From: Rhodococcus spelaei
GTDB lineage: Bacteria > Actinomycetota > Actinomycetes > Mycobacteriales > Mycobacteriaceae
DNA length: 64,000 nt
Reading direction: 5' to 3'
Assembly (NCBI RefSeq): GCF_006704125.1
Contig: NZ_VIGH01000005.1
Span: 1 to 64,000 of the forward strand
Of this stretch, positions 1-64,000 are shown in pieces. Made by a program: the position numbers and the translations under genes. The notes under the pieces were generated by a model. It made no database searches, was not told the DNA's origin, and saw only the letters and a program-made list of their open reading frames with translations. Every line of letters begins with the position of its first letter. Positions within the stretch are counted from its first letter, which is position 1.

Positions 1-1217
1 CTCTCGGATGTGATGGACGGCGGTCATGGTGGCGGGTGCGTCGCAGCCGGGGCGGGTGCAGCCGCGGGAGGATGCGATCAATGCCAGGCGTTGGTCGGGG
101 GTGGCGAGCCGTTTGGATCGGCCGAGGTGCAGGGGCCGGCCGTGGTGGTCGAACAGGCACAAGACCGGGTGCGCGTGTTCGGCCATTCGCAGGGCGTCGC
201 GGATGGGGACGATCCCGCCGCCGGCGGTCGTTGCCACCCCGGATGCGTCCTCGAGTTGCTGCAAAGTCATGGTGATGATCGCGGTGACGGGGAGTCCGCG
301 GTGACTGCCCAGTACCCCCGACGTCAGCAGGTGCCGCAGGCCGGCTTTGAGACCGTCGTGGCCTCGTTGTCCGGCGGTGCGGGTGTCGCGGGCCGCGGCC
401 TTCGCGAGGGCATCGTGGTCGAGGTTCGGGGATTCGGCGTCGCCGCTGGGTGAGTCGGGGTCGTCGGGGTTGTTCATGCCGGGCCGGGCGAGTTTCGCGA
501 GGAGCGGTTCGAGCAGCGCCCTGGTTTCGGGGTCGACCAGCCCGGAGATCGGGGTCATGAGATCGGCGTCCTGTTTGCCCATGCGGAAGCAGCGTTGCCG
601 GGCGCGGTCCTTGTCGTCGGTGAGACTGCCGTCGGGGTTGAGGTAGCCGAGCAGTTGTTGCCCGGCGTCGGCGACCGCCTTCGGGGTCGAGGACCGGGCG
701 AGTTCGGCTGGGGGTCCCTCCCTGCACGAAGTGCTTGGGGGCGGATCTGTTCGGCGACCTCCACGGCGGCGGGGTCGACGCTACGGGGGATTTTGCCGAG
801 CACGCCGCGGATCTCGTGGACGTGGTCGGGGCCGATGGCGCCGTCGCGTTGCGCGGTGGCGGTGGCGGGTAGGTCGGGGGGTAGTTGTTCGCCGGTGGGG
901 TGGTGCCAGGTGCCGACCTTTTTCGCTGCGGCGACTCGGCGGGCTGCGTCGGCGGCGGAGATCCGCAGGGTCTGGATGAGGAAGGTGTTGATCGTTGAGC
1001 AGTCGTGTTTGTCGGGCAGGGACCGTTCCACCGATTCGACGATCAGTCGGGTACCGACGGCCGCGGCCTTGCGCAGTGACATCTCCATCCGCTGGAGCGT
1101 CTCGACGATGTCCGTGTCCGACAGCCCGGACAGTCCGTCGTCGAGCAACCCGTCGACGGCGGCGTCGAGTGCTGACAGGTGATCTGCCACCCCACCGAAC
1201 CCCGCCGTCGAATGCAT
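1..1217 (-). pseudogene. DUF222/13E12-family HNH endonuclease, frameshifted and cut by window edge
   Basis: Read from ATG 1217 leftwards, about 157 residues of a DUF222 helical domain are followed by a change of frame near 740-709. In the second frame the protein resumes with the usual family text (ELARSSTPKAVADAG, then a long DUF222 stretch) and reaches the HNH module at the edge, where Cys-x4-Cys (GCTRPGC) and VHHI are visible. Removing 32 bp at 709-740 restores one frame with the spacing I expect of this family. Members carry a predicted HNH nuclease and occur in many copies in mycobacteria and rhodococci; their function is unsettled. As written, the ORF cannot make the HNH part, so it is either a pseudogene or a sequencing or assembly error. 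The start overlaps a LexA-like box and lies 7 nt after a -10 box. Confidence 0.85.
709..740. repeat. 32-bp palindromic insertion in the DUF222 gene
   Basis: The segment contains GCAC-GAA-GTGC flanked by C-rich and G-rich arms (TCCCTCCCT and TTGGGG), so it can fold into a hairpin. It has no counterpart in the expected protein. Without it, AEQIR joins AELARSSTPKA with the usual family spacing. Thirty-two is not a multiple of three, which explains the frameshift. I saw no second copy in this window. Confidence 0.55.
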
Positions 1218-1223
1218 GTTCGA
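1208..1223 (-). promoter_or_regulatory. LexA (SOS) box over the start codon
   Basis: On the + strand the site reads TCGAAT-GCAT-GTTCGA, 11 of 12 matches to the actinobacterial SOS box TCGAAC-N4-GTTCGA. It overlaps the ATG at 1217 and the predicted transcription start, a position suited to steric repression by LexA. Confidence 0.8.
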
Positions 1224-1224
1224 A

Positions 1225-1247
1225 ACACTAGCGCGACCCACCGACAA
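1225..1247 (-). promoter_or_regulatory. RecA-NDp-type (PafBC-dependent) DNA-damage promoter
   Basis: Read on the minus strand: TTGTCGGTG (1247-1239), 8 nt, TAGTGT (1230-1225). This fits the mycobacterial RecA-independent damage promoter TTGTCRGTG-N8-TAnnnT at every defined base. Transcription would begin about 1218, at the start codon, giving a leaderless mRNA. Confidence 0.75.
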
Positions 1248-1652
1248 GAATCTGGGGATCTCCGGCTGGATCCAATCTGCTGCGGGTGGAACTGCGCCTA
1301 GGGATATCTGACAATCTGCGGGTCCAGGCAAGACTGGCGGTTCAACGCTACGGACGGTCGACGTCGGTGCGGGTCCGCCGGGGCCTCGCCGACCCACGGA
1401 ACCGAAACATCTCCCGCGAAGTCGTCGAGTTCGCATACCGATTTCAGAGGGGGGCGTCGACCGCGTGCTGGTCTGCCGCCACATCAGAACCCAGCTACCG
1501 GGAGCTATCCCGGTGACCCGATGGTCAAAATCTGCGCGTCTGGGCTGGCCAGCGGTACAGCAGGCCAGTGAGGGCGCCGGACGGGCCACCGGGCCGCCCT
1601 GAATCGTCGATTGCGGTGTCGAGGGTCGAGGTTCACCGGAGCGGTGTTCGCG
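1248..1652. other. Intergenic stretch without a supported gene
   Basis: About 400 bases between the DUF222 promoter and the end of the OsmC gene. Short open frames exist on both strands but none has a recognisable product, a ribosome binding site or a matching -10 box. I see no repeat or RNA motif in it. Confidence 0.5.
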
Positions 1653-2138
1653 TCAGCGCTCGATCCGTGTGGTGGGCCGGTGCCGGACCGCGAAGTTCAC
1701 CGACCGGGCGATGAAGCACATCTCGTTTGCACTCTGGTGCAGCGACTCGATCTTGGCCAGCAGGTCGGCGCCGAGGGTGTCGCGGTCGCGCACCGTGACG
1801 TCGGGATTGAGCGTGACCTCGGTGAACTGCCCTGCGCCGCTGGGTTCCTCGGCCATCGTCCCGGTGGGACGGTCGGTGTACCCGGTGACCACGATCCCGG
1901 CGGACGCGGCCAGGCTGAGGAACCAGAGCATGTGGCACTGGGCCAGCGAGGCGACCAGCAGTTCCTCAGGGTTCCACCGCGCGGGGTCGCCCCGGAAGGC
2001 GGGATCCGAACTGCCGTACACGTCGGGCTTTGCTGGGGCCGAGATCCGGTGCTCGCGCCCATAAGCGCGGTGATCGACCGTGCCGACGCCCCGGTTCCCG
2101 GTCCAGGCGACAGTGAGGGCGTAGTGGTGTTCACGCAC
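1653..2138 (-). CDS. OsmC family protein (thiol peroxidase-like)
   Basis: A 161-residue protein with the OsmC fold signature: WNPEELLVASLAQCHMLW places the peroxidatic Cys at residue 68 at the start of the central helix, and the second conserved Cys is at 141 in ANEMCFIARSVNF. OsmC/Ohr proteins reduce organic hydroperoxides with this Cys pair; this one is closer to the general OsmC branch than to Ohr. The start is GTG 2138, preceded by GAGGAT and 6 nt, consistent with a leaderless mRNA. It stands alone on the minus strand. Confidence 0.85.
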   Translation of the reverse strand: MREHHYALTVAWTGNRGVGTVDHRAYGREHRISAPAKPDVYGSSDPAFRGDPARWNPEELLVASLAQCHMLWFLSLAASAGIVVTGYTDRPTGTMAEEPSGAGQFTEVTLNPDVTVRDRDTLGADLLAKIESLHQSANEMCFIARSVNFAVRHRPTTRIER

Positions 2139-2181
2139 GCGCCGATCCTCTCAGACCAGTGCGAACGGCCGGCCACTGTCC

Positions 2182-2301
2182 GGTCCGTGGCAGACCATCT
2201 GGACCTGGCACCGCCGCCTCGCGGGCGACGGCACCTGGGACCGGATTCTGGAACGGCTGCTCGCGCACGCCGGCGCGACCGGGATCGTCGACTGGCACTA
2301 G
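2182..2301 (+). mobile_element. IS5-family transposase remnant
   Basis: An open segment of about 39 codons reads SGPWQTIWTWHRRLAGDG, then TWDRILERLLAHAGATGIVD, WH and a stop at 2299-2301. The GPWQT...WHRR...DGTWDRI pattern is characteristic of the N-terminal half of IS5-group transposases. The catalytic part is absent, as are start codon and inverted repeats, so only a fossil remains. Its stop abuts the 3' end of the DUF2993 gene on the other strand. Confidence 0.7.
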
Positions 2302-3092
2302 GTCAGCAGCGAGCAACCACTCGGCGCGGGAGTGTTCGGATCCGCCTTCGGCATCGAGTACGCGCCGCCGGCCAGCGACATCTGGATCCCGCTGTCGGTG
2401 ACGGTCATCGACTGAGCTGTCATCCCCAGCGGGTACGTCTGCAGGCTGCTGGTGAGCACGTCGACGACGCCACTGACCAGATCGGTGGGCAGGCCGAGTC
2501 CGAGAACCTGGGCGCCGACGGTCTCAACGTTGACGGTGCCCGCGTTGACCTGCGGCTTGACGGTCAGTTCGGCGAGGCCGAGAACCTGGAACTTCAGCGT
2601 CCCGGTGGTCGGGTCGGAGGTGACCCCCGACACCAGGTTGCCGAACGGCTGCGCCTGAATGGTGGCGAGGATGCCGTCGGTGGACCAGTTGATGTCGGCG
2701 GTCGAACTACCGATGGACCCGCTCGAGTTGTCGGTGGCGGTCAGGTCGACGTCGTTGACCCGGGCCTTGACGTGCATGTCCTTCGCGGGCCCGAAGGTCG
2801 AGTCGTCGCTCGTGATCGTGATGTACGGGACCTTCTTGTCGATCGCCTGCAGCAGCACCGGTTTCGCGCTGAGTCCGACGTCGACCTGCGATCCGAGTTC
2901 GCTCTGGAATTGGCTCGACATGCACTGCTTCACGTTGTGCCGCACGTACAGTTCGGCGCCGATCAGTAGCGCGACCAGGGCCACGATCACCACGAGGGCA
3001 ATCGTGAGGACCAGGTTTCGCTTCGGGCGCGTCGTCGTCGGACCGTTCGGCGCGGGTGCAATGGAGGCCATTGCACGGATTCTTCCCGACAT
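2298..3092 (-). CDS. DUF2993 protein, LmeA-like phospholipid-binding
   Basis: A 264-residue protein with a short cytoplasmic N-terminus rich in Pro and Thr, one hydrophobic segment at about 27-47 and a DUF2993 domain in the remainder. In mycobacteria the DUF2993 protein LmeA binds phospholipids in the periplasm and supports lipomannan maturation; that role is inferred here from family only. ATG 3092 is used; ATG 3071 (MASIAP) is an alternative. A -10-like TAGCGT lies at 3119-3114 upstream, and a perfect 11-bp palindrome GTTCTGAGAAC at 3103-3113 sits between it and the gene. Confidence 0.75.
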   Translation of the reverse strand: MSGRIRAMASIAPAPNGPTTTRPKRNLVLTIALVVIVALVALLIGAELYVRHNVKQCMSSQFQSELGSQVDVGLSAKPVLLQAIDKKVPYITITSDDSTFGPAKDMHVKARVNDVDLTATDNSSGSIGSSTADINWSTDGILATIQAQPFGNLVSGVTSDPTTGTLKFQVLGLAELTVKPQVNAGTVNVETVGAQVLGLGLPTDLVSGVVDVLTSSLQTYPLGMTAQSMTVTDSGIQMSLAGGAYSMPKADPNTPAPSGCSLLT

Positions 3093-3102
3093 TTCTGTGC
3101 GC

Positions 3103-3113
3103 GTTCTGAGAAC
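3103..3113. promoter_or_regulatory. 11-bp palindrome, candidate operator
   Basis: GTTCTGAGAAC is a perfect inverted repeat in the short divergent region between the DUF2993 gene and the AbiEi-like gene, just downstream of the DUF2993 -10 box. It could be the binding site of the neighbouring AbiEi-type protein; this is inference. Confidence 0.35.
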
Positions 3114-3155
3114 ACGCTACGAACGGATTATGTGACCCAGGACACAGCATCGAAG

Positions 3156-3161
3156 TACTGT
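3156..3161 (+). promoter_or_regulatory. -10 box (TACTGT) of a leaderless gene
   Basis: TACTGT is followed by 6 nt and ATG 3168, so transcription should start at the A of the ATG. This favours ATG 3168 over the upstream GTG 3132. Confidence 0.5.
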
Positions 3162-3167
3162 GGCGAC

Positions 3168-3752
3168 ATGGACGGACCGGATCGGCGTGAGAAGGACCTG
3201 TGTGAGCGGGCCTGGACCCAGGACGGGTTCTTCACAGCGGAACAGGCCATGGCGCTCGGGTTCACCGGGGAGGACGTGGTCGCAGCCGTCGCAGCGGGGA
3301 CGTGGGCGCAACCCGAGCCCGGACTGTTCCGGCTCGCGCAGTGGCGCACCACCGACCTCGAGGACGTCGCCCGCTGCTGCGTGCGTCTCGACAACGCGGT
3401 GGTCTCGCATCAGAGCGCGGCCGAACTGCACGGCCTCGGACACCTGCACCCGCGCTTCCTGCACGTGACCACGACGGCGTCCGAGACCACGCGACTGGAC
3501 CGGGTTGCGGTGCACCACAGCGCCATGCCGCCCGGCGACTGCGAGCACACCGGCGCCTTCCGGATCACCACGCCGATGCGGACCGTGTTCGACCTGGCAG
3601 ACGGCGGCGTCTCGCAGTGGGTGCTGGACGAGGTGGTCGGCGACGCGCTCGCGATCGGCAGGATCGACCGCGACGCGCTCGGATCCGCCGCGGTGGGCCG
3701 ATCCGAGCGCGTCGAGCGCCGGGTCACGAAGGCGTTGTCCGCCTGGGAGTGA
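3168..3752 (+). CDS. AbiEi-like antitoxin/regulator without a toxin partner
   Basis: A 194-residue protein. The N-terminal 70 residues (WTQDGFFTAEQAMALGF, then VVAAVAAGTWAQPEPGLFRL) match the winged-helix AbiEi_4-type antitoxin domain. The middle segment SHQSAAELHGLG with TPMRTVFDLAD is typical of the C-terminal antitoxin half. AbiE systems are type IV toxin-antitoxin pairs in which AbiEi represses the operon and AbiEii is a nucleotidyltransferase toxin. No nucleotidyltransferase gene is adjacent: the next gene is convergent and starts its 3' end 4 nt away. It is therefore an orphan regulator or antitoxin. The start choice rests on a leaderless -10 box. Confidence 0.7.
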   Translation: MDGPDRREKDLCERAWTQDGFFTAEQAMALGFTGEDVVAAVAAGTWAQPEPGLFRLAQWRTTDLEDVARCCVRLDNAVVSHQSAAELHGLGHLHPRFLHVTTTASETTRLDRVAVHHSAMPPGDCEHTGAFRITTPMRTVFDLADGGVSQWVLDEVVGDALAIGRIDRDALGSAAVGRSERVERRVTKALSAWE

Positions 3753-3756
3753 GCGG

Positions 3757-5571
3757 TCAGAACCAGGCGTCGCGCATGTCCAGGGTGGTTCGGTCGAGCG
3801 CGGCCAGCAATGCGAGTTGTGGCCCGGTGCGGGGCAGTTCGTACCGGAAGAAGTACCGGCCCGCCTGACGTTTGCCGTCGTAGAAGTCGCCTTCCTTGCC
3901 CTCGCAGGCCAGCATCTGCTCGAGCCAGATCCAGGCGATCACGAGGTGCCCGACGACCTCGAGGTAGACGGAACTGTTGGCCATCGCCGCATCGACGTCG
4001 ACATCACCGGAGCCGGGGGTGGGGGCGAACAGTCCCGCGGTGACCTTGCCGACCTGGCCCAGGACGTCGCCGAGCTGCTCGGCCAACTCCGCGAACTCGT
4101 CGTCGGCCTCGGCAGCGTCCGTGATGGTGCGGCCGATGGATTCCGTCAGCAACCGCAGGCTGATGCCACCCTGCTGGGTCACCTTGCGGCCCAGCAGGTC
4201 CAGGCCCTGGATGCCGTGGGTGCCCTCGTGGATGGGGTTGAGGCGGTTGTCGCGGTAATGCTGTTCGACGTCGTACTCGCGGGTGTAGCCGTAGCCGCCG
4301 TGCACCTGGATCGCGAGGCTGTTCGCCTCCAGGCACCACTGCGACGGCCAGCTCTTCGCGATCGGGGTGAGGATGTCGAGGAGCAGCCCGATCCGGTTGC
4401 GTGCGGCGACGTTCTCGGCGATGCGCTGCTCGTCGACCATGCGCATGCAGAACATCTCCAGCGCGAGCGCGCCTTCCACATACGACTTCTGGGCCAGCAG
4501 CATCCGCTTGACGTCGGCATGCTCGACGATCGGAACCTGCTTGGCGGCGGGGTCTTTCGCAGCCACCGGCCTGCCCTGCTCACGCTGACGGGCGTAGTCG
4601 ACCGACTTGAGGTAGCCGGTGTAGCCGAGCGCGGTGGCACCGAGGCCGACCCCGATCCGGGCCTCGTTCATCATGTGGAACATGTAGGTCAGGCCGCTGC
4701 CGGCCTCACCGACCAGGTGGCCGACCGCGCCGGCAGCCCCGCCCGGGCGGTGCGTGCCGTCACCGAAGGCGAGCACGGTGTTGGTGGTGCCGCGGTAGCC
4801 CATCTTGTGGTTCAGGCCCGTCAGTGTCACGTCGTTGCGCTCACCGAGGCTGCCGTCCGCCTCGACGAGCACCTTCGGGACGATGAACAGCGAGATGCCC
4901 TTGGTGCCTTCGGGTCCGCCCGGAATCTTGGCCAGCACCAGGTGGACGATGTTCTCGGCCAGATCGTGCTCGCCGCCCGAGATCCACATCTTGTTGCCGA
5001 ACAGGCGGTAGCTGCCGTCCGCCTGCGGCTCGGCGCGGGTGACGATGTCGCCGAGTGAGGAACCCGCCTGCGGCTCCGACAGGCACATGGTGCCGAAGAA
5101 CCGACCCGCGACGAGCGGCTTGGCGTAGGTCTCGATCTGCTCGGGGGTGCCATGTGCGAGCAGCAGGTTCGCGTTGCCGATGGTCAGCATCGGGTAGGCG
5201 GCGGTGCCGACGTTCGCGGCCTGGAACCAGGCGAAGCAGGCGCCGGTGACGGTCGCGGGCAGTTGCAGCCCGCCCGCCTCGTAGTCCATGCCCGCGCCCA
5301 TCAGGTCGGCCTTGACGAAGGCGTCGAGCGCCTCCTTGACCTCCGGGACGATGGTCACCGTGGTGCCGTCGAAGGTCGGCTCGGCGGCGTCGCTGAGCTT
5401 GTTGTGCGTCGCGAAGTAGCGGGTCGCGAGCTGCTCACTGAGGTCGAGCACGCCGTCGAAGGTCTCGCGCGAGTGATCTTGGTACCGCGGCGACGAGGTC
5501 AGCGCCTCGACGTCGAGCCATTCGTAGAGGAGGAAGTCGAGATCTCGTCGCGACAGCAGCGTCGAACGCAT
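3757..5571 (-). CDS. Acyl-CoA dehydrogenase, large (about 600 aa) form
   Basis: A 604-residue flavoenzyme. The core shows CLSEPQAGSSLGDI (FAD/substrate loop), GNKMWISGGEHD, a MMNEARIGVGL motif and VHGGYGYTREYDVEQHYRD near the catalytic region. The extra C-terminal helical domain (about residues 460-600) is characteristic of the long acyl-CoA dehydrogenases with an Acyl-CoA_dh_C domain. It should oxidise an acyl-CoA to the trans-2-enoyl-CoA with electron transfer to ETF; chain length cannot be told. ATG 5571 is chosen over 5610 because GAAGGGA lies 9 nt before it. No beta-oxidation partner is adjacent. Confidence 0.85.
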   Translation of the reverse strand: MRSTLLSRRDLDFLLYEWLDVEALTSSPRYQDHSRETFDGVLDLSEQLATRYFATHNKLSDAAEPTFDGTTVTIVPEVKEALDAFVKADLMGAGMDYEAGGLQLPATVTGACFAWFQAANVGTAAYPMLTIGNANLLLAHGTPEQIETYAKPLVAGRFFGTMCLSEPQAGSSLGDIVTRAEPQADGSYRLFGNKMWISGGEHDLAENIVHLVLAKIPGGPEGTKGISLFIVPKVLVEADGSLGERNDVTLTGLNHKMGYRGTTNTVLAFGDGTHRPGGAAGAVGHLVGEAGSGLTYMFHMMNEARIGVGLGATALGYTGYLKSVDYARQREQGRPVAAKDPAAKQVPIVEHADVKRMLLAQKSYVEGALALEMFCMRMVDEQRIAENVAARNRIGLLLDILTPIAKSWPSQWCLEANSLAIQVHGGYGYTREYDVEQHYRDNRLNPIHEGTHGIQGLDLLGRKVTQQGGISLRLLTESIGRTITDAAEADDEFAELAEQLGDVLGQVGKVTAGLFAPTPGSGDVDVDAAMANSSVYLEVVGHLVIAWIWLEQMLACEGKEGDFYDGKRQAGRYFFRYELPRTGPQLALLAALDRTTLDMRDAWF

Positions 5572-5629
5572 GGGTTGAGTCCCTTCGGGCGGAGGCAGAG
5601 CCACCGCCAAGGCTAGAGCCTCCCGAGCG

Positions 5630-6412
5630 TCATGGTGTCGGCGCGACCACCGACCACGGCACTGTCAGCACGCAGTCACGCAGTCGGCGGCGCGAGACCT
5701 CCACCGGAATGCCCTGCGCACGAAGCAGGTCGAGTGCCGCACGCCACCGGACCCGGGGGCCGAACGGGGCATGCTGGGCGGCCGTTGCCCACGCGCGGTC
5801 GGCGGCCACCAGCAGGTCGTGCACGCCCTCGCCGGGCACGTTGCGGTGGATCAGCGCCTTCGGTAGCCGCTCGGCGACGTCGCCGGGCCGCTCGACGTCG
5901 AACGGGTCCCAGGCCAGGGTCAGTGTCAGGGGGTGGTGTTCGTCGAGCAGCACCCAGGCGCAGCGCCTGCCGAGTTCGTCGCAGGTGCCGTCGACGAACA
6001 ACCCGCCCGGCGCCAGGCCCGACTGCACCTTCGCCCACGCGCCCGCGACCGCCTCCTCCGGGTACTGGCGCAGCACGTTGAAGGCACGCACGAGCACCGG
6101 TCGCAGTCCGGCGAGTTCGAAGCCGCCGCGGGCGAAGCTGACCCCGTCGCGACCGTCCACAACCCGGTCCGGGTCGATCTCGAGCCCGACCACCCGCAGG
6201 TCCGGCCGCACAGTCCGCAGCCGGCCGGCCAATTCGAAGGTGGTGTCGGGCCGCGCCCCGTAGCCGAGGTCCACGACCAGCGGGTCGGCCGCGTCGAGCA
6301 GGGCGTCGGCGACCTGTGGTCGGTGCACCAGCCAGCGGTCGCTGCGTCGCAGCCTGTTGATGCCGGTGGTGCCGCGGGTGATGACGCCGTCCGGGCGCTT
6401 GCTGACGCCCAT
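5630..6412 (-). CDS. Class I SAM-dependent methyltransferase-like protein
   Basis: A 260-residue protein. Motif I is VVDLGYGARP (46-55), followed by an acidic end of strand 2 (GLEID, 76-80) and a later GLAPGGLFVDGTCDELGR segment resembling the post-motif region of class I methyltransferases. The substrate is unknown. It lies 6 nt downstream of the first DUF2505 gene on the same strand, so the two are probably cotranscribed, close to murB. Confidence 0.65.
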   Translation of the reverse strand: MGVSKRPDGVITRGTTGINRLRRSDRWLVHRPQVADALLDAADPLVVDLGYGARPDTTFELAGRLRTVRPDLRVVGLEIDPDRVVDGRDGVSFARGGFELAGLRPVLVRAFNVLRQYPEEAVAGAWAKVQSGLAPGGLFVDGTCDELGRRCAWVLLDEHHPLTLTLAWDPFDVERPGDVAERLPKALIHRNVPGEGVHDLLVAADRAWATAAQHAPFGPRVRWRAALDLLRAQGIPVEVSRRRLRDCVLTVPWSVVAPTP

Positions 6413-6418
6413 CGACTG

Positions 6419-6919
6419 CTACTGCTTCGCGAGCCAGTCGGCGGTGACCTGCGCCTCGGTGCGGAACAGGTCGACGAGGTTGACCAGCATCAACTGCTCG
6501 AGCTTGCCGCCGACGAAGGGGATGAACACCTTCGCCTCGGATGACGTGCGGAGCGTGGAGCCGGTGTCGGTGGTGAACAGCGACATGGTGCCGGACAGGC
6601 TGCCCGGACCGGCCGGGATGGAGGCCTCGTACGTCCCGCTCACCGGCTCGCCGAAGGCGCTGTAGTGCTCCTTGCGGGTGATGACCATGTCCTTCTTCAT
6701 CACGGTCTGCGCGATGTCGGGCAGGGAGTTACGGGGAATGATGTGGTGGAAGACCAGGTCGATGCCGGCGTCGTTGACCTCGAAGCTCTCGACGTGGTTG
6801 TCCGAGAACTTCCGCAGTTCGATCATGCGGGCTTCCCAGTAGTCGCGGTTCGTCAGCGCCGCGTACACCTTCTCGGTGGGGTGGGTGTACCGGGCGGAGT
6901 AGTCGATGCGGCGAGCCAT
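6419..6919 (-). CDS. DUF2505 protein, copy 1
   Basis: A 166-residue protein of the DUF2505 family (START/SRPBCC-like fold), beginning MARRIDYSARYTHPTEKVYAAL. The family opens with an aromatic-rich strand and a helix carrying the VYxALT pattern and ends with a helix (VTADWLAKQ). Function is unknown; actinobacterial members often lie beside murB. It is the middle of a minus-strand run of three paralogues and a methyltransferase. A leaderless -10 box lies directly upstream, so it can be transcribed on its own. Confidence 0.75.
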   Translation of the reverse strand: MARRIDYSARYTHPTEKVYAALTNRDYWEARMIELRKFSDNHVESFEVNDAGIDLVFHHIIPRNSLPDIAQTVMKKDMVITRKEHYSAFGEPVSGTYEASIPAGPGSLSGTMSLFTTDTGSTLRTSSEAKVFIPFVGGKLEQLMLVNLVDLFRTEAQVTADWLAKQ

Positions 6920-6926
6920 GACCGGC

Positions 6927-6932
6927 AGGTTA
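6927..6932 (-). promoter_or_regulatory. -10 box (TAACCT), leaderless start
   Basis: On the minus strand TAACCT is followed by 7 nt and ATG 6919, consistent with transcription starting at the start codon. Confidence 0.5.
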
Positions 6933-6977
6933 CCGGCTCGACACGCATCGACTACACATCCGTCCAGGAACTACGGG

Positions 6978-7484
6978 TCAGGCGTTGGCGGCGACCCACT
7001 CCTCGACCGCGCCCTGGTCCCGCCCGAGGATGTCGACGATCTGGTCGCCGACCATGCCCTCGACGGTGCCACCGATGAGCTTCACGCTGACGGTGACCTC
7101 GCCGGCGATGCTCATCACGGCGCCGCCGTCGGCGCCGACCGTCAGGACTGCGGTGCCCTCAGCCTTGATCGGAAGCCCGGTGGTCTCGGCGGTGAAGGTG
7201 CCCTCGGCGCGGTTGCCGTCGAACGGACCCCACTTCTCGCTGCGCACCAGCGCAAGGTCACCCTTGACGAACTTGGAGACGATGCTCGGCAGCGAGTTGG
7301 CGTCGAGCTGCTGCGAGATCGCGACGTCGACGGTGCCCTCGCCCGCGACGAGACGCTCGAGCGTGACGCCGTTGTCGGCGGCCTTCTCGATGCGCTGGTT
7401 CCAGAAACGCTCGTCGGTGAGCGTCCGGTGAACTGCTTCGGCGGGGATCTGGTAGTTGGCTGTGAACTCGATGTGGCGTGACAT
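6978..7484 (-). CDS. DUF2505 protein, copy 2
   Basis: A 168-residue paralogue of the flanking genes (MSRHIEFTANYQIPAEAVHRTL at its N-terminus). It keeps the internal block with Asp-Val-X-Ile-X-Gln, a Leu-Pro-X-Ile-Val segment, and the C-terminal helix DQGAVEEWVAANA. No catalytic motif is evident; the fold suggests a hydrophobic ligand pocket. It is separated by 58 nt from copy 1 and has its own -10 box. Confidence 0.75.
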   Translation of the reverse strand: MSRHIEFTANYQIPAEAVHRTLTDERFWNQRIEKAADNGVTLERLVAGEGTVDVAISQQLDANSLPSIVSKFVKGDLALVRSEKWGPFDGNRAEGTFTAETTGLPIKAEGTAVLTVGADGGAVMSIAGEVTVSVKLIGGTVEGMVGDQIVDILGRDQGAVEEWVAANA

Positions 7485-7491
7485 GTGCGGC

Positions 7492-7497
7492 AGATTA
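7492..7497 (-). promoter_or_regulatory. -10 box (TAATCT), leaderless start
   Basis: TAATCT on the minus strand is followed by 7 nt and ATG 7484. Confidence 0.5.
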
Positions 7498-7520
7498 CAT
7501 GGTCTCGCGCAGGTCGAAAT

Positions 7521-8024
7521 CTACACGTGCTCGTTGAGCCAGCGAGCGGTGAACTCGTTCTCGTTGTCGAGCAGTTCGGTGACCTGATCGGCGATCACCG
7601 ACTCGATCTTCCCACCGATCAGCGGGAGCTTGACCTCGACCTTGCCGTCCAGCGTGAGGGCGGTGCCCGCGCCGTCCGCGGCGAGGGACATGGTGCCGCT
7701 GAGGGTGGCGGGTACGCCGTCGACGCGAGCGGTGAACGTGCCCTCGGCGCTGGTGCCGTCGAGAGGCCCCCACGTCTCGGTGCGGGTGATGATCAGGTCA
7801 CCGGGACGGATTTTGGTGACGATGGCGGGCAGGTGCGCGGCGGGGACGGACTGTGTCATCTCCACGTCCACGGTGCCCTTGCCGACGGTGACGTGCCCGA
7901 GCGAGGCGCCCTCGCCGCCGACCTCGGCAATCCGGTCGCGCCAGTACTGCTCACTGGTGAGGGCGCGGTGCACCTGGTCGACCGCCTGGGGGTACGAGGA
8001 CGAATGCGGAATGCGGCTGGCCAT
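7521..8024 (-). CDS. DUF2505 protein, copy 3
   Basis: A 167-residue third paralogue. The N-terminus [19 protein letters not shown] aligns with the other two copies at the same distance from the start, which fixes ATG 8024. It shares with copy 2 the TVDVxxxQ and LPxIVxK blocks and a [10 protein letters not shown] segment. Function is unknown. The gene is divergent from murB with overlapping promoters, so the two may be expressed together. Confidence 0.75.
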
Positions 8025-8031
8025 GGCGGGC

Positions 8032-8041
8032 ACGCTACCGT
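8032..8041. promoter_or_regulatory. Bidirectional promoter: overlapping -10 boxes for murB and DUF2505 copy 3
   Basis: On the plus strand TACCGT (8036-8041) lies 8 nt before GTG 8050 (murB). On the minus strand TAGCGT (8037-8032) lies 7 nt before ATG 8024. The two hexamers share the TA at 8036-8037. Neither gene has a Shine-Dalgarno sequence, so both should be leaderless. Confidence 0.5.
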
Positions 8042-8049
8042 TTGACCCC

Positions 8050-9138
8050 GTGCGGGCCTTACACGACATGGCGGCGGAATTCGGGGCCGAGCTGGAAACC
8101 GACGTTCCGATGGCGGCGCTGACCACCCTTCGGCTCGGTGGACCGGCGCACGCGATGCTCACCTGCCGCAGCACCGACGCGCTTGCAGGGGTGGTCCGCG
8201 CGCTGGACGCGGCGGGCATTCCGGCGCTGATCCTCGGCGGCGGGTCGAACCTGCTGATCGCGGACGAGGGCGTCGACGCGGTCGTGGTGCGGGCGGCGAA
8301 CGAGACGATCCGGCTCGACTCCGACCAGGTGTACGCGGAGGCGGGCGCCGTCTGGGACGAGGTCGTCGCCCGGTCGGTCGACGCGGGCCTCGGTGGCCTC
8401 GAGTGCCTGTCCGGTATCCCCGGGTCGGCGGGCGCGACGCCGGTGCAGAACGTCGGCGCCTACGGGGTGGAGGTCGGTTCGCTGCTGCGCCGGGTGCAGT
8501 TGCTCGACCGCGCGTCGGGCGAGGTGTCGTGGGTTGCCCCGGACGCGCTCGGCCTCGGCTACCGGACCAGTGTGCTCAAGCATTCGGACGCCGCGGTGGT
8601 TCTCGCGGTGGAGTTCGAGGTGCGCCCGGACGGGCTCAGCGCGCCGCTGCGCTACCGCGAGTTGGCTGCCGAACTCGGCGCCGAGGAGTCCGACCGCAGA
8701 CCCGCCGACAAGGTCCGCGAGGTGGTCCTCGCACTGCGTGCGGGCAAGGGCATGGTGCTCGACTCCGGCGATCACGACACGTGGAGCGCCGGTTCGTTCT
8801 TCACCAACCCCGTGGTCGCCGCGGACCGGCTGCCTGCAGTGCTGGCCGCGATCACCGCGCGGGTCGGCGCCGACGCGCGGGTGCCGCAGTTCCCCGGTGC
8901 GGGCGGGACGAAGCTGTCGGCGGGCTGGTTGATCGAGCGGGCCGGGTTCTCGAAGGGCTACCCGGGTGAGGACGCATCGGCCCGACTGTCCACCAAGCAC
9001 ACCCTGGCGCTGACCAACCGCGGTCATGCGTCGACCCGCGACATGCTGGCGCTGGCTCGGGACGTGCGCGACGGCGTGCAGGCGGCGTTCGGGGTGCGGC
9101 TCGAGCCGGAACCGGTCACGGTCGGTTGCGCCGTCTGA
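8050..9138 (+). CDS. murB: UDP-N-acetylenolpyruvoylglucosamine reductase
   Basis: The 362-residue protein carries FAD-binding and catalytic motifs of type I Mur[11 protein letters not shown] at the N-terminus, [42 protein letters not shown], the catalytic-loop [12 protein letters not shown] (Ser) and a final helix region [13 protein letters not shown]. MurB reduces the enolpyruvyl group of UDP-GlcNAc-enolpyruvate with NADPH to give UDP-MurNAc in the cytosol. GTG 8050 is preferred to ATG 8023 because it matches the usual N-terminal length and follows a -10 box by 8 nt; ATG 8023 overlaps the divergent gene's start codon. Confidence 0.93.
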
Positions 9139-9169
9139 GCTGAGAGACAGGTCACACCTGAGGCGCAGG

Positions 9170-9175
9170 TACCGT
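9170..9175 (+). promoter_or_regulatory. -10 box (TACCGT), leaderless start
   Basis: TACCGT is followed by 7 nt and GTG 9183. The alternative GTG 9174 overlaps the hexamer, so 9183 is the better start. Confidence 0.5.
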
Positions 9176-9182
9176 GGATTGC

Positions 9183-10436
9183 GTGCGTATCCAGGGTATT
9201 CGGACAAATCGAACTCGCGTGTTCTCGCTGCTCGTGCTGCTGACCGCGGTCGTGGCGATGCTCGCGGGCTGCACGGCCGGCGGTAGCGGCGGGTCAGCGG
9301 CACCGACCGAGGCGCCTCCGGTCGCCAAGGTGACCCAGTTGCCCGCGGTCGGTGCCCAGGACGTGAGCCCGGTCGCGCCGGCGTCGGTGACGGTCACCCA
9401 GGGCACGCTGCAGAACGTCGCCCTGACCAACTCGACCGGCAAGCCGGTGCAGGGAGTGCTGTCTCCGGACAAGCTCACCTACACCGTGACCGAGCCCCTC
9501 GGATTCGGCACCAGCTACACGTGGTCGGGCAGTGCGGTCGGCGCGGACGGCAAGACCGTGCCGATCCAGGGCGCCTTCACCACCCTGACGCCGGCGTCGA
9601 AGACCTCCGCGAACACCAACATCGCGGACGGTCAGCAGGTCGGGATCGCGGCGCCGATCATCCTCAAGTTCGACGACCACGTGGAGGACAAGGCGGCCGT
9701 CGAGAAGGCGCTCACCGTGACCACCAACCCGCCGACGCCCGGGTCGTGGGCCTGGCTGCCGGACGACAACGGCTCACGGGTGCACTGGCGCCCGAAGAAC
9801 TACTGGGTGCCGGGCACCACGGTGAACCTTGTCGCGAAGCTGTACGGCGTGAACTACGGCGCCGGGGCGTTCGGCGCCGACGACCTGACCCTGAACTTCA
9901 CCATCGGGCGCAGCCAGATCGTCAAGGCGAATGCGCCGAGCCATCGCATGCAGGTGGTGCGTGACGGCCAGACGATCATGGACATCCCGGTCAGCTACGG
10001 CGAGGGCAACGAGGCCCGCAACGTGACCCGCAGTGGCATCCACATGGTCACCGAGAAGCACGAGGACTTCCTCATGTCGAACCCGCCGTTCTACACCAAC
10101 GTGCGTGAGCGCTGGGCCGTGCGCATCTCGAACAACGGCGAGTTCATCCACGCCAACCCGCAGACCACCGGCGTGCAGGGGTCGGCGAACGTGACCAACG
10201 GCTGCATCAACCTCTCGCTCTCGGATGCGCAGGAGTACTTCGGCACCGCGATGTACGGAGACCCGGTCGAGGTGACCGGCACCCGCATCGACCTCTCGGC
10301 CGCCGACGGAGACATCTACGACTGGGCCATCGACTGGCCGACCTGGCAGTCGATGTCGGCGTTGCCCGCACCAGCCGCTGCTGCGGCCCCGGCGCCTCCC
10401 GCGCCCGCCGCACCGACGCACGCTCCGGTCAGCTGA
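9183..10436 (+). CDS. Lipoprotein L,D-transpeptidase (LdtMt5/LprQ-like)
   Basis: A 417-residue exported protein. A signal peptide with lipobox LAGC (Cys30) is followed by Ig-like domains and a YkuD catalytic domain near 240-370, then an Ala/Pro-rich tail. L,D-transpeptidases form 3-3 cross-links in peptidoglycan or attach partners to it. The catalytic segment is HANPQTTG...[10 protein letters not shown] with His323 and Cys341. The residue before Gly-Cys is Asn, whereas the family motif has His (S/T-H-G-C). Its position next to murB equals that of Rv0483 (lprQ) in M. tuberculosis. Confidence 0.87.
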
Positions 10437-10583
10437 GCCAGATCCCTCGAGCCAGAGGGAACCGTTCGGTTCGTTGCCGCGTCAAAACAGACAGCCGCCG
10501 AGGAATCGGGCCGGTGGGGGACGAGCAGCGCACGGGGGAAGGTGCGAGCTCGACGCCGGCGCGGGAGGTTCTCGATCGGTCGA

Positions 10584-10618
10584 GGCGAGGCAGTTGCGGA
10601 GGGGGCAACTGCCTCGCC
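10584..10618. terminator. Bidirectional hairpin terminator
   Basis: A perfect 14-bp stem (GGCGAGGCAGTTGC at 10584-10597 and its complement at 10605-10618) closes a 7-nt loop. It sits between the convergent ends of the L,D-transpeptidase and SDR genes. There is no T-run, as is common in high-GC actinobacteria. Confidence 0.7.
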
Positions 10619-10647
10619 GTCAACTCCGGAGTTCTCGCCGCACCGGT

Positions 10648-11391
10648 CTACTTCCGCGCGAACCGACCGGGGGCGGCCTGGTCCCGCGGTTTCATGATGA
10701 TCTGGTCGAGGTTGACGTGCGAGGGGCGTGACGCGACGAAGCCGATCACCTCGGCGACGTCCGCCGCGACCAGCGGCGTGATGCCCTCGTACACCTTGGC
10801 TGCTCGTTCCTCGTCGCCGGAGAACCGCACCAGCGAGAACTCGGTCTCCACCGCGCCGGGCGCGATCTCGGTCAGTCGAACCGGCTGGCCGAGCAGCTCC
10901 CCGCGGAGGGTGCGGTGCAGTACTGCCTGCGCGTGCTTGGCGGAGGTGTAGCCGGATCCGTTGTCGTAGGCCTCGAAGGCGGCGACCGAGGTGATGGTGA
11001 CGATCAGGCCGTCGCCGGACTCGATCAGCTTGGGAAGCAACGCCTTCGTCACGCGTAGGGTGCCCAGCACGTTGGTCTCCCACATCCAGCGCCAGTCGTC
11101 GAGGTCGGCGTCCAGGACGGTGGCCAGACCCTTCGCGCCACCGGCGTTGTTGACCAGCACGTCGACGCGCGGCAGCACCGCCGCGAACGCGTCGACCGAG
11201 TCCTCGTCGGTGACGTCGAGTTCGAGGGCGGTGCCGCCGATGTCCTGCGCGAGCCGCTCGAGCCGGTCGAGGCGCCGCGCCCCGACCACCACGTGAAAGC
11301 CCTGCGCGGCCAGGGTTCGGGCGGTGGCCTCCCCGATCCCCGAACTTGCTCCCGTGACGACGGCGACTTGTGCATCAGGCGAGATGGTCAT
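10648..11391 (-). CDS. Short-chain dehydrogenase/reductase
   Basis: A 247-residue classical SDR: TGASSGIG at 13-20, NNAG at 81-84, catalytic Ser135 and YTSAK (Tyr148, Lys152). It should use NADP(H), judging from the basic residues (ARRLDR) after strand 2. Substrate unknown. It matches the position of Rv0484c beside lprQ. ATG 11391 is chosen over the longer frame because TACGAT and 6 nt precede it. Confidence 0.85.
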   Translation of the reverse strand: MTISPDAQVAVVTGASSGIGEATARTLAAQGFHVVVGARRLDRLERLAQDIGGTALELDVTDEDSVDAFAAVLPRVDVLVNNAGGAKGLATVLDADLDDWRWMWETNVLGTLRVTKALLPKLIESGDGLIVTITSVAAFEAYDNGSGYTSAKHAQAVLHRTLRGELLGQPVRLTEIAPGAVETEFSLVRFSGDEERAAKVYEGITPLVAADVAEVIGFVASRPSHVNLDQIIMKPRDQAAPGRFARK

Positions 11392-11397
11392 GGCCTC

Positions 11398-11403
11398 ATC
11401 GTA
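11398..11403 (-). promoter_or_regulatory. -10 box (TACGAT), leaderless start of the SDR gene
   Basis: TACGAT on the minus strand is followed by 6 nt and ATG 11391. Confidence 0.5.
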
Positions 11404-11447
11404 GGACCGCCCGGGCGCGATCAGCGCCTGCCCGCACGCAAACTCAC

Positions 11448-11933
11448 TCAATCGTCAATGCGGGTGCGTCTCTGCCCTTCCCGGATCAGGTTGTCGGCGA
11501 GACCGCCGAGGAATCGCACCAGAAACCGCCTCCACAGCCGTCCCGTTCCCGGGATCCGCTCGGTGAACTCACCCGACCAGCGCACGGTGGTGGTGCCGTC
11601 GCTTCGGGGAAGGAACTCCACTCGGGATTCGTAGTCACGCACGGGCCATCGGGTCAAGATCCGATAGCCGTGTACGTGGGGTCGATCGTCAACGGTGATC
11701 TCCTCCGGCGTCGGGAACCGTTCGGTACCCACCAGACGCACTCGGCCCACGACGTTTCCACCCACGCCGGACGTGCCATCGCGCCAGGTTGCGTAGGTGA
11801 TCGGGGATCCAGCCCAATCCGTCCACGATTCCGCGTCTCGCAGCAGATCGAACATCACTGCGGCCTCGGCGCGGCCACTTCTCTCCAGTGCGTACCTGAA
11901 CCGTCGCCCCACAGGGATCGACTTCCTCTCCAT
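11448..11933 (-). CDS. SRPBCC (polyketide cyclase/dehydrase-like) protein
   Basis: A 161-residue protein with the START-like pattern: SGRAEAAVMFDLLRDAESWTDWAG at the N-terminus, central strands ending in YESRVEFLPRSDGTTTVRWSGEF, and a long C-terminal helix. Such proteins bind hydrophobic ligands; no catalytic residue can be named. ATG 11933 is preceded by CAGGA and GGAG; TTG 11966 is an alternative. It is divergent from a TetR regulator across a palindromic operator that covers both promoters, so the regulator probably controls it. Confidence 0.65.
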   Translation of the reverse strand: MERKSIPVGRRFRYALERSGRAEAAVMFDLLRDAESWTDWAGSPITYATWRDGTSGVGGNVVGRVRLVGTERFPTPEEITVDDRPHVHGYRILTRWPVRDYESRVEFLPRSDGTTTVRWSGEFTERIPGTGRLWRRFLVRFLGGLADNLIREGQRRTRIDD

Positions 11934-11965
11934 TCCTGTTGCATCCACTCCGATGCACGTCGCCA

Positions 11966-11990
11966 AATAATAGAAGAGTCTTCTACTATT
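11966..11990. promoter_or_regulatory. 25-bp palindromic operator between TetR and SRPBCC genes
   Basis: AATAATAGAAGA, one base, TCTTCTACTATT: 11 of 12 paired positions. The sequence is AT-rich in a GC-rich region and contains candidate -10 boxes for both directions (TACTAT at 11984-11989 on the plus strand, TATTAT at 11972-11967 on the minus strand). A bound TetR dimer would block both promoters. Confidence 0.75.
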
Positions 11991-12018
11991 GGGGGAGGTA
12001 ATCGACGAGGGAGATGGT

Positions 12019-12663
12019 GTGAGCGGCGAGACGTTTCAGAGGGCGCGTACTCCAGCCCAGCGCGCGCAGCGAGTCGTGGCTGTCCTCGAGGCGACGCGGC
12101 GTCTGCTGGCAGATGCCGAGGTGGCCACACTCTCGTTGGGTGCAATCTCCCGTGAGGCGGGGTTGGCAAGTTCCAACGTGTTGCGTTACTTCGGGTCGCG
12201 GGAGGGGTTGCTCCTCGATCTGATGGACGCGGAGTATGCCCTGTGGCTGCCGGATCTCGACGCGAGGTTCGGTGCCGAGGTCGCCGTCGTCGACATCGAT
12301 CGGGTGGCTGCCACGGTGGCCGCCACCCTCGCGCAGCGGCCACTCCTGTCCCGGCTGATCGCAGCTTCGTCGGAGTTGCTGCGCTACCCGATGCCTGGCG
12401 AGACCCTCGAGCGTTGCCGCGATCAAGGGCGGCGCAATCAATCCGAACTGGCGCGGATCCTGAGCGGTGCGCTCGAGGTTGCCCTGTCGGTGCGGGACCA
12501 GTCGTACCTGGTCGCCGGACTCCATGCCGTGGTCTCAGCCGCGTCCGGCTGGTCGGCCCAGTCGGCGTTCCCGGTCGACTTCGAGACCGCGGCTCGCGGT
12601 CTTCTCGCCATCCAGCTCCAGGGGCTGGTCATCCGGGCCGAATCCTGCCCTGCCGCAACGTGA
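12019..12663 (+). CDS. TetR-family regulator
   Basis: A 214-residue protein with an N-terminal helix-turn-helix (TLSLGAISREAGLASSNVLRYFGSREGLLL, about residues 33-62) and an all-helical ligand domain. GTG 12019 is preceded by GAGGGAG; a TTG at 11989 would lie inside the operator and is less likely. It is divergent from the SRPBCC gene and probably autoregulates. The ligand is unknown. Confidence 0.85.
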   Translation: MSGETFQRARTPAQRAQRVVAVLEATRRLLADAEVATLSLGAISREAGLASSNVLRYFGSREGLLLDLMDAEYALWLPDLDARFGAEVAVVDIDRVAATVAATLAQRPLLSRLIAASSELLRYPMPGETLERCRDQGRRNQSELARILSGALEVALSVRDQSYLVAGLHAVVSAASGWSAQSAFPVDFETAARGLLAIQLQGLVIRAESCPAAT

Positions 12664-12681
12664 CCTGTGCGGCAGGGCAGG
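12644..12681. terminator. Hairpin terminator overlapping the TetR stop codon
   Basis: A perfect 14-bp stem (CCTGCCCTGCCGCA at 12644-12657, complement at 12668-12681) with a 10-nt loop containing the TGA. It lies between the convergent TetR and sulfatase genes and can serve both. Confidence 0.7.
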
Positions 12682-12695
12682 GCGGTGGACCCGGA

Positions 12696-15011
12696 TCAGT
12701 CGGCGGCGTACTCGGCTTCCCGTTCGACCTTCTCGATCACCTCACCCGGTACCCGGACCGGGCCGGGGGAGTAGATGACCGCCCGCAAGTCGCCGCCGTA
12801 CCGGAACGGCCCGCGCCGCTCGCGCAGGTCCCAGGACACCGGTCCGCGGGCGTCGACGCCGACCGAGATCCCGGTCCACGGGGCCATTCCCACCAACTGC
12901 ACCTGCCCGAGCAGGTCGGCGACGGGGACACCGTCGACGCGCACGGTGAAGTCCCAGCGCAGTCGCGGCCGGACCGTCGCCGTCACCTCGATCAGTCGGG
13001 TTCCCACAGGTACCGGCCCCGCATCCACCGAGGCGTACCGGCCGAAGCTGCCCAGTCCGAACAGCAGGTGGCCGTCCTCGACGTAGAGCAGGTAGCCGCC
13101 CTGCGGGTCGCCGTGTGCGACAAGGACGCCCTCGTCGCCCTCCCGGAAGCCGTCTCCGCCGAGTTCGGCACCAATCGTGAAGTCGCGGAAGGAGATCAGC
13201 TTCGACGATCGGTAGCGCTCGAGGGTCGGTGTGCCCGCCAGGATCCGGACCGGTCGCGACAAGGTCTCCTCCGTGGGTCGGCGGGCGGTGAGCCCGCCGG
13301 CGCTCACGAGCGGGAAGACGGTGTTCGCCCACGCCGCGTCGTCCCAGGCCCGCGCGAGTTCGGCCACCTTCTCCGGGTACCGGTCGGCGAGATCGTGGAG
13401 TTCGGTGGGGTCGGTGCGCACGTCGAACAGTTGCCAGACCGGCGCGTCGACGTCGGCGCCGGGATACAGGGCGAGCAGCTTCCAGCCGTCCCGGTAGAAG
13501 CCGCGGTTGCCGGTCATCTCCGTGTACTGCTCGGTGTGGGTGCTCTCGGCGCTGCGGTCACGCAACACGGCAGAGGCATCCACCCCGTCGAACTCCTTGG
13601 CGGGCAGCCCGTTCCGGACACTCGGCGCCTCGATGCCCGCGAGGGACAGCAGCGTCGGTGCGAGGTCGGTGACGTAGGCGAACTGGTCCCGGACTCCGTT
13701 GTCCGACTCCGGCTTTCGCAGCCCGGCAGGCCAGGACAGCACGAAGGGCACCCGCACACCGCCCGCGAACGACTGCCCCTTGTAGAACCGGAACGGAGTG
13801 TTCGAGGTCTGGGCCCAGCCACGCGGATAGTGCACGCCGAGCCTGGCCGTGCCGATCAGGTCCTCGTCGTGCGGCACGTCGCCCACCCACGAGGGGTCGG
13901 TGACGTGGGCGAACTGCGCGAAGTAGCTCCGGGTGCCTTCGGGGCCGCCCTCGGCCGTGCCGCCGTTGTCGGAGGTGAACAACACGATGGTGTTGTCGAG
14001 CTCGCCGAGTTCGGTCACGGTGTCGAGGATCCGGCCGATGCTCTGGTCGACCGAGTCGACCATGCCTGCATACACCTCCATATACCGGGCGAACCTGCGC
14101 TGCTGGTCGTCGGTGAGTGAATCCCAGGCAGGCACGTCGAAACCGGGCTCGGAGTTGCGCGGCGCCTGTGCGGTCTCCACGGGGAACAGCCCCTGTGCCA
14201 GCTGCGACGCAAAGCGGCTCTCGCGCAGCACGTCCCATCCTTCCGCGTACCGGCCGCGGTACTTGGCGACATCAGCCGGCTTGGCCTGGAGCGGCCCGTG
14301 CATGGCCACATGTGCGAAGTAGAGGAAGAACGGCTTGTCCGGCTCGTGTGCGCGCAGGTCCTTCAGGTACCCGACGGCCTTGTCGGTCAGATCGTCTGTG
14401 AGGTAGTAGTTCTCGGGGTACTCGTCCACGTCGACGACGGAGTTGTCCGAGACGAGTTGGTTCGGGTGGTAGAACGAATTGAGTCCCTCCAACGAGCCGT
14501 AGTACCGGTCGAACCCGCGCTGGGTGGGCCACGAGTCACGGCCGGCCCCGGGCCGCATGTTGGCGTCGCGGACCAAGTGCCATTTGCCCACCGCGTAGGT
14601 GGCGTATCCGTTGCCGCGCAGGATTTCCGGCAGCGTGAGCACGTCGTCGGCGAGTTCGAGGCGCAGGCCCGGGTAGCCGGGGTCGGCGTTGGCGACGAAG
14701 CCGTAACCCGCTCGGTGTGGGTTGATCCCGGTCAGGAGCGCCGCCCGGGACGGCGAGCAGAGCGGGGTGGTGTGGTAGTTCGTGAGCCGCACGCCGGAGG
14801 CGGCGAGGCGATCGAGGTTGGGGGTGTCGATCTCGGAGCCGAACGGTCCGATGTCGCTGTAGCCCATGTCGTCGATCAGGACGACGATGATGTTCGGCGA
14901 GCCCGGCTCTGCGGTAGGTGTCGGAGTCCAGGACGGGGTCGAGTCCGCGGTGGTCCGGCCGATGCGTCCGGCGAACCCCTCGTAGCCCCTGGCATGCGGC
15001 GGGATTGTCAT
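12696..15011 (-). CDS. Arylsulfatase-type sulfatase
   Basis: A 771-residue type I sulfatase without signal peptide, so probably cytosolic. The formylglycine site is CSPSR (Cys85) in TTPLCSPSRAALLTG. Metal ligands include Asp47-Asp48 in LIDDMGYSDIG and the later TSDNGG; GKWHL (142-146) carries Lys and His of the active site. It hydrolyses sulfate esters to release sulfate. Its ATG shares an A with the TGA of the upstream dioxygenase gene, so the two are translationally coupled. The C-terminal 170 residues form an extra beta-rich domain typical of long bacterial arylsulfatases. Confidence 0.9.
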   Translation of the reverse strand: MTIPPHARGYEGFAGRIGRTTADSTPSWTPTPTAEPGSPNIIVVLIDDMGYSDIGPFGSEIDTPNLDRLAASGVRLTNYHTTPLCSPSRAALLTGINPHRAGYGFVANADPGYPGLRLELADDVLTLPEILRGNGYATYAVGKWHLVRDANMRPGAGRDSWPTQRGFDRYYGSLEGLNSFYHPNQLVSDNSVVDVDEYPENYYLTDDLTDKAVGYLKDLRAHEPDKPFFLYFAHVAMHGPLQAKPADVAKYRGRYAEGWDVLRESRFASQLAQGLFPVETAQAPRNSEPGFDVPAWDSLTDDQQRRFARYMEVYAGMVDSVDQSIGRILDTVTELGELDNTIVLFTSDNGGTAEGGPEGTRSYFAQFAHVTDPSWVGDVPHDEDLIGTARLGVHYPRGWAQTSNTPFRFYKGQSFAGGVRVPFVLSWPAGLRKPESDNGVRDQFAYVTDLAPTLLSLAGIEAPSVRNGLPAKEFDGVDASAVLRDRSAESTHTEQYTEMTGNRGFYRDGWKLLALYPGADVDAPVWQLFDVRTDPTELHDLADRYPEKVAELARAWDDAAWANTVFPLVSAGGLTARRPTEETLSRPVRILAGTPTLERYRSSKLISFRDFTIGAELGGDGFREGDEGVLVAHGDPQGGYLLYVEDGHLLFGLGSFGRYASVDAGPVPVGTRLIEVTATVRPRLRWDFTVRVDGVPVADLLGQVQLVGMAPWTGISVGVDARGPVSWDLRERRGPFRYGGDLRAVIYSPGPVRVPGEVIEKVEREAEYAAD

Positions 15012-15955
15012 CAGCCGGCGACCCGGACCGGCTGGTCGATGGACGAGTAGTGCGAGGCGTCGCCCGTGACGATGCGGCTGCGCTCACCGTGGACGTTCAC
15101 CGGGACGTCGCCGGCCAGGGTGATCCGGCCGAGGCGTCGGCGCTGGCCGTCGTAGTCGTCGACGGCGTAGTGCTGGGTGGCGCGGTTGTCCCAGATCGCG
15201 ACGTCGCCCGCCTCCCAGTTCCAGCGGGTGGTGTTCTCGAGCCTGGTCACCCGTGCCTGCAGCAGGTTGAACAGGGCCTGCGACTCGACGGCCCCCAGCC
15301 CGACGAAGGACTTCACGAAATGCCCGAGCAGCAGCGAACGCTCACCGGTCTCGGGGTGCACGCGCACCACCGGATGCTCGGTCTCGTAGTAGGTGGACTG
15401 GAACTCCCGGCGGTACTCCTCGGTGTCGTGGTCGACGTCCTTCTCCGCGCCCGCCGCCGCGTAGTCGTAGACGTTGGTGTGTGTCGCCCACAGGTTCTCC
15501 ACCAGCGCCTTGAGTGGATCCGGCAGCGCGTCGTAGGCAGCGACGGTCGAGGCCCAGGTGGTGGAACCGCCGTACGACGGCAACAGTTCCGCGCGCAGGA
15601 TCGAGGCCTTGGGGATGCGGTCGACGAAGGTGACGTCGGTGTGCCAGCTGTTGGCGCGGCCGTACTCGGAGTCGATGGGCAGGATGCGGTCGCCACGTGA
15701 GGTGACGGTCGGGTGCGCGGTGGTCGGATCGCCGAGCAGCTGCGCGAACTCGTACTGCGACGTCTCGTCCAGGTGGTCCTGGCCGCGGAAGAAGATCACC
15801 TTGTGCTCGAGGAGGGCCTGTCGGATCAGCGAGACCGTGGCCGGGTCGAGGCCGCCGCCGAGGGCCACCCCGTCGATGCGGGCGCCGATGTGTGCGCCGA
15901 GCTTGACGACGGAGGCTCCCGTCGCGGTCGTCGGGTGTGCGAAATCGATGGACAT
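15011..15955 (-). CDS. atsK: Alpha-ketoglutarate-dependent sulfate ester dioxygenase (AtsK type)
   Basis: A 314-residue TauD/TfdA-fold enzyme. Iron ligands are His105 and Asp107 ([15 protein letters not shown]) and His262 ([21 protein letters not shown]); an Arg after His262 should bind alpha-ketoglutarate. The [14 protein letters not shown] block is close to AtsK and Rv3406, which cleave alkyl sulfates oxidatively to an aldehyde and sulfate. TauD would be the alternative, but the neighbouring sulfatase favours sulfate esters. ATG 15955 follows AAAGG; an upstream start at 16030 is less likely. Confidence 0.88.
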
Positions 15956-16096
15956 GTAAGGCCTTTCGATGACGGATGGAGTGTTGCCGGAGCTGCGGTC
16001 CAGGCAACCAGCGGGGTGGTGCGCGGCCAAGGCTTTCCGTCACGCTGATCGCAACCCGCGCCGATGTCACCGGCTCCGGACGGGATTTCCCCTCGG

Positions 16097-16126
16097 TTGG
16101 TGGAGAATTCGACGGGGTGCTAGCTT
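16097..16126 (+). promoter_or_regulatory. Promoter of the polycysteine leader ORF
   Basis: TTGGTG (16097-16102), 18 nt, TAGCTT (16121-16126), then 6 nt to ATG 16133. The start site coincides with the ATG, so the leader ORF should be translated from a leaderless mRNA. Confidence 0.55.
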
Positions 16127-16132
16127 GGCGAA

Positions 16133-16246
16133 ATGAATTCCGGCCGGCCTACCGCCCTGCGGGTCACCTACGTGACCGCCGCACTGGGCTCACGCCTGCC
16201 ACTGGCACGGGAACTGTGTTGTTCCCCCCGCGGTATCTGTCGCTAG
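16133..16246 (+). CDS. Polycysteine leader peptide (37 codons), putative cysteine attenuator
   Basis: ATG 16133 opens a 37-codon ORF whose C-terminus is RELCCSPRGICR followed by TAG at 16244. Three of its last nine codons are Cys (TGT TGT ... TGT), including a tandem pair, in a peptide with no other Cys. Leaderless short ORFs with Cys runs act as cysteine-responsive attenuators in mycobacteria: shortage of charged Cys-tRNA stalls the ribosome and releases the downstream operon. Here the downstream operon encodes a ROK regulator and an ABC importer, opposite to a sulfatase and AtsK, exactly where a sulfur-starvation switch would be useful. Protein function is not expected. Confidence 0.72.
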   Translation: MNSGRPTALRVTYVTAALGSRLPLARELCCSPRGICR

Positions 16247-16393
16247 TCCGCGCTGCCTGCTCTCACACGTCAACCCCGTTTCCGGCCGCCCTCTCGGCGT
16301 CGTCGGAGACGCGTCGGTGTCTCGTGTCGACGGTGGCGCTCGCTCACACCGTGTAGGTCTGTCCCCGCCAGGGGCGAAGTGCAAGGAATTTGC
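16247..16393 (+). promoter_or_regulatory. Possible attenuator region with three hairpins
   Basis: Between the leader stop and the ROK gene: GAGAC/GTCTC with outer GTCG/CGAC; ACGGTG/CACCGT (16330-16335 with 16347-16352), sharing two bases with the first; and CCCC/GGGG (16363-16366 with 16371-16374) just before the AAGGA ribosome site. Mutually exclusive pairing is plausible but no clear intrinsic terminator with a T-run is present. Confidence 0.35.
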
Positions 16394-17659
16394 GTGCTCA
16401 CGTCAACTCTGTCGTCCACGGCCGTGCTCACTCGGCCCACCCCACGTATCGCCAACCGGGTCCAGATCGTCCCCCCGGAACTCCGGGTCGCCGACACCCC
16501 GGCCGCCGCCGTGTTCCGGGTCGCGTGCTCGCGGGGCCCCATCGCCCGGGACATCGCCGCCAAGACCACGGGTCTGTCCACCGCCACGGTGAACCGCCAG
16601 GTCGCGGCCCTGCTGGCGGAGGGTCTGCTGCGCGAGCGTGCGGACCTCACCGCCTCGGGCGCGGTGGGCAGGCCGCGGGTGCCCTTCGAGGTCAACCACG
16701 AGCCCTACCTCACCATCGGTATCCACATCGGCGCGGTGGTCACCGGCATCGTCGCCAGCGACATCCGGGGCAAGGTGCTCGGCGCCGTCGAGATCTCCAC
16801 CCCGGCGGGCCCGCAGGAACAGGCGCTGGCCCAGATCACCCGCAGCGCAGGGATGTTCGTCTCCCGCTGGCACAAGCGCAGGCCGCTGTGGGTGGGGGTC
16901 GCGCTCGGCGGACGGGTCGACGCGACCACCGGTCGGGTCGATCACCCGCGGCTCGGCTGGACGGACGCCCCGGTCGGCTCCGTCATCGGCGAGGGCCTCG
17001 GACTTCCGGTGTCCGTCGCCGCACACGTCGAGGCGATGGCCGCCTCCGAGTTGCTGCTCGCGCCACAGCGTCCCGGCGACACCCCGGCCGCGGGCACCAG
17101 CCTGTACTTCTACGCCAGGGAGACCGCGGGGGTCGCAGTCACCATCGACGGCCGCGTGCACACTCCGTCCAGCGGACCGGGTTCGATCGTGCACCTGCCC
17201 ACCGGCTCTTCGGCTCGGTGCTCCTGCGGAGCTCGCGGCTGCCTCGAGGCCACGGTCAGTGACCGGGCAACGATCGCCGCGGCCCGCGACGCCGGAATCC
17301 TCACCGACACCGACGAGCGGCCTGCCATCGCCGCCGTCTACCGCGCCGCAGCGGCGGGATCGATTCCGGCCCACGAACTTCTGGTCGAGCGAGCCCGCGT
17401 GCTCGGTCGCACCGTCGCGATGCTGCGCGACCTGTTCAACCCGGATCGGGTGATTCTCGGCGGCCAGGCCTTCACCGAGTACCCGGCCGGAATCCCCCAC
17501 GTCGCGGAGGCGTTCGCGCACACCTCGAGCCTGACCCGCAAGGACATCCGGATCACCGGTTTCGGCAACCGGGTCCAGGAGTTCGCCGCCGGCGTCGTCT
17601 CGCTCAGTGCGCTCTACGCCGACCCGCTCACCTCCATGCGAAGGACCTTCCCCCAGTGA
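16394..17659 (+). CDS. ROK-family transcriptional regulator
   Basis: A 421-residue protein: an N-terminal winged helix (VFRVACSRGPIARDIAAKTTG with STATVNRQVAALLAEGLL) followed by an ROK kinase-like domain. The zinc motif CSCGARGCLE lies at 276-285. GTG 16394 follows AAGGA by 6 nt. Rv0485, a ROK regulator, occupies the equivalent place between the SDR and mshA in M. tuberculosis, so this may be its counterpart with new neighbours. ROK regulators sense sugars or related ligands; here it heads an importer operon and its GTGA overlap with the next gene couples them. Confidence 0.85.
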   Translation: MLTSTLSSTAVLTRPTPRIANRVQIVPPELRVADTPAAAVFRVACSRGPIARDIAAKTTGLSTATVNRQVAALLAEGLLRERADLTASGAVGRPRVPFEVNHEPYLTIGIHIGAVVTGIVASDIRGKVLGAVEISTPAGPQEQALAQITRSAGMFVSRWHKRRPLWVGVALGGRVDATTGRVDHPRLGWTDAPVGSVIGEGLGLPVSVAAHVEAMAASELLLAPQRPGDTPAAGTSLYFYARETAGVAVTIDGRVHTPSSGPGSIVHLPTGSSARCSCGARGCLEATVSDRATIAAARDAGILTDTDERPAIAAVYRAAAAGSIPAHELLVERARVLGRTVAMLRDLFNPDRVILGGQAFTEYPAGIPHVAEAFAHTSSLTRKDIRITGFGNRVQEFAAGVVSLSALYADPLTSMRRTFPQ

Positions 17660-19254
17660 GCACTACGTACACCGCCCTCGACCGGCGCACCTTCTTCCGG
17701 GGCGCGGGCCTGACCGCCGCCGCGATCTTCGGCACCGGACTGCTGGGAGCCTGCTCCTCGGCGGTCGACGAGCAGAAGGCGGGTGCGGGTGCCGCGGCGT
17801 CGGGCACCCCCGTCCGCGGCGGCACCCTCAAGACCGGCATCACCACTGACGTGATCCCGTCGACCTTCCTCACCAACACCTCCGGCGCGACCACCGTGAT
17901 CGGGCTCGCCTACGACAGCCTGATCCGGTATCCGCACGACAAGGTCGAACCCGGTCCGCGACTGGCGAAGTCGTGGAAGCCGGCCGACGACGGGCTGTCT
18001 CTGACCCTCGACCTTCGAGACGACGTGACCTTCCACAGCGGACGGCCGTTCACGTCGAAGGACGCGGAGTTCTCGATCCGCACCTACGCCGACCCGAAGT
18101 GGACGGCGCAGCTCCGCAGCACCGCCGCCGCGATCACCGCGTTCGACACCAGCGACCCGCATCGGCTGGGGTTGACGTTCGCGCACCCGCTCGGCAACAT
18201 CTTCGACCTGCTCGACACGGTGCCGATCCTCGACAGCGAGTCCATCGACAAGCTCGCGGCGGGAGAGGCGTTCGTCGGGACCGGACCGTTCACCTTCGTC
18301 TCGCGCACTCCCAACACCGCGCTGGTCTTCGAGCGCAACGAGCACTACTGGATCCCGGACCGCCCGTTCCTGGACCGGGTCGAGGTCGCGATCATCCCGG
18401 ACGCGCAGGCACTGCTCAGCTCGCTGAAGTCGGGGCAGGTTGCCGTGGCTGGCGGATTGAACTATCGCGACACCGAAACGCTCGGTAAGACAACGGGATT
18501 CCAGTCGGTCTCGCTCGACGGCGCCGAGCTGCAGGTGTACGTCGGCGCCAACGTCACGCACCCCGCGCTCGCCGACGTCCGGGTCCGCAAGGCGATCGCG
18601 TACGCGGTGGACCGCGACCGCGTCATCGCCGAGGTGTTCCGGGGATCCGGCTACCCGGTGAACCTGCCGTGGCCCAAGACCTCGCCGGCGTACGACGAGG
18701 CGAAGAACAAGACCTTCGTCAGGGACGTGGCCAAGGCGAAGACGGTGCTGGCCGAGTACGGGTCCCCGGTGCCGACGCTGCCGCTGACCTACCAGGCGGG
18801 CAACCCCTTCTACGAGGCCACCGCGCAGATCGTGCAGGCCAACCTCGCGGAGGTCGGCATCCCCGTCGAACTCGACCCGCAGGAGGGTGCGGCGTTCGTC
18901 AAACAGCTCATCGGCGGGACGATTCCGGGCCTGTGGACGACGTTCCACTCGTGGGCGCAGTACGTCCCGTCGACGCTGACCGTGAGTGCGTACCCGTTCA
19001 ACGCGCTCAAGAACGCCTCGCACTACGAGAACCCGGCGTACGTGAGCGCCGCCGACGCGGCGTGGCGGGTCGCGGACGGCACCGGTGCGGAGGCGAAGGC
19101 CAAGTATCAGGCCGTCAGCGACCAGTTGCTGGACGGGTTGTTCCTGGTGGAGATCGGCGTCGTGCTCAACAAGCTCGCGACCGCCCAGAAGGTGCACGGC
19201 ATCGACTGGACCAAGCGCTCCGAAATCGTCTACACGGACACCTATCTGGCCTGA
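17656..19254 (+). CDS. ABC transporter substrate-binding lipoprotein (SBP_bac_5)
   Basis: A 532-residue family 5 solute-binding protein. The N-terminus has a twin-arginine motif (DRRTFFRGAG, Arg10-Arg11) and a lipobox LGAC (Cys33), so it is a Tat-exported lipoprotein. The body shows LAKSWKPADDGLSLTLDLRDDVTFHSG and VRKAIAYAVDRD, family 5 landmarks. Members bind peptides, nickel, opines or sulfur compounds such as glutathione; context suggests a sulfur-containing ligand such as a sulfate ester or sulfonate. GTG 17656 overlaps the ROK stop. Confidence 0.87.
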   Translation: MSTTYTALDRRTFFRGAGLTAAAIFGTGLLGACSSAVDEQKAGAGAAASGTPVRGGTLKTGITTDVIPSTFLTNTSGATTVIGLAYDSLIRYPHDKVEPGPRLAKSWKPADDGLSLTLDLRDDVTFHSGRPFTSKDAEFSIRTYADPKWTAQLRSTAAAITAFDTSDPHRLGLTFAHPLGNIFDLLDTVPILDSESIDKLAAGEAFVGTGPFTFVSRTPNTALVFERNEHYWIPDRPFLDRVEVAIIPDAQALLSSLKSGQVAVAGGLNYRDTETLGKTTGFQSVSLDGAELQVYVGANVTHPALADVRVRKAIAYAVDRDRVIAEVFRGSGYPVNLPWPKTSPAYDEAKNKTFVRDVAKAKTVLAEYGSPVPTLPLTYQAGNPFYEATAQIVQANLAEVGIPVELDPQEGAAFVKQLIGGTIPGLWTTFHSWAQYVPSTLTVSAYPFNALKNASHYENPAYVSAADAAWRVADGTGAEAKAKYQAVSDQLLDGLFLVEIGVVLNKLATAQKVHGIDWTKRSEIVYTDTYLA

Positions 19255-19279
19255 CGGCCGAACCGAGAGGAGCCCCGCG

Positions 19280-20239
19280 ATGGTCCGATACCTCGCGCGC
19301 CGGCTGCCGTCGGCGGTTGCCGTTCTGCTGCTGGCCTCGCTACTGATCTTCTTCGTGTTGCGGCTGGTGCCGGGCGACCCGGCCACCAGCCTGGCCGGTC
19401 CGGATGCCTCGCCGGAAGCCGTTGCCGCAATCCGGCATTCGCTCGGCCTCGACCGGTCGATCCCCGCCCAGTACGTGGCGTGGATCGGCTCGGTCGCGAC
19501 CTTCGACCTGGGACGGTCGTACGTGATCGGCGGTCAGATCTCCGACCTCGTCGTCGCCGGGCTCGTCAACACCGTGGTACTCGCCGCGACGGCCCTGGTG
19601 CTGGCGCTGGTGGTCGCGTTGCTGCTCAGCGTGGCGGTCGTGGTGTGGCCGAAGCGGTGGCTGACGAGTCTGGTCGCCGGTTTCAACACGGTCGCGGTCG
19701 CGCTGCCCCCGTTCGTCAGCGGCGTGCTGCTGGTGCTGGTGTTCGCGGTGCTGGTCCCGGTGTTGCCCGCGGGCGGCATCCCACCGGGCGGTTTCCTGTC
19801 CCGGCCGGACATCTCCGCGCAGTACCTGCTGCTGCCGGCGGTGTGCCTGGCCTTGCCGGTCGCCGCCGCACTGACCCGGTTCCTCAGCGAGTCGCTGCGC
19901 ACCGAGATGCGTCAACCTTACGTGCTCACCGCCCGTGCACTCGGGGTGTCCCGGTGGAACCTGGTCAGCCGCAGCGCTCTTCGCAACGCGCTGCCGACCA
20001 TGCTGACCGTGCTCGGCCTGCAGACCGGCCAGCTCCTCGGCGGCGCGGTCCTGGTCGAGGCGATCTTCGCCTGGCCCGGCATCGGCCAGCTGATCGAGCA
20101 GGGCATCAGCCGGCGCGACTACCCGGTGGTGCAGGTGCTGCTGCTGATCTCGGTCTCGGTGTTCGTGCTCGTGCAGTTGGTCACGGACGTGGTGCACGCC
20201 TACCTCGATCCGCGGATCCGAATCGGGGGAACCTCATGA
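19280..20239 (+). CDS. ABC transporter permease, DppB type
   Basis: A 319-residue membrane protein with six predicted transmembrane segments. The N-terminus MVRYLARRLPSAVAVLLLAS and FFVLRLVPGDPA are hallmarks of DppB/OppB permeases; the EAA loop is EMRQPYVLTARALGVSRW (about 215-232). A GAGAGG site precedes ATG 19280. It forms the heterodimeric channel with the next gene. Confidence 0.9.
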   Translation: MVRYLARRLPSAVAVLLLASLLIFFVLRLVPGDPATSLAGPDASPEAVAAIRHSLGLDRSIPAQYVAWIGSVATFDLGRSYVIGGQISDLVVAGLVNTVVLAATALVLALVVALLLSVAVVVWPKRWLTSLVAGFNTVAVALPPFVSGVLLVLVFAVLVPVLPAGGIPPGGFLSRPDISAQYLLLPAVCLALPVAAALTRFLSESLRTEMRQPYVLTARALGVSRWNLVSRSALRNALPTMLTVLGLQTGQLLGGAVLVEAIFAWPGIGQLIEQGISRRDYPVVQVLLLISVSVFVLVQLVTDVVHAYLDPRIRIGGTS

Positions 20240-21114
20240 GCGTCACCGAGATCGACGATCCGGCGGTCGCGGACCGGGCGTTGCCCGAGCGGCCTGCCCG
20301 GCGCCGCGGGGCGGTCGCCGCGCTCACCCGGGGGCAGGGACTGGTCGGGGTGGTGCTGGTGGTCGCGGTGGCCGCGGCCGGCCTGCTGGCGCACTGGCTG
20401 GCGCCGTTCGGGCCGAACGAGCAGATCGCGGGCGCGAACCTGCTCGGTCCCGGCGGCGAGCACTGGCTCGGCACCGACCAGGTCAACCGCGACGTGTACT
20501 CGCGGGTGCTGCACGGCATCGCGATCAACCTCGAGATCATCCTCGTCGCGGTGCCGATCGGCGCGCTGATCGGGTCGCTGCTCGGCCTGGTGTCCACACT
20601 GCACCCGGTCAGCGACGTGATCGCCCAACGACTGTTCGACGTCGTGCTGGCCTTCCCCGCTCTGATCCTGGCGATCGCGCTGGCCGCGATCATCGGGCCG
20701 GGCACCGCGACGGTGATCGTGGTGATCGTGGTCGCCGAGATTCCGGTCTTCGGCCGGACGATCCGCACCCAGGTGCTCCGGATCCGCGAACAGCCGTTCG
20801 TCGAGTCCGCGGAAGTGATCGGGGCCGGCCGATGGTGGGTGCTGCGCACGCACATCCTGCCGCACACGCTCGATCCCTTGGCCGTTCAGATCGCGCTGTC
20901 GATGTCGATCGCGGTGTTCGTCGAGTCCGGCATGAGCTTCGTCGGCATCGGTGTCCGGCCGCCCGAGCCCTCCCTGGGCTCGATCATCGCCGACGCCGTG
21001 CCGAACCTGGACGTCAACCCGGCCTTCGCGATCGGGCCGCTCGTCGTGGTCGCGGCGCTGGTGCTCGGGTTCCTGCTCATCGCCCAGGCGCTCGGCTCGG
21101 CGCGCCGGGCCTGA
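20236..21114 (+). CDS. ABC transporter permease, DppC type
   Basis: A 292-residue permease: a cytoplasmic N-terminus, a first membrane segment at about 36-53, HWLGTDQVNRDVYSRVLHG (the DppC signature), and the EAA loop EQPFVESAEVIGAGRWWVL. ATG 20236 overlaps the stop of the DppB-type gene (ATGA). Confidence 0.9.
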   Translation: MSVTEIDDPAVADRALPERPARRRGAVAALTRGQGLVGVVLVVAVAAAGLLAHWLAPFGPNEQIAGANLLGPGGEHWLGTDQVNRDVYSRVLHGIAINLEIILVAVPIGALIGSLLGLVSTLHPVSDVIAQRLFDVVLAFPALILAIALAAIIGPGTATVIVVIVVAEIPVFGRTIRTQVLRIREQPFVESAEVIGAGRWWVLRTHILPHTLDPLAVQIALSMSIAVFVESGMSFVGIGVRPPEPSLGSIIADAVPNLDVNPAFAIGPLVVVAALVLGFLLIAQALGSARRA

Positions 21115-21149
21115 CCCCCTTCGGGGAACCTGTCACAGAGGAGTACACG

Positions 21150-22793
21150 ATGGCTGACACAACCATCCTCGACATCGAGAACCTCACCATCCGTTTCGGG
21201 GAGGCCGCCCCGGTGGTCGACGGGCTGAGCCTGTCCGTGGGCAGGGGCGAGATCGTCGCGCTCGTTGGCGAATCGGGCTCCGGGAAGTCGCTGACGGCCA
21301 AGGCCGCGCTCGGACTGTTGCCCGACGGTGCCACCGCGACCGGGTCGATCACCCTCGGCAGGGACGAGGTGATCGGTGCCGACGAGGCCGCGCTGGCCGC
21401 GTTGCGGGGGACGCGTGCGGCCATGGTGTTCCAGGAGCCGCAGACCGCGCTCAACCCGGTGCAGAAGGTCGGCTGGCAGATCGCCCAGGCGTTGCGCGCG
21501 CACGGACGGGTCAGCCGCTCGCAGGCACGGGAACGGGCCGTGGAACTGTTGCGGCTGGTGGAGATTCCAGATCCCGAACTCCGGGTGGACTGGTATCCGC
21601 ATCAGCTGTCCGGGGGACAGAAGCAGCGGGTGGTGATCGCACTGGCGCTGTCGGGCGAGCCCGACCTGCTGATCGCCGACGAACCGACCACTGCTCTCGA
21701 CGTGACGGTGCAGGCGGAGATCCTGGACCTGCTGCGTACGCTGCGCGACGATCGGGGCACCGCGATCCTGCTGATCACCCACAACATGGGCGTGGTCGCG
21801 GATATCGCGGACCGGGTCGCGGTGCTCCGCCACGGACTGCTCGTCGAGGAACGCGGTGTGTACGAACTGTTCTCGGCGCCGCGGGAGAAGTACACCACCG
21901 CACTGCTCGCGGCGGTGCCGAGGCTTGCGGTGACCGACGCGTCGGAGCCGGCCGCGCCGGACCCGGTGCTGGCCGTGCGCGCGCTGGACGTCGTCTATCC
22001 GGCGAGGCTGGGTAACAGGGAGTTCCACGCGCTGCGCGGGGTGAGTCTCGACGTCGGCGCCGGGGAGGTGCTCGGACTGGTCGGCGAATCCGGTTCGGGG
22101 AAGACCACTCTCGGGCGCGCTGCGCTGGGCGTGATCCGTGCGAGCGCCGGGTCGGTGACCTTCGACGGCGTGGATCTCGGCGCTGCCGGCACACGGGAAC
22201 TGCGCGGCCTGCGTAAGGGGCTGGCGCTGGTGCACCAGGACCCGGCCGCCTCGCTGGACCCACGCCGGAGCGTCGGGGACAGTGTCGCCGAACCGCTGGT
22301 GGTGCATCGCGCCGCGTCCGGCGCGCTGCTGCGGGCCCGGGTGGACACCCTGCTGGAGTCGGTGCGACTGCCCCGGTCGTTCGCGGCCAGGAGACCCGCC
22401 GAACTGTCCGGCGGTCAGCGCCAACGCGTCGCGCTGGCGCGGGCGCTGGCCCTGGCGCCGCGACTGCTGGTCGCCGACGAGCCGACCAGCGCGCTCGACG
22501 TGTCCGTGCAGGCGGAGGTGCTCGACCTGTTCGCCGACCTGCGTGAGGAGTTCGCGTTCGCCTGCCTGTTCATCAGCCACGACCTGGCCGTGGTGAACCA
22601 GGTGGCCGACCGTGTCGCGGTGCTGCGCGGCGGTGAACTGGTCGAAATCGGTTCTACCGCTGCTGTGTTCGGCGATCCGCGTGAGGAGTACACCCGGGGG
22701 CTGCTGGACGCGGTGCCGATTCCTGATCCGGTGGCGCAGCGGCGCCGGCGTGCGCAGCGGTCCGTCTCCGAGGCGCTGTCCGCTGCGGGCTGA
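21150..22793 (+). CDS. Fused twin ABC transporter ATPase (DppD-DppF type)
   Basis: A 547-residue protein with two complete nucleotide-binding domains. Domain 1 has GESGSGKS (40-47), signature LSGGQKQR and DEPTTALD; domain 2 has GESGSGKT (about 312-319), LSGGQRQR and DEPTSALD. This is a single-chain equivalent of the DppD and DppF pair and completes the importer. CAGAGGAG precedes ATG 21150. It ends the operon; the next gene is convergent. Confidence 0.92.
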
Positions 22794-22799
22794 GGGTCG

Positions 22800-23843
22800 C
22801 TACTGGGGCCAGGGCGGCAGGGGTGGGGCATCGGTCGCGTCCGGCGGCGCGCCGCGCCGGCCGGCCTCGGTCCTGGCCAGGTCGAGTCCGCCGTGTTCCA
22901 GTGCGGCGAGGTCGGACTGCCCGGACCACACCTCGCGGCCGCGTCGGCGCACGGTGACCGACATGCGTGCGCCGAGATGTTCCAGCGCGCCGGGGACGTT
23001 GCGCCGCTCGGTCGGCAGCGGCACTGGCAGCACGTGCGCGGCGTCGATCGCGCCGTAGCCGTCGATCTCGACGCTCCACCTCGGGCCGCGCCCGCGCAGC
23101 GTCCAGTTCTCGTCGGTGACGGTGGTCCGGACCGGCGAGACCAGTGGGTCACCGAGGCGCACCACCCGGCCGTCGGGCAGCCGCACCACGACCAGGGTGA
23201 TCGCGGTGTGCAGCGGTCCGGCCCGGACTTCGGCGCCCCCGAACGCCACGCACGCCTCAGGTTCGGCGAAACCCTGGGCCTGCCCCCACCACCATGATTC
23301 GGGGAATCCGGTTCGGCCCCAGTTCTTCTCGGCGTACACCTGGGCGCCGGTCAGATCCCAGTGCTCGTCTCCCAGCGCCGCGGTACCCTCGGCCCGCCCG
23401 CCCAGCAGCCACGGGTGCCAGTACTGGTTGAGCGCGGGAACCGACTGCAAGACACCGGAACCGCCGAACACCCGACGCGGCCAGGGCGCCGGGTTCGTGA
23501 TCCGCACGTCGAGCCGCGCGTCCGGTCCGAGATCCACCCGCAGTCGGTCGCGCTCACCGACGAACGCCGTCCCGGCGGCGGCGCCGAGCCGGTCCGGATC
23601 GGCGGTCGCGACGGGATACGCGGCAGTCCGCAGGAAGCCGTTCGGATGGCCGGCCAGGCCGAGCGTGGCCCAGCTCCCGTCGGCGGCCCGGTTGACCCCG
23701 CACAGTGCGATCACCACCCGGTCCGACTCCGGCAGCGTGAACCGCCAGAAGTAGCCCTCCATGGCGACCCCGTGCGCGCGCAGCGGATCCCCGAACGGGA
23801 GATCGGCCCCGGTACGGCGATAGGCGTCCTGCAGACGCGGCAT
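22800..23843 (-). CDS. Tocopherol cyclase-like protein
   Basis: A 347-residue protein resembling plant and bacterial tocopherol cyclase-family proteins: MEGYFWRFTLPESDRVVIALCGVNR near the N-terminus, NQYWHPWLLGGRAEG, and QVYAEKNWGRTGFPESWWWGQAQGF centrally. The family has two lipocalin-like halves. Actinobacteria lack tocopherol synthesis, so the substrate is unknown and cyclase activity is doubtful. ATG 23843 follows TACGGT by 6 nt. Confidence 0.75.
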   Translation of the reverse strand: MPRLQDAYRRTGADLPFGDPLRAHGVAMEGYFWRFTLPESDRVVIALCGVNRAADGSWATLGLAGHPNGFLRTAAYPVATADPDRLGAAAGTAFVGERDRLRVDLGPDARLDVRITNPAPWPRRVFGGSGVLQSVPALNQYWHPWLLGGRAEGTAALGDEHWDLTGAQVYAEKNWGRTGFPESWWWGQAQGFAEPEACVAFGGAEVRAGPLHTAITLVVVRLPDGRVVRLGDPLVSPVRTTVTDENWTLRGRGPRWSVEIDGYGAIDAAHVLPVPLPTERRNVPGALEHLGARMSVTVRRRGREVWSGQSDLAALEHGGLDLARTEAGRRGAPPDATDAPPLPPWPQ

Positions 23844-23849
23844 TCGCCC

Positions 23850-23855
23850 ACCGTA
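23850..23855 (-). promoter_or_regulatory. -10 box (TACGGT), leaderless start
   Basis: On the minus strand TACGGT is followed by 6 nt and ATG 23843. Confidence 0.5.
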
Positions 23856-23890
23856 ACCCGATCGGGGCCGCGTCCGCCCGGCGACAGGCC

Positions 23891-24283
23891 CTAACGTGCG
23901 AGCACTGCCTGCGACTGGGTGACCTGCGCGACCAGTCGGCCCTCGTCGTCGCGCACCTCGACCAGTACCGCGATGGTGCTGCGTCCCACGTGCAACGGCC
24001 GGGCCGTCGCGGTGACGGTGCCCTTGCGAACCCCGCGGGTGAACACGGTGCTCGAACTGGTCGTCGAGGTGCCCGCGCCCGGTGGCAGGTTCAGGAACGC
24101 GCACACGGCGCCCACACTGTCCGCGAGGGTCATCACCGCGCCGCCGTGCATGCCGGGGCCTGCGGTGGTGCGGTGCTCGCTCCAGTCGAGTGTGCCGACC
24201 GTTTCCTCCGGTGCGGCCGAGGTCAACTGGACGCCGGTGTGCACGGCGAAGGGCATCGTTGCGAGCAACTGGTCCGGGGTCAT
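23891..24283 (-). CDS. PaaI-family hotdog thioesterase
   Basis: A 130-residue single hotdog domain with GPGMHGGAVMTLADSVG: the HGG at 46-48 and Asp55 on the long helix are the catalytic landmarks. It should hydrolyse an aryl- or acyl-CoA thioester. It has its own leaderless -10 box and lies 23 nt downstream of the SnoaL-like gene. Confidence 0.8.
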   Translation of the reverse strand: MTPDQLLATMPFAVHTGVQLTSAAPEETVGTLDWSEHRTTAGPGMHGGAVMTLADSVGAVCAFLNLPPGAGTSTTSSSTVFTRGVRKGTVTATARPLHVGRSTIAVLVEVRDDEGRLVAQVTQSQAVLAR

Positions 24284-24289
24284 GCCTGC

Positions 24290-24295
24290 AGGCTA
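24290..24295 (-). promoter_or_regulatory. -10 box (TAGCCT), leaderless start
   Basis: On the minus strand TAGCCT is followed by 6 nt and ATG 24283 of the thioesterase gene. Confidence 0.5.
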
Positions 24296-24306
24296 CGCCG
24301 GCCGGG

Positions 24307-24684
24307 TCAGGCTGTCGGCGTGACGAATTCGGGCTGATCGAGCACGCGCAGCCAGCTGCCGTCGGCCTGCCTGCGGGCCACCTGGGCGCGGGCTCCGGCA
24401 CCGTCGCGCGGGGGAGTGGAGGTCAGGGCGAGGTCGCCGCTGATCAGGGTGGGCAGTGGCGGCTCGGGCACCATCGTGGGGGCGTTCGCGATCACCTGCT
24501 CCCAGAGCTGCCGGATGGCCTCGCGGCCGACGGTCTGGCTTCCCGGCGGGTACGCCATCACCGCGTCCTCCTCGTAGAGCGCCGCGACGCCCGCCGCATC
24601 CCCCGCGTTGGTGCGTTCGACGAACAGTCGGGTGAGGTCCTCGGGCCGCATCGCGCGCTCGCGGACGGGTGCGTTCTCGGTCAT
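24307..24684 (-). CDS. SnoaL/NTF2-like protein
   Basis: A 125-residue protein with the cone-shaped NTF2 fold pattern: FVERTNAGDAAGVAALYEEDAVMAYPPG and a conserved ending ADGSWLRVLDQPEF. Members are isomerases, cyclases or ligand carriers; no function can be assigned. GAAAGGA precedes ATG 24684. It is divergent from the LysR gene and may be its target. Confidence 0.7.
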   Translation of the reverse strand: MTENAPVRERAMRPEDLTRLFVERTNAGDAAGVAALYEEDAVMAYPPGSQTVGREAIRQLWEQVIANAPTMVPEPPLPTLISGDLALTSTPPRDGAGARAQVARRQADGSWLRVLDQPEFVTPTA

Positions 24685-24741
24685 GGTGAATCCTTTCGGT
24701 GGCTTCGGGTACGTCCAGCCTGGGCTCCCATCATCGAGAAG

Positions 24742-24763
24742 TCCAACAGATAGTTCTGCTGGA
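24742..24763. promoter_or_regulatory. Candidate LysR binding site
   Basis: TCCAACAG, 6 nt, CTGCTGGA: 7 of 8 paired positions. It is located between the divergent SnoaL-like and LysR genes, just upstream of a -10 box TAGAAT (24767-24772) for the LysR gene. Confidence 0.5.
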
Positions 24764-24780
24764 TACTAGAATCAGTAGTC

Positions 24781-25683
24781 ATGGAACTGAGGCAGCTGGA
24801 GTACTTCGTCGCAGTGGCGGAGGAGGCGAACTTCACCCGTGCCGCCGAGCGTGTGCACATCAGCCAGTCGGGCATCAGTGCACAGATCCGGCAGCTCGAA
24901 CACGACCTCGGCGCACCCCTCATCGACCGGTCCAGCCGGACCGCCACCCTGACGGCGGCGGGGGAGGCCGCGCTCGGGCACGCACGCGCCGCGCTCGCGG
25001 CGGCGGCGGCAGTGCGGCGATCCGTCGACGACGTCGCCGAGGTGGTCCGCGGCAGGCTGGTGGTCGGCATGGTCACCGCGTGTACCGTCACGCCACTCTT
25101 CGACGCACTTTCGGCGTTCCACCGTGCGCACCCGGGTGTCGCGATCACCCTCGTCGAGGACACCTCCGACCGCCTCACCGAGCGGGTGCGCGCCGGGGAG
25201 ATGGACATGGCTCTGATCGGGGCCGCCACCGCCGCGCCCGACGGGCTCGGCGCCCTGCCGATCGTCAGCGAGCGCCTCGTCGCCGCGGTCCCGGTCGGGC
25301 ACGCGCTCGCCCGGCGGCGCCGTGTCACGCTCGCGGACGTCGCGCGGTACCCGATCGTGTGCATGCCGCCGGGGACCGGGATCCGGACCGTGTTCGACCA
25401 GGCCTGTGCCGCCGCCGGTCTGCGCGCGGACATCGCCCTGCAGGCCAGCGCGCCGGATGCCGTTGCGGACCTTGCCATTCGCGGTCTCGGCGTGGCGATC
25501 CTCAGCGAGTCGATGGCGGGGGCCTACCGAGGTCGACTGAATGCGCCGGTGGTCGCGGATGTCGACATCCCCGCCGTGCTGGCACTGATCTGGTCCGCGG
25601 CCGAAAGTCCGGCGCTGCGAGAACTGTTGGGGCACAGTCGCCGTGCCTTCGCCGGCCCGACTGCAGAGGAGGCATTGTCGTGA
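24781..25683 (+). CDS. LysR-family regulator
   Basis: A 300-residue protein: N-terminal winged helix (MELRQLEYFVAVAEEANFTR through the GAPLIDRSSR wing, residues 1-60) and a two-lobed effector domain. A -10 box TAGAAT ends 8 nt before ATG. The GTGA overlap with the isochorismatase gene puts both in one operon, so the enzyme is a likely target together with the divergent SnoaL-like gene. Confidence 0.88.
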   Translation: MELRQLEYFVAVAEEANFTRAAERVHISQSGISAQIRQLEHDLGAPLIDRSSRTATLTAAGEAALGHARAALAAAAAVRRSVDDVAEVVRGRLVVGMVTACTVTPLFDALSAFHRAHPGVAITLVEDTSDRLTERVRAGEMDMALIGAATAAPDGLGALPIVSERLVAAVPVGHALARRRRVTLADVARYPIVCMPPGTGIRTVFDQACAAAGLRADIALQASAPDAVADLAIRGLGVAILSESMAGAYRGRLNAPVVADVDIPAVLALIWSAAESPALRELLGHSRRAFAGPTAEEALS

Positions 25684-26330
25684 GTGCACTGTCGATGACC
25701 AGGGACCTCGATCCCTTCATCTCGCCACACCTGAATTCGTCGGCACTGCTGGTGATCGACACCCAACGGGACTTCGCGGACGGCGGATCCAGCCCGATCG
25801 CGGGCACCACCGCGGTACTGCCCGCGATCACAGAGCTGCTGACGGCGTACCGGGCCGCGCGGCGCCCGATCGTGCACGTGGTCCGGCTCTACGAGGGCGA
25901 GGACGTCGACCTGGTGCGCCGCTCCGCGATCGAGGCCGGTGCACCGATGGCCCGGCCTGGCGCCCCGGGGTCGCAGATCGTGCCCGAGTTCGGGGTGAGC
26001 GAGCTGGACCCGGACCTGTTGCGGTCCGGTGCATTTCAGCCCGTCACCGCCACCGAGTCGATCCTGTTCAAGCCGCGCTGGAGCGCCTTCCACCGCACCG
26101 CGCTCGAATCACACCTGCGCGAGGCGGAGGTGGACACAATCGTCCTCGCCGGCTGCAACTACCCGAACTGCCCGCGCGCCACCGTGTTCGGCGCCAGCGA
26201 GCGGGACCTGCGGGTCCTGATCGCCGCCGACGCGATCAGCGGGGTCGACGCGCGGCACCTCGACGAGGCCGGGCTGATCGGTGCCGTGCACGCGACGGTC
26301 GGGCAGATCGTCGAGAAGTTGAGCGCCTGA
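25680..26330 (+). CDS. Isochorismatase-family cysteine hydrolase
   Basis: A 216-residue alpha/beta hydrolase with the catalytic triad of the family: Asp27 (LLVIDTQRDF), Lys131 (ILFKPRWSAF) and Cys164 (NYPNCPRATVFGASERD). Members hydrolyse isochorismate, nicotinamide, carbamates or similar amides. Specificity is unknown. GTG 25680 overlaps the LysR stop; ATG 25695 (MTRD) is an alternative. Confidence 0.85.
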   Translation: MSALSMTRDLDPFISPHLNSSALLVIDTQRDFADGGSSPIAGTTAVLPAITELLTAYRAARRPIVHVVRLYEGEDVDLVRRSAIEAGAPMARPGAPGSQIVPEFGVSELDPDLLRSGAFQPVTATESILFKPRWSAFHRTALESHLREAEVDTIVLAGCNYPNCPRATVFGASERDLRVLIAADAISGVDARHLDEAGLIGAVHATVGQIVEKLSA

Positions 26331-26354
26331 GGTGCCTGCGGCACTGTGCGCGCC

Positions 26355-26376
26355 GTTTACCCCGATCGGGGTGAAC
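26355..26376. promoter_or_regulatory. 22-bp palindrome, candidate operator
   Basis: GTTTACCCCGA and TCGGGGTGAAC pair at 10 of 11 positions with no spacer. It lies 28 bp upstream of ATG 26404. No regulator gene is adjacent, so the binding protein is unknown. Confidence 0.5.
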
Positions 26377-26403
26377 CGCGCGCACGGGCGCCGGAGGCGC
26401 ACA

Positions 26404-27249
26404 ATGGCGCGCATGGCAATCAGGGAAGCGGTCAGCGCCGACGGCACGTCCATCGTCTACCGAGTCGACGGCGAGCGTGACGCCAGGCCGCTGGTGCTCC
26501 TGCACGGCTGGGCGCAGTCGCTGCAGTGCTGGGGCCCGCAGGTGCTCGGCGCGCTGGCCGAGAAGTACCGGGTGATCGCCGTCGACCTGCGCGGGCACGG
26601 CTACTCGGGCGCACCGGAATCCGGCTACGACGATCCCGAGGTCTGGGCCGCCGACGTCGCGGCCGTCCTCGACGCGGAGGGGGTCGACTCGGGCGCGGTG
26701 CTGCTCGGCTGGTCCTACGGCGGGCTGGTGCTCTGCGACTACCTTGCCGTCCGCGGCGCCGCGGCGGTGGACGGGATCGTCCTGGTCGGGGCGATCACCA
26801 GCATCGGTCGCGGACAGAAGGGCGGCCGAGTCGGATCGGCCATGCGGGCCGCGGTCCCGGCGGCGGCGTCCGAGGACCCGCGCGAGGCGATCCGTGCGCT
26901 CGGCAGCTTCGGCACCGCGCTCACCGGGCCGATGGAGGGCGCCTCCGCCCGCGTGGGCATCGCCTCTCAGGCCCTGTTCGGCGCCAGCCTCTCGACACCA
27001 CCACGGGTGCGGGCCGCGCTGTTCGCGCGCGAGGTCGGGCACGACGACCTGCTCGCCGCGCTCACCGTGCCGGCGCTGGTGCTGCACGGCACCGCGGACA
27101 CCGTGGTGGACGTGTCCGCGGGCCGCCATGCCGCCGAACTGATCCCGAACGCGACCGCGTCCTACTGGGAGGGCTGCGACCACGGACCGTTCGTCGAGGA
27201 CCCGGCCCGGTTCGTGGCCGAGATCGGCGGGTTCGTCGACGGGCTGTAG
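26404..27249 (+). CDS. Alpha/beta hydrolase
   Basis: A 281-residue alpha/beta hydrolase: oxyanion-hole HGWAQS (34-39), DLRGHGYSG, nucleophile elbow GWSYGG with Ser104, later Asp in LHGTADTVVD and His in EGCDHGPFVEDPARF. Resembles esterases and non-haem peroxidases. ATG 26404 follows GGAGG; ATG 26413 is possible. The gene stands alone behind a palindromic site. Confidence 0.83.
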   Translation: MARMAIREAVSADGTSIVYRVDGERDARPLVLLHGWAQSLQCWGPQVLGALAEKYRVIAVDLRGHGYSGAPESGYDDPEVWAADVAAVLDAEGVDSGAVLLGWSYGGLVLCDYLAVRGAAAVDGIVLVGAITSIGRGQKGGRVGSAMRAAVPAAASEDPREAIRALGSFGTALTGPMEGASARVGIASQALFGASLSTPPRVRAALFAREVGHDDLLAALTVPALVLHGTADTVVDVSAGRHAAELIPNATASYWEGCDHGPFVEDPARFVAEIGGFVDGL

Positions 27250-27259
27250 GTGCGGGAGG

Positions 27260-28141
27260 TCACCGTGCGAGGTCCCTGGCCAGCTCGGCCGACGCCAGCT
27301 TGTCCGGGTTGCGCACCATGTACACCGCGGACACCCGGCCGTCGGTGACCTCGATCATCGCCACCGTGTCGAGCCGATCCCCCAAGTAGATCAGGGCCGA
27401 CGGCAGCGAGTTGAACACCCCGACTTCGAAGCGGATGTCGGGGACGCCGATCCGACCCAGCCCGGTCATGAACTGAGCCACCCGGTCGCGGCCGACCACG
27501 GGCCGGCGCGCGGCACTGACCTTCCCGCCACCGTCCGAGATCTCGACGACGTCGGGGGACATGAGGTCCATCAGCGCCTGGACGTCGCCGGTCACCGCCG
27601 CGCTGAGGAACTGCCCCGCGACCTCCTGAGCGGCCGCGGAGGTCGGTTCGAATCGCTTGCGGCGGGCCTGCACGTGAGCCCGTGCGCGATGTGCGGCCTG
27701 ACGGACCGCGGTCTCGGTTCGGCCGACCGACTCGGCGATCTCGCGGTGGCTGAATCCGAACACCTCGCGCAGGACGAACACGGCGCGCTCGTCCGGGCTG
27801 AGGGTCTCGAGGACGAGCAGCATCGCCATCGACACCGACTCGGCCAGGATCGTGTCCTCCGAGGCGTCGGCGTCGGCGTCGGTGCGGATCGGCTCGGGCA
27901 GCCAGCTGCCGACGTACTCCTCGCGACGGCGAGACGAGGCACGTAACTGGTTCAGCGACTGCCGCGTGACGATTTGCGCCAGGTATGCACGCGGATTGTC
28001 GACGGTGGACGGGTCCACCTCGGACCAGCGGATGTAGCTGTCCTGCAACGCATCCTCCGCATCGGTCGCGCTGCCGAGGATCTCGTAGGCGACGGTGAAG
28101 AGCAGCGGCCGGTACTCGGTGAAGACATCTGCCGCGATCAC
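27260..28141 (-). CDS. ECF41-type RNA polymerase sigma factor with SnoaL-like domain
   Basis: A 293-residue sigma factor. Region 2 (DAEDALQDSYIRWSEVD) and region 4 (SHREIAESVGRTETAVRQAAHRARAHV) are followed by a SnoaL-like C-terminal domain with the two ECF41 hallmarks DGGGK (203-207) and NPDKL (278-282). In ECF41 factors this extension replaces an anti-sigma factor. The group pairs with a COE gene (carboxymuconolactone decarboxylase, oxidoreductase or epimerase); here the oxidoreductase immediately upstream. GTG 28141 overlaps its stop (GTGA). Confidence 0.92.
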   Translation of the reverse strand: MIAADVFTEYRPLLFTVAYEILGSATDAEDALQDSYIRWSEVDPSTVDNPRAYLAQIVTRQSLNQLRASSRRREEYVGSWLPEPIRTDADADASEDTILAESVSMAMLLVLETLSPDERAVFVLREVFGFSHREIAESVGRTETAVRQAAHRARAHVQARRKRFEPTSAAAQEVAGQFLSAAVTGDVQALMDLMSPDVVEISDGGGKVSAARRPVVGRDRVAQFMTGLGRIGVPDIRFEVGVFNSLPSALIYLGDRLDTVAMIEVTDGRVSAVYMVRNPDKLASAELARDLAR

Positions 28142-29292
28142 GAGGCCACCTTGTCCGCGACCTGGACACGGGCGGGTCCCGCGGGGCCACGGTACGACCC
28201 GGCCCGGACGTACTTCACCGTGTACCGGCAGATCTGTTCCTTGACGACGGCCGCGAGGCGACCGCGGAGCGCGAACCGCCGCGGACTGTCATCGGGGCGG
28301 ACGGCCTGGACCAAGGCCGAACGGCGTCCCAAGCTGATGCACTGCGCGACGAATCCGAGCGACAGCGGAGTGGGAGTTTCGCCGTTCAACAACGCCAGCA
28401 CGGTGTCGGCGCCGTGCACTCCGAGAGGAAGGGCGGCCTGGCAGCTCATCCGGACGTGCCCGGCGACCTCGTCGGGCGCGGCGACCGCATCCCCGACACC
28501 GACGATGGTCGGGTTGTCGAGGCAGACGAGCGCCGAGTCGGTACGCAACCGGCCCGCCTCGTCCACCGGCAGGCCGCTGCGGCGGGCCAGGTCCGGCACG
28601 GCGAACGCGCCTGCCCAGACGGTGCAGTCGCTGTCCAGGCCGGAGCCGTCGTCGAGCTCGACCCGACCCTCCGTGACCCGCTGCACGCGGACACCCTCGC
28701 GCAGGGTTACTCCGTTGCGGGTGAGCGCTCGGACGATCGCGGTGCGGCCGGCGGCAGGCAACTGCGCGGCGGGCGGTCCCGCGGAGATCATCTGCACAGA
28801 CAGGGTGGGTCGCTGTTCGGCAATCTCGACTGCGGTCTCGATGCCGGTCAGACCGCCGCCGACGACTGTGACAACGGCGCCGTCGGACAACTCCCGCAGC
28901 CGGGTCCGGAGGCGGTCCGCATCTTCGAGCACCGCGACCGTGTGGGTGTGTGCGAGCGCGTGGTCGCGGCGATCGGCGACGCTTCCCACCGCATAGACCA
29001 GGTAGTCGAAGTCGACGACGTCGCCGTCCCCGAGCAGCACCGACCGGGCGTCGATCCGCTCGACCGTGTCGATCCGGATTCGCGCGGCGGGGTCGAGAAC
29101 CTCGGTGAGCGGGATCGTCGCGGCGCCGCTGCCGGTCGCGAACTGATGCAGCCGGATGCGCTCGACGAAGTCGGCCCGTGGATTGATCACGGTCACGGCG
29201 ACACCGGGCAATCGCGCAGCCAGAATCCGATTTGCTGCCATCACGCCCGCGTAGCCCGCACCGACGACGACGACCTGCTTGGACTGGTTCAT
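28138..29292 (-). CDS. FAD-dependent NDH-2-like oxidoreductase (ECF41 partner)
   Basis: A 384-residue flavoprotein: QVVVVGAGYAGVMAANRI at the N-terminus for FAD, VVTVVGGGLTGIETAVEIA centrally for NAD(P)H, and NPTIVGVGDAVA near the C-terminus. It resembles type II NADH dehydrogenases and related disulfide-type flavoproteins. It is the first gene of the ECF41 operon and lies behind an ECF41-type promoter. ATG 29292 follows GAGAGG. Confidence 0.87.
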   Translation of the reverse strand: MNQSKQVVVVGAGYAGVMAANRILAARLPGVAVTVINPRADFVERIRLHQFATGSGAATIPLTEVLDPAARIRIDTVERIDARSVLLGDGDVVDFDYLVYAVGSVADRRDHALAHTHTVAVLEDADRLRTRLRELSDGAVVTVVGGGLTGIETAVEIAEQRPTLSVQMISAGPPAAQLPAAGRTAIVRALTRNGVTLREGVRVQRVTEGRVELDDGSGLDSDCTVWAGAFAVPDLARRSGLPVDEAGRLRTDSALVCLDNPTIVGVGDAVAAPDEVAGHVRMSCQAALPLGVHGADTVLALLNGETPTPLSLGFVAQCISLGRRSALVQAVRPDDSPRRFALRGRLAAVVKEQICRYTVKYVRAGSYRGPAGPARVQVADKVAS

Positions 29293-29331
29293 CTCGCATC
29301 CTCTCGTGACGATTTCGATCTCACACCCCAA

Positions 29332-29358
29332 GACACCGCGGTGGTCGCAGACGTGACA
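29332..29358 (-). promoter_or_regulatory. ECF41-type promoter
   Basis: On the minus strand TGTCACG (29358-29352), 16 nt, TGTC (29335-29332). The published ECF41 motif is TGTCACA with CGTC about 16 nt away: 6 of 7 and 3 of 4 matches. It would give a leader of about 33 nt to ATG 29292. Confidence 0.6.
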
Positions 29359-29465
29359 CCGTGTCCGTGAGACGTGTGTCACATGCGCGCCGCGACTCGG
29401 GCGCAGCCGCGGACCGTGCGCGTGCTGCGTCACCTCCCTCGCGACTCGCAAGGCAAGATGGAGGC

Positions 29466-30794
29466 GTGACGCCAGCGCAGAACAACAGGTTGAGACGGGT
29501 GGCCGTGATCTCGGTCCACACCTCCCCCTTGGCGCAACCGGGAACCGGTGACGCGGGCGGCATGAACGTCTACGTGCTGCAGAGCGCGCTGCAACTGGCG
29601 CGCCGCGGCGTCGAGGTGGAGATCTTCACCCGGGCGACCTCCTCGTCGGACGAGCCGGTGGTCGAGGCCGCGCCCGGGGTGCTGGTGCGCAACGTGGTCG
29701 CGGGACCGTTCGAGGGGCTCGACAAGCACGACCTGCCCACGCAGCTGTGCGCCTTCACCGCGGGCGTGCTGCGCGAGGAGGCGCACCACGAACCCGGCCA
29801 CTACGACCTGGTGCACTCGCACTACTGGCTCTCCGGTCAGGTCGGCTGGTTGGCCCGGGACCGCTGGGGAGTGCCGCTCGTGCACACCGCGCACACCCTG
29901 GCCGCGGTCAAGAACGCCGCACTCGCGGAGGGGGACACCCCGGAGCCGGTGGCCCGGCAGATCGGCGAGCAGCAGGTGGTCGCGGAGGCGGACCGCCTGG
30001 TCACCAACACTGCCGACGAGGCCGGCCAGCTCGTCGACATCTACGGTGCCGACCCGAACCGGATCGACGTGGTCGCCCCGGGCGCTGACCTGACCCGCTA
30101 CCGGCCGGGCGACCGCGCGGCGGCCCGGGCCGAGCTCGGCCTCGACCCCCACGAGCTGATCGTCACGTTCGTCGGCCGCATCCAGCCGCTGAAGGCCCCC
30201 GACGTGCTGCTGCGCGCCGCCGCGGCGCTCAGTGAGCGCGACCCGGAGTTGCCGCTTCGGGTGGTCGTGGTGGGGGGACCGTCCGGCACCGGGCTCGAAC
30301 GGCCCGACTCCCTGATCGAACTGGCCGCGACGCTGGGCATCGCCGCCCGGGTGACGTTCCTGCCGCCGCAGCCGCCCGACCGGCTGGCCCAGGTGTACCG
30401 CGCGTCGGACGTCGTGGCGGTGCCGAGCTACTCCGAGTCCTTCGGCCTGGTCGCGCTCGAGGCGCAGGCCTGCGGCACCCCGGTGGTCGCGGCCGACGTC
30501 GGCGGCCTCGGCGTCGCGGTCAGCGGCGGGGAGACCGGACTGCTGGTGCCCGGTCACCGCACCGACGACTGGGCGGCGGCGTTGGGATCGCTGCTCCGCG
30601 ACCCGGACCGGCTCGCGGAGATGGCCCGCAACGCGCCGAAGCACGCCGCGAACTTCTCCTGGGAGCACACCGCCGACGGGCTCCTCGAGAGCTATCGCCG
30701 GGCCGTCGCCGGCTACCGCGTCAACACCGAGCTCACCGCGCGCCGGGGCCGGGGCCCGTGGAAACTACGCAGACTGGGGAGCGTGCGAGCATGA
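29466..30794 (+). CDS. mshA: D-inositol-3-phosphate glycosyltransferase (mycothiol synthesis)
   Basis: A 442-residue GT4 enzyme. Recognisable MshA text includes [76 protein letters not shown] and [25 protein letters not shown] (the EX7E-type motif). It transfers GlcNAc from UDP-GlcNAc to 1L-myo-inositol-1-phosphate in the first step of mycothiol synthesis. GTG 29466 follows CAAGAT and 6 nt. It overlaps the next gene by ATGA. Confidence 0.96.
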
Positions 30795-31306
30795 ACGAGT
30801 CCGCGACCGTGGCCGAGACCGCCACGTTGATCGACGCCGAATTGGCCGAGCGGGAACTGGACTACTCCCGCAAGGGCGAGGACCAGTTCATTGTCGAACT
30901 GCCGGGCGAACGCAAGCTCAAGACCACCTGCCTGCTGACGGTCGGCACGCACGGGGTGCGGGTGGAGGCGTTCGTCTGTCGCAAGCCGGACGAGAACTTC
31001 GAGGGCGTCTACCGGTACCTGCTGCGTCGCAACCGGCGGCTGTACGGCGTGCACTACACGATCGACAAGATCGGCGACATCTACCTGGTCGGCCGGATCT
31101 CGACCCACGCGGTGACGGGCGCCGAACTCGACCGGGTGCTTGGCCAGGTGCTCGAGGCGGCGGACGGCGACTTCAACGTGCTGCTCGAACTCGGCTTCGC
31201 GACCTCGATCCGGCGGGAGTGGGACTGGCGGGTTTCGCGGGGCGAATCGCTGGCCAACCTGAAGGCCTTCGAGCACCTGATCGAGTCGCCGAAGGCGGGC
31301 GACTAG
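30791..31306 (+). CDS. YbjN-domain protein (Rv0487-like)
   Basis: A 171-residue protein of the YbjN/type III chaperone-like fold: [35 protein letters not shown] and an internal [22 protein letters not shown]. It follows mshA in many mycolic-acid bacteria, with unknown function. ATG 30791 overlaps the mshA stop. Its own TAG overlaps the stop of the convergent AraC gene in a CTAG tetramer (31303-31306). Confidence 0.8.
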
Positions 31307-32262
31307 GCCCCGAGGGTTCGGCTCGGCGTGTGCGCGCGTAGCGCGCGCGGGGTGTTGCCGTATCGGCTGCGGAACGCCGCACCGAATGCGCTCAGTGAGG
31401 TGAATCCCGACCCGAAGGCGATCTCGCTGATCGGCAGCCGCGCGCAGCCGGGGTCCTGCAATCGGCTGCGAGCGCGGTCGAGCCGTTGGTCGCGCAGCAT
31501 GCCTGCGGGTGTCGTGCCCGCCGTGTGCAGCGCGAGTTGAAGTTGTCGCAGTGACCAGCCGAGTTCACGCGCCATGGTCTGTGGAGTGACGGCTGGGTCG
31601 TCGGAGTGCTCGGCGACATACAGCCGCGCCCGGTGGGCGATAGAGCCGAGACGGTCGTCGTTCTCGCGGGCCTGCGCCGTCCCGACGATTTCGAGAAGGC
31701 GGGTGCTGACTGCGAGGAAGTCGACGGCGGACAGTGAATCGCGTTCCCGGGCCAGGCTGTCGGCCATTGCAGCCGCCACCGAGCCGATGCCGCTACGGAG
31801 ATCGAGGTCGACGGGGATGGTTGCCGCACGGGTGCCCGGAAGACTGCCCTCCGGCACGCTCAGGACGAGTGCTCGAGCGCGGCCCAGTTGGGCGAGCTCG
31901 AACGGGGCGGCCATCGTCACGACGGCCGCCCGGCCGTGCGTCAACCGGGTGACGCGGCCGCCCTGTGCGACGTCCAGTTGGCCATGTCGCGGCACCACCA
32001 TCCGCAGGCTCCGGTCGTCGTCGGACCGGGCGTCGCGAGCGGACCGGTGATAGGTGATCCCGTCGGACCAGAACTCGACGAGTTGATACTGCCCGCACCG
32101 TTGAACGATGGTGCCGCCGTCGAACGCTCCGGGTGACGGATAGCTCATGTCCAGGCCGCCGTGATTGGAGCGCACGTGCTCGCGCCAGTAGTCGGGGCGT
32201 TGTGAGGCGGGCACGTCGACGGTGGTCGTGTGTTGCACCAGGTACTCGATTCCTGCCGCCAT
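31303..32262 (-). CDS. AraC-family regulator
   Basis: A 319-residue protein. The N-terminal part (about 1-190) resembles the AraC-binding-like domain of ligand-responsive regulators; the C-terminal part (about 215-315) holds the double helix-turn-helix, ending with FGSGFTSLSAFGAAFRSRYGNTPRALR. GGAGGA precedes ATG 32262. It is divergent from an alpha/beta hydrolase, its likely target. Confidence 0.88.
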   Translation of the reverse strand: MAAGIEYLVQHTTTVDVPASQRPDYWREHVRSNHGGLDMSYPSPGAFDGGTIVQRCGQYQLVEFWSDGITYHRSARDARSDDDRSLRMVVPRHGQLDVAQGGRVTRLTHGRAAVVTMAAPFELAQLGRARALVLSVPEGSLPGTRAATIPVDLDLRSGIGSVAAAMADSLARERDSLSAVDFLAVSTRLLEIVGTAQARENDDRLGSIAHRARLYVAEHSDDPAVTPQTMARELGWSLRQLQLALHTAGTTPAGMLRDQRLDRARSRLQDPGCARLPISEIAFGSGFTSLSAFGAAFRSRYGNTPRALRAHTPSRTLGA

Positions 32263-32407
32263 CCGTCCTCCTGAGGACTGTGCGCGTCTACGTCACCTTC
32301 TTGCGCGGATCGGCAAGCCTGCGGACAGCGCCGGTTCATATGCTCACACAGTCCAGTGACGGGGGTCACAGCCAGGTGGTTGTGGCCGAGAGGTACAGGA
32401 GAAGCTC

Positions 32408-33253
32408 ATGCAGATGGCAACGGTCAACGGGACGCAACTCGCCTACGTCGACAAGGGCCCGCGGGACGGAATTCCGGTGGTGCTGAGCCACTCGCTCTTC
32501 TTCGACCACACCATGTTCGACGAGCTCGGCGAGAGGCTGGAAGCTCACCGATACCGGGTGATCGCGTTCGATCACCGTGGGCAGGGGGCGAGCGCTCCCG
32601 CAGTCCGCGACGAACTCACCGTGGACAACCTGGCCCTCGACGCCGCCGCGCTGATCGAGCATCTCGGGTTGGGGCCGTGCCACGTGGTGGGCAACTCGTT
32701 GGGCGGAATGGTCGCGCTGCGACTGGCCGCGCGTCGACCCGACCTCATTCGTTCGGCGACGGCTCTCGGCGCATCCGCGGAGGAGGAGCACAAGCTGGCC
32801 GAGTTCAGTCCGCTCATCGACCACCTCACCGAGCACGGTGCGGCGGACGTCGTCGACGTGGTGATGCACATCATGTTCGGCGATGCCTCGCTGGGCGCGG
32901 GCGGAGACATGATCGACCAGTGGCGCGCGCACATCGCGGCCCTCCCGCCCAGCATCGGTGACGCCGCCTACGGCGTGATCCACCGCGGCCGCATCATCGA
33001 GGAGCTGGCCGGTTGCCAGGTGCCCGTGCTCGCGATCGCGGGCAGCGAGGACCACGCCTACCCGCAGCCGGTCTCTGGGCAGAACATCGCCGACGCGACC
33101 GGCGGACGACACGTCACGGTCGAGGCGGCCGGGCATTCCGTCGCACTGGAGCGGGCCGACGTCGTCGCCGGATATCTCGCTGACCATTTCGTGCGAGCTG
33201 ACGGCGCCGCCGAGGGGGCCGGTCGTGGGCAGGTCGTACCGGCGCAGCCGTGA
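32408..33253 (+). CDS. Alpha/beta hydrolase
   Basis: A 281-residue hydrolase: DHRGQGAS, nucleophile GNSLGG (Ser97), acid residue region AGSEDHAYP and His in AAGHSVALERAD. Similar to 3-oxoadipate enol-lactonase-type and perhydrolase-type enzymes. AGGAGA lies 6 nt before ATG 32408. It is likely controlled by the divergent AraC regulator. Confidence 0.83.
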   Translation: MQMATVNGTQLAYVDKGPRDGIPVVLSHSLFFDHTMFDELGERLEAHRYRVIAFDHRGQGASAPAVRDELTVDNLALDAAALIEHLGLGPCHVVGNSLGGMVALRLAARRPDLIRSATALGASAEEEHKLAEFSPLIDHLTEHGAADVVDVVMHIMFGDASLGAGGDMIDQWRAHIAALPPSIGDAAYGVIHRGRIIEELAGCQVPVLAIAGSEDHAYPQPVSGQNIADATGGRHVTVEAAGHSVALERADVVAGYLADHFVRADGAAEGAGRGQVVPAQP

Positions 33254-33271
33254 CAGCCCAGACGTGACGCC

Positions 33272-33303
33272 GGCAGCGACTTGACGTAGGTTTCAAGTTG
33301 CTG
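33272..33303. repeat. 12-bp inverted repeat upstream of the acyl-CoA ligase gene
   Basis: GCAGCGACTTGA, 8 nt, TCAAGTTGCTGC: complementary at all 12 positions if one G-T pair is allowed. It lies between the hydrolase stop and GTG 33331, so it may be a terminator or an operator for the ligase gene. Confidence 0.5.
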
Positions 33304-33330
33304 CCGCACCCCTGCGAGAAGAGGTCCCCC

Positions 33331-34923
33331 GTGAGCTTCAAGAGTCCCTACCCCGACGTCGAGATCCCGAACCTCAGCGTCTACGACTTCCTGTTCGGTT
33401 CCATCGCGGAGGCGGATCTGGACCGGATCGCCCTCATCGACGGCGCCACCGGTGAGGAGACCGACTACCGCACCCTGGTCGCGAAGATCAATGCCGTCGC
33501 CGGCGCGCTCGCGGCGCGCGGACTGGAGGTCGGTGACGTCGTCGGACTGCACTCTCCGAACTCGCCCGAGTTCGCGATCGCGTTCCACGGCATCCTGCGC
33601 GGGGGCGGCACCGCCACCACGATCAACGCGCTCTACACCGCGGCCGACATCGCCAAACAGTTGAAGGACTCCGGTGCGAAGGCACTGTTCACCGTCTCGC
33701 CGATGCTCGCGCAGGCGGTGTCCGCCGCCGAGCAGGCGAGCATTCCCGCCGACCGGGTCTTCGTCCTCGACGTCGCCGAGGGGCACACGTCGCTGGCCGA
33801 CCTGATCGCGGAGAACGCCCCGGCCCCCGAGGTGCACATCGACCCGGCCACGCAGGTCGCCGTGCTGCCGTACTCGTCGGGTACGACCGGCAATCCCAAG
33901 GGCGTCAAGCTCTCCCACCGGAACCTGGTCGCCAACGTGTGCCAGATCCGGCCGCGGCTCGGTGTCGATGCCGACGACCGGGTGCTTGCCGTGCTGCCGT
34001 TCTTCCACATCTACGGTCTGACCGTGCTGCTCAACGCGTCGCTGTACCAGCGCGCCAGCCTGGTCACGATGGCGAGATTCGACCTCCCGGCGTTCCTGAC
34101 GCTGGTGTCCGAGAAGAAGTGCACGTACGTCTTCGTCGCGCCACCGGTCGCGCTGGCGTTGGCCAAGCATCCGATGGTCGACCAGTACGACCTGTCGAGC
34201 GTGCACACCATCCTGTCCGGAGCGGCGTCGCTCGACGAGGATCTCGGCAAGGCCGTCGCGACGCGACTCGGTCTGCGGGTGTTGCAGGGCTTCGGCATGA
34301 GCGAGCTCAGCCCGGTCAGCCACAACCTCTCGGCAGACGAGGAGGGCGTGCCGCTCAGTTCGGTCGGCAAGCCGGTCGCGAACTCGGAGAACAAGCTCGT
34401 CGATCCGGCCACCGGCGCCGAGATCGACGTCCCGACCGAGGGTCGCAGTGAGCCGGGTGAGCTGTGGGTCAAGGGGCCGAACGTGATGCTCGGCTACCTG
34501 AACAACGACGCGGCCACCGCCGAGACCCTCGACGCCGACGGCTACCTGCACACCGGCGACGTCGCCGTCGTCGACGCCGACCGCAACGTCTACATCGTCG
34601 ACCGGCTCAAGGAGCTCATCAAGTACAAGGGCTACCAGGTACCGCCTGCGGAGCTCGAGGCGCTGCTGCTCACGCACCCGAAGATCGCCGACACCGCGGT
34701 CATCGGCGTCCTCGACGACGAGGGCGAGGAGGTGCCGAAGGCGTTCGTCGTGCTCCAGGCCGGCGCCGAGCTGACCGAGGACGAGGTCATCGCGTTCGTC
34801 GCGGAGCGGGTCTCCCCGCACAAGAAGGTGCGGCGCGTGCAGTTCATCGACACGGTGCCGAAGTCGAGCGCGGGCAAGATCCTGCGCAAGGACCTTCGCG
34901 CGAGCGAGGGGACGCAGGGGTAA
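33331..34923 (+). CDS. Fatty-acyl-CoA / 4-coumarate-CoA ligase family enzyme
   Basis: A 530-residue adenylate-forming enzyme: P-loop YSSGTTGNPKGVKLSH, GMSELSPVS (aromatic/acid-binding motif region), YLHTGD, KELIKYKGYQVPPAELE hinge and the terminal catalytic Lys in PKSSAGKILRKDL. It activates a carboxylic acid via AMP to a CoA thioester. The neighbours (oleate hydratase and a hydroxyacyl-CoA dehydrogenase) favour a fatty acid. GAGAAGAGG precedes GTG 33331. Confidence 0.88.
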   Translation: MSFKSPYPDVEIPNLSVYDFLFGSIAEADLDRIALIDGATGEETDYRTLVAKINAVAGALAARGLEVGDVVGLHSPNSPEFAIAFHGILRGGGTATTINALYTAADIAKQLKDSGAKALFTVSPMLAQAVSAAEQASIPADRVFVLDVAEGHTSLADLIAENAPAPEVHIDPATQVAVLPYSSGTTGNPKGVKLSHRNLVANVCQIRPRLGVDADDRVLAVLPFFHIYGLTVLLNASLYQRASLVTMARFDLPAFLTLVSEKKCTYVFVAPPVALALAKHPMVDQYDLSSVHTILSGAASLDEDLGKAVATRLGLRVLQGFGMSELSPVSHNLSADEEGVPLSSVGKPVANSENKLVDPATGAEIDVPTEGRSEPGELWVKGPNVMLGYLNNDAATAETLDADGYLHTGDVAVVDADRNVYIVDRLKELIKYKGYQVPPAELEALLLTHPKIADTAVIGVLDDEGEEVPKAFVVLQAGAELTEDEVIAFVAERVSPHKKVRRVQFIDTVPKSSAGKILRKDLRASEGTQG

Positions 34924-35046
34924 CCGCCACCCCGACTGTGAGAGGTCCGAGGGGCGCCGTCGCGTGGTTTCGACCGCGGGCGGTGCCCCTTGTCGCGTCC
35001 GGGTCGGTCCGGTCACGTCCAGAGCGGTCGCCACCAAAACGGAGTA

Positions 35047-35062
35047 CACTCATTTATGAGTG
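35047..35062. promoter_or_regulatory. Palindromic operator upstream of the TetR gene
   Basis: CACTCAT-TT-ATGAGTG: perfect 7-bp arms with a 2-nt spacer. TACACT at 35045-35050, a possible -10 box, overlaps the left arm, which fits autorepression by the TetR protein encoded 28 bp downstream. Confidence 0.7.
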
Positions 35063-35090
35063 GATTCCGAATTGTGGGGAAGTGATTCCA

Positions 35091-35747
35091 GTGCACCCGG
35101 ACGTCGAGTCGAATGCGGAGGCCGCCCTCGGTCGCCGCGAACGCGGCAAGACGCAGAAGCAGGCGCGGATCTTCCGTGCCGCCGCGGACCTGTTCGACGA
35201 ACGTGGCTATGGCGCCGTGACGACCCAGCAGATCGCGGACCGGGCGGACGTCTCGATCGGGACGCTGTTCCGGTACGCCTCGACCAAGGCCGAGTTGCTG
35301 TTGATGGTCTACAACGAGGCCTTTGCCGCCGCCGTCGCCGAGGGTGAGGCCGCGGCCAGGTTCGTCGACGATCCGGTCGACCGCGTGATCGCGCTCGTGA
35401 CGCCGGTGCTCGAGGTCGGGCGCGTCGCGTCCGAGAACACCGTCGCGTACCAGCGCGATCTGCTGTTCGGGCCCGCGGACGAGCCGTTCCGGTCGAAGGG
35501 GCTCGCGATCGTCGTCCGGCTCGAGAGCCTGATCGCAGGCGGCCTCGACCGGCACGCGGACACCGATGTCACGCATTCCCCGGCGATGGCCGCGGCCCGC
35601 GCGGTGTTCGCCGCCGTGCACATGGAGATCGCGCACCCGCTCGCCTCGGTGCCCGCGAGCAGTTCCCCGTCGGACTCATTCCTCGAACAGGTCGCGCTGA
35701 TCGTGACCGGATACCTGACCCGGCATCCGTCGGGTCCGAACTCCTGA
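35091..35747 (+). CDS. TetR-family regulator (fatty-acid locus)
   Basis: A 218-residue protein. The helix-turn-helix is IFRAAADLFDERGYGAVTTQQIADRADVSIGTLFRYASTKAELL (about residues 21-64). GTG 35091 follows GGGGAA; GTG 35082 is an alternative. It precedes the dehydrogenase gene by 24 nt, so the operon may be autoregulated, with acyl-CoA as a possible ligand. Confidence 0.87.
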   Translation: MHPDVESNAEAALGRRERGKTQKQARIFRAAADLFDERGYGAVTTQQIADRADVSIGTLFRYASTKAELLLMVYNEAFAAAVAEGEAAARFVDDPVDRVIALVTPVLEVGRVASENTVAYQRDLLFGPADEPFRSKGLAIVVRLESLIAGGLDRHADTDVTHSPAMAAARAVFAAVHMEIAHPLASVPASSSPSDSFLEQVALIVTGYLTRHPSGPNS

Positions 35748-35771
35748 AACACCAACAGAGAGGACAGATCA

Positions 35772-36632
35772 ATGACCGCCATCACCAAGGTGACCGTGCT
35801 GGGGACCGGAGTCCTGGGCTCCCAGATCGCGTACCAGAGCGCGTACCACGGCGTCGACGTCGTCGCGTACGACATCAACGACGAGATCCTCGAGAAGGCC
35901 GAGGGGCGCTTCGCGGGCCTCGCCGAGACCTACAAGTCCGAGGTCGCGGGCGCGGCCGACGGCAAGGCCGACGCGGCGCTCGGTCGGATCGGGTACTCCT
36001 CGGACCTCGCGGACGCCGTCAAGGATGCCGATCTGGTCATCGAGGCCATCCCGGAGAACATCGACATCAAGCGCGACACCTACATCAAGCTCGGTGAGGT
36101 GGCCCCGGCCGAGACGATCTTCGCGACCAACTCCTCGACGCTGCTGCCGAGCGACCTGATGGGCTTCACCGGCCGGCCCGAGAAGTTCCTCGCCCTGCAC
36201 TTCGCCAACCGTGTCTGGGCGCACAACACCGCCGAGGTGATGGGCACCGCCGCGACCGACCCCGAGGTGTACCGCCGGGTCGCCGACTTCGCGTCCGCCA
36301 TCGGCATGGTGCCGATCGAGATGAAGAAGGAGAAGGCGGGTTACCTGCTCAACTCGCTGCTGGTGCCGTTCCTCGCCGCCGCCGGACAGTTGGTGGTCGA
36401 CGGTGTCGCCGAGCCCGAGATGGTGGACAAGACCTGGAAGATCGGCACCGGTGCACCCGCCGGCCCGTTCGAGATCTACGACATCGTCGGCCTCAACACC
36501 GCGTACAACATCTCGATGGCCGGCTCACCCGACCAGCAGCGGTTCGCGCAGTACATCAAGGAGAACTACATCGACAAGGGCAAGCTCGGTGTCGCATCGG
36601 GAGAGGGATTCTACACGTACCCGGCGAAGTGA
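35772..36632 (+). CDS. 3-hydroxyacyl-CoA (3-hydroxybutyryl-CoA type) dehydrogenase
   Basis: A 286-residue single-subunit enzyme: Rossmann motif VLGTGVLGSQIA, EAIPE and SSTLLPSDLMGFTGRP, catalytic His in LALHFANRVWAH (usually HFFNP) and the C-terminal domain with KAGYLLNSLLVPFL. It oxidises 3-hydroxyacyl-CoA with NAD. GAGAGGA precedes ATG 35772. Confidence 0.88.
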   Translation: MTAITKVTVLGTGVLGSQIAYQSAYHGVDVVAYDINDEILEKAEGRFAGLAETYKSEVAGAADGKADAALGRIGYSSDLADAVKDADLVIEAIPENIDIKRDTYIKLGEVAPAETIFATNSSTLLPSDLMGFTGRPEKFLALHFANRVWAHNTAEVMGTAATDPEVYRRVADFASAIGMVPIEMKKEKAGYLLNSLLVPFLAAAGQLVVDGVAEPEMVDKTWKIGTGAPAGPFEIYDIVGLNTAYNISMAGSPDQQRFAQYIKENYIDKGKLGVASGEGFYTYPAK

Positions 36633-36705
36633 CGGACGTTCCCATAGTGTTCTTGAGGTGGTAGGTGCACGTTCTCGCCCGTGGACGATGAAGGAGTGAA
36701 TTCTC

Positions 36706-38379
36706 TTGTCGCACAAGGCGCACATGATCGGTGCAGGAATCGGCAACCTCGCTGCGGCGATCTACCTGATCCGTGACGGGGGCTGGGATGGTGAGGACAT
36801 CACCATCATGGGTCTCGACATGCACGGAGCCAACGACGGCGAGTCGGCCGCCACCTTCCAGAAGCAGTACGGCTACACCGACCTCAGCAACGACCGAGGG
36901 TTTCTCAACCGGGGCGGGCGGATGCTCAACGAGGAGACCTACGAGAACCTGTGGGACCTTCTCGACGGCGTTCCCTCCCTTGACGATCCGGCCACGTCGG
37001 TGACCAAGGAGATTCTCGACTTCGACCACGCCCATCCCACCCACGACGTCGCCCGGCTCATCGACAGCGCGACCGGGATCCGCAACAAGGGTGACGGGCT
37101 GGATTACAAGCACATGCAGTTCGACAACACCGATCGCGAGCTGCTGACGAAGCTCATGGCGTTGCCGGAGTCGAAGGAACCCGAACTCGACGACCTCAGC
37201 ATCGAGCAGTGGTTCGCGAAGAGCCCGCACTTCTTCACGACCAACTTCTGGTACATGTGGCAGACGACGTTCGCGTTCAAGCCGGTCAGTTCCGCGATGG
37301 AACTGCGCCGCTACATGAACCGGATGATCCTCGAGTTCAGCCGGATCAACACCCTGGCCGGCGTCACTCGGTCCCCGTACAACCAGTACGAGAGCATCAT
37401 CATGCCGATGCGCAGGTTCCTCGAGGGCAAGGGCGTGAAGTTCGTCAACGAGCTCAAGGTGACCGCGTTCGTGTTCAAGGACACTGCCATGCGGGACGAG
37501 ATCGTGGTGACCGGACTGGACTACGAGAACGTCCGGACCGGCGAACGGGGCCGGATCGAGGTGTCCGAGGACGATCTCGTCTTCGACACCAACGGCAGCA
37601 TCACCGACAGTTCCTCGATCGGGGACCTGGACACCCCGGTCGTCGAGGACACCCGCTATGCGCCGAGCGCGTTGCTGTGGAAGCAGGCGACCGAGCACTT
37701 CTACGACCTCGGCCACCCGGACAAGTTCTTCGGGGACCGCGCGCAGAGTGAGTGGATGAGCTTCACCGTGACCACCGACTCGCACGAGCTGATCAACGAG
37801 ATCGCGCGGATCACCAAGCAGCAGCCCGGCAATGCGCTCAACACGTTCGTCGACACCGAGGCGATGCTCTCGCTCGTCATCCACCATCAGCCGCACTATC
37901 ACGCGCAGAAGGAAAACGAGGGCGTCTTCTGGGGCTACTTCCTGTTCCCGCGGGAGAAGGGTGAGTACGTCCGGAAGACCGTCATGGACATGACCGGTCG
38001 CGAGATGCTGGAGGAGGCCCTCGGCCACCTCGAGCACCTCGACGCGACCGGCGCGCTGGCGAAGCGCCGCGACGAGATCATGGGCACTGTCGTCAACTCG
38101 ATCCCGAGCTTCCTTCCGTACGCCAGTGCGCTGTTCAACCGGCGTGCAGTCGGGGACCGCCCGCTGGTGGTGCCGAAGAACTCGAAGAACCTGGCGTTCG
38201 TCAGCCAGTTCGCCGAGATTCCGTTCGACATGGTGTTCACCGAGCAGTACTCGGTGCGGTGCGCGCAGATCGCCGTGTACCACTTCCTCGGCCTCCCGGA
38301 CAGCAAGCTCACCAAGATGCACCACTACGAGAAGGACCCGAAGATCCTCGCGAAGGCCGCGGTGACGATGTTCCGCTGA
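36706..38379 (+). CDS. ohyA: Oleate hydratase (short, Rhodococcus type)
   Basis: A 557-residue FAD enzyme adding water to the cis-9 double bond of oleic acid to give 10-hydroxystearate. Landmarks: IGAGIGNLAAAIYLIRDG (FAD), MHGANDGESAATFQ, RGGR (69-72) followed by Met73 where many oleate hydratases have Glu, and the substrate-domain text NFWYMWQTTFAF. It lacks the extra N-terminal segment of the longer dimeric enzymes. TTG 36706 is chosen because AAGGAG lies 9 nt upstream and the protein aligns from there. Confidence 0.9.
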   Translation: MSHKAHMIGAGIGNLAAAIYLIRDGGWDGEDITIMGLDMHGANDGESAATFQKQYGYTDLSNDRGFLNRGGRMLNEETYENLWDLLDGVPSLDDPATSVTKEILDFDHAHPTHDVARLIDSATGIRNKGDGLDYKHMQFDNTDRELLTKLMALPESKEPELDDLSIEQWFAKSPHFFTTNFWYMWQTTFAFKPVSSAMELRRYMNRMILEFSRINTLAGVTRSPYNQYESIIMPMRRFLEGKGVKFVNELKVTAFVFKDTAMRDEIVVTGLDYENVRTGERGRIEVSEDDLVFDTNGSITDSSSIGDLDTPVVEDTRYAPSALLWKQATEHFYDLGHPDKFFGDRAQSEWMSFTVTTDSHELINEIARITKQQPGNALNTFVDTEAMLSLVIHHQPHYHAQKENEGVFWGYFLFPREKGEYVRKTVMDMTGREMLEEALGHLEHLDATGALAKRRDEIMGTVVNSIPSFLPYASALFNRRAVGDRPLVVPKNSKNLAFVSQFAEIPFDMVFTEQYSVRCAQIAVYHFLGLPDSKLTKMHHYEKDPKILAKAAVTMFR

Positions 38380-38382
38380 CCG

Positions 38383-39459
38383 TCACGGGGGAGCGAGCAT
38401 CTCGAGGCGCACCCCGAGCAGGCGGACCTCCCGGTCGTGGTCGAGACGCTCGGTCAGCGCGGCGGCGGCGTCCGCGATGACCTCGGTGTCGAGCGTCGGC
38501 TCCGGGAGCGGGCGGCCCGTGGTGTGGGTCTCGAAGGGGGCGTACCTGACCTTCAGTTCCACCCGCACCGCGGACCGGCCCTCCGCCCGCAGGTCCTCCG
38601 TCACCCGCGCCGCCAGCGCTCGCACCGCGGTGGTCACGTCGGCGGGGTCGTCGAGATTGCGCTGGAATGTGGTCTCGCGGCTGTGCGAGCGGGCCACCCA
38701 CGGCTCGGCGCTGACGGTGTCGTCGCCGACGCCGCGCCCGAGGCGGCCCAGCCACGGCCCGATCGTCGGCCCGAGCGCGGCTGCCAGGCCCGCGTCCGCG
38801 GCGTCGGCCAGTTCGCGAACCGTGTGGATACCCAGCGCGGCAAGCTTTTTCGCGGTCTTGGTGCCGATGCCCCACAGTGCGGCGGTGTCGCGGGCGCCCA
38901 TCACCTCGAACCAGTTTTCGGCGGTCAGTCTGTACATCCCGCGCGGCTTGCCGAATCCCGTCGCGGTCTTCGCGCGCAGTTTGTTGTCGCCGATGCCCAC
39001 CGAGCAGTGCAGCGCGGTCGCCTCGAGCACCGCGGTCTGTGCGGTCCGCGCGAACGCCTCCGGGTCGGCGGTCTGCACGCCGAGGAAGGCCTCGTCCCAG
39101 CCCAGCACCTCGACGACCGCGTCCAGCCTGCGCAGGGTGTCCATCACCACGGAGGACGCCGCCGCGTAGGCCTGGCCGTCGACCGGCAGGAACACCGCGT
39201 CGGTGACGCCGCGGGAGGCGAGTCTGCGGGCAGCTACCCGCAGCGGCATCCCCGAACCGATGCCGAACTCGCGGGCCTCGTATGACGCCGTCGACACGAC
39301 GGCCCGCTCGGTGGGGTCGCCGCGGCCTCCGACGATCACCGGCCTGCCCCGCAGCGCAGGCCTGCGCAGCACCTCGACCGCCGCGACGAACTGGTCGAGG
39401 TCGAGGTGCAGCACCCAGTTGATGCGGGACCGTGGACCACGCTTCGGGGCGGCGTCCAT
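38383..39459 (-). CDS. dinB: DNA polymerase IV (Y family)
   Basis: A 358-residue Y-family polymerase: catalytic Asp in LHLDLDQFVAAVEVLRRP with the steric-gate Phe, GWDEAF for the second catalytic pair, IGDNKLRAKTATGFGKPRG and the helix-hairpin-helix ALWGIGTKTAKKLAALGI; the little finger ends with DREVRLLGVRLE. It copies damaged templates with low fidelity. It lacks an SOS box in its 24-nt upstream gap, and follows the flavoprotein gene on the same strand. ATG 39459 gives a normal N-terminus. Confidence 0.9.
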   Translation of the reverse strand: MDAAPKRGPRSRINWVLHLDLDQFVAAVEVLRRPALRGRPVIVGGRGDPTERAVVSTASYEAREFGIGSGMPLRVAARRLASRGVTDAVFLPVDGQAYAAASSVVMDTLRRLDAVVEVLGWDEAFLGVQTADPEAFARTAQTAVLEATALHCSVGIGDNKLRAKTATGFGKPRGMYRLTAENWFEVMGARDTAALWGIGTKTAKKLAALGIHTVRELADAADAGLAAALGPTIGPWLGRLGRGVGDDTVSAEPWVARSHSRETTFQRNLDDPADVTTAVRALAARVTEDLRAEGRSAVRVELKVRYAPFETHTTGRPLPEPTLDTEVIADAAAALTERLDHDREVRLLGVRLEMLAPP

Positions 39460-39482
39460 CCCACCAGTGTCCGCCGACCCGG

Positions 39483-41294
39483 TCAGGTCTGCAGGATGTG
39501 CGGCAGCCCCGCCGCGTACCGCTGCGCGTCGAGTGCCCGCATCGGCGCCAGCTCGGCCGGTTCGTGCAGCCGGTACATCGCGCACGGCGGGGCGGGGGAG
39601 TCGGCAGCCTCGAGCAGCGCGTTCACCGCCGCGCGCGCGGACTCGTTCGCCGACTCCATCGTTGCCAGGTCGATGTCGGTGCGTATGTAGTCCCCGGCCA
39701 GGAACAGGTTGGGAATCGCGGTTCGCGCGTGCGGGCGGTGTTCGAGCGAGCCGACGGTGTTGACCAGCAGCGGCGTCGCGTTGGTGTTGGCTGACCGCCC
39801 CGGATCCCAGGCCACCCCGGGGTCGAGGAACCGGTGCACGACGTCCTCGTCGCGCAGCATCGGGGTCGGGCCGTCGTTCACGCTGCGCTGCATCTGCGCC
39901 CAGGTCTCGGCGAAGATTTCCTCGCGGCTGCACCGCTTGGCAGGTTTGCCGTACAGGATGCCGGGACTGTCCCAGTCGGAGATGTCGACCGACAGGCAGT
40001 CGACCGCGCTGCCGTCGCCGTACCGGGCGGCGAAGTCGCCGCGCCAGAACTGCGCCTGATTGATCGAGGTGAGTGCCCACGGCGAACCGAGATAGGCGAC
40101 ATGGCCGTCGGAGAGGGGGGCGGAGCGGCGCAGGAAGAACTGCACCCCCACCATCCAGTCGACGACGAGTTCGCGCATGCCCGCCAGTGTGGGGTCGGCG
40201 TCGAGGAGCTGCGGCGTCAACAGCTCCACCGCCCGCTCGACGGGCATGGCGCTGACGTACCAGTCCGCCTCGATCGCGGACGCCCGACCGGTCTCGTCGA
40301 CGACGCGGGCGCCGCTGATCCGGCCGCCGGCCATCTCCAGTCCGACGATCTTCTTGCCCATCTCGAAGCGCACCCCGATCCCGCGCAGCATCGCCGCCCA
40401 CGGGTCGATCCAGGCCTCGTTGGTCGGGGCGTTCAGCAGCCGGTCCAGATGCCCGTACTCGGGCACGACGCCGGCCGCGTTGAGCACGAAGGCCTGGCCG
40501 ATCCGCCCGATCGTCCGGGTGGATGCCCGGTCAGGGCGGGCCGCGACCAGCTGCCGGGTCAGGGCGGAGACGAGCACGGTGCGGTACGCCTGCGACTTAC
40601 CGGCGACCTCGAGTGTCTGCGCCCACGTCTGGTGCTCCCATTCCCCGTCGCGGCGTTCGATGCTGCTGGTCAGGAACATTACGAGTTTCTTCAGGAAGAC
40701 CGACATCTCCGGTGCCGGGACGCTCGTGCCCATCGTGAACATCGCGGTGAGCGAGTCGCGCAGCACGTCCGCGTTGTACATCTCGAGGCGGGTCGGCGCA
40801 CCGGGCGCGGGCATCATCAGGTCGGGCCCGCCCGCCACCGACATCCGGAAGCCGCCGGCCGCGACCAGGTTGTCGAACACGCCGTTCGGGTTCCCGGGAA
40901 ACGGGATGCGGTGCATGGTGTCCGGGATGTGTTGGTAGAAGCCGGGAAAGAAGCGGAAGCCGTGCTCGCCGGGCAGGTCGCTGCGCCCACCGGTCCCGGT
41001 GCCCGGCGCAGTGATGCTGCGGGCCTTGCCGCCGAGCGCGGTGGGCTCGTAGACGGTGACGGTGAAGCCGCGTTCGGCGAGCTCGTGCGCGGCGGTCAAG
41101 CCGGCCATGCCGCCGCCGAGGACCGCGACCGACCTGCCGCCGGTGCGCAGTGCCGGCGTGGCGTGGGCGGCCCGCCCGGTGGCCGTCAGCAGGTTCACCG
41201 CCCCGATTCCCGCCAGCGCGCCGATGCCGGTCAGTACCGCCCGCCGGCTCAGACCGACGTTCACCTGGTCGTGCCGAAGATTGCGATCACGCAT
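39483..41294 (-). CDS. Tat-exported FAD-dependent oxidoreductase (phytoene desaturase-like fold)
   Basis: A 603-residue flavoprotein with a twin-arginine signal ([20 protein letters not shown], Arg17-Arg18) and FAD motif [21 protein letters not shown] (57-77). The C-terminal motif [36 protein letters not shown] matches the amine oxidase/phytoene desaturase superfamily. The substrate is unknown; export suggests an envelope lipid. A 30-bp palindrome lies 24 bp upstream of ATG 41294. Confidence 0.82.
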
Positions 41295-41317
41295 GTCGTA
41301 CCCCCGTAGGACCGTGC

Positions 41318-41347
41318 GATGCGTGACAACAACTGTTGTCACGCATC
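41318..41347. promoter_or_regulatory. 30-bp perfect palindrome, candidate operator
   Basis: GATGCGTGACAACA, AC, TGTTGTCACGCATC: perfect 14-bp arms. It is 24 bp upstream of the exported flavoprotein gene and about 107 bp upstream of gpm1. The architecture is that of a TetR-type operator, but no regulator gene is adjacent. Confidence 0.75.
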
Positions 41348-41454
41348 CACATCTATCCCATGGAGCGGGATCCGCGGTGGTGACACACCGAACCGGGTCC
41401 GGCGGTTCCGACGGCGCGACGACCGTCGGCCGCGCGCATGTCAGGATTGTCGCC

Positions 41455-42201
41455 ATGAGTACCGGAACCCTTGTGCTGCTCCGCCACGGCGAGAGTGAAT
41501 GGAACGCGATGAACCTGTTCACCGGATGGGTGGACGTGCCACTGACCGACAAGGGCATCGGTGAGGGCAAGCGCGCAGGCCAGCTCCTCAAGGAGCACGA
41601 CCTGCTGCCCGACGTGCTGTACACCTCGCTGCTGCGCCGCGCGATCAGCACCGCGAACATCGCCCTCGACGCCGCCGACCGGCACTGGATCCCGGTCGTG
41701 CGCGACTGGCGGCTCAACGAGCGGCACTACGGCGCGCTGCAGGGCAAGAACAAGGCGCAGACCAAGGCCGAGTACGGCGACGACCAGTTCATGCTGTGGC
41801 GCCGCAGCTACGACACGCCGCCGCCGCCGATCGACGCGGGTAGCGAGTACAGCCAGGACGCCGACCCGCGGTACGCAAACCTCGAGCAGGTCCCGCTGAC
41901 CGAGTGCCTCCTCGACGTCGTCAAGCGGCTGATCCCGTACTGGGACGACACCATCTCCCAGGATCTGCTCGCAGGCAAGAACGTGCTGGTCGCCGCGCAC
42001 GGCAACTCGCTGCGCGCGCTGGTCAAGCACCTCGACGGGATCTCCGACGAGGACATCGCCGGGCTGAACATCCCCACCGGCATCCCGTTGCGCTACGACC
42101 TCGACGAGAACCTGCGCCCGCTGAACCCGGGCGGCACCTACCTCGATCCCGAGGCCGCCGCGGCCGGTGCGGCAGCGGTCGCCAACCAGGGCGCCAAGTA
42201 G
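41455..42201 (+). CDS. gpm1: 2,3-bisphosphoglycerate-dependent phosphoglycerate mutase
   Basis: A 248-residue enzyme interconverting 3- and 2-phosphoglycerate in glycolysis. Catalytic His11 in [22 protein letters not shown] with the acid/base Glu, and His182 in [22 protein letters not shown] lies 7 nt before ATG, so the mRNA may be leaderless. A terminator follows. Confidence 0.95.
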
Positions 42202-42214
42202 CACCACACCCCCT

Positions 42215-42248
42215 CGGCCCGGCCTCCGCACGCGCGGGAGCCGGGCCG
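42215..42248 (+). terminator. Hairpin terminator after gpm1
   Basis: CGGCCCGGC (42215-42223) pairs perfectly with GCCGGGCCG (42240-42248) and is followed by TGCTGTTT. It separates gpm1 from senX3. Confidence 0.65.
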
Positions 42249-42255
42249 TGCTGTT

Positions 42256-42288
42256 TCCGGTCGAACGGCAGGTGAACGGGGGGGAAAC
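42256..42288 (-). promoter_or_regulatory. Candidate Pho box (RegX3 site) upstream of senX3
   Basis: On the minus strand three consecutive 11-nt units read GTTTCCCCCCC, GTTCACCTGCC and GTTCGACCGGA. The middle unit matches the actinobacterial PHO-box repeat (GTTCA-rich 11-mer) at 10 positions, the third at about 8. The box lies about 80 bp upstream of the senX3 start and fits autoregulation. Confidence 0.5.
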
Positions 42289-42357
42289 GGGGTCCGGCGG
42301 GCCCGTGACGTGCTGTGAAATGCCTCAACCCCGCGCCGACCCGGGTTTTCGCGGCCG

Positions 42358-42363
42358 TACGAT
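42358..42363 (+). promoter_or_regulatory. -10 box (TACGAT), leaderless start of senX3
   Basis: TACGAT is followed by 6 nt and GTG 42370; this favours GTG 42370 over TTG 42364. Confidence 0.5.
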
Positions 42364-42369
42364 TTGGGG

Positions 42370-43641
42370 GTGAGTGTTGTTCAGGCCGTCATGCTGGCCC
42401 TGGTCGCTGCCGTGGGTGGCTACCTGGTCGGTGGTGTCCTGATCCCCCAACTCAAGACCAGATACACCAGGCGCGAATCCGAACAGGCCGGGCTGACCAT
42501 GTCCCAGGTGCTCGACCTGATCGTGCTCGCCTCCCGTAGCGGCATCGCCGTCGTCGACCGCTTCCACGACGTGGTCCTGTTCAACCCGCGGGCCGAGGAA
42601 CTGGGCCTGGTCCACAACCGCACGGTCGAGCCGAGGGCCTGGGCGGCGGCCAACCAGGTGCTCGACACCGGTGAGCCCGTCGAGGTGGACCTGAGCATCA
42701 AGAGTCCGATTCGCGGTCGCGGCAAGGTTGCCGTGCGCGGCCTGGCCCGACTGCTCAGCGAGCAGGACCGCCGATTCGTGGTCCTGTTCGCCGACGACGA
42801 CTCCGAGCAGGTCCGGATGGAGGCCACCCGCCGCGATTTCGTCGCCAACGTCAGCCACGAGCTCAAGACCCCGGTCGGGGCGATGGGACTGCTGGCCGAG
42901 GCCCTGCTCGAGTCCGCCGACGATCCGGCATCGGTGCGTCACTTCGGCGAGCGGGTGCTCGGCGAGTCCAAGCGACTCGGCAACATGGTCGGCGAGCTCA
43001 TCGCGCTGTCGCGGCTGACCGGTGCGGAGAAGCTGCCCGACCTCGAACCGGTGGACGTGGACGAGGTGATCGACGAGGCGCTGCGCCGCTCGAAGGTCAC
43101 CGCCGAGACCGCCGGCATCACCGTCACCACCGACCGTCCCAGCGGGCTCGAGGTCCTCGGCGACCGCGCCCTCCTCGTCACCGCGCTGTCCAACCTGGTG
43201 CAGAACGCGATCGCGTACTCGGCCGAGGGCTCGTCGGTGTCGGTGAGTCGGTCGGTGCGCGACGACGAGGTGGCCATCGCCGTCACCGACCGTGGCATCG
43301 GCATCGCGAAGGAAGACCAGGAGCGGGTGTTCGAGCGCTTCTTCCGGGTGGACAAGGCCCGGGCCCGCTCGACCGGCGGCACCGGGCTGGGCCTGGCGAT
43401 CGCCAAGCACATCGCGGCCAATCACAACGGCTCCATCACGCTGTGGAGCAAGCCCGGTACCGGGTCGACGTTCACGCTGCTGGTGCCCGCTCACATCGAA
43501 CCGGACGACGAGGCGGGCGAATTGCCGCCCGCGACAACCGTGTCCGGCTTCGGCGCCACCGTTCCACCAGTCAAGACCGCATCGACAACCCACACTGCGC
43601 GGCCCAGACCGGCCGCGACGAATATGGAGGCCAACCGGTGA
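42370..43641 (+). CDS. senX3: Sensor histidine kinase SenX3 (phosphate response)
   Basis: A 423-residue membrane kinase: one hydrophobic segment at 1-22, a PAS-like domain about 40-120, HisKA with phospho-acceptor His163 ([13 protein letters not shown]), and HATPase with [16 protein letters not shown] and [13 protein letters not shown]. The Pro/Thr-rich tail is unconserved. It phosphorylates RegX3 when phosphate is low, usually under PhoU/Pst control. It overlaps regX3 by GTGA. Confidence 0.95.
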
Positions 43642-44327
43642 CGAATGTGCTGATCGTGGAGGACGAGGAGTCGCTGGCCGACCCGCTGGCGTTCCTGCTC
43701 CGCAAGGAGGGCTTCGAGGCCACCGTGGTGTCGGACGGACCGTCCGCCCTGGCGGAGTTCGACCGCTCCGGCGCGGACATCGTTCTGCTCGACCTGATGC
43801 TGCCGGGGATGAGCGGCACCGACGTGTGCAAGCAGCTGCGCGCCCGCTCCGGGGTCCCGGTGATCATGGTGACCGCCCGCGACAGCGAGATCGACAAGGT
43901 CGTCGGGCTCGAGCTCGGCGCCGACGACTACGTCACCAAGCCGTACTCCGCGCGTGAGCTGATCGCCCGGATCCGGGCGGTGCTGCGTCGCGGCAACGAC
44001 AACGACACCGATGCCGCGCTCAGTGACGGCGTGCTGGAGGCAGGTCCGGTGCGGATGGACGTCGACAGGCACATCGTGCTGGTCGGCGGCCAGACCGTCA
44101 CCCTTCCGCTCAAGGAGTTCGACCTGCTGGAGTACCTGCTGCGCAACTCCGGTCGAGTGCTCACCCGCGGGCAGCTGATCGACCGGGTGTGGGGCGCGGA
44201 CTACGTCGGCGACACCAAGACGCTCGACGTGCACGTCAAGCGGCTGCGCTCGAAGATCGAGTCGGACCCGGCGAAGCCGGAGCACCTGGTCACCGTGCGC
44301 GGGCTCGGTTACAAACTGGAGTCCTGA
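43638..44327 (+). CDS. regX3: Response regulator RegX3
   Basis: A 229-residue OmpR/PhoB-type regulator: acidic pocket Glu8-Asp9-Glu10, phosphoacceptor Asp52 ([11 protein letters not shown]), Lys in [14 protein letters not shown], and a C-terminal winged helix with [34 protein letters not shown]. It activates phosphate-starvation genes. Its gene is followed by the convergent Rv0495c-like gene. Confidence 0.96.
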
Positions 44328-44358
44328 TCCGGCCCGCCGCCGGCCCCGGCAGCTGTCG

Positions 44359-45180
44359 TCAGCTCTCTGGGTCGGTGGCCAGGCGCGCCGACCGCGTCGC
44401 CGCCTTCGCCTCGCGCGCGGCCGTCGTGGCCGGATGCACCGCGATCAGACCGAGGCCGGCCCGGCGACGGCAGTGCTTGACCAGTTCCTCGTAGGCGGGC
44501 GCGCCGAGCAGTTCGGTCAGTTCCGGCCCGTAGCTCTGCCACACCGGTTTCGTGCCGACGTGCGCGTCGGGTGAGCCCGAGCAGTACCAGTGCAGCTCCT
44601 CGCCGCCCTCGCCCCAGCCGCGGCGGTCGTACTCGGTGATCGTGGTCTTGAGAATCTGCTCCCCGTCCGGGCGCTCGACCCAGTCCTGGGTCCGGCGGAT
44701 CGGGAGCTGCCAGCACACGTCCGGCTTCACCTCGAGCGGTTCGATGCCCTTGCGCAGGGCCATCGAGTGCAGCGCGCAGCCGATCCCGCCCTCGAAACCC
44801 GGCCGGTTCAGGAAGATGCAGGCACCCTTGTACCGCCGCGTCCGCAGCGCGGGCTCGTCGTCGAGGTCGTCCTCCTCGACGTAGCCCTTCTTCCCGAGGC
44901 CCTTGTCCATGAACTGCCAGTCCTGCTCAGTGAGCATCGTCACGGACCGGTCGAGCTTGTCCCGGTCGTCGGCGTCGGAGAGGAACGCGCCGTGCGAGCA
45001 GCAGCCGTCGTCGGGCCGGTCCGCGACGGTGCCCTGGCAGGCGGGGGTGCCGAACACGCAGGTCCAGCGCGAAAGCAGCCAGGTCAGGTCCGCGACAATG
45101 ACGTGCTCCGCGTTCGACGGGTCGACGAATTCGATCCATTCGCGCGGGAAGTCGAGGTCCACTTCGGGGGTCGGGGTCAT
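44359..45180 (-). CDS. Conserved Cys-rich protein (Rv0495c-like)
   Basis: A 273-residue protein with conserved Cys and His: [56 protein letters not shown] and [12 protein letters not shown]. The pattern suggests a metal or iron-sulfur site, but no activity is known to me. It occupies the place of Rv0495c, between regX3 and ppx1. ATG 45180 is chosen; a longer frame to 45246 would overlap ppx1. Confidence 0.7.
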
Positions 45181-45234
45181 CTTTTCCGAGGGTGGGGTGT
45201 TGCCTGCTGTCACAGTGCCAGACGGTAGACCCAG

Positions 45235-45240
45235 TACCGT
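45235..45240 (+). promoter_or_regulatory. -10 box (TACCGT), leaderless start of ppx1
   Basis: TACCGT is followed by 6 nt and GTG 45247. Confidence 0.5.
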
Positions 45241-45246
45241 GGTCAC

Positions 45247-46197
45247 GTGCGGTTAGGGGTACTCGACGTCGGAAGCAACACTGTCCATCTCCTCGTGGTG
45301 GATGCCCACAGGGGTGCGCATCCCACACCGATGAGTTCAACCAAGTCCACCCTGCGGCTCGCCGAGAACACCGACGACGGCGGTGACATCACGAAGTCGG
45401 GCGCGGATCGCCTGGTCGCGGCGGTCGGCGACTTCGCCTCCATCGCGTCCTCCTCCGGGTGTGGTGAGCTGATGGCGTTCGCGACCTCCGCGGTGCGCGA
45501 CGCGAACAATTCCGAGGCGGTGCTGGCCCGGGTCCGCGCCGAGACCGGCGTCAACCTGGAGGTCCTCTCCGGGGTGGACGAGGCCCGCCTGACCTTCCTC
45601 GCCGTGCGCCGCTGGTACGGCTGGAGCGCCGGACGCATCATGAACTTCGACATCGGTGGTGGCTCGCTGGAACTGACCTCCGGCGGCGACGAGGACCCGG
45701 ACGTCGCGTTCTCGTTGCAGCTCGGTGCGGGACGGCTGACCCGGGACTGGTTGCAGGGCGATCCGCCCGGAAAGCGGCGGGTCGCGGTGCTGCGGGACTG
45801 GCTCGACGCCGAGCTCGTGGCACCGGCGAAGGCGCTGCGCGCGGCCGGGGACCCGGACCGGATCGTCGGGACGTCCAAGACGTTCCGGTCGCTGGCGCGA
45901 CTCACCGGTGCCGCGCCCTCCGCCGCCGGACCGCGCGTGCAGAGGACACTGACGGCGAGCGGTTTGCGTCAACTGATCGCGTTCATTTCGCGGATGACGA
46001 CGGCCGACCGCGCAGAATTGGAAGGTGTGAGCGCCGACCGGTCGCAGCAGATCGTCGCCGGCGCGTTGATTGCGGAGGCGAGCATGCGGGCACTGTCGGT
46101 GGATTCCCTGGAGATCTGCCCCTGGGCGCTGCGGGAGGGCCTGATCCTGCGCAAACTGGACACAGAGATGGGCGGAGAATTGGTGGTGACGAGATGA
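45247..46197 (+). CDS. ppx1: Exopolyphosphatase/pppGpp phosphatase family (Ppx1-type)
   Basis: A 316-residue ASKHA-fold protein of the short Ppx form: [27 protein letters not shown] and [12 protein letters not shown]. The family releases phosphate from polyphosphate or pppGpp. It starts an operon with the next two genes, near senX3-regX3, and so may link polyphosphate to the phosphate response. Confidence 0.9.
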
Positions 46198-47411
46198 GCG
46201 AGGGTTCGGAGAACACCGGCCAGATCTCGGTCGCGGAGCTGCTCGCCCGCAACGGTCAGCAGGTCGAGTCGCGCGGTGGCCGTCGGCGTCGAGGTGTTGC
46301 CGGCGGAATCAGCGTGGCGGAGCTGACCGGCGAGATTCCCGTGATCAAGGAGCGGGCCGTCGACCGTTCTCTGCCGGAGCCGACACCCGCGCCGGCGCCC
46401 ACGCCGGTTCCCATACCGGCACCCGCGCCGGCTCCCGCCGTCGCGGTGACCCCGACCCCGACCCCGACTCCGACAGTGCTGCCGTCGGCGCCGAAGCTCG
46501 GTTCGTTCGAGCCTTTGGCCGACACCCCCTCGCAGTACCTGACCCCCTCGGCGCCGAGCGTGGAGCCGTCGACCCCGACTCCGGACCTGCCGCCCCAGTA
46601 CCGGGCGGCCGCGCCGGCCCCCGAGGTGGTCGACCGCACGCAGGCGATTCCCGCACTGCGCAGGGCGGTCCTGGCCAAGGCGGACGCGGATCGCAAGGCC
46701 GCGGCCGCGCGCACCGCTGGCCAGGGCGCGTCGAAGGCCGAGTCAGCCGCGCCGAAGGCCCCCAACTTCGGCGCGTCGACCTTCGGCGCCACGGTGAGTC
46801 CGGCGGAACAGACGCCCGCCGTCGAGCCGAAGGAAGCGGACAAGCCGCCGGTTCGTTCCGGTTTCGTGCCCTACACCGGGACCGCGAGTCGCGAGCCCGC
46901 CCTGCTGTCCGGGTCGAGCCTCGAGGGTGACCTGATGCGGCAGGCCAGTGAGCGCAGCGCCCGGAGTGAGACCCTCGACGAGGCGAAGGCGTTGGTGCAC
47001 ACCACCGGTGAGTTCCCGCGCATCACCGACGCCCCGCGCCGGGCCGCCTCCGTCACGCCTGCCTCCGTCACCCCCGCCGTCGACGAAGACGGTTCGGACG
47101 ATGTGGCCGCCCTGGACGACGTCACGGACCGGCCGGTCGCCGCGGAGAGTCCGACCCGCCAGTGGGCGGTGCTGGCCGGACAGGCCGTTGTCGCCATCGT
47201 GGCGGGCGCACTGCTGTTCAAGGGCTTCGAGAAGCTGTGGGAGTCGCTGCCCTGGGTGGCGCTGGTACTGGCGGTACTGGTCATCGCGGGTCTCGTCGCG
47301 GTGGTCCGGATCCTGCGCCAGACCGAGGACATCCTGAGTCTGCTGATCGCGGTGATCGTGGGCGTGTTCGTCACCATAGGTCCGCTCGTCTTCGTGCTCA
47401 GCTCGAGCTGA
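46194..47411 (+). CDS. Proline-rich membrane protein (Rv0497-like)
   Basis: A 405-residue protein: soluble N-terminus with two short ISVAEL repeats (8-12 and about 39-43), a Pro/Ala/Thr-rich stretch at about 60-150 and three transmembrane segments at about 323-342, 352-372 and 381-402. No enzyme motif. ATG 46194 overlaps ppx1 (ATGA). The position equals that of Rv0497. Confidence 0.75.
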   Translation: MSEGSENTGQISVAELLARNGQQVESRGGRRRRGVAGGISVAELTGEIPVIKERAVDRSLPEPTPAPAPTPVPIPAPAPAPAVAVTPTPTPTPTVLPSAPKLGSFEPLADTPSQYLTPSAPSVEPSTPTPDLPPQYRAAAPAPEVVDRTQAIPALRRAVLAKADADRKAAAARTAGQGASKAESAAPKAPNFGASTFGATVSPAEQTPAVEPKEADKPPVRSGFVPYTGTASREPALLSGSSLEGDLMRQASERSARSETLDEAKALVHTTGEFPRITDAPRRAASVTPASVTPAVDEDGSDDVAALDDVTDRPVAAESPTRQWAVLAGQAVVAIVAGALLFKGFEKLWESLPWVALVLAVLVIAGLVAVVRILRQTEDILSLLIAVIVGVFVTIGPLVFVLSSS

Positions 47412-47423
47412 CGGAGGCACGGA

Positions 47424-48278
47424 GTGGCCCGCGACGGTGCACGCAGGATTCTGGTCGGGCTCTCGACGGCCTCGGTGTACCCGCAGAACACCGAGGCGGC
47501 GTTCGAGTTCGCCGCCGAACTCGGGTACGACGGCATCGAGCTGATGGTGTGGGCCGAGTCCGTGAGCCAGGACGTGAAGGCGGTGCAGGCCCTGGTCCGC
47601 AAGTACGCGGTCCCGGTGCAGGCGGTGCACGCGCCGTGCCTGCTCATCTCCCAGCGGGTGTGGGGTGCCGACCCCGTCGCCAAGCTGGAGAAGTCGGTGC
47701 GGGCGGCCGAGACGCTCGGCGCCCGGACCGTGGTGGTGCATCCGCCGTTCCGCTGGCAGCGTCGGTACGCGGAGGGGTTCGCCGACCAGGTGCGTGAGCT
47801 CGAGGGGCGCAGTGACGTGGCGGTCGCGGTGGAGAACATGTTCCCGATGCGCGCTGACCGGTTCTGGGGCCGCAAGGCGCGCTCGGCCGAACGGCTCGAG
47901 AAGCGCGGCGGGCCCGGACCGGGACTGTCGGCCTTCGCGCCGTCGTACGACCCGACCGACACCGGCCACGAGCACTACACGCTCGACCTCTCGCACACGG
48001 CGACCGCGGGGATGGACGCCATCGAGCTCGCGAACCGCATGGGTCGCGGGCTGACGCATCTGCACCTCGCGGACGGGCGCGGCGCCTCGGTCGACGAGCA
48101 CCTCATTCCGGGCCACGGCACCCAGCCCTGCGCGCAGGTGTGCCGGCACCTGGTCGAGACCGGGTTCGACGGGCAGGCGGTGCTCGAGATCAACACCCAG
48201 AACGCCCGCACCCGCGCGGAACGGGCGTCGATGCTGGCGCAGTCGCTCAGCTTCGCGCGCGAACACCTCACGCGGTAG
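47424..48278 (+). CDS. Sugar phosphate isomerase/epimerase-like TIM barrel protein (Rv0498-like)
   Basis: A 284-residue AP endonuclease 2/xylose isomerase-type barrel. Metal-ligand regions include VVHPPFRWQ, VAVENMFP, DLSHTATAGMD and LHLADGRGASVDEHLIPGHG. The substrate is unknown. GTG 47424 lies 12 nt after the Rv0497-like stop, in the same operon. Confidence 0.85.
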   Translation: MARDGARRILVGLSTASVYPQNTEAAFEFAAELGYDGIELMVWAESVSQDVKAVQALVRKYAVPVQAVHAPCLLISQRVWGADPVAKLEKSVRAAETLGARTVVVHPPFRWQRRYAEGFADQVRELEGRSDVAVAVENMFPMRADRFWGRKARSAERLEKRGGPGPGLSAFAPSYDPTDTGHEHYTLDLSHTATAGMDAIELANRMGRGLTHLHLADGRGASVDEHLIPGHGTQPCAQVCRHLVETGFDGQAVLEINTQNARTRAERASMLAQSLSFAREHLTR

Positions 48279-48295
48279 CGGCCGGACCCACCGGC

Positions 48296-48712
48296 TCAGA
48301 GCCCGGATACGCCCGCGGCGATCACAGCGACCCCCGAGACGACCAGCCCGAGGACCAGGACGGCGAACCCGGCCCAGACCGAGCGGATCCACCCGTTGGG
48401 GCGCTGTGGGTCGGTGCCGAGCACCGACAGGAAGAAGCCGGCCGGGACGAAGATCGCGGCGCACAGCACCAGGATCGAACCGACGGCCGACCACACCGGC
48501 CCGACCCCCGCGGCCTGGGTGAGCAACGCGACCACCAGACCGAGCGTGACCAGTACGCCTGCGTGCGCGTGCCCGGCCCGGAACATGGTCTTCTGCAGCG
48601 GGTTGGCGCCCTGTGCACCGGAGACGACTCTCAGCATGAAGGTGCCGCCGAACGCGATGCCCACCACGGTGAGCAGGGTGATGCCGACGACGAGGGTGAG
48701 TACGGGATCCAT
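48296..48712 (-). CDS. Small membrane protein
   Basis: A 138-residue protein with four predicted membrane segments and a conserved-looking FRAGHAHAGVLV motif in the first loop region (about 45-56). I do not recognise a function. GAGGAG precedes ATG 48712. It is divergent from a MerR regulator across two palindromic sites and is the obvious target. Confidence 0.7.
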   Translation of the reverse strand: MDPVLTLVVGITLLTVVGIAFGGTFMLRVVSGAQGANPLQKTMFRAGHAHAGVLVTLGLVVALLTQAAGVGPVWSAVGSILVLCAAIFVPAGFFLSVLGTDPQRPNGWIRSVWAGFAVLVLGLVVSGVAVIAAGVSGL

Positions 48713-48743
48713 GACGGGCTCCTCGGGGCGGTAAGCTCCACTG

Positions 48744-48770
48744 ATATTGGATATCTATACTATCCAATAT
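48744..48770. promoter_or_regulatory. MerR operator I
   Basis: ATATTGGATA, 7 nt, TATCCAATAT: a perfect 10-bp inverted repeat. Its last four bases are shared with site II. Confidence 0.75.
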
Positions 48771-48793
48771 TGGATACTAGAACTATCCAATAT
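48767..48793. promoter_or_regulatory. MerR operator II
   Basis: A second copy of ATATTGGATA, 7 nt, TATCCAATAT, overlapping site I by 4 bp at 48767-48770. The pair lies between the divergent membrane-protein and MerR genes, 20 bp before ATG 48814. Confidence 0.75.
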
Positions 48794-48813
48794 GGCCGTC
48801 AAGGGAGGTTTCG

Positions 48814-49452
48814 ATGCGCGTCTCCGAGCTCGTTGAGCGCTCCGGGGTGCCCCTTGCGACGATCAAGTTCTATCTGCGCGAGGGTGTGCTCATGCCCGGC
48901 GAGGCGACCAGCGCCACCCAGTCCCGCTACGGCGAACAGCACGTACAGCGGCTCGCGCTGATCAAGGCGCTGGCCGGGGCCGGACTGCCGATCCACAAGA
49001 TCCGCGCGATCGTCAGGCTCGTCGACGAGCCCGGCGACGACCTCTACGCAACGCTGGGGCGTGCCGTCGCGATGCTGCCCCCGTATCCGGACGGCGAGCG
49101 CGACGCCGACGGTGACTACCCGCGGGCCCGGCGAGTGCTCGAACGGCTCGGTCAGGTCTACGACCCGGACTTCCCGGCGGTCGCGCAGCTCGAACGTGCA
49201 CTCAAGGCGGTCGAGGAGGTCGGCATCCCGATGACCGACCAGCGCGTCGACGCGTACGGCAGGCACATCATGGGCATTGCACGGATGGAACTCGACCTGA
49301 TGCCGGCCGACTCCGCCGCGGCCGTCGAGTACGCCGTACTCGGCACCGCCGTCTACGAACCCGTGATCGCCGCGATGCGCCGCGTCGCCTACCAGGACAT
49401 TGCGTCCCGAATCTTCCTGCGGGACATGCCCGAAACTCGAAAGGACATCTGA
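48814..49452 (+). CDS. MerR-family regulator
   Basis: A 212-residue protein. The MerR winged helix MRVSELVERSGVPLATIKFYLREGVLMPGE is at 1-30, followed by a long coiled region and an all-helical C-terminal part unlike metal-sensing MerR proteins (no metal Cys). AAGGGAGG precedes ATG. Its TGA shares an A with the next ATG, so it is coupled to the thioesterase-like gene. Confidence 0.88.
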   Translation: MRVSELVERSGVPLATIKFYLREGVLMPGEATSATQSRYGEQHVQRLALIKALAGAGLPIHKIRAIVRLVDEPGDDLYATLGRAVAMLPPYPDGERDADGDYPRARRVLERLGQVYDPDFPAVAQLERALKAVEEVGIPMTDQRVDAYGRHIMGIARMELDLMPADSAAAVEYAVLGTAVYEPVIAAMRRVAYQDIASRIFLRDMPETRKDI

Positions 49453-50312
49453 TGCCCGAACCCACCACCGTGACTTCCACCCGACCGTTCGGGGAGTTGA
49501 CCACACTCGCCGACCTCGGCGGCGGGGTGTTCGCGGCGACGATCGACGCAGTCTGGACCATCGGACCGAAGGTGCACGGCGGCTGCATGATGGCCGTCTG
49601 TGCCGCCGCGGCCCGCGACGCGATCCGCGCCGCCGGCGACGAGGCCGGCGTGATGCAGCCGGTGTCGGTGAGCGCGAACTACCTCGCCGCCCCCGACCCC
49701 GGCGAGGTCCGGCTCGTGACGACCGTGCGCAAGCAGGGCCGGCAGGTCTGTCTCGTCGACGTCGACCTGATGCAGGGCGATCGGATTGCGGTGTCCGCGG
49801 CCGTCACCCTCGGCATCCCGGACGTCGGGGCGCCGCGACACGAGGAGCCGTCGCGGGTGGCGGAGTTGCCGGTGGAGCCGCCCGCGGGCGCGGTCCACAT
49901 CACGCCCGACCATCCGATGGGCCAGATCGTGCACGTCGCCAAGGGCTGCGACCTGCGCGTCGACCCGGACGCCGCGCGGTACCTCGCCGGCGAGCAGGGC
50001 GATCCCGTGAACCGGATGTGGGTGCGGCCGTTCGACGAGGACGAGGCCGACCCGGACACCGCAGTCCTGTTCGCCCTCATGCTCGGCGACATCAGCGCCC
50101 CGGTGACGATGAACCGCGGGATGTTCGGCTGGGCCCCGACGGTGCAGCTCACCACCTACCTGCGGCACCGTCCGGCGCCCGGCTGGATGCGCGTGCAGGC
50201 GAGCGCCACGGTGCTCGGCGACACCTGGTTCGAGGAGGACCATGTGGTGCTCGACGCGGCGGGCCAGACCGTGGTGCAGTCCCGTCAGCTCGCGATGATC
50301 CCGAAGGGCTGA
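49452..50312 (+). CDS. Thioesterase family (double hotdog, TesB-like) protein (Rv0499-like)
   Basis: A 286-residue protein with two hotdog halves: KVHGGCMMAVCAAAARDAIRAAG in the first, and RGMFGWAPTVQLTTYLRHRPAPGWMRVQASATVLGDTWFEEDHVVLDAAGQTVVQSRQ in the second, typical of TesB-type acyl-CoA thioesterases. It may control a CoA ester pool. The position equals Rv0499. Confidence 0.8.
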   Translation: MPEPTTVTSTRPFGELTTLADLGGGVFAATIDAVWTIGPKVHGGCMMAVCAAAARDAIRAAGDEAGVMQPVSVSANYLAAPDPGEVRLVTTVRKQGRQVCLVDVDLMQGDRIAVSAAVTLGIPDVGAPRHEEPSRVAELPVEPPAGAVHITPDHPMGQIVHVAKGCDLRVDPDAARYLAGEQGDPVNRMWVRPFDEDEADPDTAVLFALMLGDISAPVTMNRGMFGWAPTVQLTTYLRHRPAPGWMRVQASATVLGDTWFEEDHVVLDAAGQTVVQSRQLAMIPKG

Positions 50313-50342
50313 CCCCCGCCGGTGCATGGCAGGCTTGCCGCC

Positions 50343-51158
50343 ATGACGAGAATTGCAGTGATCGGTGGCGGCCGGATCGGCGAGGCGCTGATCTCGGGAC
50401 TGTTGAAGTCGGGTCGCGCGCCCAAGGACCTGGTGGTTGCCGAGCAGTACGCACCCCGCGCCGAGGAGTTGTCCGGTCAGTTCGGGATCCGGGCCACGAC
50501 CATCGGTGACGCCGTCGAGGGTGCCCACGTCATCGTCATCGCGGTCAAGCCGACCGACGTCGACTCGGTGATGACCGAGCTCGGGTCCGTGGACCTCGAC
50601 GGTGACGTCGAGCAGCTCCTCGTCACGCTCGCGGCCGGGCTTCCGACCGTCCGCTACGAGGCCAAGCTGCCCGCCGGCTTCCCGGTGGTCCGGGTGATGC
50701 CCAACACCCCGATGCTCGTCGGCGAGGGCGTCAGTGCCATCGCGGCGGGGCGGTACGCGACCGCCGAGCACATGGCGACGGTCCGCGAGATCCTGGGGGC
50801 GGTCGGCAAGGTCGTGACCGTCGCGGAGTCACAGATCGACGCCGTCACCGCGGTGTCCGGCTCGGGGCCCGCCTACATGTTCCTGGTCGCCGAGGCGATG
50901 ATCGAGGCGGGCGTCGGTCTCGGGCTGACCCGGGCGACCGCGACCGAGCTCGTGGTCCAGACGATGGTCGGGTCCGCGGCGATGCTCGCCGGCTCCGGCG
51001 ACTCCGCTCACGACCTGCGCGCGGCTGTGACCTCACCGGGCGGCACCACCGCCGCCGCCGTGCGCGAGCTCGAGCGCGGGGGAGTGCGGACGGCGTTCTA
51101 CGAGGCTCTCGCGGCCGCGAAGAGCAGGTCTGCGGCGCTCGGCGCGTCGCCGGAATAG
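50343..51158 (+). CDS. proC: Pyrroline-5-carboxylate reductase
   Basis: A 271-residue enzyme that reduces P5C to proline with NAD(P)H. Rossmann motif IAVIGGGRIGEALISGLL, RVMPNTPMLVGEGVSAI, SGSGPAYMFLVAEAMIEAGVGLGL, and VTSPGGTTAAAVRELE near the C-terminus. CAGGCT with 7 nt precedes ATG 50343. Confidence 0.95.
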   Translation: MTRIAVIGGGRIGEALISGLLKSGRAPKDLVVAEQYAPRAEELSGQFGIRATTIGDAVEGAHVIVIAVKPTDVDSVMTELGSVDLDGDVEQLLVTLAAGLPTVRYEAKLPAGFPVVRVMPNTPMLVGEGVSAIAAGRYATAEHMATVREILGAVGKVVTVAESQIDAVTAVSGSGPAYMFLVAEAMIEAGVGLGLTRATATELVVQTMVGSAAMLAGSGDSAHDLRAAVTSPGGTTAAAVRELERGGVRTAFYEALAAAKSRSAALGASPE

Positions 51159-51159
51159 G

Positions 51160-51228
51160 GACTGCCGCGTCGCCGGCACAGAGACTGTCGCGTCGCCGGA
51201 ACAGCCGCTGCCGCGTCGGCGGAATCGA
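51160..51228 (+). repeat. Three imperfect 23-bp tandem repeats after proC
   Basis: Units begin at 51160, 51183 and 51206; the shared core is CTGCCGCGTCGCCGG with one or two changes. The last codons of proC (GCGTCGCCGGAATAGG) resemble part of a further unit. There are no spacers, so it is not a CRISPR array. Confidence 0.65.
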
Positions 51229-51353
51229 AATTCGTTTACGCCCACCCGTCGCAGTAACCCCATCAGTCCCGCTAAGCTCGTTACAGCACGTGCGTGTCTG
51301 TTCCGCCGGAGGGGAAGCCGGCGGCGCGACACGTGCCGGAGGTATGCGGATTA

Positions 51354-51623
51354 ATGGTGTCTACAAACAAGTCGACGCCGACGAACAAGTCGGCTCCGAC
51401 AAGCAAGTCCAAGAGCTCCACCCCGGAAGGACAACCCGTCCTCGGCGGCACTCAGTTCCTCACCGTCGCCGAGGTGGCGACGTTGATGCGGGTGTCGAAG
51501 ATGACGGTGTACCGGTTGGTGCACAGTGGTGAGCTGCCCGCCGTTCGGGTGGGGCGTTCATTCAGGGTGCACGCGAAGGCGGTGCACGACTACCTGGAGA
51601 CCTCGTATTTCGATGCCGGCTGA
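51354..51623 (+). CDS. BldC-like helix-turn-helix protein (Rv0500A-like)
   Basis: An 89-residue protein with a Lys/Ser/Thr-rich N-terminus and a MerR-like single domain FLTVAEVATLMRVSKMTVYRLVHSGELPAVRVGRSFRV at about 37-75. BldC-type proteins bind direct repeats cooperatively as developmental or general regulators. GGAGG precedes ATG 51354; GTG 51357 and 51294 are alternatives. Confidence 0.88.
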   Translation: MVSTNKSTPTNKSAPTSKSKSSTPEGQPVLGGTQFLTVAEVATLMRVSKMTVYRLVHSGELPAVRVGRSFRVHAKAVHDYLETSYFDAG

Positions 51624-51848
51624 GGGTCGGGATCGACACTGACCGACGGCCGAATCGATGCTCGGTTTCGATCGGGCACGGTGGCACCGGTACGATGATC
51701 ACTTGTCGTGCCAGCCAGCCGGGTGTCGTCAGGCGCTGGGCTAGTCGAACGAGGCCACAGCGCCACGTTGGTGGAGAGTAGCTGTAACGCACGCGTACGT
51801 AACCGGCGTGCGCAGGAACGCTAGAGAAGAACGTGAGGGACACCCGCC

Positions 51849-51950
51849 ATGGGTTCAGTGATCAAGAAGCGACGCAAGCGCATGTCGAAGAAGAAGCACC
51901 GCAAGCTGCTTCGTAGGACGCGCGTGCAGCGTAGGAAACTCGGCAAGTAA
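51849..51950 (+). CDS. Ribosomal protein bS22 (AURKAIP1/COX24 domain), 33 aa
   Basis: ATG 51849 opens a 33-residue, highly basic [23 protein letters not shown], then [13 protein letters not shown]. It matches the tiny actinobacterial 30S protein bS22, counterpart of mitochondrial mS38. GAGGGA lies 10 nt upstream. A strong terminator follows 36 nt after the stop, so it is a single-gene unit. The 200-nt upstream region contains a 7-bp hairpin (CGCACGC/GCGTGCG). Confidence 0.95.
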
Positions 51951-51985
51951 GCGGCCGAGTCCGCAGCTGAAGGGCTCGCGCCCGG

Positions 51986-52019
51986 ACGATGCCCGTCACC
52001 TCGCGGTGGCGGGCATCGT
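51986..52019 (+). terminator. Strong hairpin terminator after bS22
   Basis: ACGATGCCCGTCACC (51986-52000), loop TCGC, GGTGGCGGGCATCGT (52005-52019): 15 pairs with one G-T wobble, ending next to a T. Confidence 0.8.
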
Positions 52020-52167
52020 TGCGTTCGGGGGCGACCTGGGCGCTCGTCCATCTGGCGGTCGTTTCAATGAGTCACAAAACGGTTGGTGGACAGCACGTTT
52101 CGGCATCGTAAAGTCTTTGAGCAGTCGCGTCGGGAACGGTTAGGCTCGCGGGGGAGCGGGTGGTTCA

Positions 52168-53259
52168 GTGACGAACAGGGGTGGCAGTGTGACAGTCGGT
52201 GATCGGCGGGTGGAACCGCCGGGAGTGGTACTGGTGACGGGGGCGAGCAGGTTCCTCGGGGGCTACCTGGTGACCAGGCTGGCCCAGGATCCGAACATCG
52301 AGCGGGTCATCGCCGTGGACGCCGTCTCCCCGAGCAAGGACATGCTCCGTCGGATGGGGCGCGCCGAATTCGTCCGCGCGGACATCCGCAATCCGCTCAT
52401 CGGCAAGGTGATCCGCGGCGCGAAGGTCGACACCGTCGTGCACGCCGCCACCATCGTCAAGGCACCGAAGTCCGGCAGTCGCGCCGCGATGAAGGACATG
52501 AACGTGCTCGGCGCCATGCAGTTGTTCGCGGTCTGCCAGAAGTCGCCGGACGTGCGCAAGGTCGTGGTGCGCTCGTCCGGCGCCGTCTACGGCAGCAGCG
52601 CCAAGGACCCGGCGAAGTTCACCGAGGAGATGAGCGCGCGCACGCCTCCGCAGGGCGGTTTCGCCCGTGACACCATCGAGATCGAGGGCTACGCCCGCGG
52701 CCTCGGCAGGCGCAGACCCGAGATCGCGGTGTCGCTGCTGCGGATGGCACCGCTGATCGGTCCCCGCCTGCACGGCTCGGTCTCCCAGTACCTCAACTCG
52801 TCGGTGGTCCCGATGATCCTCGGCCGGGACGCCCGCATGCAGCTGCTGCACGAGGAGGACGCGCTCGCGGCGCTCGAACGGGCCACCGTGGGCGGCCCGG
52901 CGGGCACCTTCAACGTCGCAGGGGACGGCATGGTCATGCTCTCCCAGGCCATCCGGCGGGCGGGCGGCATTGCGGTGCCGGTCCCGTTCCAGCTGTTCCG
53001 CACGCTCGGGAGGGTGGTGATGGGTTCGTCGATGCGCCAGTTCACCACGGAACAACTCGAGTACTTCCACTTCGGTTGCGGCCTCGACACCGGGCGGATG
53101 CGTTCCGAACTCGGCTTCGAACCGAGGTGGACGACCCTGCAGGCGCTCGACGACATGATCAGCGGGGCCGGCTTCAGTCCGGTGCTCAGTCGGGACTGGT
53201 TGCAGTCGATGGAGACTGGACTGCAGAACCTCGTCGGGGCGGGCGGGGGTGCTCGATGA
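52168..53259 (+). CDS. Atypical extended SDR (GalE2/Rv0501-like)
   Basis: A 363-residue NAD-binding protein: VLVTGASRFLGGYLVTRLA and VHAATIVKAPKSGSRAAMKDMNVLGAMQLF of extended SDRs. The usual YxxxK catalytic pair is not evident; the equivalent position reads FARDT. Classical epimerase chemistry is therefore uncertain. It is annotated as galE2-like by position only. GTG 52168 is chosen, GTG 52189 is possible. Overlaps plsC-like gene by ATGA. Confidence 0.78.
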   Translation: MTNRGGSVTVGDRRVEPPGVVLVTGASRFLGGYLVTRLAQDPNIERVIAVDAVSPSKDMLRRMGRAEFVRADIRNPLIGKVIRGAKVDTVVHAATIVKAPKSGSRAAMKDMNVLGAMQLFAVCQKSPDVRKVVVRSSGAVYGSSAKDPAKFTEEMSARTPPQGGFARDTIEIEGYARGLGRRRPEIAVSLLRMAPLIGPRLHGSVSQYLNSSVVPMILGRDARMQLLHEEDALAALERATVGGPAGTFNVAGDGMVMLSQAIRRAGGIAVPVPFQLFRTLGRVVMGSSMRQFTTEQLEYFHFGCGLDTGRMRSELGFEPRWTTLQALDDMISGAGFSPVLSRDWLQSMETGLQNLVGAGGGAR

Positions 53260-54278
53260 ACGAGGTGGCGAAGGTGATTCCTCTGCACGGCGACTCGGCC
53301 CCACGTCGGCCCCGGGTCCGGACGCTGCGCGCCGGTCCGGACGGGGTGCCGAGCCCGACGCAGCTGTTCGCCTCCCGGTCGAGCCCGGCTCCGGACCCGT
53401 CGTCCCTGGCCGATTCCGTGCTGGAGTCGGCGCGCGGCCTGGTCGCCGACCAGGTGGTGGCGACGGCGGAGTTCATCCGACGCCGGCTGACCGGCGACTA
53501 CCAGGTCGACGAGTTCGGTTTCGACCCGCACTTCGCCGAGAACGTCTGGCTGCCGCTGCTGCGACCACTGTTCGACTCGTGGTTCCGGGTGGAGGTGCGT
53601 GGGATCGAGAACGTGCCCGCCGAGGGTGGCGCGCTGGTGGTCGCGAACCACGCCGGCGTCGTGCCGATCGACGGACTGATGACCTCGGTCGCGATGTTCG
53701 ACAAGCACCCCGCGCACCGACCGCTGCGGATGCTCGCCGCCGACCTGGCGTTCGAGATGCCGGTCGTCGGCAATATTGCCCGCAAGGCGGGCCACACCCT
53801 GGCGTGCAACCCGGACGCCGAACGGCTGCTGCGCGGCGGGGAGGTCGCCGCGGTGTTCCCGGAGGGCTTCAAGGGCATCGGCAAACCGTTCAGCGAGCGG
53901 TACAAGCTGCAGCGTTTCGGTCGCGGTGGATTCGTGTCCGCGGCACTGCGCACGGGTGTGCCGATCGTGCCGTGCTCGATCGTCGGGTCGGAGGAGATCT
54001 ACCCGAAGATCGGCGACCTCAAGTCGCTGGCGCGACTGCTGGGCATGCCGTACTTCCCGGTGACGCCGCTGTTCCCGCACTTCGGACCGTTGGGCCTGAT
54101 CCCGCTGCCGTCGAAGTGGTACATCGAGTTCGGTGAGCCGATCGTCACCGACTCCTACGACGCGGCCAGCGCGGAGGACCCGATGGTGCTCTTCGAACTG
54201 ACCGACCACGTCCGCGAGACCATCCAGCAGACCCTGTACCGGCTGCTGGCCCAACGCCGGAACGTGTTCCTCGGCTAG
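53256..54278 (+). CDS. 1-acyl-sn-glycerol-3-phosphate acyltransferase-like protein (Rv0502-like)
   Basis: A 340-residue membrane-associated acyltransferase with NHAGVVPIDGLM (NHx4D) and the second motif VFPEGFKGIG. The 120-residue N-terminal extension precedes the PlsC domain. It likely acylates a lipid precursor. Its TAG overlaps the stop of the convergent GNAT gene in CTAG (54275-54278). Confidence 0.85.
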   Translation: MNEVAKVIPLHGDSAPRRPRVRTLRAGPDGVPSPTQLFASRSSPAPDPSSLADSVLESARGLVADQVVATAEFIRRRLTGDYQVDEFGFDPHFAENVWLPLLRPLFDSWFRVEVRGIENVPAEGGALVVANHAGVVPIDGLMTSVAMFDKHPAHRPLRMLAADLAFEMPVVGNIARKAGHTLACNPDAERLLRGGEVAAVFPEGFKGIGKPFSERYKLQRFGRGGFVSAALRTGVPIVPCSIVGSEEIYPKIGDLKSLARLLGMPYFPVTPLFPHFGPLGLIPLPSKWYIEFGEPIVTDSYDAASAEDPMVLFELTDHVRETIQQTLYRLLAQRRNVFLG

Positions 54279-54802
54279 AGGGTTCTGCGGAAGCGCACTT
54301 CGTCGACGTCGACGCCCCAGACGACCTCGTGCCGACGCGGGCCGTCGGGGCGCCATCCGTCGCTCCGGTACAACCGTTCGGCCCGAAGGTTGCCCGCGAG
54401 GACCCACAGGACGGCCTCGGCGTAGCCCCGACGGATCAGGCCGGCCCGGCCGGCCGACATCAGGGCCCGCCCGACGCCCGTGCCCCACGAATCCGGGTCG
54501 ACGTGCAGGGCCATAACCTCGGCGGTCCCGGTCCCGGTCCCGGTCCCGGGCTCGGCATCGGCGGGCGCAGACCCAGTGGTGACGAATCCGGAGATGTCGC
54601 CCGACGCGTTCACCGCGACGGTGGTCAGCGGCCTGCCCGGGTCGGATTCGTCGAAGGTGTACCGCCGCGCTCGATCCTCGGCACTAAGCCCGTCCAGATA
54701 CTCGGCGGAAAGCAGACCGCGGTACCCGGCCTGCCAGGCCCGGACGTGCACCCGCGCGACGGCGAGAGCGTCGCCGGGTCGTGCCGTACGCAGTGTTGTC
54801 AT
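54275..54802 (-). CDS. GNAT-family N-acetyltransferase
   Basis: A 175-residue GNAT domain: LRTARPGDALAVARVHVRAWQAGYRG at the N-terminus, VMALHVDPDSWGTGVGRALM with the acetyl-CoA pyrophosphate loop, and LWVLAGNLRAERLYRSDGWRPDG. A run of Gly-Thr dipeptides (about 88-94) is encoded by a 6-bp tandem repeat. Substrate unknown. Confidence 0.85.
   Translation of the reverse strand: MTTLRTARPGDALAVARVHVRAWQAGYRGLLSAEYLDGLSAEDRARRYTFDESDPGRPLTTVAVNASGDISGFVTTGSAPADAEPGTGTGTGTAEVMALHVDPDSWGTGVGRALMSAGRAGLIRRGYAEAVLWVLAGNLRAERLYRSDGWRPDGPRRHEVVWGVDVDEVRFRRTL
54524..54549 (-). repeat. 6-bp tandem repeat within the GNAT gene
   Basis: Four to five copies of GGTCCC in a row (plus strand), coding for Gly-Thr repeats on the minus strand. 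Copy-number change would keep the frame, so it would alter loop length, not switch the gene off. Confidence 0.7.
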
Positions 54803-54822
54803 CGCGGTCGCGGCTCCGGCGG

Positions 54823-55809
54823 CTAGTGCCGCCGACGCCCGATCACGGCGGCCAATGCGCCACCGACCGCGCCGAGAGCGAGAGCGGTGGGCACGCCGAT
54901 CTTCGCGGCCTTGCGTCCCGTGCGGTAGTCCCGGATCTCCCAGCCGCGGTTGCGGGCCAGTTCCTTCAGGTCCGCGTCCGGATTGATCGCGACGGCGGTG
55001 CCGACCAGCGAGAGCATCGGCACGTCGTTGTGGCTGTCCGAGTAGGCGGAGCAGCGCTTGAGGTTCAGGCCCTCCCGGACCGCGAGGGTGCGCACCGCGT
55101 GCGCCTTGCCCGCGCCGTGCAGGATGTCGCCGACGAGCCGGCCGGTGAACTTGCCGTCCTCCGACTCGACGACAGTGCCGAGCGCGCCGGTCAGTCCGAG
55201 CCGCTTGGCGATCACCTGCGCGAGCTCCACCGGGGTCGCGGTCACCAGCCACACCTGCTGGCCGGCGTCGAGGTGCATCTGGGCGAGCGCCCTGGTGCCC
55301 GGCCAGATCTTGTCGGCGATCAGCTGGTCGTAGATCTCCTCGCCGAGCCGGCTGAACTCCGCCGTCTCGCGGCCCGCGATGAAGGTGAGGGCCTTCTCCT
55401 TGCCGCTGGCGACGTCGTCGCTGTTCTCCTTGCCGGTGACCCGGAACTTCAGCTGCTTCCAGCCGAAGCGCGCCATGTCGCCGTAGGAGATGTACTTGCG
55501 GGCCGCGAGGCCGCGGGCGAAGTGGATGATCGAGGCGCCCTGGACCATCGTGTTGTCCACGTCGAAGAACGCGGCGGCGGTGAGGTCACGGGGGACCGCG
55601 GACTCGACGTCGATCCCGGCGCCCTCCTCGGCCGCCACCGACTCCGCCTCGTGCAGCGCGAGCGCGGCGTCGGCGCTGGCCTCGCCGGCCAAGTTGGCGC
55701 GCAGCTGTGCGTCGCTGGGGCCCAGTGGGTTCCGATTGCGTCGCCGACCGCCCGTACCGAGCCAGCCCGCGCCCAGTCCCGAACCCGTCGGCCCTGTCAG
55801 CCCAGGCAC
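54823..55809 (-). CDS. HAD-IB hydrolase (SerB1-like, Rv0505c-like) with C-terminal membrane anchor
   Basis: A 328-residue HAD phosphatase: [13 protein letters not shown] (nucleophile DxDxT), [11 protein letters not shown] (motif II), and [12 protein letters not shown] (motif IV). The C-terminal [16 protein letters not shown] is a probable membrane anchor. Phosphoserine phosphatase activity is only one option; many HAD-IB members act on lipid phosphates. GTG 55809 is chosen because GGGAGG lies 5 nt before it. Confidence 0.85.
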
Positions 55810-55958
55810 TCGTACCTCCCGTGTCGGCAATTGTGCGTAACCCTATCTTCCGTCTCGAGGGTGCACCGGCCGGATCGCCGGGGCGAGGGCTGGGCTGTGA
55901 TGTCCGTCTCGGCTGGTGGCCCGGTCGGGGCGGGGTGGGGTGATGGCACAGTGGACCC

Positions 55959-56219
55959 ATGACCGACCCCGCTCACACCATCACCCTGCTGACCCGAGAC
56001 GGCTGCTCCTCCTGCGTGGCGGCCCACGATCAGTTGGTCCCATTGTGTGAGGAATTCGGCATTCCGCTCGAATCCGTCGACGTCGACGCGGCGGCGGTGA
56101 CGGATCCCGAGCTTCGGGCCGAGTACGGCGATCGGCTGCCGGTGGTGCTGCTCGACGGCCGTGAGCACAGTTACTGGGAGGTCGACGAGGCGAGACTGAG
56201 GTCGGATTTGACAATCTGA
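55959..56219 (+). CDS. Glutaredoxin-like protein (Rv0508-like)
   Basis: An 86-residue thioredoxin-fold protein with CSSC (Cys16, Cys19) and the cis-Pro in LPVVLLDG. Close to the NrdH/glutaredoxin-like group of actinobacteria and probably reduced by mycothiol or thioredoxin reductase. CACAGT with 6 nt precedes ATG 55959. A terminator follows. Confidence 0.85.
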   Translation: MTDPAHTITLLTRDGCSSCVAAHDQLVPLCEEFGIPLESVDVDAAAVTDPELRAEYGDRLPVVLLDGREHSYWEVDEARLRSDLTI

Positions 56220-56223
56220 GGCC

Positions 56224-56260
56224 GACCTGCGCGCCGCGACATTCGGTCGCCGCGCAGGTC
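56224..56260 (+). terminator. Hairpin terminator after the glutaredoxin gene
   Basis: GACCTGCGCG (56224-56233), a 2-nt bulge, GCGAC, loop ATTCG, GTCGC, CGCGCAGGTC (56251-56260): 15 base pairs. Confidence 0.7.
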
Positions 56261-56290
56261 GCGGCGGGTGTTGCCGGAATTGCGGCGACT

Positions 56291-56308
56291 TTGTGCAGAG
56301 CTTCACAA
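56291..56308 (+). promoter_or_regulatory. Rex operator (ROP) upstream of rex-hemACDB
   Basis: TTGTGCA-GAGC-TTCACAA differs from the Rex consensus TTGTGAA-N4-TTCACAA at one base. A half-site TGTGAAC follows at 56323-56329. Location 80 bp before rex suggests autoregulation and NADH control of the haem operon. Confidence 0.85.
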
Positions 56309-56387
56309 GCAGTTACCGTGGTGTGAACAGTCCCCCGGATCAACGTGAAGACCGGTCGTGTGCATGGCCGGACGAGGAGCCACGAAC

Positions 56388-57254
56388 GTGACCGAACAGC
56401 ACCAGCCGCATGGGTTCTCCGCCCGTGGCGTTGCCGGGGCTGACGGGGGCGCTCGCCCCGATCCGTCGCGACCGGATCCCTCGCGTCCCGACGCGACCGT
56501 GCGGGACCTGCCGCAGGCGACGGTCACCCGGCTCGCGGCCTACCTCCGGGTGCTCGGCGTGATGGCCGACGACGGCACCCTCATCGTCTCCAGTGAGGAA
56601 CTCGCGACCGCGGCGGGTGTCGGCTCCGCGAAACTGCGCAAGGACCTCTCGTTCCTCGGCCCGAACGGTGTGCGCGGCGTCGGTTACGACGTCACCAAGC
56701 TGCGCGCCCGGATCGAGGCCGCGCTCGGACTCGACCGCGGCCACCAGGTGGTGCTGGTCGGCGTCGGCAACCTCGGCCAGGCGCTGGCCCGGTACGGCGG
56801 CTTCGGCAGGCGCGGCTTCACCATGGTCGGCCTGTTCGACCGGAACCCCTCGCGGATCGGCTCCGTCGTCGACGGGCTCACCGTGCGCGACGTCGCGGAC
56901 CTCGAGTCCGCCTGCCGCGAACTGCACGCCACCATCGGGGTCGTCGCGACGCCCGACGACTCGGCGCAGGAGGTGTGCGATCACCTCGTCAATGCCGGGG
57001 TGCGCTGCATCCTGACCTTCGCGGCCTCGCCGCTTGATGTACCCAGGCACGTCGAGATCCGTCGAGTGGATCTCGCCGTCGAGATGCAGGTGCTCTCGTT
57101 CCACAGTGCGCGTAACGCCGAGTCCGAACCCGGCGCGGCCGCCGCGGCTGTCGGGCTCGGCGCTGCCCGCGCGACCACGGCTCGTACCGCCCCTGCACGC
57201 TCGGCTTCGACGGCTCTGGGTTCGACAAAGAATGGATCGGTGATCGCACCGTGA
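56388..57254 (+). CDS. rex: Redox-sensing transcriptional repressor Rex
   Basis: A 288-residue repressor: N-terminal winged helix ([20 protein letters not shown], then [24 protein letters not shown]) and Rossmann domain with [19 protein letters not shown]. Rex senses NADH/NAD. The N-terminal 35 and C-terminal 50 residues are low-complexity extensions. GAGGAG lies 9 nt before GTG 56388. Overlaps hemA (GTGA), so haem synthesis starts behind a redox-controlled gene. Confidence 0.95.
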
Positions 57255-58666
57255 GTGTTCTCCTGGTCGGGATTTCGCACCGAAGTGCGCCCGTCTCCAT
57301 CCTCGAGAAGGTCGCCGTCGGCGACACGGATCGACCGAAGCTGATCGACAAGATGCTGGCCTCGCCGCACATCTCCGAGGTCATGATCGTCTCGACCTGC
57401 AACCGGGTGGAGATCTACTCGGTCGTCGATGCCTTCCACGGCGCGCTCGCCACGGTCGGGGAGTTGCTCACCGAACACTCCGGACTCGACCTCGGCGAGG
57501 TCACCAAGCACGCCTACGTCCGCTACAGCGAGGCGGCCGCCGAGCATCTGTTCGCCGTCGCCAGCGGGCTGGACTCGATGGTGATCGGCGAGCAGCAGAT
57601 CCTCGGCCAGATCCGCACTGCCTACGCGACCTCCGACAGCCAGAAGGCCGCCGGCCGGGTACTGCACGAGCTGGCCCAGCAGGCGCTGCGGGTCGGCAAG
57701 CGCGTCCACTCCGAGACCGGCATCGACCGGGCCGGCGCCTCGGTGGTGTCGGTCGCGCTGGACCGGGCCGCCGGACTGCTCGGCACGAGCAACGGGCATG
57801 ACGGACTCGTGGGCCGCACCGCACTCGTAGTGGGCGCCGGGTCGATGGGCGGACTGTCGGTCGCGCACCTGACCCGGGCGGGCATCGGCCGGATCGTGGT
57901 CGCGAACCGCACCCGCGAGCGCGCCGAGCACCTGGCAGACACGGTCCGCGCCGCCGGTGTGGACGCGGACACCGTGGCGTTGTCCGATCTGACGACCGCC
58001 ATTTCCGAGGCCGACGTGATGGTCACCTGTACCGGTGCGGTCGGTGCGGTGGTGACCCTCGCGGACGCGCACCTCGCGCTGGCGAAGCGGGTTCCCGCGC
58101 AGCGACCGCTGGTCATCTGCGACCTCGGACTGCCCCGCGACGTCGAGCCCGCGGTCGCCGGACTGCCCGGGGTGAGCCTGCTCGACATGGCGTCCATGCA
58201 GGCCGACCCGGCCGCCGGCGCGGCGGCCTCCGACGAGGATGCCGCGCGCGAGATCGTCGCCGGTGAGCTCGCGACCTACCTGGCGGGCCAGCGGCTCGCG
58301 GAGGTCACCCCGACCGTCACAGCGCTGCGCCAACGTGCCGCCGAGGTCGTCGAGGCCGAACTCCTGCGGCTCGGGACCCGGCTGCCGGGGCTGGACGATC
58401 CGCAGCGCGACGAGGTCGCCCGGACGGTGCGGCGCGTCGTCGACAAGCTGCTGCACGCCCCGACCGTGCGGATCAAGCAGCTCGCCTCCACGCCGGGTGG
58501 CGACACTTACGCGGCGGCCCTGCGGGAGCTGTTCGAGCTGGCACCCGGATCGGCGGAGGCCGTGGCCACACCGATGGAGCTCCGCGCGGTCGAGCTCGCC
58601 GACGACTTCACCGCCGCCCGCGAGAACGAGAACGCCCAGAACTGGTGGAAGGGGATGCAGGAATGA
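57251..58666 (+). CDS. hemA: Glutamyl-tRNA reductase
   Basis: A 471-residue enzyme reducing Glu-tRNA to glutamate-1-semialdehyde with NADPH. Catalytic Cys50 in [28 protein letters not shown], and Rossmann region [17 protein letters not shown]. The C-terminal dimerisation helix is present. GTG 57251 overlaps rex. Confidence 0.97.
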
Positions 58667-59655
58667 GTGCCCCGTCCCAGCCGGCCGCGCAGGCGGTCCC
58701 GAAGACCCTGCGCATCGGCACCCGTGGCAGTCTGCTGGCCACCACCCAGGCCGGCACGGTCCGCGACGCGTTGATCGCCGCAGGCCATCCCGCGGAGCTG
58801 GTGATCATCACGACCAAGGGTGACGTCACCGCGGGCCCGGTGCAACGGATCGGTGTCGGCGTCTTCGTCGCGGAGTTGCGCGAGGCGCTGCTCGCCGGCG
58901 AGGTGGACGTGGCCGTCCACTCGTACAAGGACCTGCCCACCGCACAGCCGGCGGAGCTGGCGATCGCCGCGGTGCCCCCTCGCGAGGACCCGCGCGACGC
59001 GCTGGTCGCCCGCGACGGTCTGGTGCTCGGGGAGCTGCCGCCCGGCTCGCGGATCGGTACCTCCGCGCCGCGCCGCCGCGCCCAGTTGCGTGCGCTCGGT
59101 CTCGGCCTGGAGATCGCTCCGCTGCGCGGCAACATCGACACCCGGCTCGGCAAGGTCGCGTCGGGTGAGCTCGACGCGATCGTGGTCGCCCGCGCCGGAC
59201 TGTCGCGGATCGGCCGGTTGGACGCGATCACCGAGTCGCTCGAACCGGTGCAGATGTTGCCGGCGCCGTCGCAGGGCGCGCTGGCGGTCGAGTGCCGCGC
59301 CGACGATCCGACGCTGATCGCCGTGCTCGCGGAGCTCGACGACCCGGCCGCGCGCGCCGCGGTGGTCGCCGAGCGGGCCCTGCTCGCCGAACTCGAGGCC
59401 GGCTGCACCGCACCGGTCGGGGCGCTCGCCGAGGTCGTCGAGTCCATCGACGACGACGGTCGGGTCTTCGACGAGTTGTCGGTGCGCGGCTGCGCCGCCG
59501 CGGTCGACGGGTCGGACTCGATCCGCGCGTCGGCGGTCGGATCTCCGGCCCACGCCGAGGAACTGGGTCGGGCCGTGGCCCGCGAGCTCCTCGACCTGGG
59601 CGCGAGGGATCTGATGGCGGCAGCCGAGGCGGAAGAGGGGTCGACCGATGACTGA
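58663..59655 (+). CDS. hemC: Porphobilinogen deaminase (hydroxymethylbilane synthase)
   Basis: A 330-residue enzyme joining four porphobilinogens. Landmarks: [46 protein letters not shown] and dipyrromethane-binding Cys248 ([11 protein letters not shown]). ATG 58663 overlaps hemA (ATGA). Confidence 0.97.
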
Positions 59656-59766
59656 TCCCACGCTCCGCTCGAAACCGGGCGCGCTGCCACCGCGCTGGCC
59701 CACAATCACTCCCGACCCCGCACGACCCCGCACTGCTGGAAACCTGAACGCACTGGAGAACAACCG

Positions 59767-61338
59767 ATGAGCCGAGTCCGTAAGAACACCCCCGGACGGA
59801 TCCTGTTCGTGGGCTCCGGCCCGGGCGATCCGGCGCTGCTCACCGTCCGGGCCCGGGACGTGCTCGCGAACGCGACCCTGGCGTACACCGACCCGGATGT
59901 CGACAAGGGCGTCACGGCACTGGTCGGCACCGCGCTCGAGGTGCCGGGCGTCGAGGTCGATCCCGAGCACCCGCTCTACGAGGTCCGGCCCGCCCTCGGT
60001 GAGCCGGCGGAGGTCGCGAAGACCCTCGTGCACGAGGCGCGCAACGGCCACGACGTGGTCCGTCTCGTCTCGGGTGACCCGCTGACCACCGACTCGGTCA
60101 TCGCCGAGGTCACCGCCGTGGCCCGCACCCAGGTGCAGTTCGAGATCCTGCCCGGCCTGCCCGCCGGGTCCGCGGTGCCGAGCTACGCCGGGATGGCGCT
60201 CGGCTCGGGTCACACCGAGGCGGACGTCCGCGGCGAGGTCGACTGGGCGGCACTGGCCGCAGCGCCCGGACCGCTGGTGCTGCACGCCAGCGCGGCCCAC
60301 CTGGCCGAGACCGCCAGTGCACTCGTCGAGCACGGCCTCGCCCCGCAGACCCCCGCCGCGATCACCGTCCGCGGTACCACCCGCCAGCAGCGCACCGTCG
60401 AGGCCACCCTCGCCACGCTGAACGAGGCGGGCTCGGAACTGGTCGGCTCGCTGGTCGTCACGGTCGGCAAGGTTGTCAGCCACCGCAACAAGATGTCCTG
60501 GTGGGAGTCGCGGGCGCTGTACGGCTGGACCGTGCTGGTGCCGCGCACCAAGGACCAGGCGGGCGAGATGAGCGACCGGCTGGTCACCCACGGCGCGATC
60601 CCCATCGAGGTCCCGACCATCGCCGTCGAGCCGCCGCGCAGTCCCGCGCAGATGGAGCGGTCGGTCAAGGGCCTCGTCGACGGGCGCTACCAGTGGGTGG
60701 TGTTCACCTCCACCAACGCGGTGCGCGCGGTCTGGGAGAAGTTCGAGGAGTTCGGTCTGGACGCCCGCGCATTCTCCGGCGTGAAGATCGCCTGTGTCGG
60801 CCAGGCCACCGCGGACAAGGTGCGCAGCTTCGGTATCAATCCCGAGCTGGTGCCCTCCGGTGAGCAGTCCAGTGAGGGTCTGCTCGCCGAATTCGCCCCG
60901 TACGACGACGTTTTCGATCCGGTCAACCGGGTGCTGCTGCCCCGTGCGGACATCGCCACCGAGACCCTCGCCGAGGGGCTGCGCCAGCGCGGCTGGGAGA
61001 TCGACGACGTCACCGCGTACCGCACCGTGCGGGCGGCGCCGCCGCCGGCCGAGACCCGCGAGATGATCAAGACCGGCGGGTTCGACGCGGTGTGCTTCAC
61101 CTCCTCGTCCACCGTCCGGAACCTGGTCGGCATCGCGGGCAAGCCGCACGCGCGCACGCTGGTCGCGTGCATCGGGCCGAAGACCGCGGAGACCGCGATC
61201 GAGTTCGGCCTGCGGGTCGACGTCCAGCCCGAGACCGCGCAGGTCGGACCGCTGGTGGAGGCGCTCGCCGAGCACGCAGCCCGGTTGCGTGCCGAGGGCG
61301 CGCTGCCGCCGCCGCGCAAGAAGTCTCGTAGGCGCTAG
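59767..61338 (+). CDS. hemD: Fused SUMT-like / uroporphyrinogen-III synthase
   Basis: A 523-residue two-domain protein. Residues about 10-245 are a CobA/CysG-type methyltransferase domain ([33 protein letters not shown]), and about 255-505 are HEM4 uroporphyrinogen-III synthase ([43 protein letters not shown]). The methyltransferase half departs from the usual VRLKGGDPFIFGRG motif, so it may be degenerate. Gap of 111 nt after hemC. Confidence 0.92.
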
Positions 61339-61348
61339 GCGCTGACGC

Positions 61349-61396
61349 GCCTGTGAGTCCTTCTGGCCCTCACACGGACCGGAAGGACTCACAGGC
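61349..61396. repeat. 15-bp inverted repeat between hemD and hemB
   Basis: GCCTGTGAGTCCTTC (61349-61363) and its exact complement (61382-61396) enclose 18 nt; TGG/CCG can extend the stem to 18 pairs with a wobble. It ends 5 nt before the hemB ribosome site GAAGGAGGG. It may be an intercistronic stabiliser, attenuator or interspersed repeat. Confidence 0.7.
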
Positions 61397-61415
61397 CCGA
61401 CGAAGGAGGGCCTGT

Positions 61416-62390
61416 TTGTTCCCCGCCGAGCGGCCCCGCCGCCTGCGCAGCACCAAGGCGTTGCGCCGTCTGGTTGCCGAAACCTCGCTCGAGCCACGAC
61501 ATCTGGTGCTACCGATGTTCGTGGCCGACGGTATCGACGTGCCGCGTGAGATCACCTCGATGCCCGGAGTCTTCCAGCACACCCTCGACTCGCTGCGCGC
61601 CGCGGCGACCCAGGCCGTCGAGGCCGGCGTCGGCGGGCTGATGATCTTCGGAGTCCCGCGTCCGGAGGACAAGGACGCCGACGGTTCCGGCGCCACCGAC
61701 CCGGACGGCATTCTCAACCGGGGTCTGCGGGCACTGCGCGCCGATCTCGGCGACGACACCGTGATCATGGCCGACACCTGCCTGGACGAGTTCACCGCGC
61801 ACGGGCACTGCGGCGTGCTCGCCGCGGACGGCACCGTCGACAACGACGCCACCCTCACCCGGTACGTGGACATGGCTGTGGCGCAGGCGGAGTCGGGCGC
61901 GCACCTGCTGGGTCCGAGCGGCATGATGGACGGCCAGGTCGCCGCGATCCGTGAGGGTCTCGACGATGCCGGTCACCTCGACACCGGGATCCTGGCCTAC
62001 GCGACGAAGTACGCCTCGGCGTTCTACGGCCCGTTCCGGGAGGCCGTCGGATCCTCGCTCGAGGGCGACCGTCGTACCTACCAGCAGGATCCGGCCAACC
62101 GCCGCGAGTCGCTGCGCGAGGTGGACCTCGATCTCGAGGAGGGCGCCGACATGGTGATGGTCAAGCCTGCCATGAGCTACCTCGACGTACTGCGGGAGAC
62201 CGCGGACATGTCCACCGTTCCCGTTGCCGCGTACCAGATCTCGGGTGAGTACTCGATGATCACGGCGGCCGCGCAGAACGGCTGGATCGACCGCGATGCC
62301 GCGATCGACGAGTCGCTGCTGTGCATTCGGCGGGCGGGTGCGGACATCGTGCTGACCTACTGGGCCGCCGAAGTGGCGGGCAGGCTGTGA
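61416..62390 (+). CDS. hemB: Delta-aminolevulinic acid dehydratase (porphobilinogen synthase)
   Basis: A 324-residue enzyme condensing two ALA molecules. Schiff-base lysines are in [16 protein letters not shown] and [12 protein letters not shown]. The metal loop is [17 protein letters not shown], between the all-Cys zinc and all-Asp magnesium types. TTG 61416 is chosen: AAGGAGGG lies 5 nt upstream, and [13 protein letters not shown] aligns with the usual N-terminus. The longer frame to 61353 would run through the inverted repeat. Confidence 0.95.
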
Positions 62391-62965
62391 CCGCGCCCCC
62401 GCCGCCCGGTCCGGGCGACCACTGGTCGGGCGTACCTCAGCCGCCGATGAATCCGGTCGAGCAGAGCGCCGCGCAGCCGCCGGTGGACGTGCTCACCGCC
62501 TTCCAATTGCTCTGCGGCGTGGCGGCACTCGGGGTGGTCAACCTGTTCGCGTCGCTGGCCACCGTGTACGGCGACCGCGCGACCTACGTGGACCAGTTGA
62601 TGCGCGACATGCGCGCGCAGGACCCGACGCTCGATTTCAGTGCATCCACCATGGACGCGCTGATGTTGGTTGCACTCGGGATGTCGGCGTTGATCGGCCT
62701 CGGGGTCACCGCGCTGTACCTGTTGTTCGTCTTCAAGATGCGGCGCGGCCGGAACTGGGCCAGGATGCTGGTCACCATGGCGGGTGTGCTGATGGTGTTC
62801 CTCGCGGTGCCGACCCTGTTCGGGCTCGGTGCGGGCGGCGGTGCGGGCGCGATGGTCTCCGGCGGCGCGAGCATCCTGCAGGCCGTGCTGTCGGTCGGCG
62901 CGGTGGTGCTGATGCACCGTACCGATTCCAACCGCTACTTCCTGCCCGCGGTGAAGGAGCAGTAG
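62387..62965 (+). CDS. Membrane protein (Rv0513-like)
   Basis: A 192-residue protein: Pro-rich cytoplasmic N-terminus and four predicted membrane segments (about 39-60, 88-112, 122-141, 152-172). No known activity. GTG 62387 overlaps hemB (GTGA), so it belongs to the haem operon transcript. Confidence 0.75.
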
Positions 62966-62970
62966 CGCCG

Positions 62971-63402
62971 GTGAGCGACACGCCAACCCGGCCGAGGCCG
63001 GTCGACATCGCGTACTGGCTGTGGCTGGCGGGCGCGGCGCTGCTCGTGCTGTTCGGACTGCTCGCCGTGACGACGTCCGGCTCGGCCCTGCGCGAGACGT
63101 TGGCCGACCGGGGCGCCGACCCGGACAGCGTCGACGCGCTCGTGCTGTTGCTGCGCGGCTCCGGTGTGGTCTCGTTGCTGGTCGGTGTCGGGGTCGGGCT
63201 GATGTCGGGACCGACGCGGGCGGGCGACCCGCGGTTCCGGCGGGCGGTGGTCGCGCTGTCGGTGGTCTACACGCTGATCCAGTGCGCGCTGCTGCTCACC
63301 GGGCTCGGGCAGGCGCCGATGCTGATGGCCTCGATCGTGCTGCTGGCTGCCAGTGTCCTGGTGTACCTGCGGTCCGCGACCGGCTGGTTCGCGCGTGGCT
63401 GA
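62971..63402 (+). CDS. Small membrane protein (Rv0514-like position)
   Basis: A 143-residue protein with four predicted membrane segments (about 15-35, 57-75, 86-107, 112-130). No functional motif. GTG 62971 lies 5 nt after the previous stop. Confidence 0.7.
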   Translation: MSDTPTRPRPVDIAYWLWLAGAALLVLFGLLAVTTSGSALRETLADRGADPDSVDALVLLLRGSGVVSLLVGVGVGLMSGPTRAGDPRFRRAVVALSVVYTLIQCALLLTGLGQAPMLMASIVLLAASVLVYLRSATGWFARG

Positions 63403-63871
63403 GCCCGTCTTCGAGGAGTTCGGGGCGCGCTGGCGGGTGGTGGCGATCGGACCGGTGCTGTGCCTGGTGGTGCTGGTCGCCGACCTGTTCATCGGTGCGG
63501 GGGTGCATCTGCTCGGACTGGCCCTGTTCGCGGTGTTGCTGGCCGGTCTGGTGGCACTGCAGGTGGTGGCGGCACGCCGGCATGCGAGCGTCGAGGTCAC
63601 CGACGCCGCGCTGCGCTGCGGCACCGAGACCGTGGCGCTGGCGGACATCGCCGAGGTGCTGCCCGAGGCGGACCCGTTCGCGGAGGACCTGCGGCCCTGG
63701 GAGTCGGCGCGCGCGCTCGGCGACCTGTCGGGAGTGCCGCGCCGCCGCACCTCGATCGGCCTGCGCTTGCGCGGCGGCGAACTGGTCCGGGCGTGGGCGC
63801 GCGACGGTGACGGGCTGCGTGCGATCCTCGAGGATACGGTCGAGGGCGATGGCGAGGGGAGCGGTCGGTGA
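63395..63871 (+). CDS. Membrane protein with PH-like C-terminal region
   Basis: A 158-residue protein: two membrane segments at about 13-55 and a soluble C-terminus with a beta-rich pattern (VEVTDAALRCGTETVALADIAEV), suggesting a PH-like domain. GTG 63395 overlaps the previous gene by 8 nt. Function unknown. Confidence 0.65.
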   Translation: MAEPVFEEFGARWRVVAIGPVLCLVVLVADLFIGAGVHLLGLALFAVLLAGLVALQVVAARRHASVEVTDAALRCGTETVALADIAEVLPEADPFAEDLRPWESARALGDLSGVPRRRTSIGLRLRGGELVRAWARDGDGLRAILEDTVEGDGEGSGR

Positions 63872-64000
63872 ACACTCGGGTGCTGCGCGTCGCGGAGGCG
63901 TGTCTTGCGGTGGCTGCGGTGGTGCTGGCGGCATGGTGCTGGCACCAGGGCGTGCAGACCTCGGATTTCGCCCCTCTCGCGGAGGGTGCGCCGGCGTTCT
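63868..64000 (+). CDS. Membrane protein, N-terminal part, cut by window edge
   Basis: GTG 63868 overlaps the preceding stop (GTGA). The visible 44 residues (VNTRVLRVAEACLAVAAVVL, then AAWCWHQGVQTSDF) contain one membrane segment. The remainder lies outside the window. Confidence 0.55.
   Translation, partial: MNTRVLRVAEACLAVAAVVLAAWCWHQGVQTSDFAPLAEGAPAF

Follow-up and report, generated by a model that had tools for sequence, protein, structure and literature searches.

A leaderless-type ORF with a conserved cysteine codon pair ahead of a ROK regulator gene in Rhodococcus: a probable sensor of cysteine supply

Does a short cysteine-rich ORF in Rhodococcus spelaei serve as a sensor of cysteine supply, and, if it does, for which gene? 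The ORF lies on a 64,000-nucleotide stretch of DNA (contig NZ_VIGH01000005.1, positions 1 to 64,000, referred to as the window), in front of a ROK-family regulator gene and the genes of an ABC importer. The original prediction regarded it as a leaderless leader that couples this importer to cysteine, and considered such coupling a new use of a mechanism known from mycobacteria. The leader ORF (16133..16246, + strand) consists of 37 codons, starts with ATG and encodes the peptide MNSGRPTALRVTYVTAALGSRLPLARELCCSPRGICR, whose C-terminus is ELCCSPRGICR; TGT is the codon at all three Cys. The hexamer TAGCTT (16121-16126), located exactly 6 nt 5' of the leader ATG, belongs to an extended -10, TGC-TAGCTT (TGCTAGCTT; 16118..16126, + strand), and the predicted arrangement, an ORF ending CC-SPRGI-C-R placed 6 nt after this box, is thus borne out by the sequence. 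The presumed stall site is the TGT TGT pair of codons 29-30 (16217..16222, + strand), which is conserved in unique cores of related leaders.

After a spacer of 147 nt the leader is followed by the ROK gene (16394..17659, + strand; Pfam PF00480, E 6.8e-24), preceded by the Shine-Dalgarno (SD) sequence AAGGA (16383..16387, + strand). The GTG at 16394 behind AAGGA, rather than that at 16379, is most likely its start, because relatives (six genomes) keep the SD and this GTG and not the upstream one. The ROK stop and the GTG start of a family-5 solute-binding protein (17656..19254, + strand; Pfam PF00496) overlap as GTGA (17656-17659), a coupled junction, and on the same strand come permease 1 (19283..20239), permease 2 (20239..21114) and a double ABC ATPase (21135..22793, with an approximate start set where homologues begin matching). 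In the divergent direction, on the - strand, a TauD-family dioxygenase (15011..15955; Pfam PF02668, E 1.2e-55) and a sulfatase (12696..15011; Pfam PF00884, E 2e-65) are encoded. The gene map and the Pfam matches therefore agree with the predicted position before a ROK-importer operon and opposite sulfatase and TauD genes. The gene mshA (mycothiol glycosyltransferase) is found at 29496-30707, about 12 kb 3' of ROK.

A two-hexamer consensus scan of 15950-16450 detected no sigma-70 promoter, and the promoter call rests, as a consequence, on the -10 and its conservation; the missing -35 match counts against the reading of the ORF as an attenuator. When both strands of the window were scanned for TANNNT followed by 6-8 nt, RTG and an ORF of 12-60 aa, three leaderless-like candidates emerged, among which the leader ORF was the only one with at least two Cys in its last 10 residues. 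The start is separated from the end of TANNNT by 6 nt (18 cases) or 7 nt (60 cases) in all 78 leaders compared (77 from the best 80 of at least 490 ROK loci, plus the window), and TGN stands ahead of TANNNT in 68 of the same 78. This uniform spacing supports the predicted leaderless type, and, judged by ORF placement, the leader transcript should begin at or adjacent to the leader ATG. The leader peptide matches no curated model (0 in NCBIfam at E<=1, 0 in Pfam at E<=0.01), and no Rfam element is matched at the leader at E<=1.

Relatives were collected by a ROK-alignment scan, from which the best 80 of at least 490 stretches were kept, a set in which the window's own genome may be absent. These loci come from Rhodococcus, Rhodococcoides, Antrihabitans, Aldersonia, Prescottella and Nocardia, with R. 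maanshanensis being the closest among them. A leader precedes ROK in 77 of these best 80 loci, as found by a motif search in the 900 nt that precede the ROK match; at three loci, in Antrihabitans stalactiti (L128), Rhodococcoides trifolii (L154) and Nocardia takedensis (L159), the motif was not found. A profile built from 8 leaders gives matches at E<=0.1 in 279 of the 401 family genomes; about 234 of these are solid once the 45 listed matches weaker than 1e-3 are set aside. When the order was searched, 27 of the 397 genomes gave a match at E<=0.001, and all 27 belong to the window's family, the non-family share of the 397 not being given. Among 20 selected profile matches from 19 genomes, 19 lie before a ROK homologue (50-74% identical) and one (L096) before an importer.

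Conservation was evaluated on the 78 leaders, which comprise 68 unique cores. The core VTYVTxALGxRLPxxRELCC has been kept while most of its wobble bases drifted: V11, T12, V14, T15, L18, G19, R21, L22, P23, R26, E27, L28 and C29 are invariant in 68/68 unique cores, and position 30 has Cys in 62 cores and Arg in the other 6. Wobble entropy at the T, L, G, R and P codons amounts to 0.7-1.7 bits, about the ROK level, given that 73 four-fold invariant ROK columns have a median entropy of 1.5 bits and none of the 73 has zero entropy. Within the window's clade, codons 11-30 give dN of 0.000-0.025 versus dS of 0.056-0.654 (15 pairs, 6 sequences). The reality of the ORF is hence beyond serious question, as orthologues in relatives, low dN compared with dS and the window-scan control leave a negligible chance that it is fortuitous. 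Non-conservation of the Cys codons, which would have told against the original prediction, was not what was found for the pair at 29-30, although the C-terminal Cys of the window is not conserved, being Ser in L033 and L034.

Codon choice at the pair is equally constrained. Cys29 and Cys30 are encoded by TGT in 128 of 130 cases over the 68 unique cores, while the ROK genes avoid this codon (5 TGT to 255 TGC in the 80 ROK genes of the best 80 of at least 490 loci) and nine window genes have TGT and TGC at 3:9; the E27 codon is GAA in 65 of 68 unique cores. Such a TGT preference, together with an invariant Cys29 and with Cys runs that persist where the peptide differs, makes it improbable that the ORF is a plain upstream ORF which adjusts ribosome loading or buffers ROK translation without sensing cysteine. 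The conserved sequence could also point to a small Cys protein, binding metal or acting in redox, that works in trans; this is very improbable, as the tail is variable, the placement is of the leaderless type in 78/78 leaders, and all 20 selected loci have the ORF in cis before ROK (19) or an importer (1).

The second part of the question, namely which gene is served, receives a different answer from that originally given. A close relative of the binding protein is found in 36 of 151 family genomes, at 38 places, and importer loci of the window and 29 relatives were surveyed, with 20 larger regions examined. Among these 20 regions, all five same-genus relatives have leader, ROK and importer arranged as in the window, so the peptide does occur in relatives upstream of the same operon, as a search proposed with the prediction was to establish. 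Over all 29 relatives, the leader stands before ROK-importer in 5 and immediately ahead of the importer, without an intervening ROK gene, in 2 (L037 and L046), and a motif search did not find it in 22. At two of these motif-negative loci, L009 and L018, a different ORF with Cys codons and leaderless-type placement is present. The one at L009 lies 265 nt ahead of the importer match and resembles a leader copy that has decayed after a frameshift. In the best 80 of at least 490 ROK loci, which reach at most 6 kb to each side, the importer is behind ROK in only 4, all of the window's clade, and a TauD relative (at least 55% identical) is present in 22. Across the family, therefore, the leader belongs mainly to ROK, and the importer cannot be maintained as its general target.

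The importer looks like a later addition downstream of an older leader-ROK unit. Three genomes (G145, G174 and G141) possess two leaders each, of which one precedes ROK and the other the importer. Leader and mshA lie 6.8-13.3 kb apart in the window and in these three genomes, and a leader-ROK-mshA neighbourhood is common to them, from which we infer the order of events, with the importer seemingly inserted later.

More distant genera help to separate the Cys codons from the peptide around them. In genus g29, a ROK homologue was present in 7/7 genomes searched, with a gap between the end of its match and the mshA match of 82-145 nt in five (G052, G316, G238, G205 and G029), 0.9 kb in G146 and 3.8 kb in G085. 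Leaderless-type GTG-start ORFs with three, mostly TGT, Cys codons in a row precede ROK in 3 of 7 (L245, L247 and L249), and a strict -10 scan gave no leader at L243, L244, L246 and L248. The g29 peptides bear no resemblance to the rhodococcal and nocardial core; because Cys runs are kept in otherwise unrelated peptides, the Cys codons are what persists. In genus g30, one of three loci (L250) has an intermediate leader form. In genus g9 (L241 and L242), the leader-ROK unit is hundreds of kilobases from mshA.

A second conserved element lies within the leader. Codons 11-15 contain the inverted repeat GTCAC-CTAC-GTGAC (16163..16176, + strand), in which V11 is always GTC and V14 always GTG (68/68 unique cores each), and the two wobble bases pair mutually. 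These two codons are also kept in all 11 leaders inspected from other genera, and the g30 leader L250 has a disrupted repeat. The predicted GTCAC-N4-GTGAC hairpin has a mean of -10.2 kcal/mol versus -3.3 for other leader windows, and base pairs beyond the five of the repeat are not well kept; being invariant, the repeat offers no covariation. Its possible roles include RNA polymerase pausing and a DNA site. A genome search returned 21 exact GTCAC-N4-GTGAC sites against 4 for a backwards-read control, one with an NTAY centre; an operator function in a regulon is unsupported by this site count, which does not speak decisively against one either.

Conservation of the non-Cys codons to this extent exceeds the need of a simple Cys counter, a point against the attenuator reading in its plainest form, and raises the possibility that the nascent chain VTYVTxALGxRLPxxREL acts in the exit tunnel as an arrest peptide, either strengthening the stall at Cys29-30 or sensing another signal besides Cys-tRNA. 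The invariant residues between 11 and 29, the varied wobbles, a dN near 0, and a core that begins at residue 11 in 76/78 leaders even though residues 2-9 vary are all consistent with it. It is nevertheless unlikely, since the g29 leaders keep Cys runs without the motif, E27 is replaced by V or M in the g9 leaders, which lie outside the conservation set, and part of the conservation is at the nucleotide level, as seen in the V11/V14 wobbles and in an anti-SD on codons 19-23 in some Rhodococcoides. A broader version could be conceived, in which a Cys-tRNA-gated arrest peptide uses the conserved 28-residue chain and the inner RNA hairpin to stall at Cys29-Cys30, controls ROK across Rhodococcus, Nocardia and relatives, and also drives an importer of the sulfate-ester type, which lies behind ROK in one clade and directly after the leader in three other genomes; this, too, is to be held only tentatively, as an unlikely proposal.

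How might a stall at the Cys codons reach the ROK gene? Terminator-like sites are absent from 15950-16450 (0 found), and attenuation of the trp type, with an intrinsic terminator after the leader, was rejected accordingly. A small hairpin, CCCC-GCCA-GGGG (16363..16374, + strand), is situated just 5' of the ROK SD, and three C-G pairs of its stem are kept in 6/6 clade sequences. In Nocardia, a segment with complementarity to the ROK SD region directly follows the Cys codons, and 2 of 5 pairs in the pre-SD stem each have one sequence changed on both sides with pairing kept (17 of 19 sequences aligned, L163 and L170 left out); the compensation is limited to 2 of 22 predicted pairs, both in the pre-SD hairpin. 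RNAalifold, applied to the entire intergenic region in six clade sequences, proposed long-range pairs that were not trusted.

Pairing between the Cys-codon zone (0 to +12 from codon 29) and the SD was compared for each sequence's own SD and 25 SDs of other clades, using 77 sequences (L162, having no SD, was dropped) assigned to clades by species names, with sequences within a clade not independent. The score of the own SD relative to those of other clades was 0.99 in Prescottella, 0.92 in Rhodococcoides and 0.79 in Nocardia, three clades in which the zone fits its own SD better than foreign ones, and 0.65 in opacus, 0.60 in the window's clade, 0.47 in the ruber-type, 0.38 in Antrihabitans, 0.18 in erythropolis and 0.14 in Aldersonia; for all sequences it was 0.69, and 0.56 for a zone farther 5' (-84 to -18). 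Codons 19-23 carry the best anti-SD in some Rhodococcoides. Owing to these clade-matched values, sequestration of the SD has to be graded clade by clade: the comparison supports it for Prescottella, Rhodococcoides and Nocardia, and it appears weak or absent in the clades other than these and the window's. The value of 0.60 in the window's clade and those of 0.65-0.14 in five others weigh against the attenuator reading. So does folding with a ribosome in place, in which mean SD accessibility was nearly equal for a ribosome at Cys29 and one at the stop (0.33 vs 0.30; whole RNA 0.21), and 12 of 77 sequences favoured the stall and 4 the stop by more than 0.1. The motif is also missing at 22 of the 29 importer loci and, by the strict scan, at 4 of the 7 best g29 ROK loci.

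Leader translation might instead control the access of Rho to the 147-nt spacer, rather than access to the SD. The lack of an intrinsic terminator agrees with such polarity, and Rho has been proposed, weakly, for mycobacterial cys leaders in the accessible part of PMC1262725. This route is distinctly unlikely, as the SD-proximal hairpin and the clade-matched anti-SD favour control of translation in three clades.

Taken as a whole, the comparative evidence makes it likely that the leader senses cysteine supply as a leaderless Cys-codon attenuator, which would derepress ROK and the importer at low cysteine; given the selected Cys codons and the ROK-importer context, the Cys-responsive attenuation originally suggested stands as the best reading. 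When Cys-tRNA is scarce, the ribosome would stall at codons 29-30, and the leader RNA would refold to expose the ROK SD, a translational attenuation to which transcriptional polarity may be added. The exposed SD would then allow ROK plus the importer to be made, and ROK, likely a sulfur-scavenging regulator, would act on the divergent sulfatase and TauD genes and others. With ample cysteine, the ribosome would finish the leader and the SD would stay sequestered. The hairpin of codons 11-15 may make RNA polymerase wait for the first ribosome. As far as sequence comparison can tell, the leader probably enables the cell to turn on a regulator of sulfur scavenging, together with an importer, when cysteine is short.

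Several consequences follow from this attenuator model. It predicts that cysteine supply, and not sulfate alone, gates the scavenging of sulfate esters in Rhodococcus-type soil bacteria, and cysteine gating of scavenging is relevant to biodesulfurization strains. The leaders also provide a comparative system for asking whether an attenuator needs Cys codons only, as in the g29 form, or a nascent peptide and an RNA hairpin as well, as in the rhodococcal and nocardial form. Moreover, they suggest that the mycobacterial Cys leader at this position is one instance of an ancient, widely distributed control over a ROK sulfur regulator.

The window's ROK gene very probably corresponds to Rv0485/Msmeg_0932, which we take to be the ROK gene next to mshA (Rv0486), an identification that agrees with the g29 ROK-mshA pairs and their Cys leaders. 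A leaderless Cys-enriched small ORF before Rv0485/Msmeg_0932 is described in a figure legend (Shell 2015, PMC4633059, Fig 7B), and for this reason the claimed new use is new only in part: the coupling to an importer is, and a Cys leader before the probable ROK counterpart has already been published. In papers citing Canestrari 2020, as far as their accessible text goes, mycobacterial leaderless Cys ORFs are described as cysteine-responsive attenuators. The kind of mechanism is thus known, and what looks new is the sequence-conserved leader, the inner repeat and the importer coupling behind ROK in the window's clade; in the open-access literature consulted, to which subscription papers did not belong, no description of the conserved leader in Rhodococcus and Nocardia or of a leader-ROK-importer operon was found.

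A rhodococcal parallel is available from R. qingshengii IGTS8, in which, in the accessible portion of PMC8557817, the ROK gene peg5940 is divergent to sulfatase and TauD, with mshA close in gene numbering, and the ROK protein is 18-33 fold up in dibenzothiophene (sulfate-starved) compared with sulfate culture; the main text does not contain the term 'leader'. From its arrangement, this locus would be the R. qingshengii locus L112 of the relatives compared, where TauD starts 412 nt upstream of the ROK match and no importer lies behind ROK. The induction in IGTS8 fits the attenuator reading but does not show the leader as its cause.

Among the known systems, the mycobacterial leaderless Cys uORFs in the accessible text of PMC4633059 share with the window's leader the leaderless-type start, a 3'-proximal placement of Cys codons and a position before sulfur or other genes; the window's leader differs in its core conserved across genera, its two contiguous Cys, its inner repeat and the importer behind ROK. 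The leaders of acnes and of cbs in B. longum, in what is accessible of PMC1262725, similarly have Cys codons near the stop and no terminator hairpin found, but they precede other downstream genes, and no core of the window's type is mentioned there. The ROK domain of CysR/SsuR-type regulators is present in the window's regulator (PF00480), and ROK matches in 6 of 9 presumably Corynebacterium genomes are only 28-35% identical. In C. glutamicum, CysR/SsuR likewise tie a ROK protein to sulfur acquisition, whereas the cysR and ssuR transcripts begin at their own start codons and hence have no leader ORF, according to the accessible text of PMC2580772.
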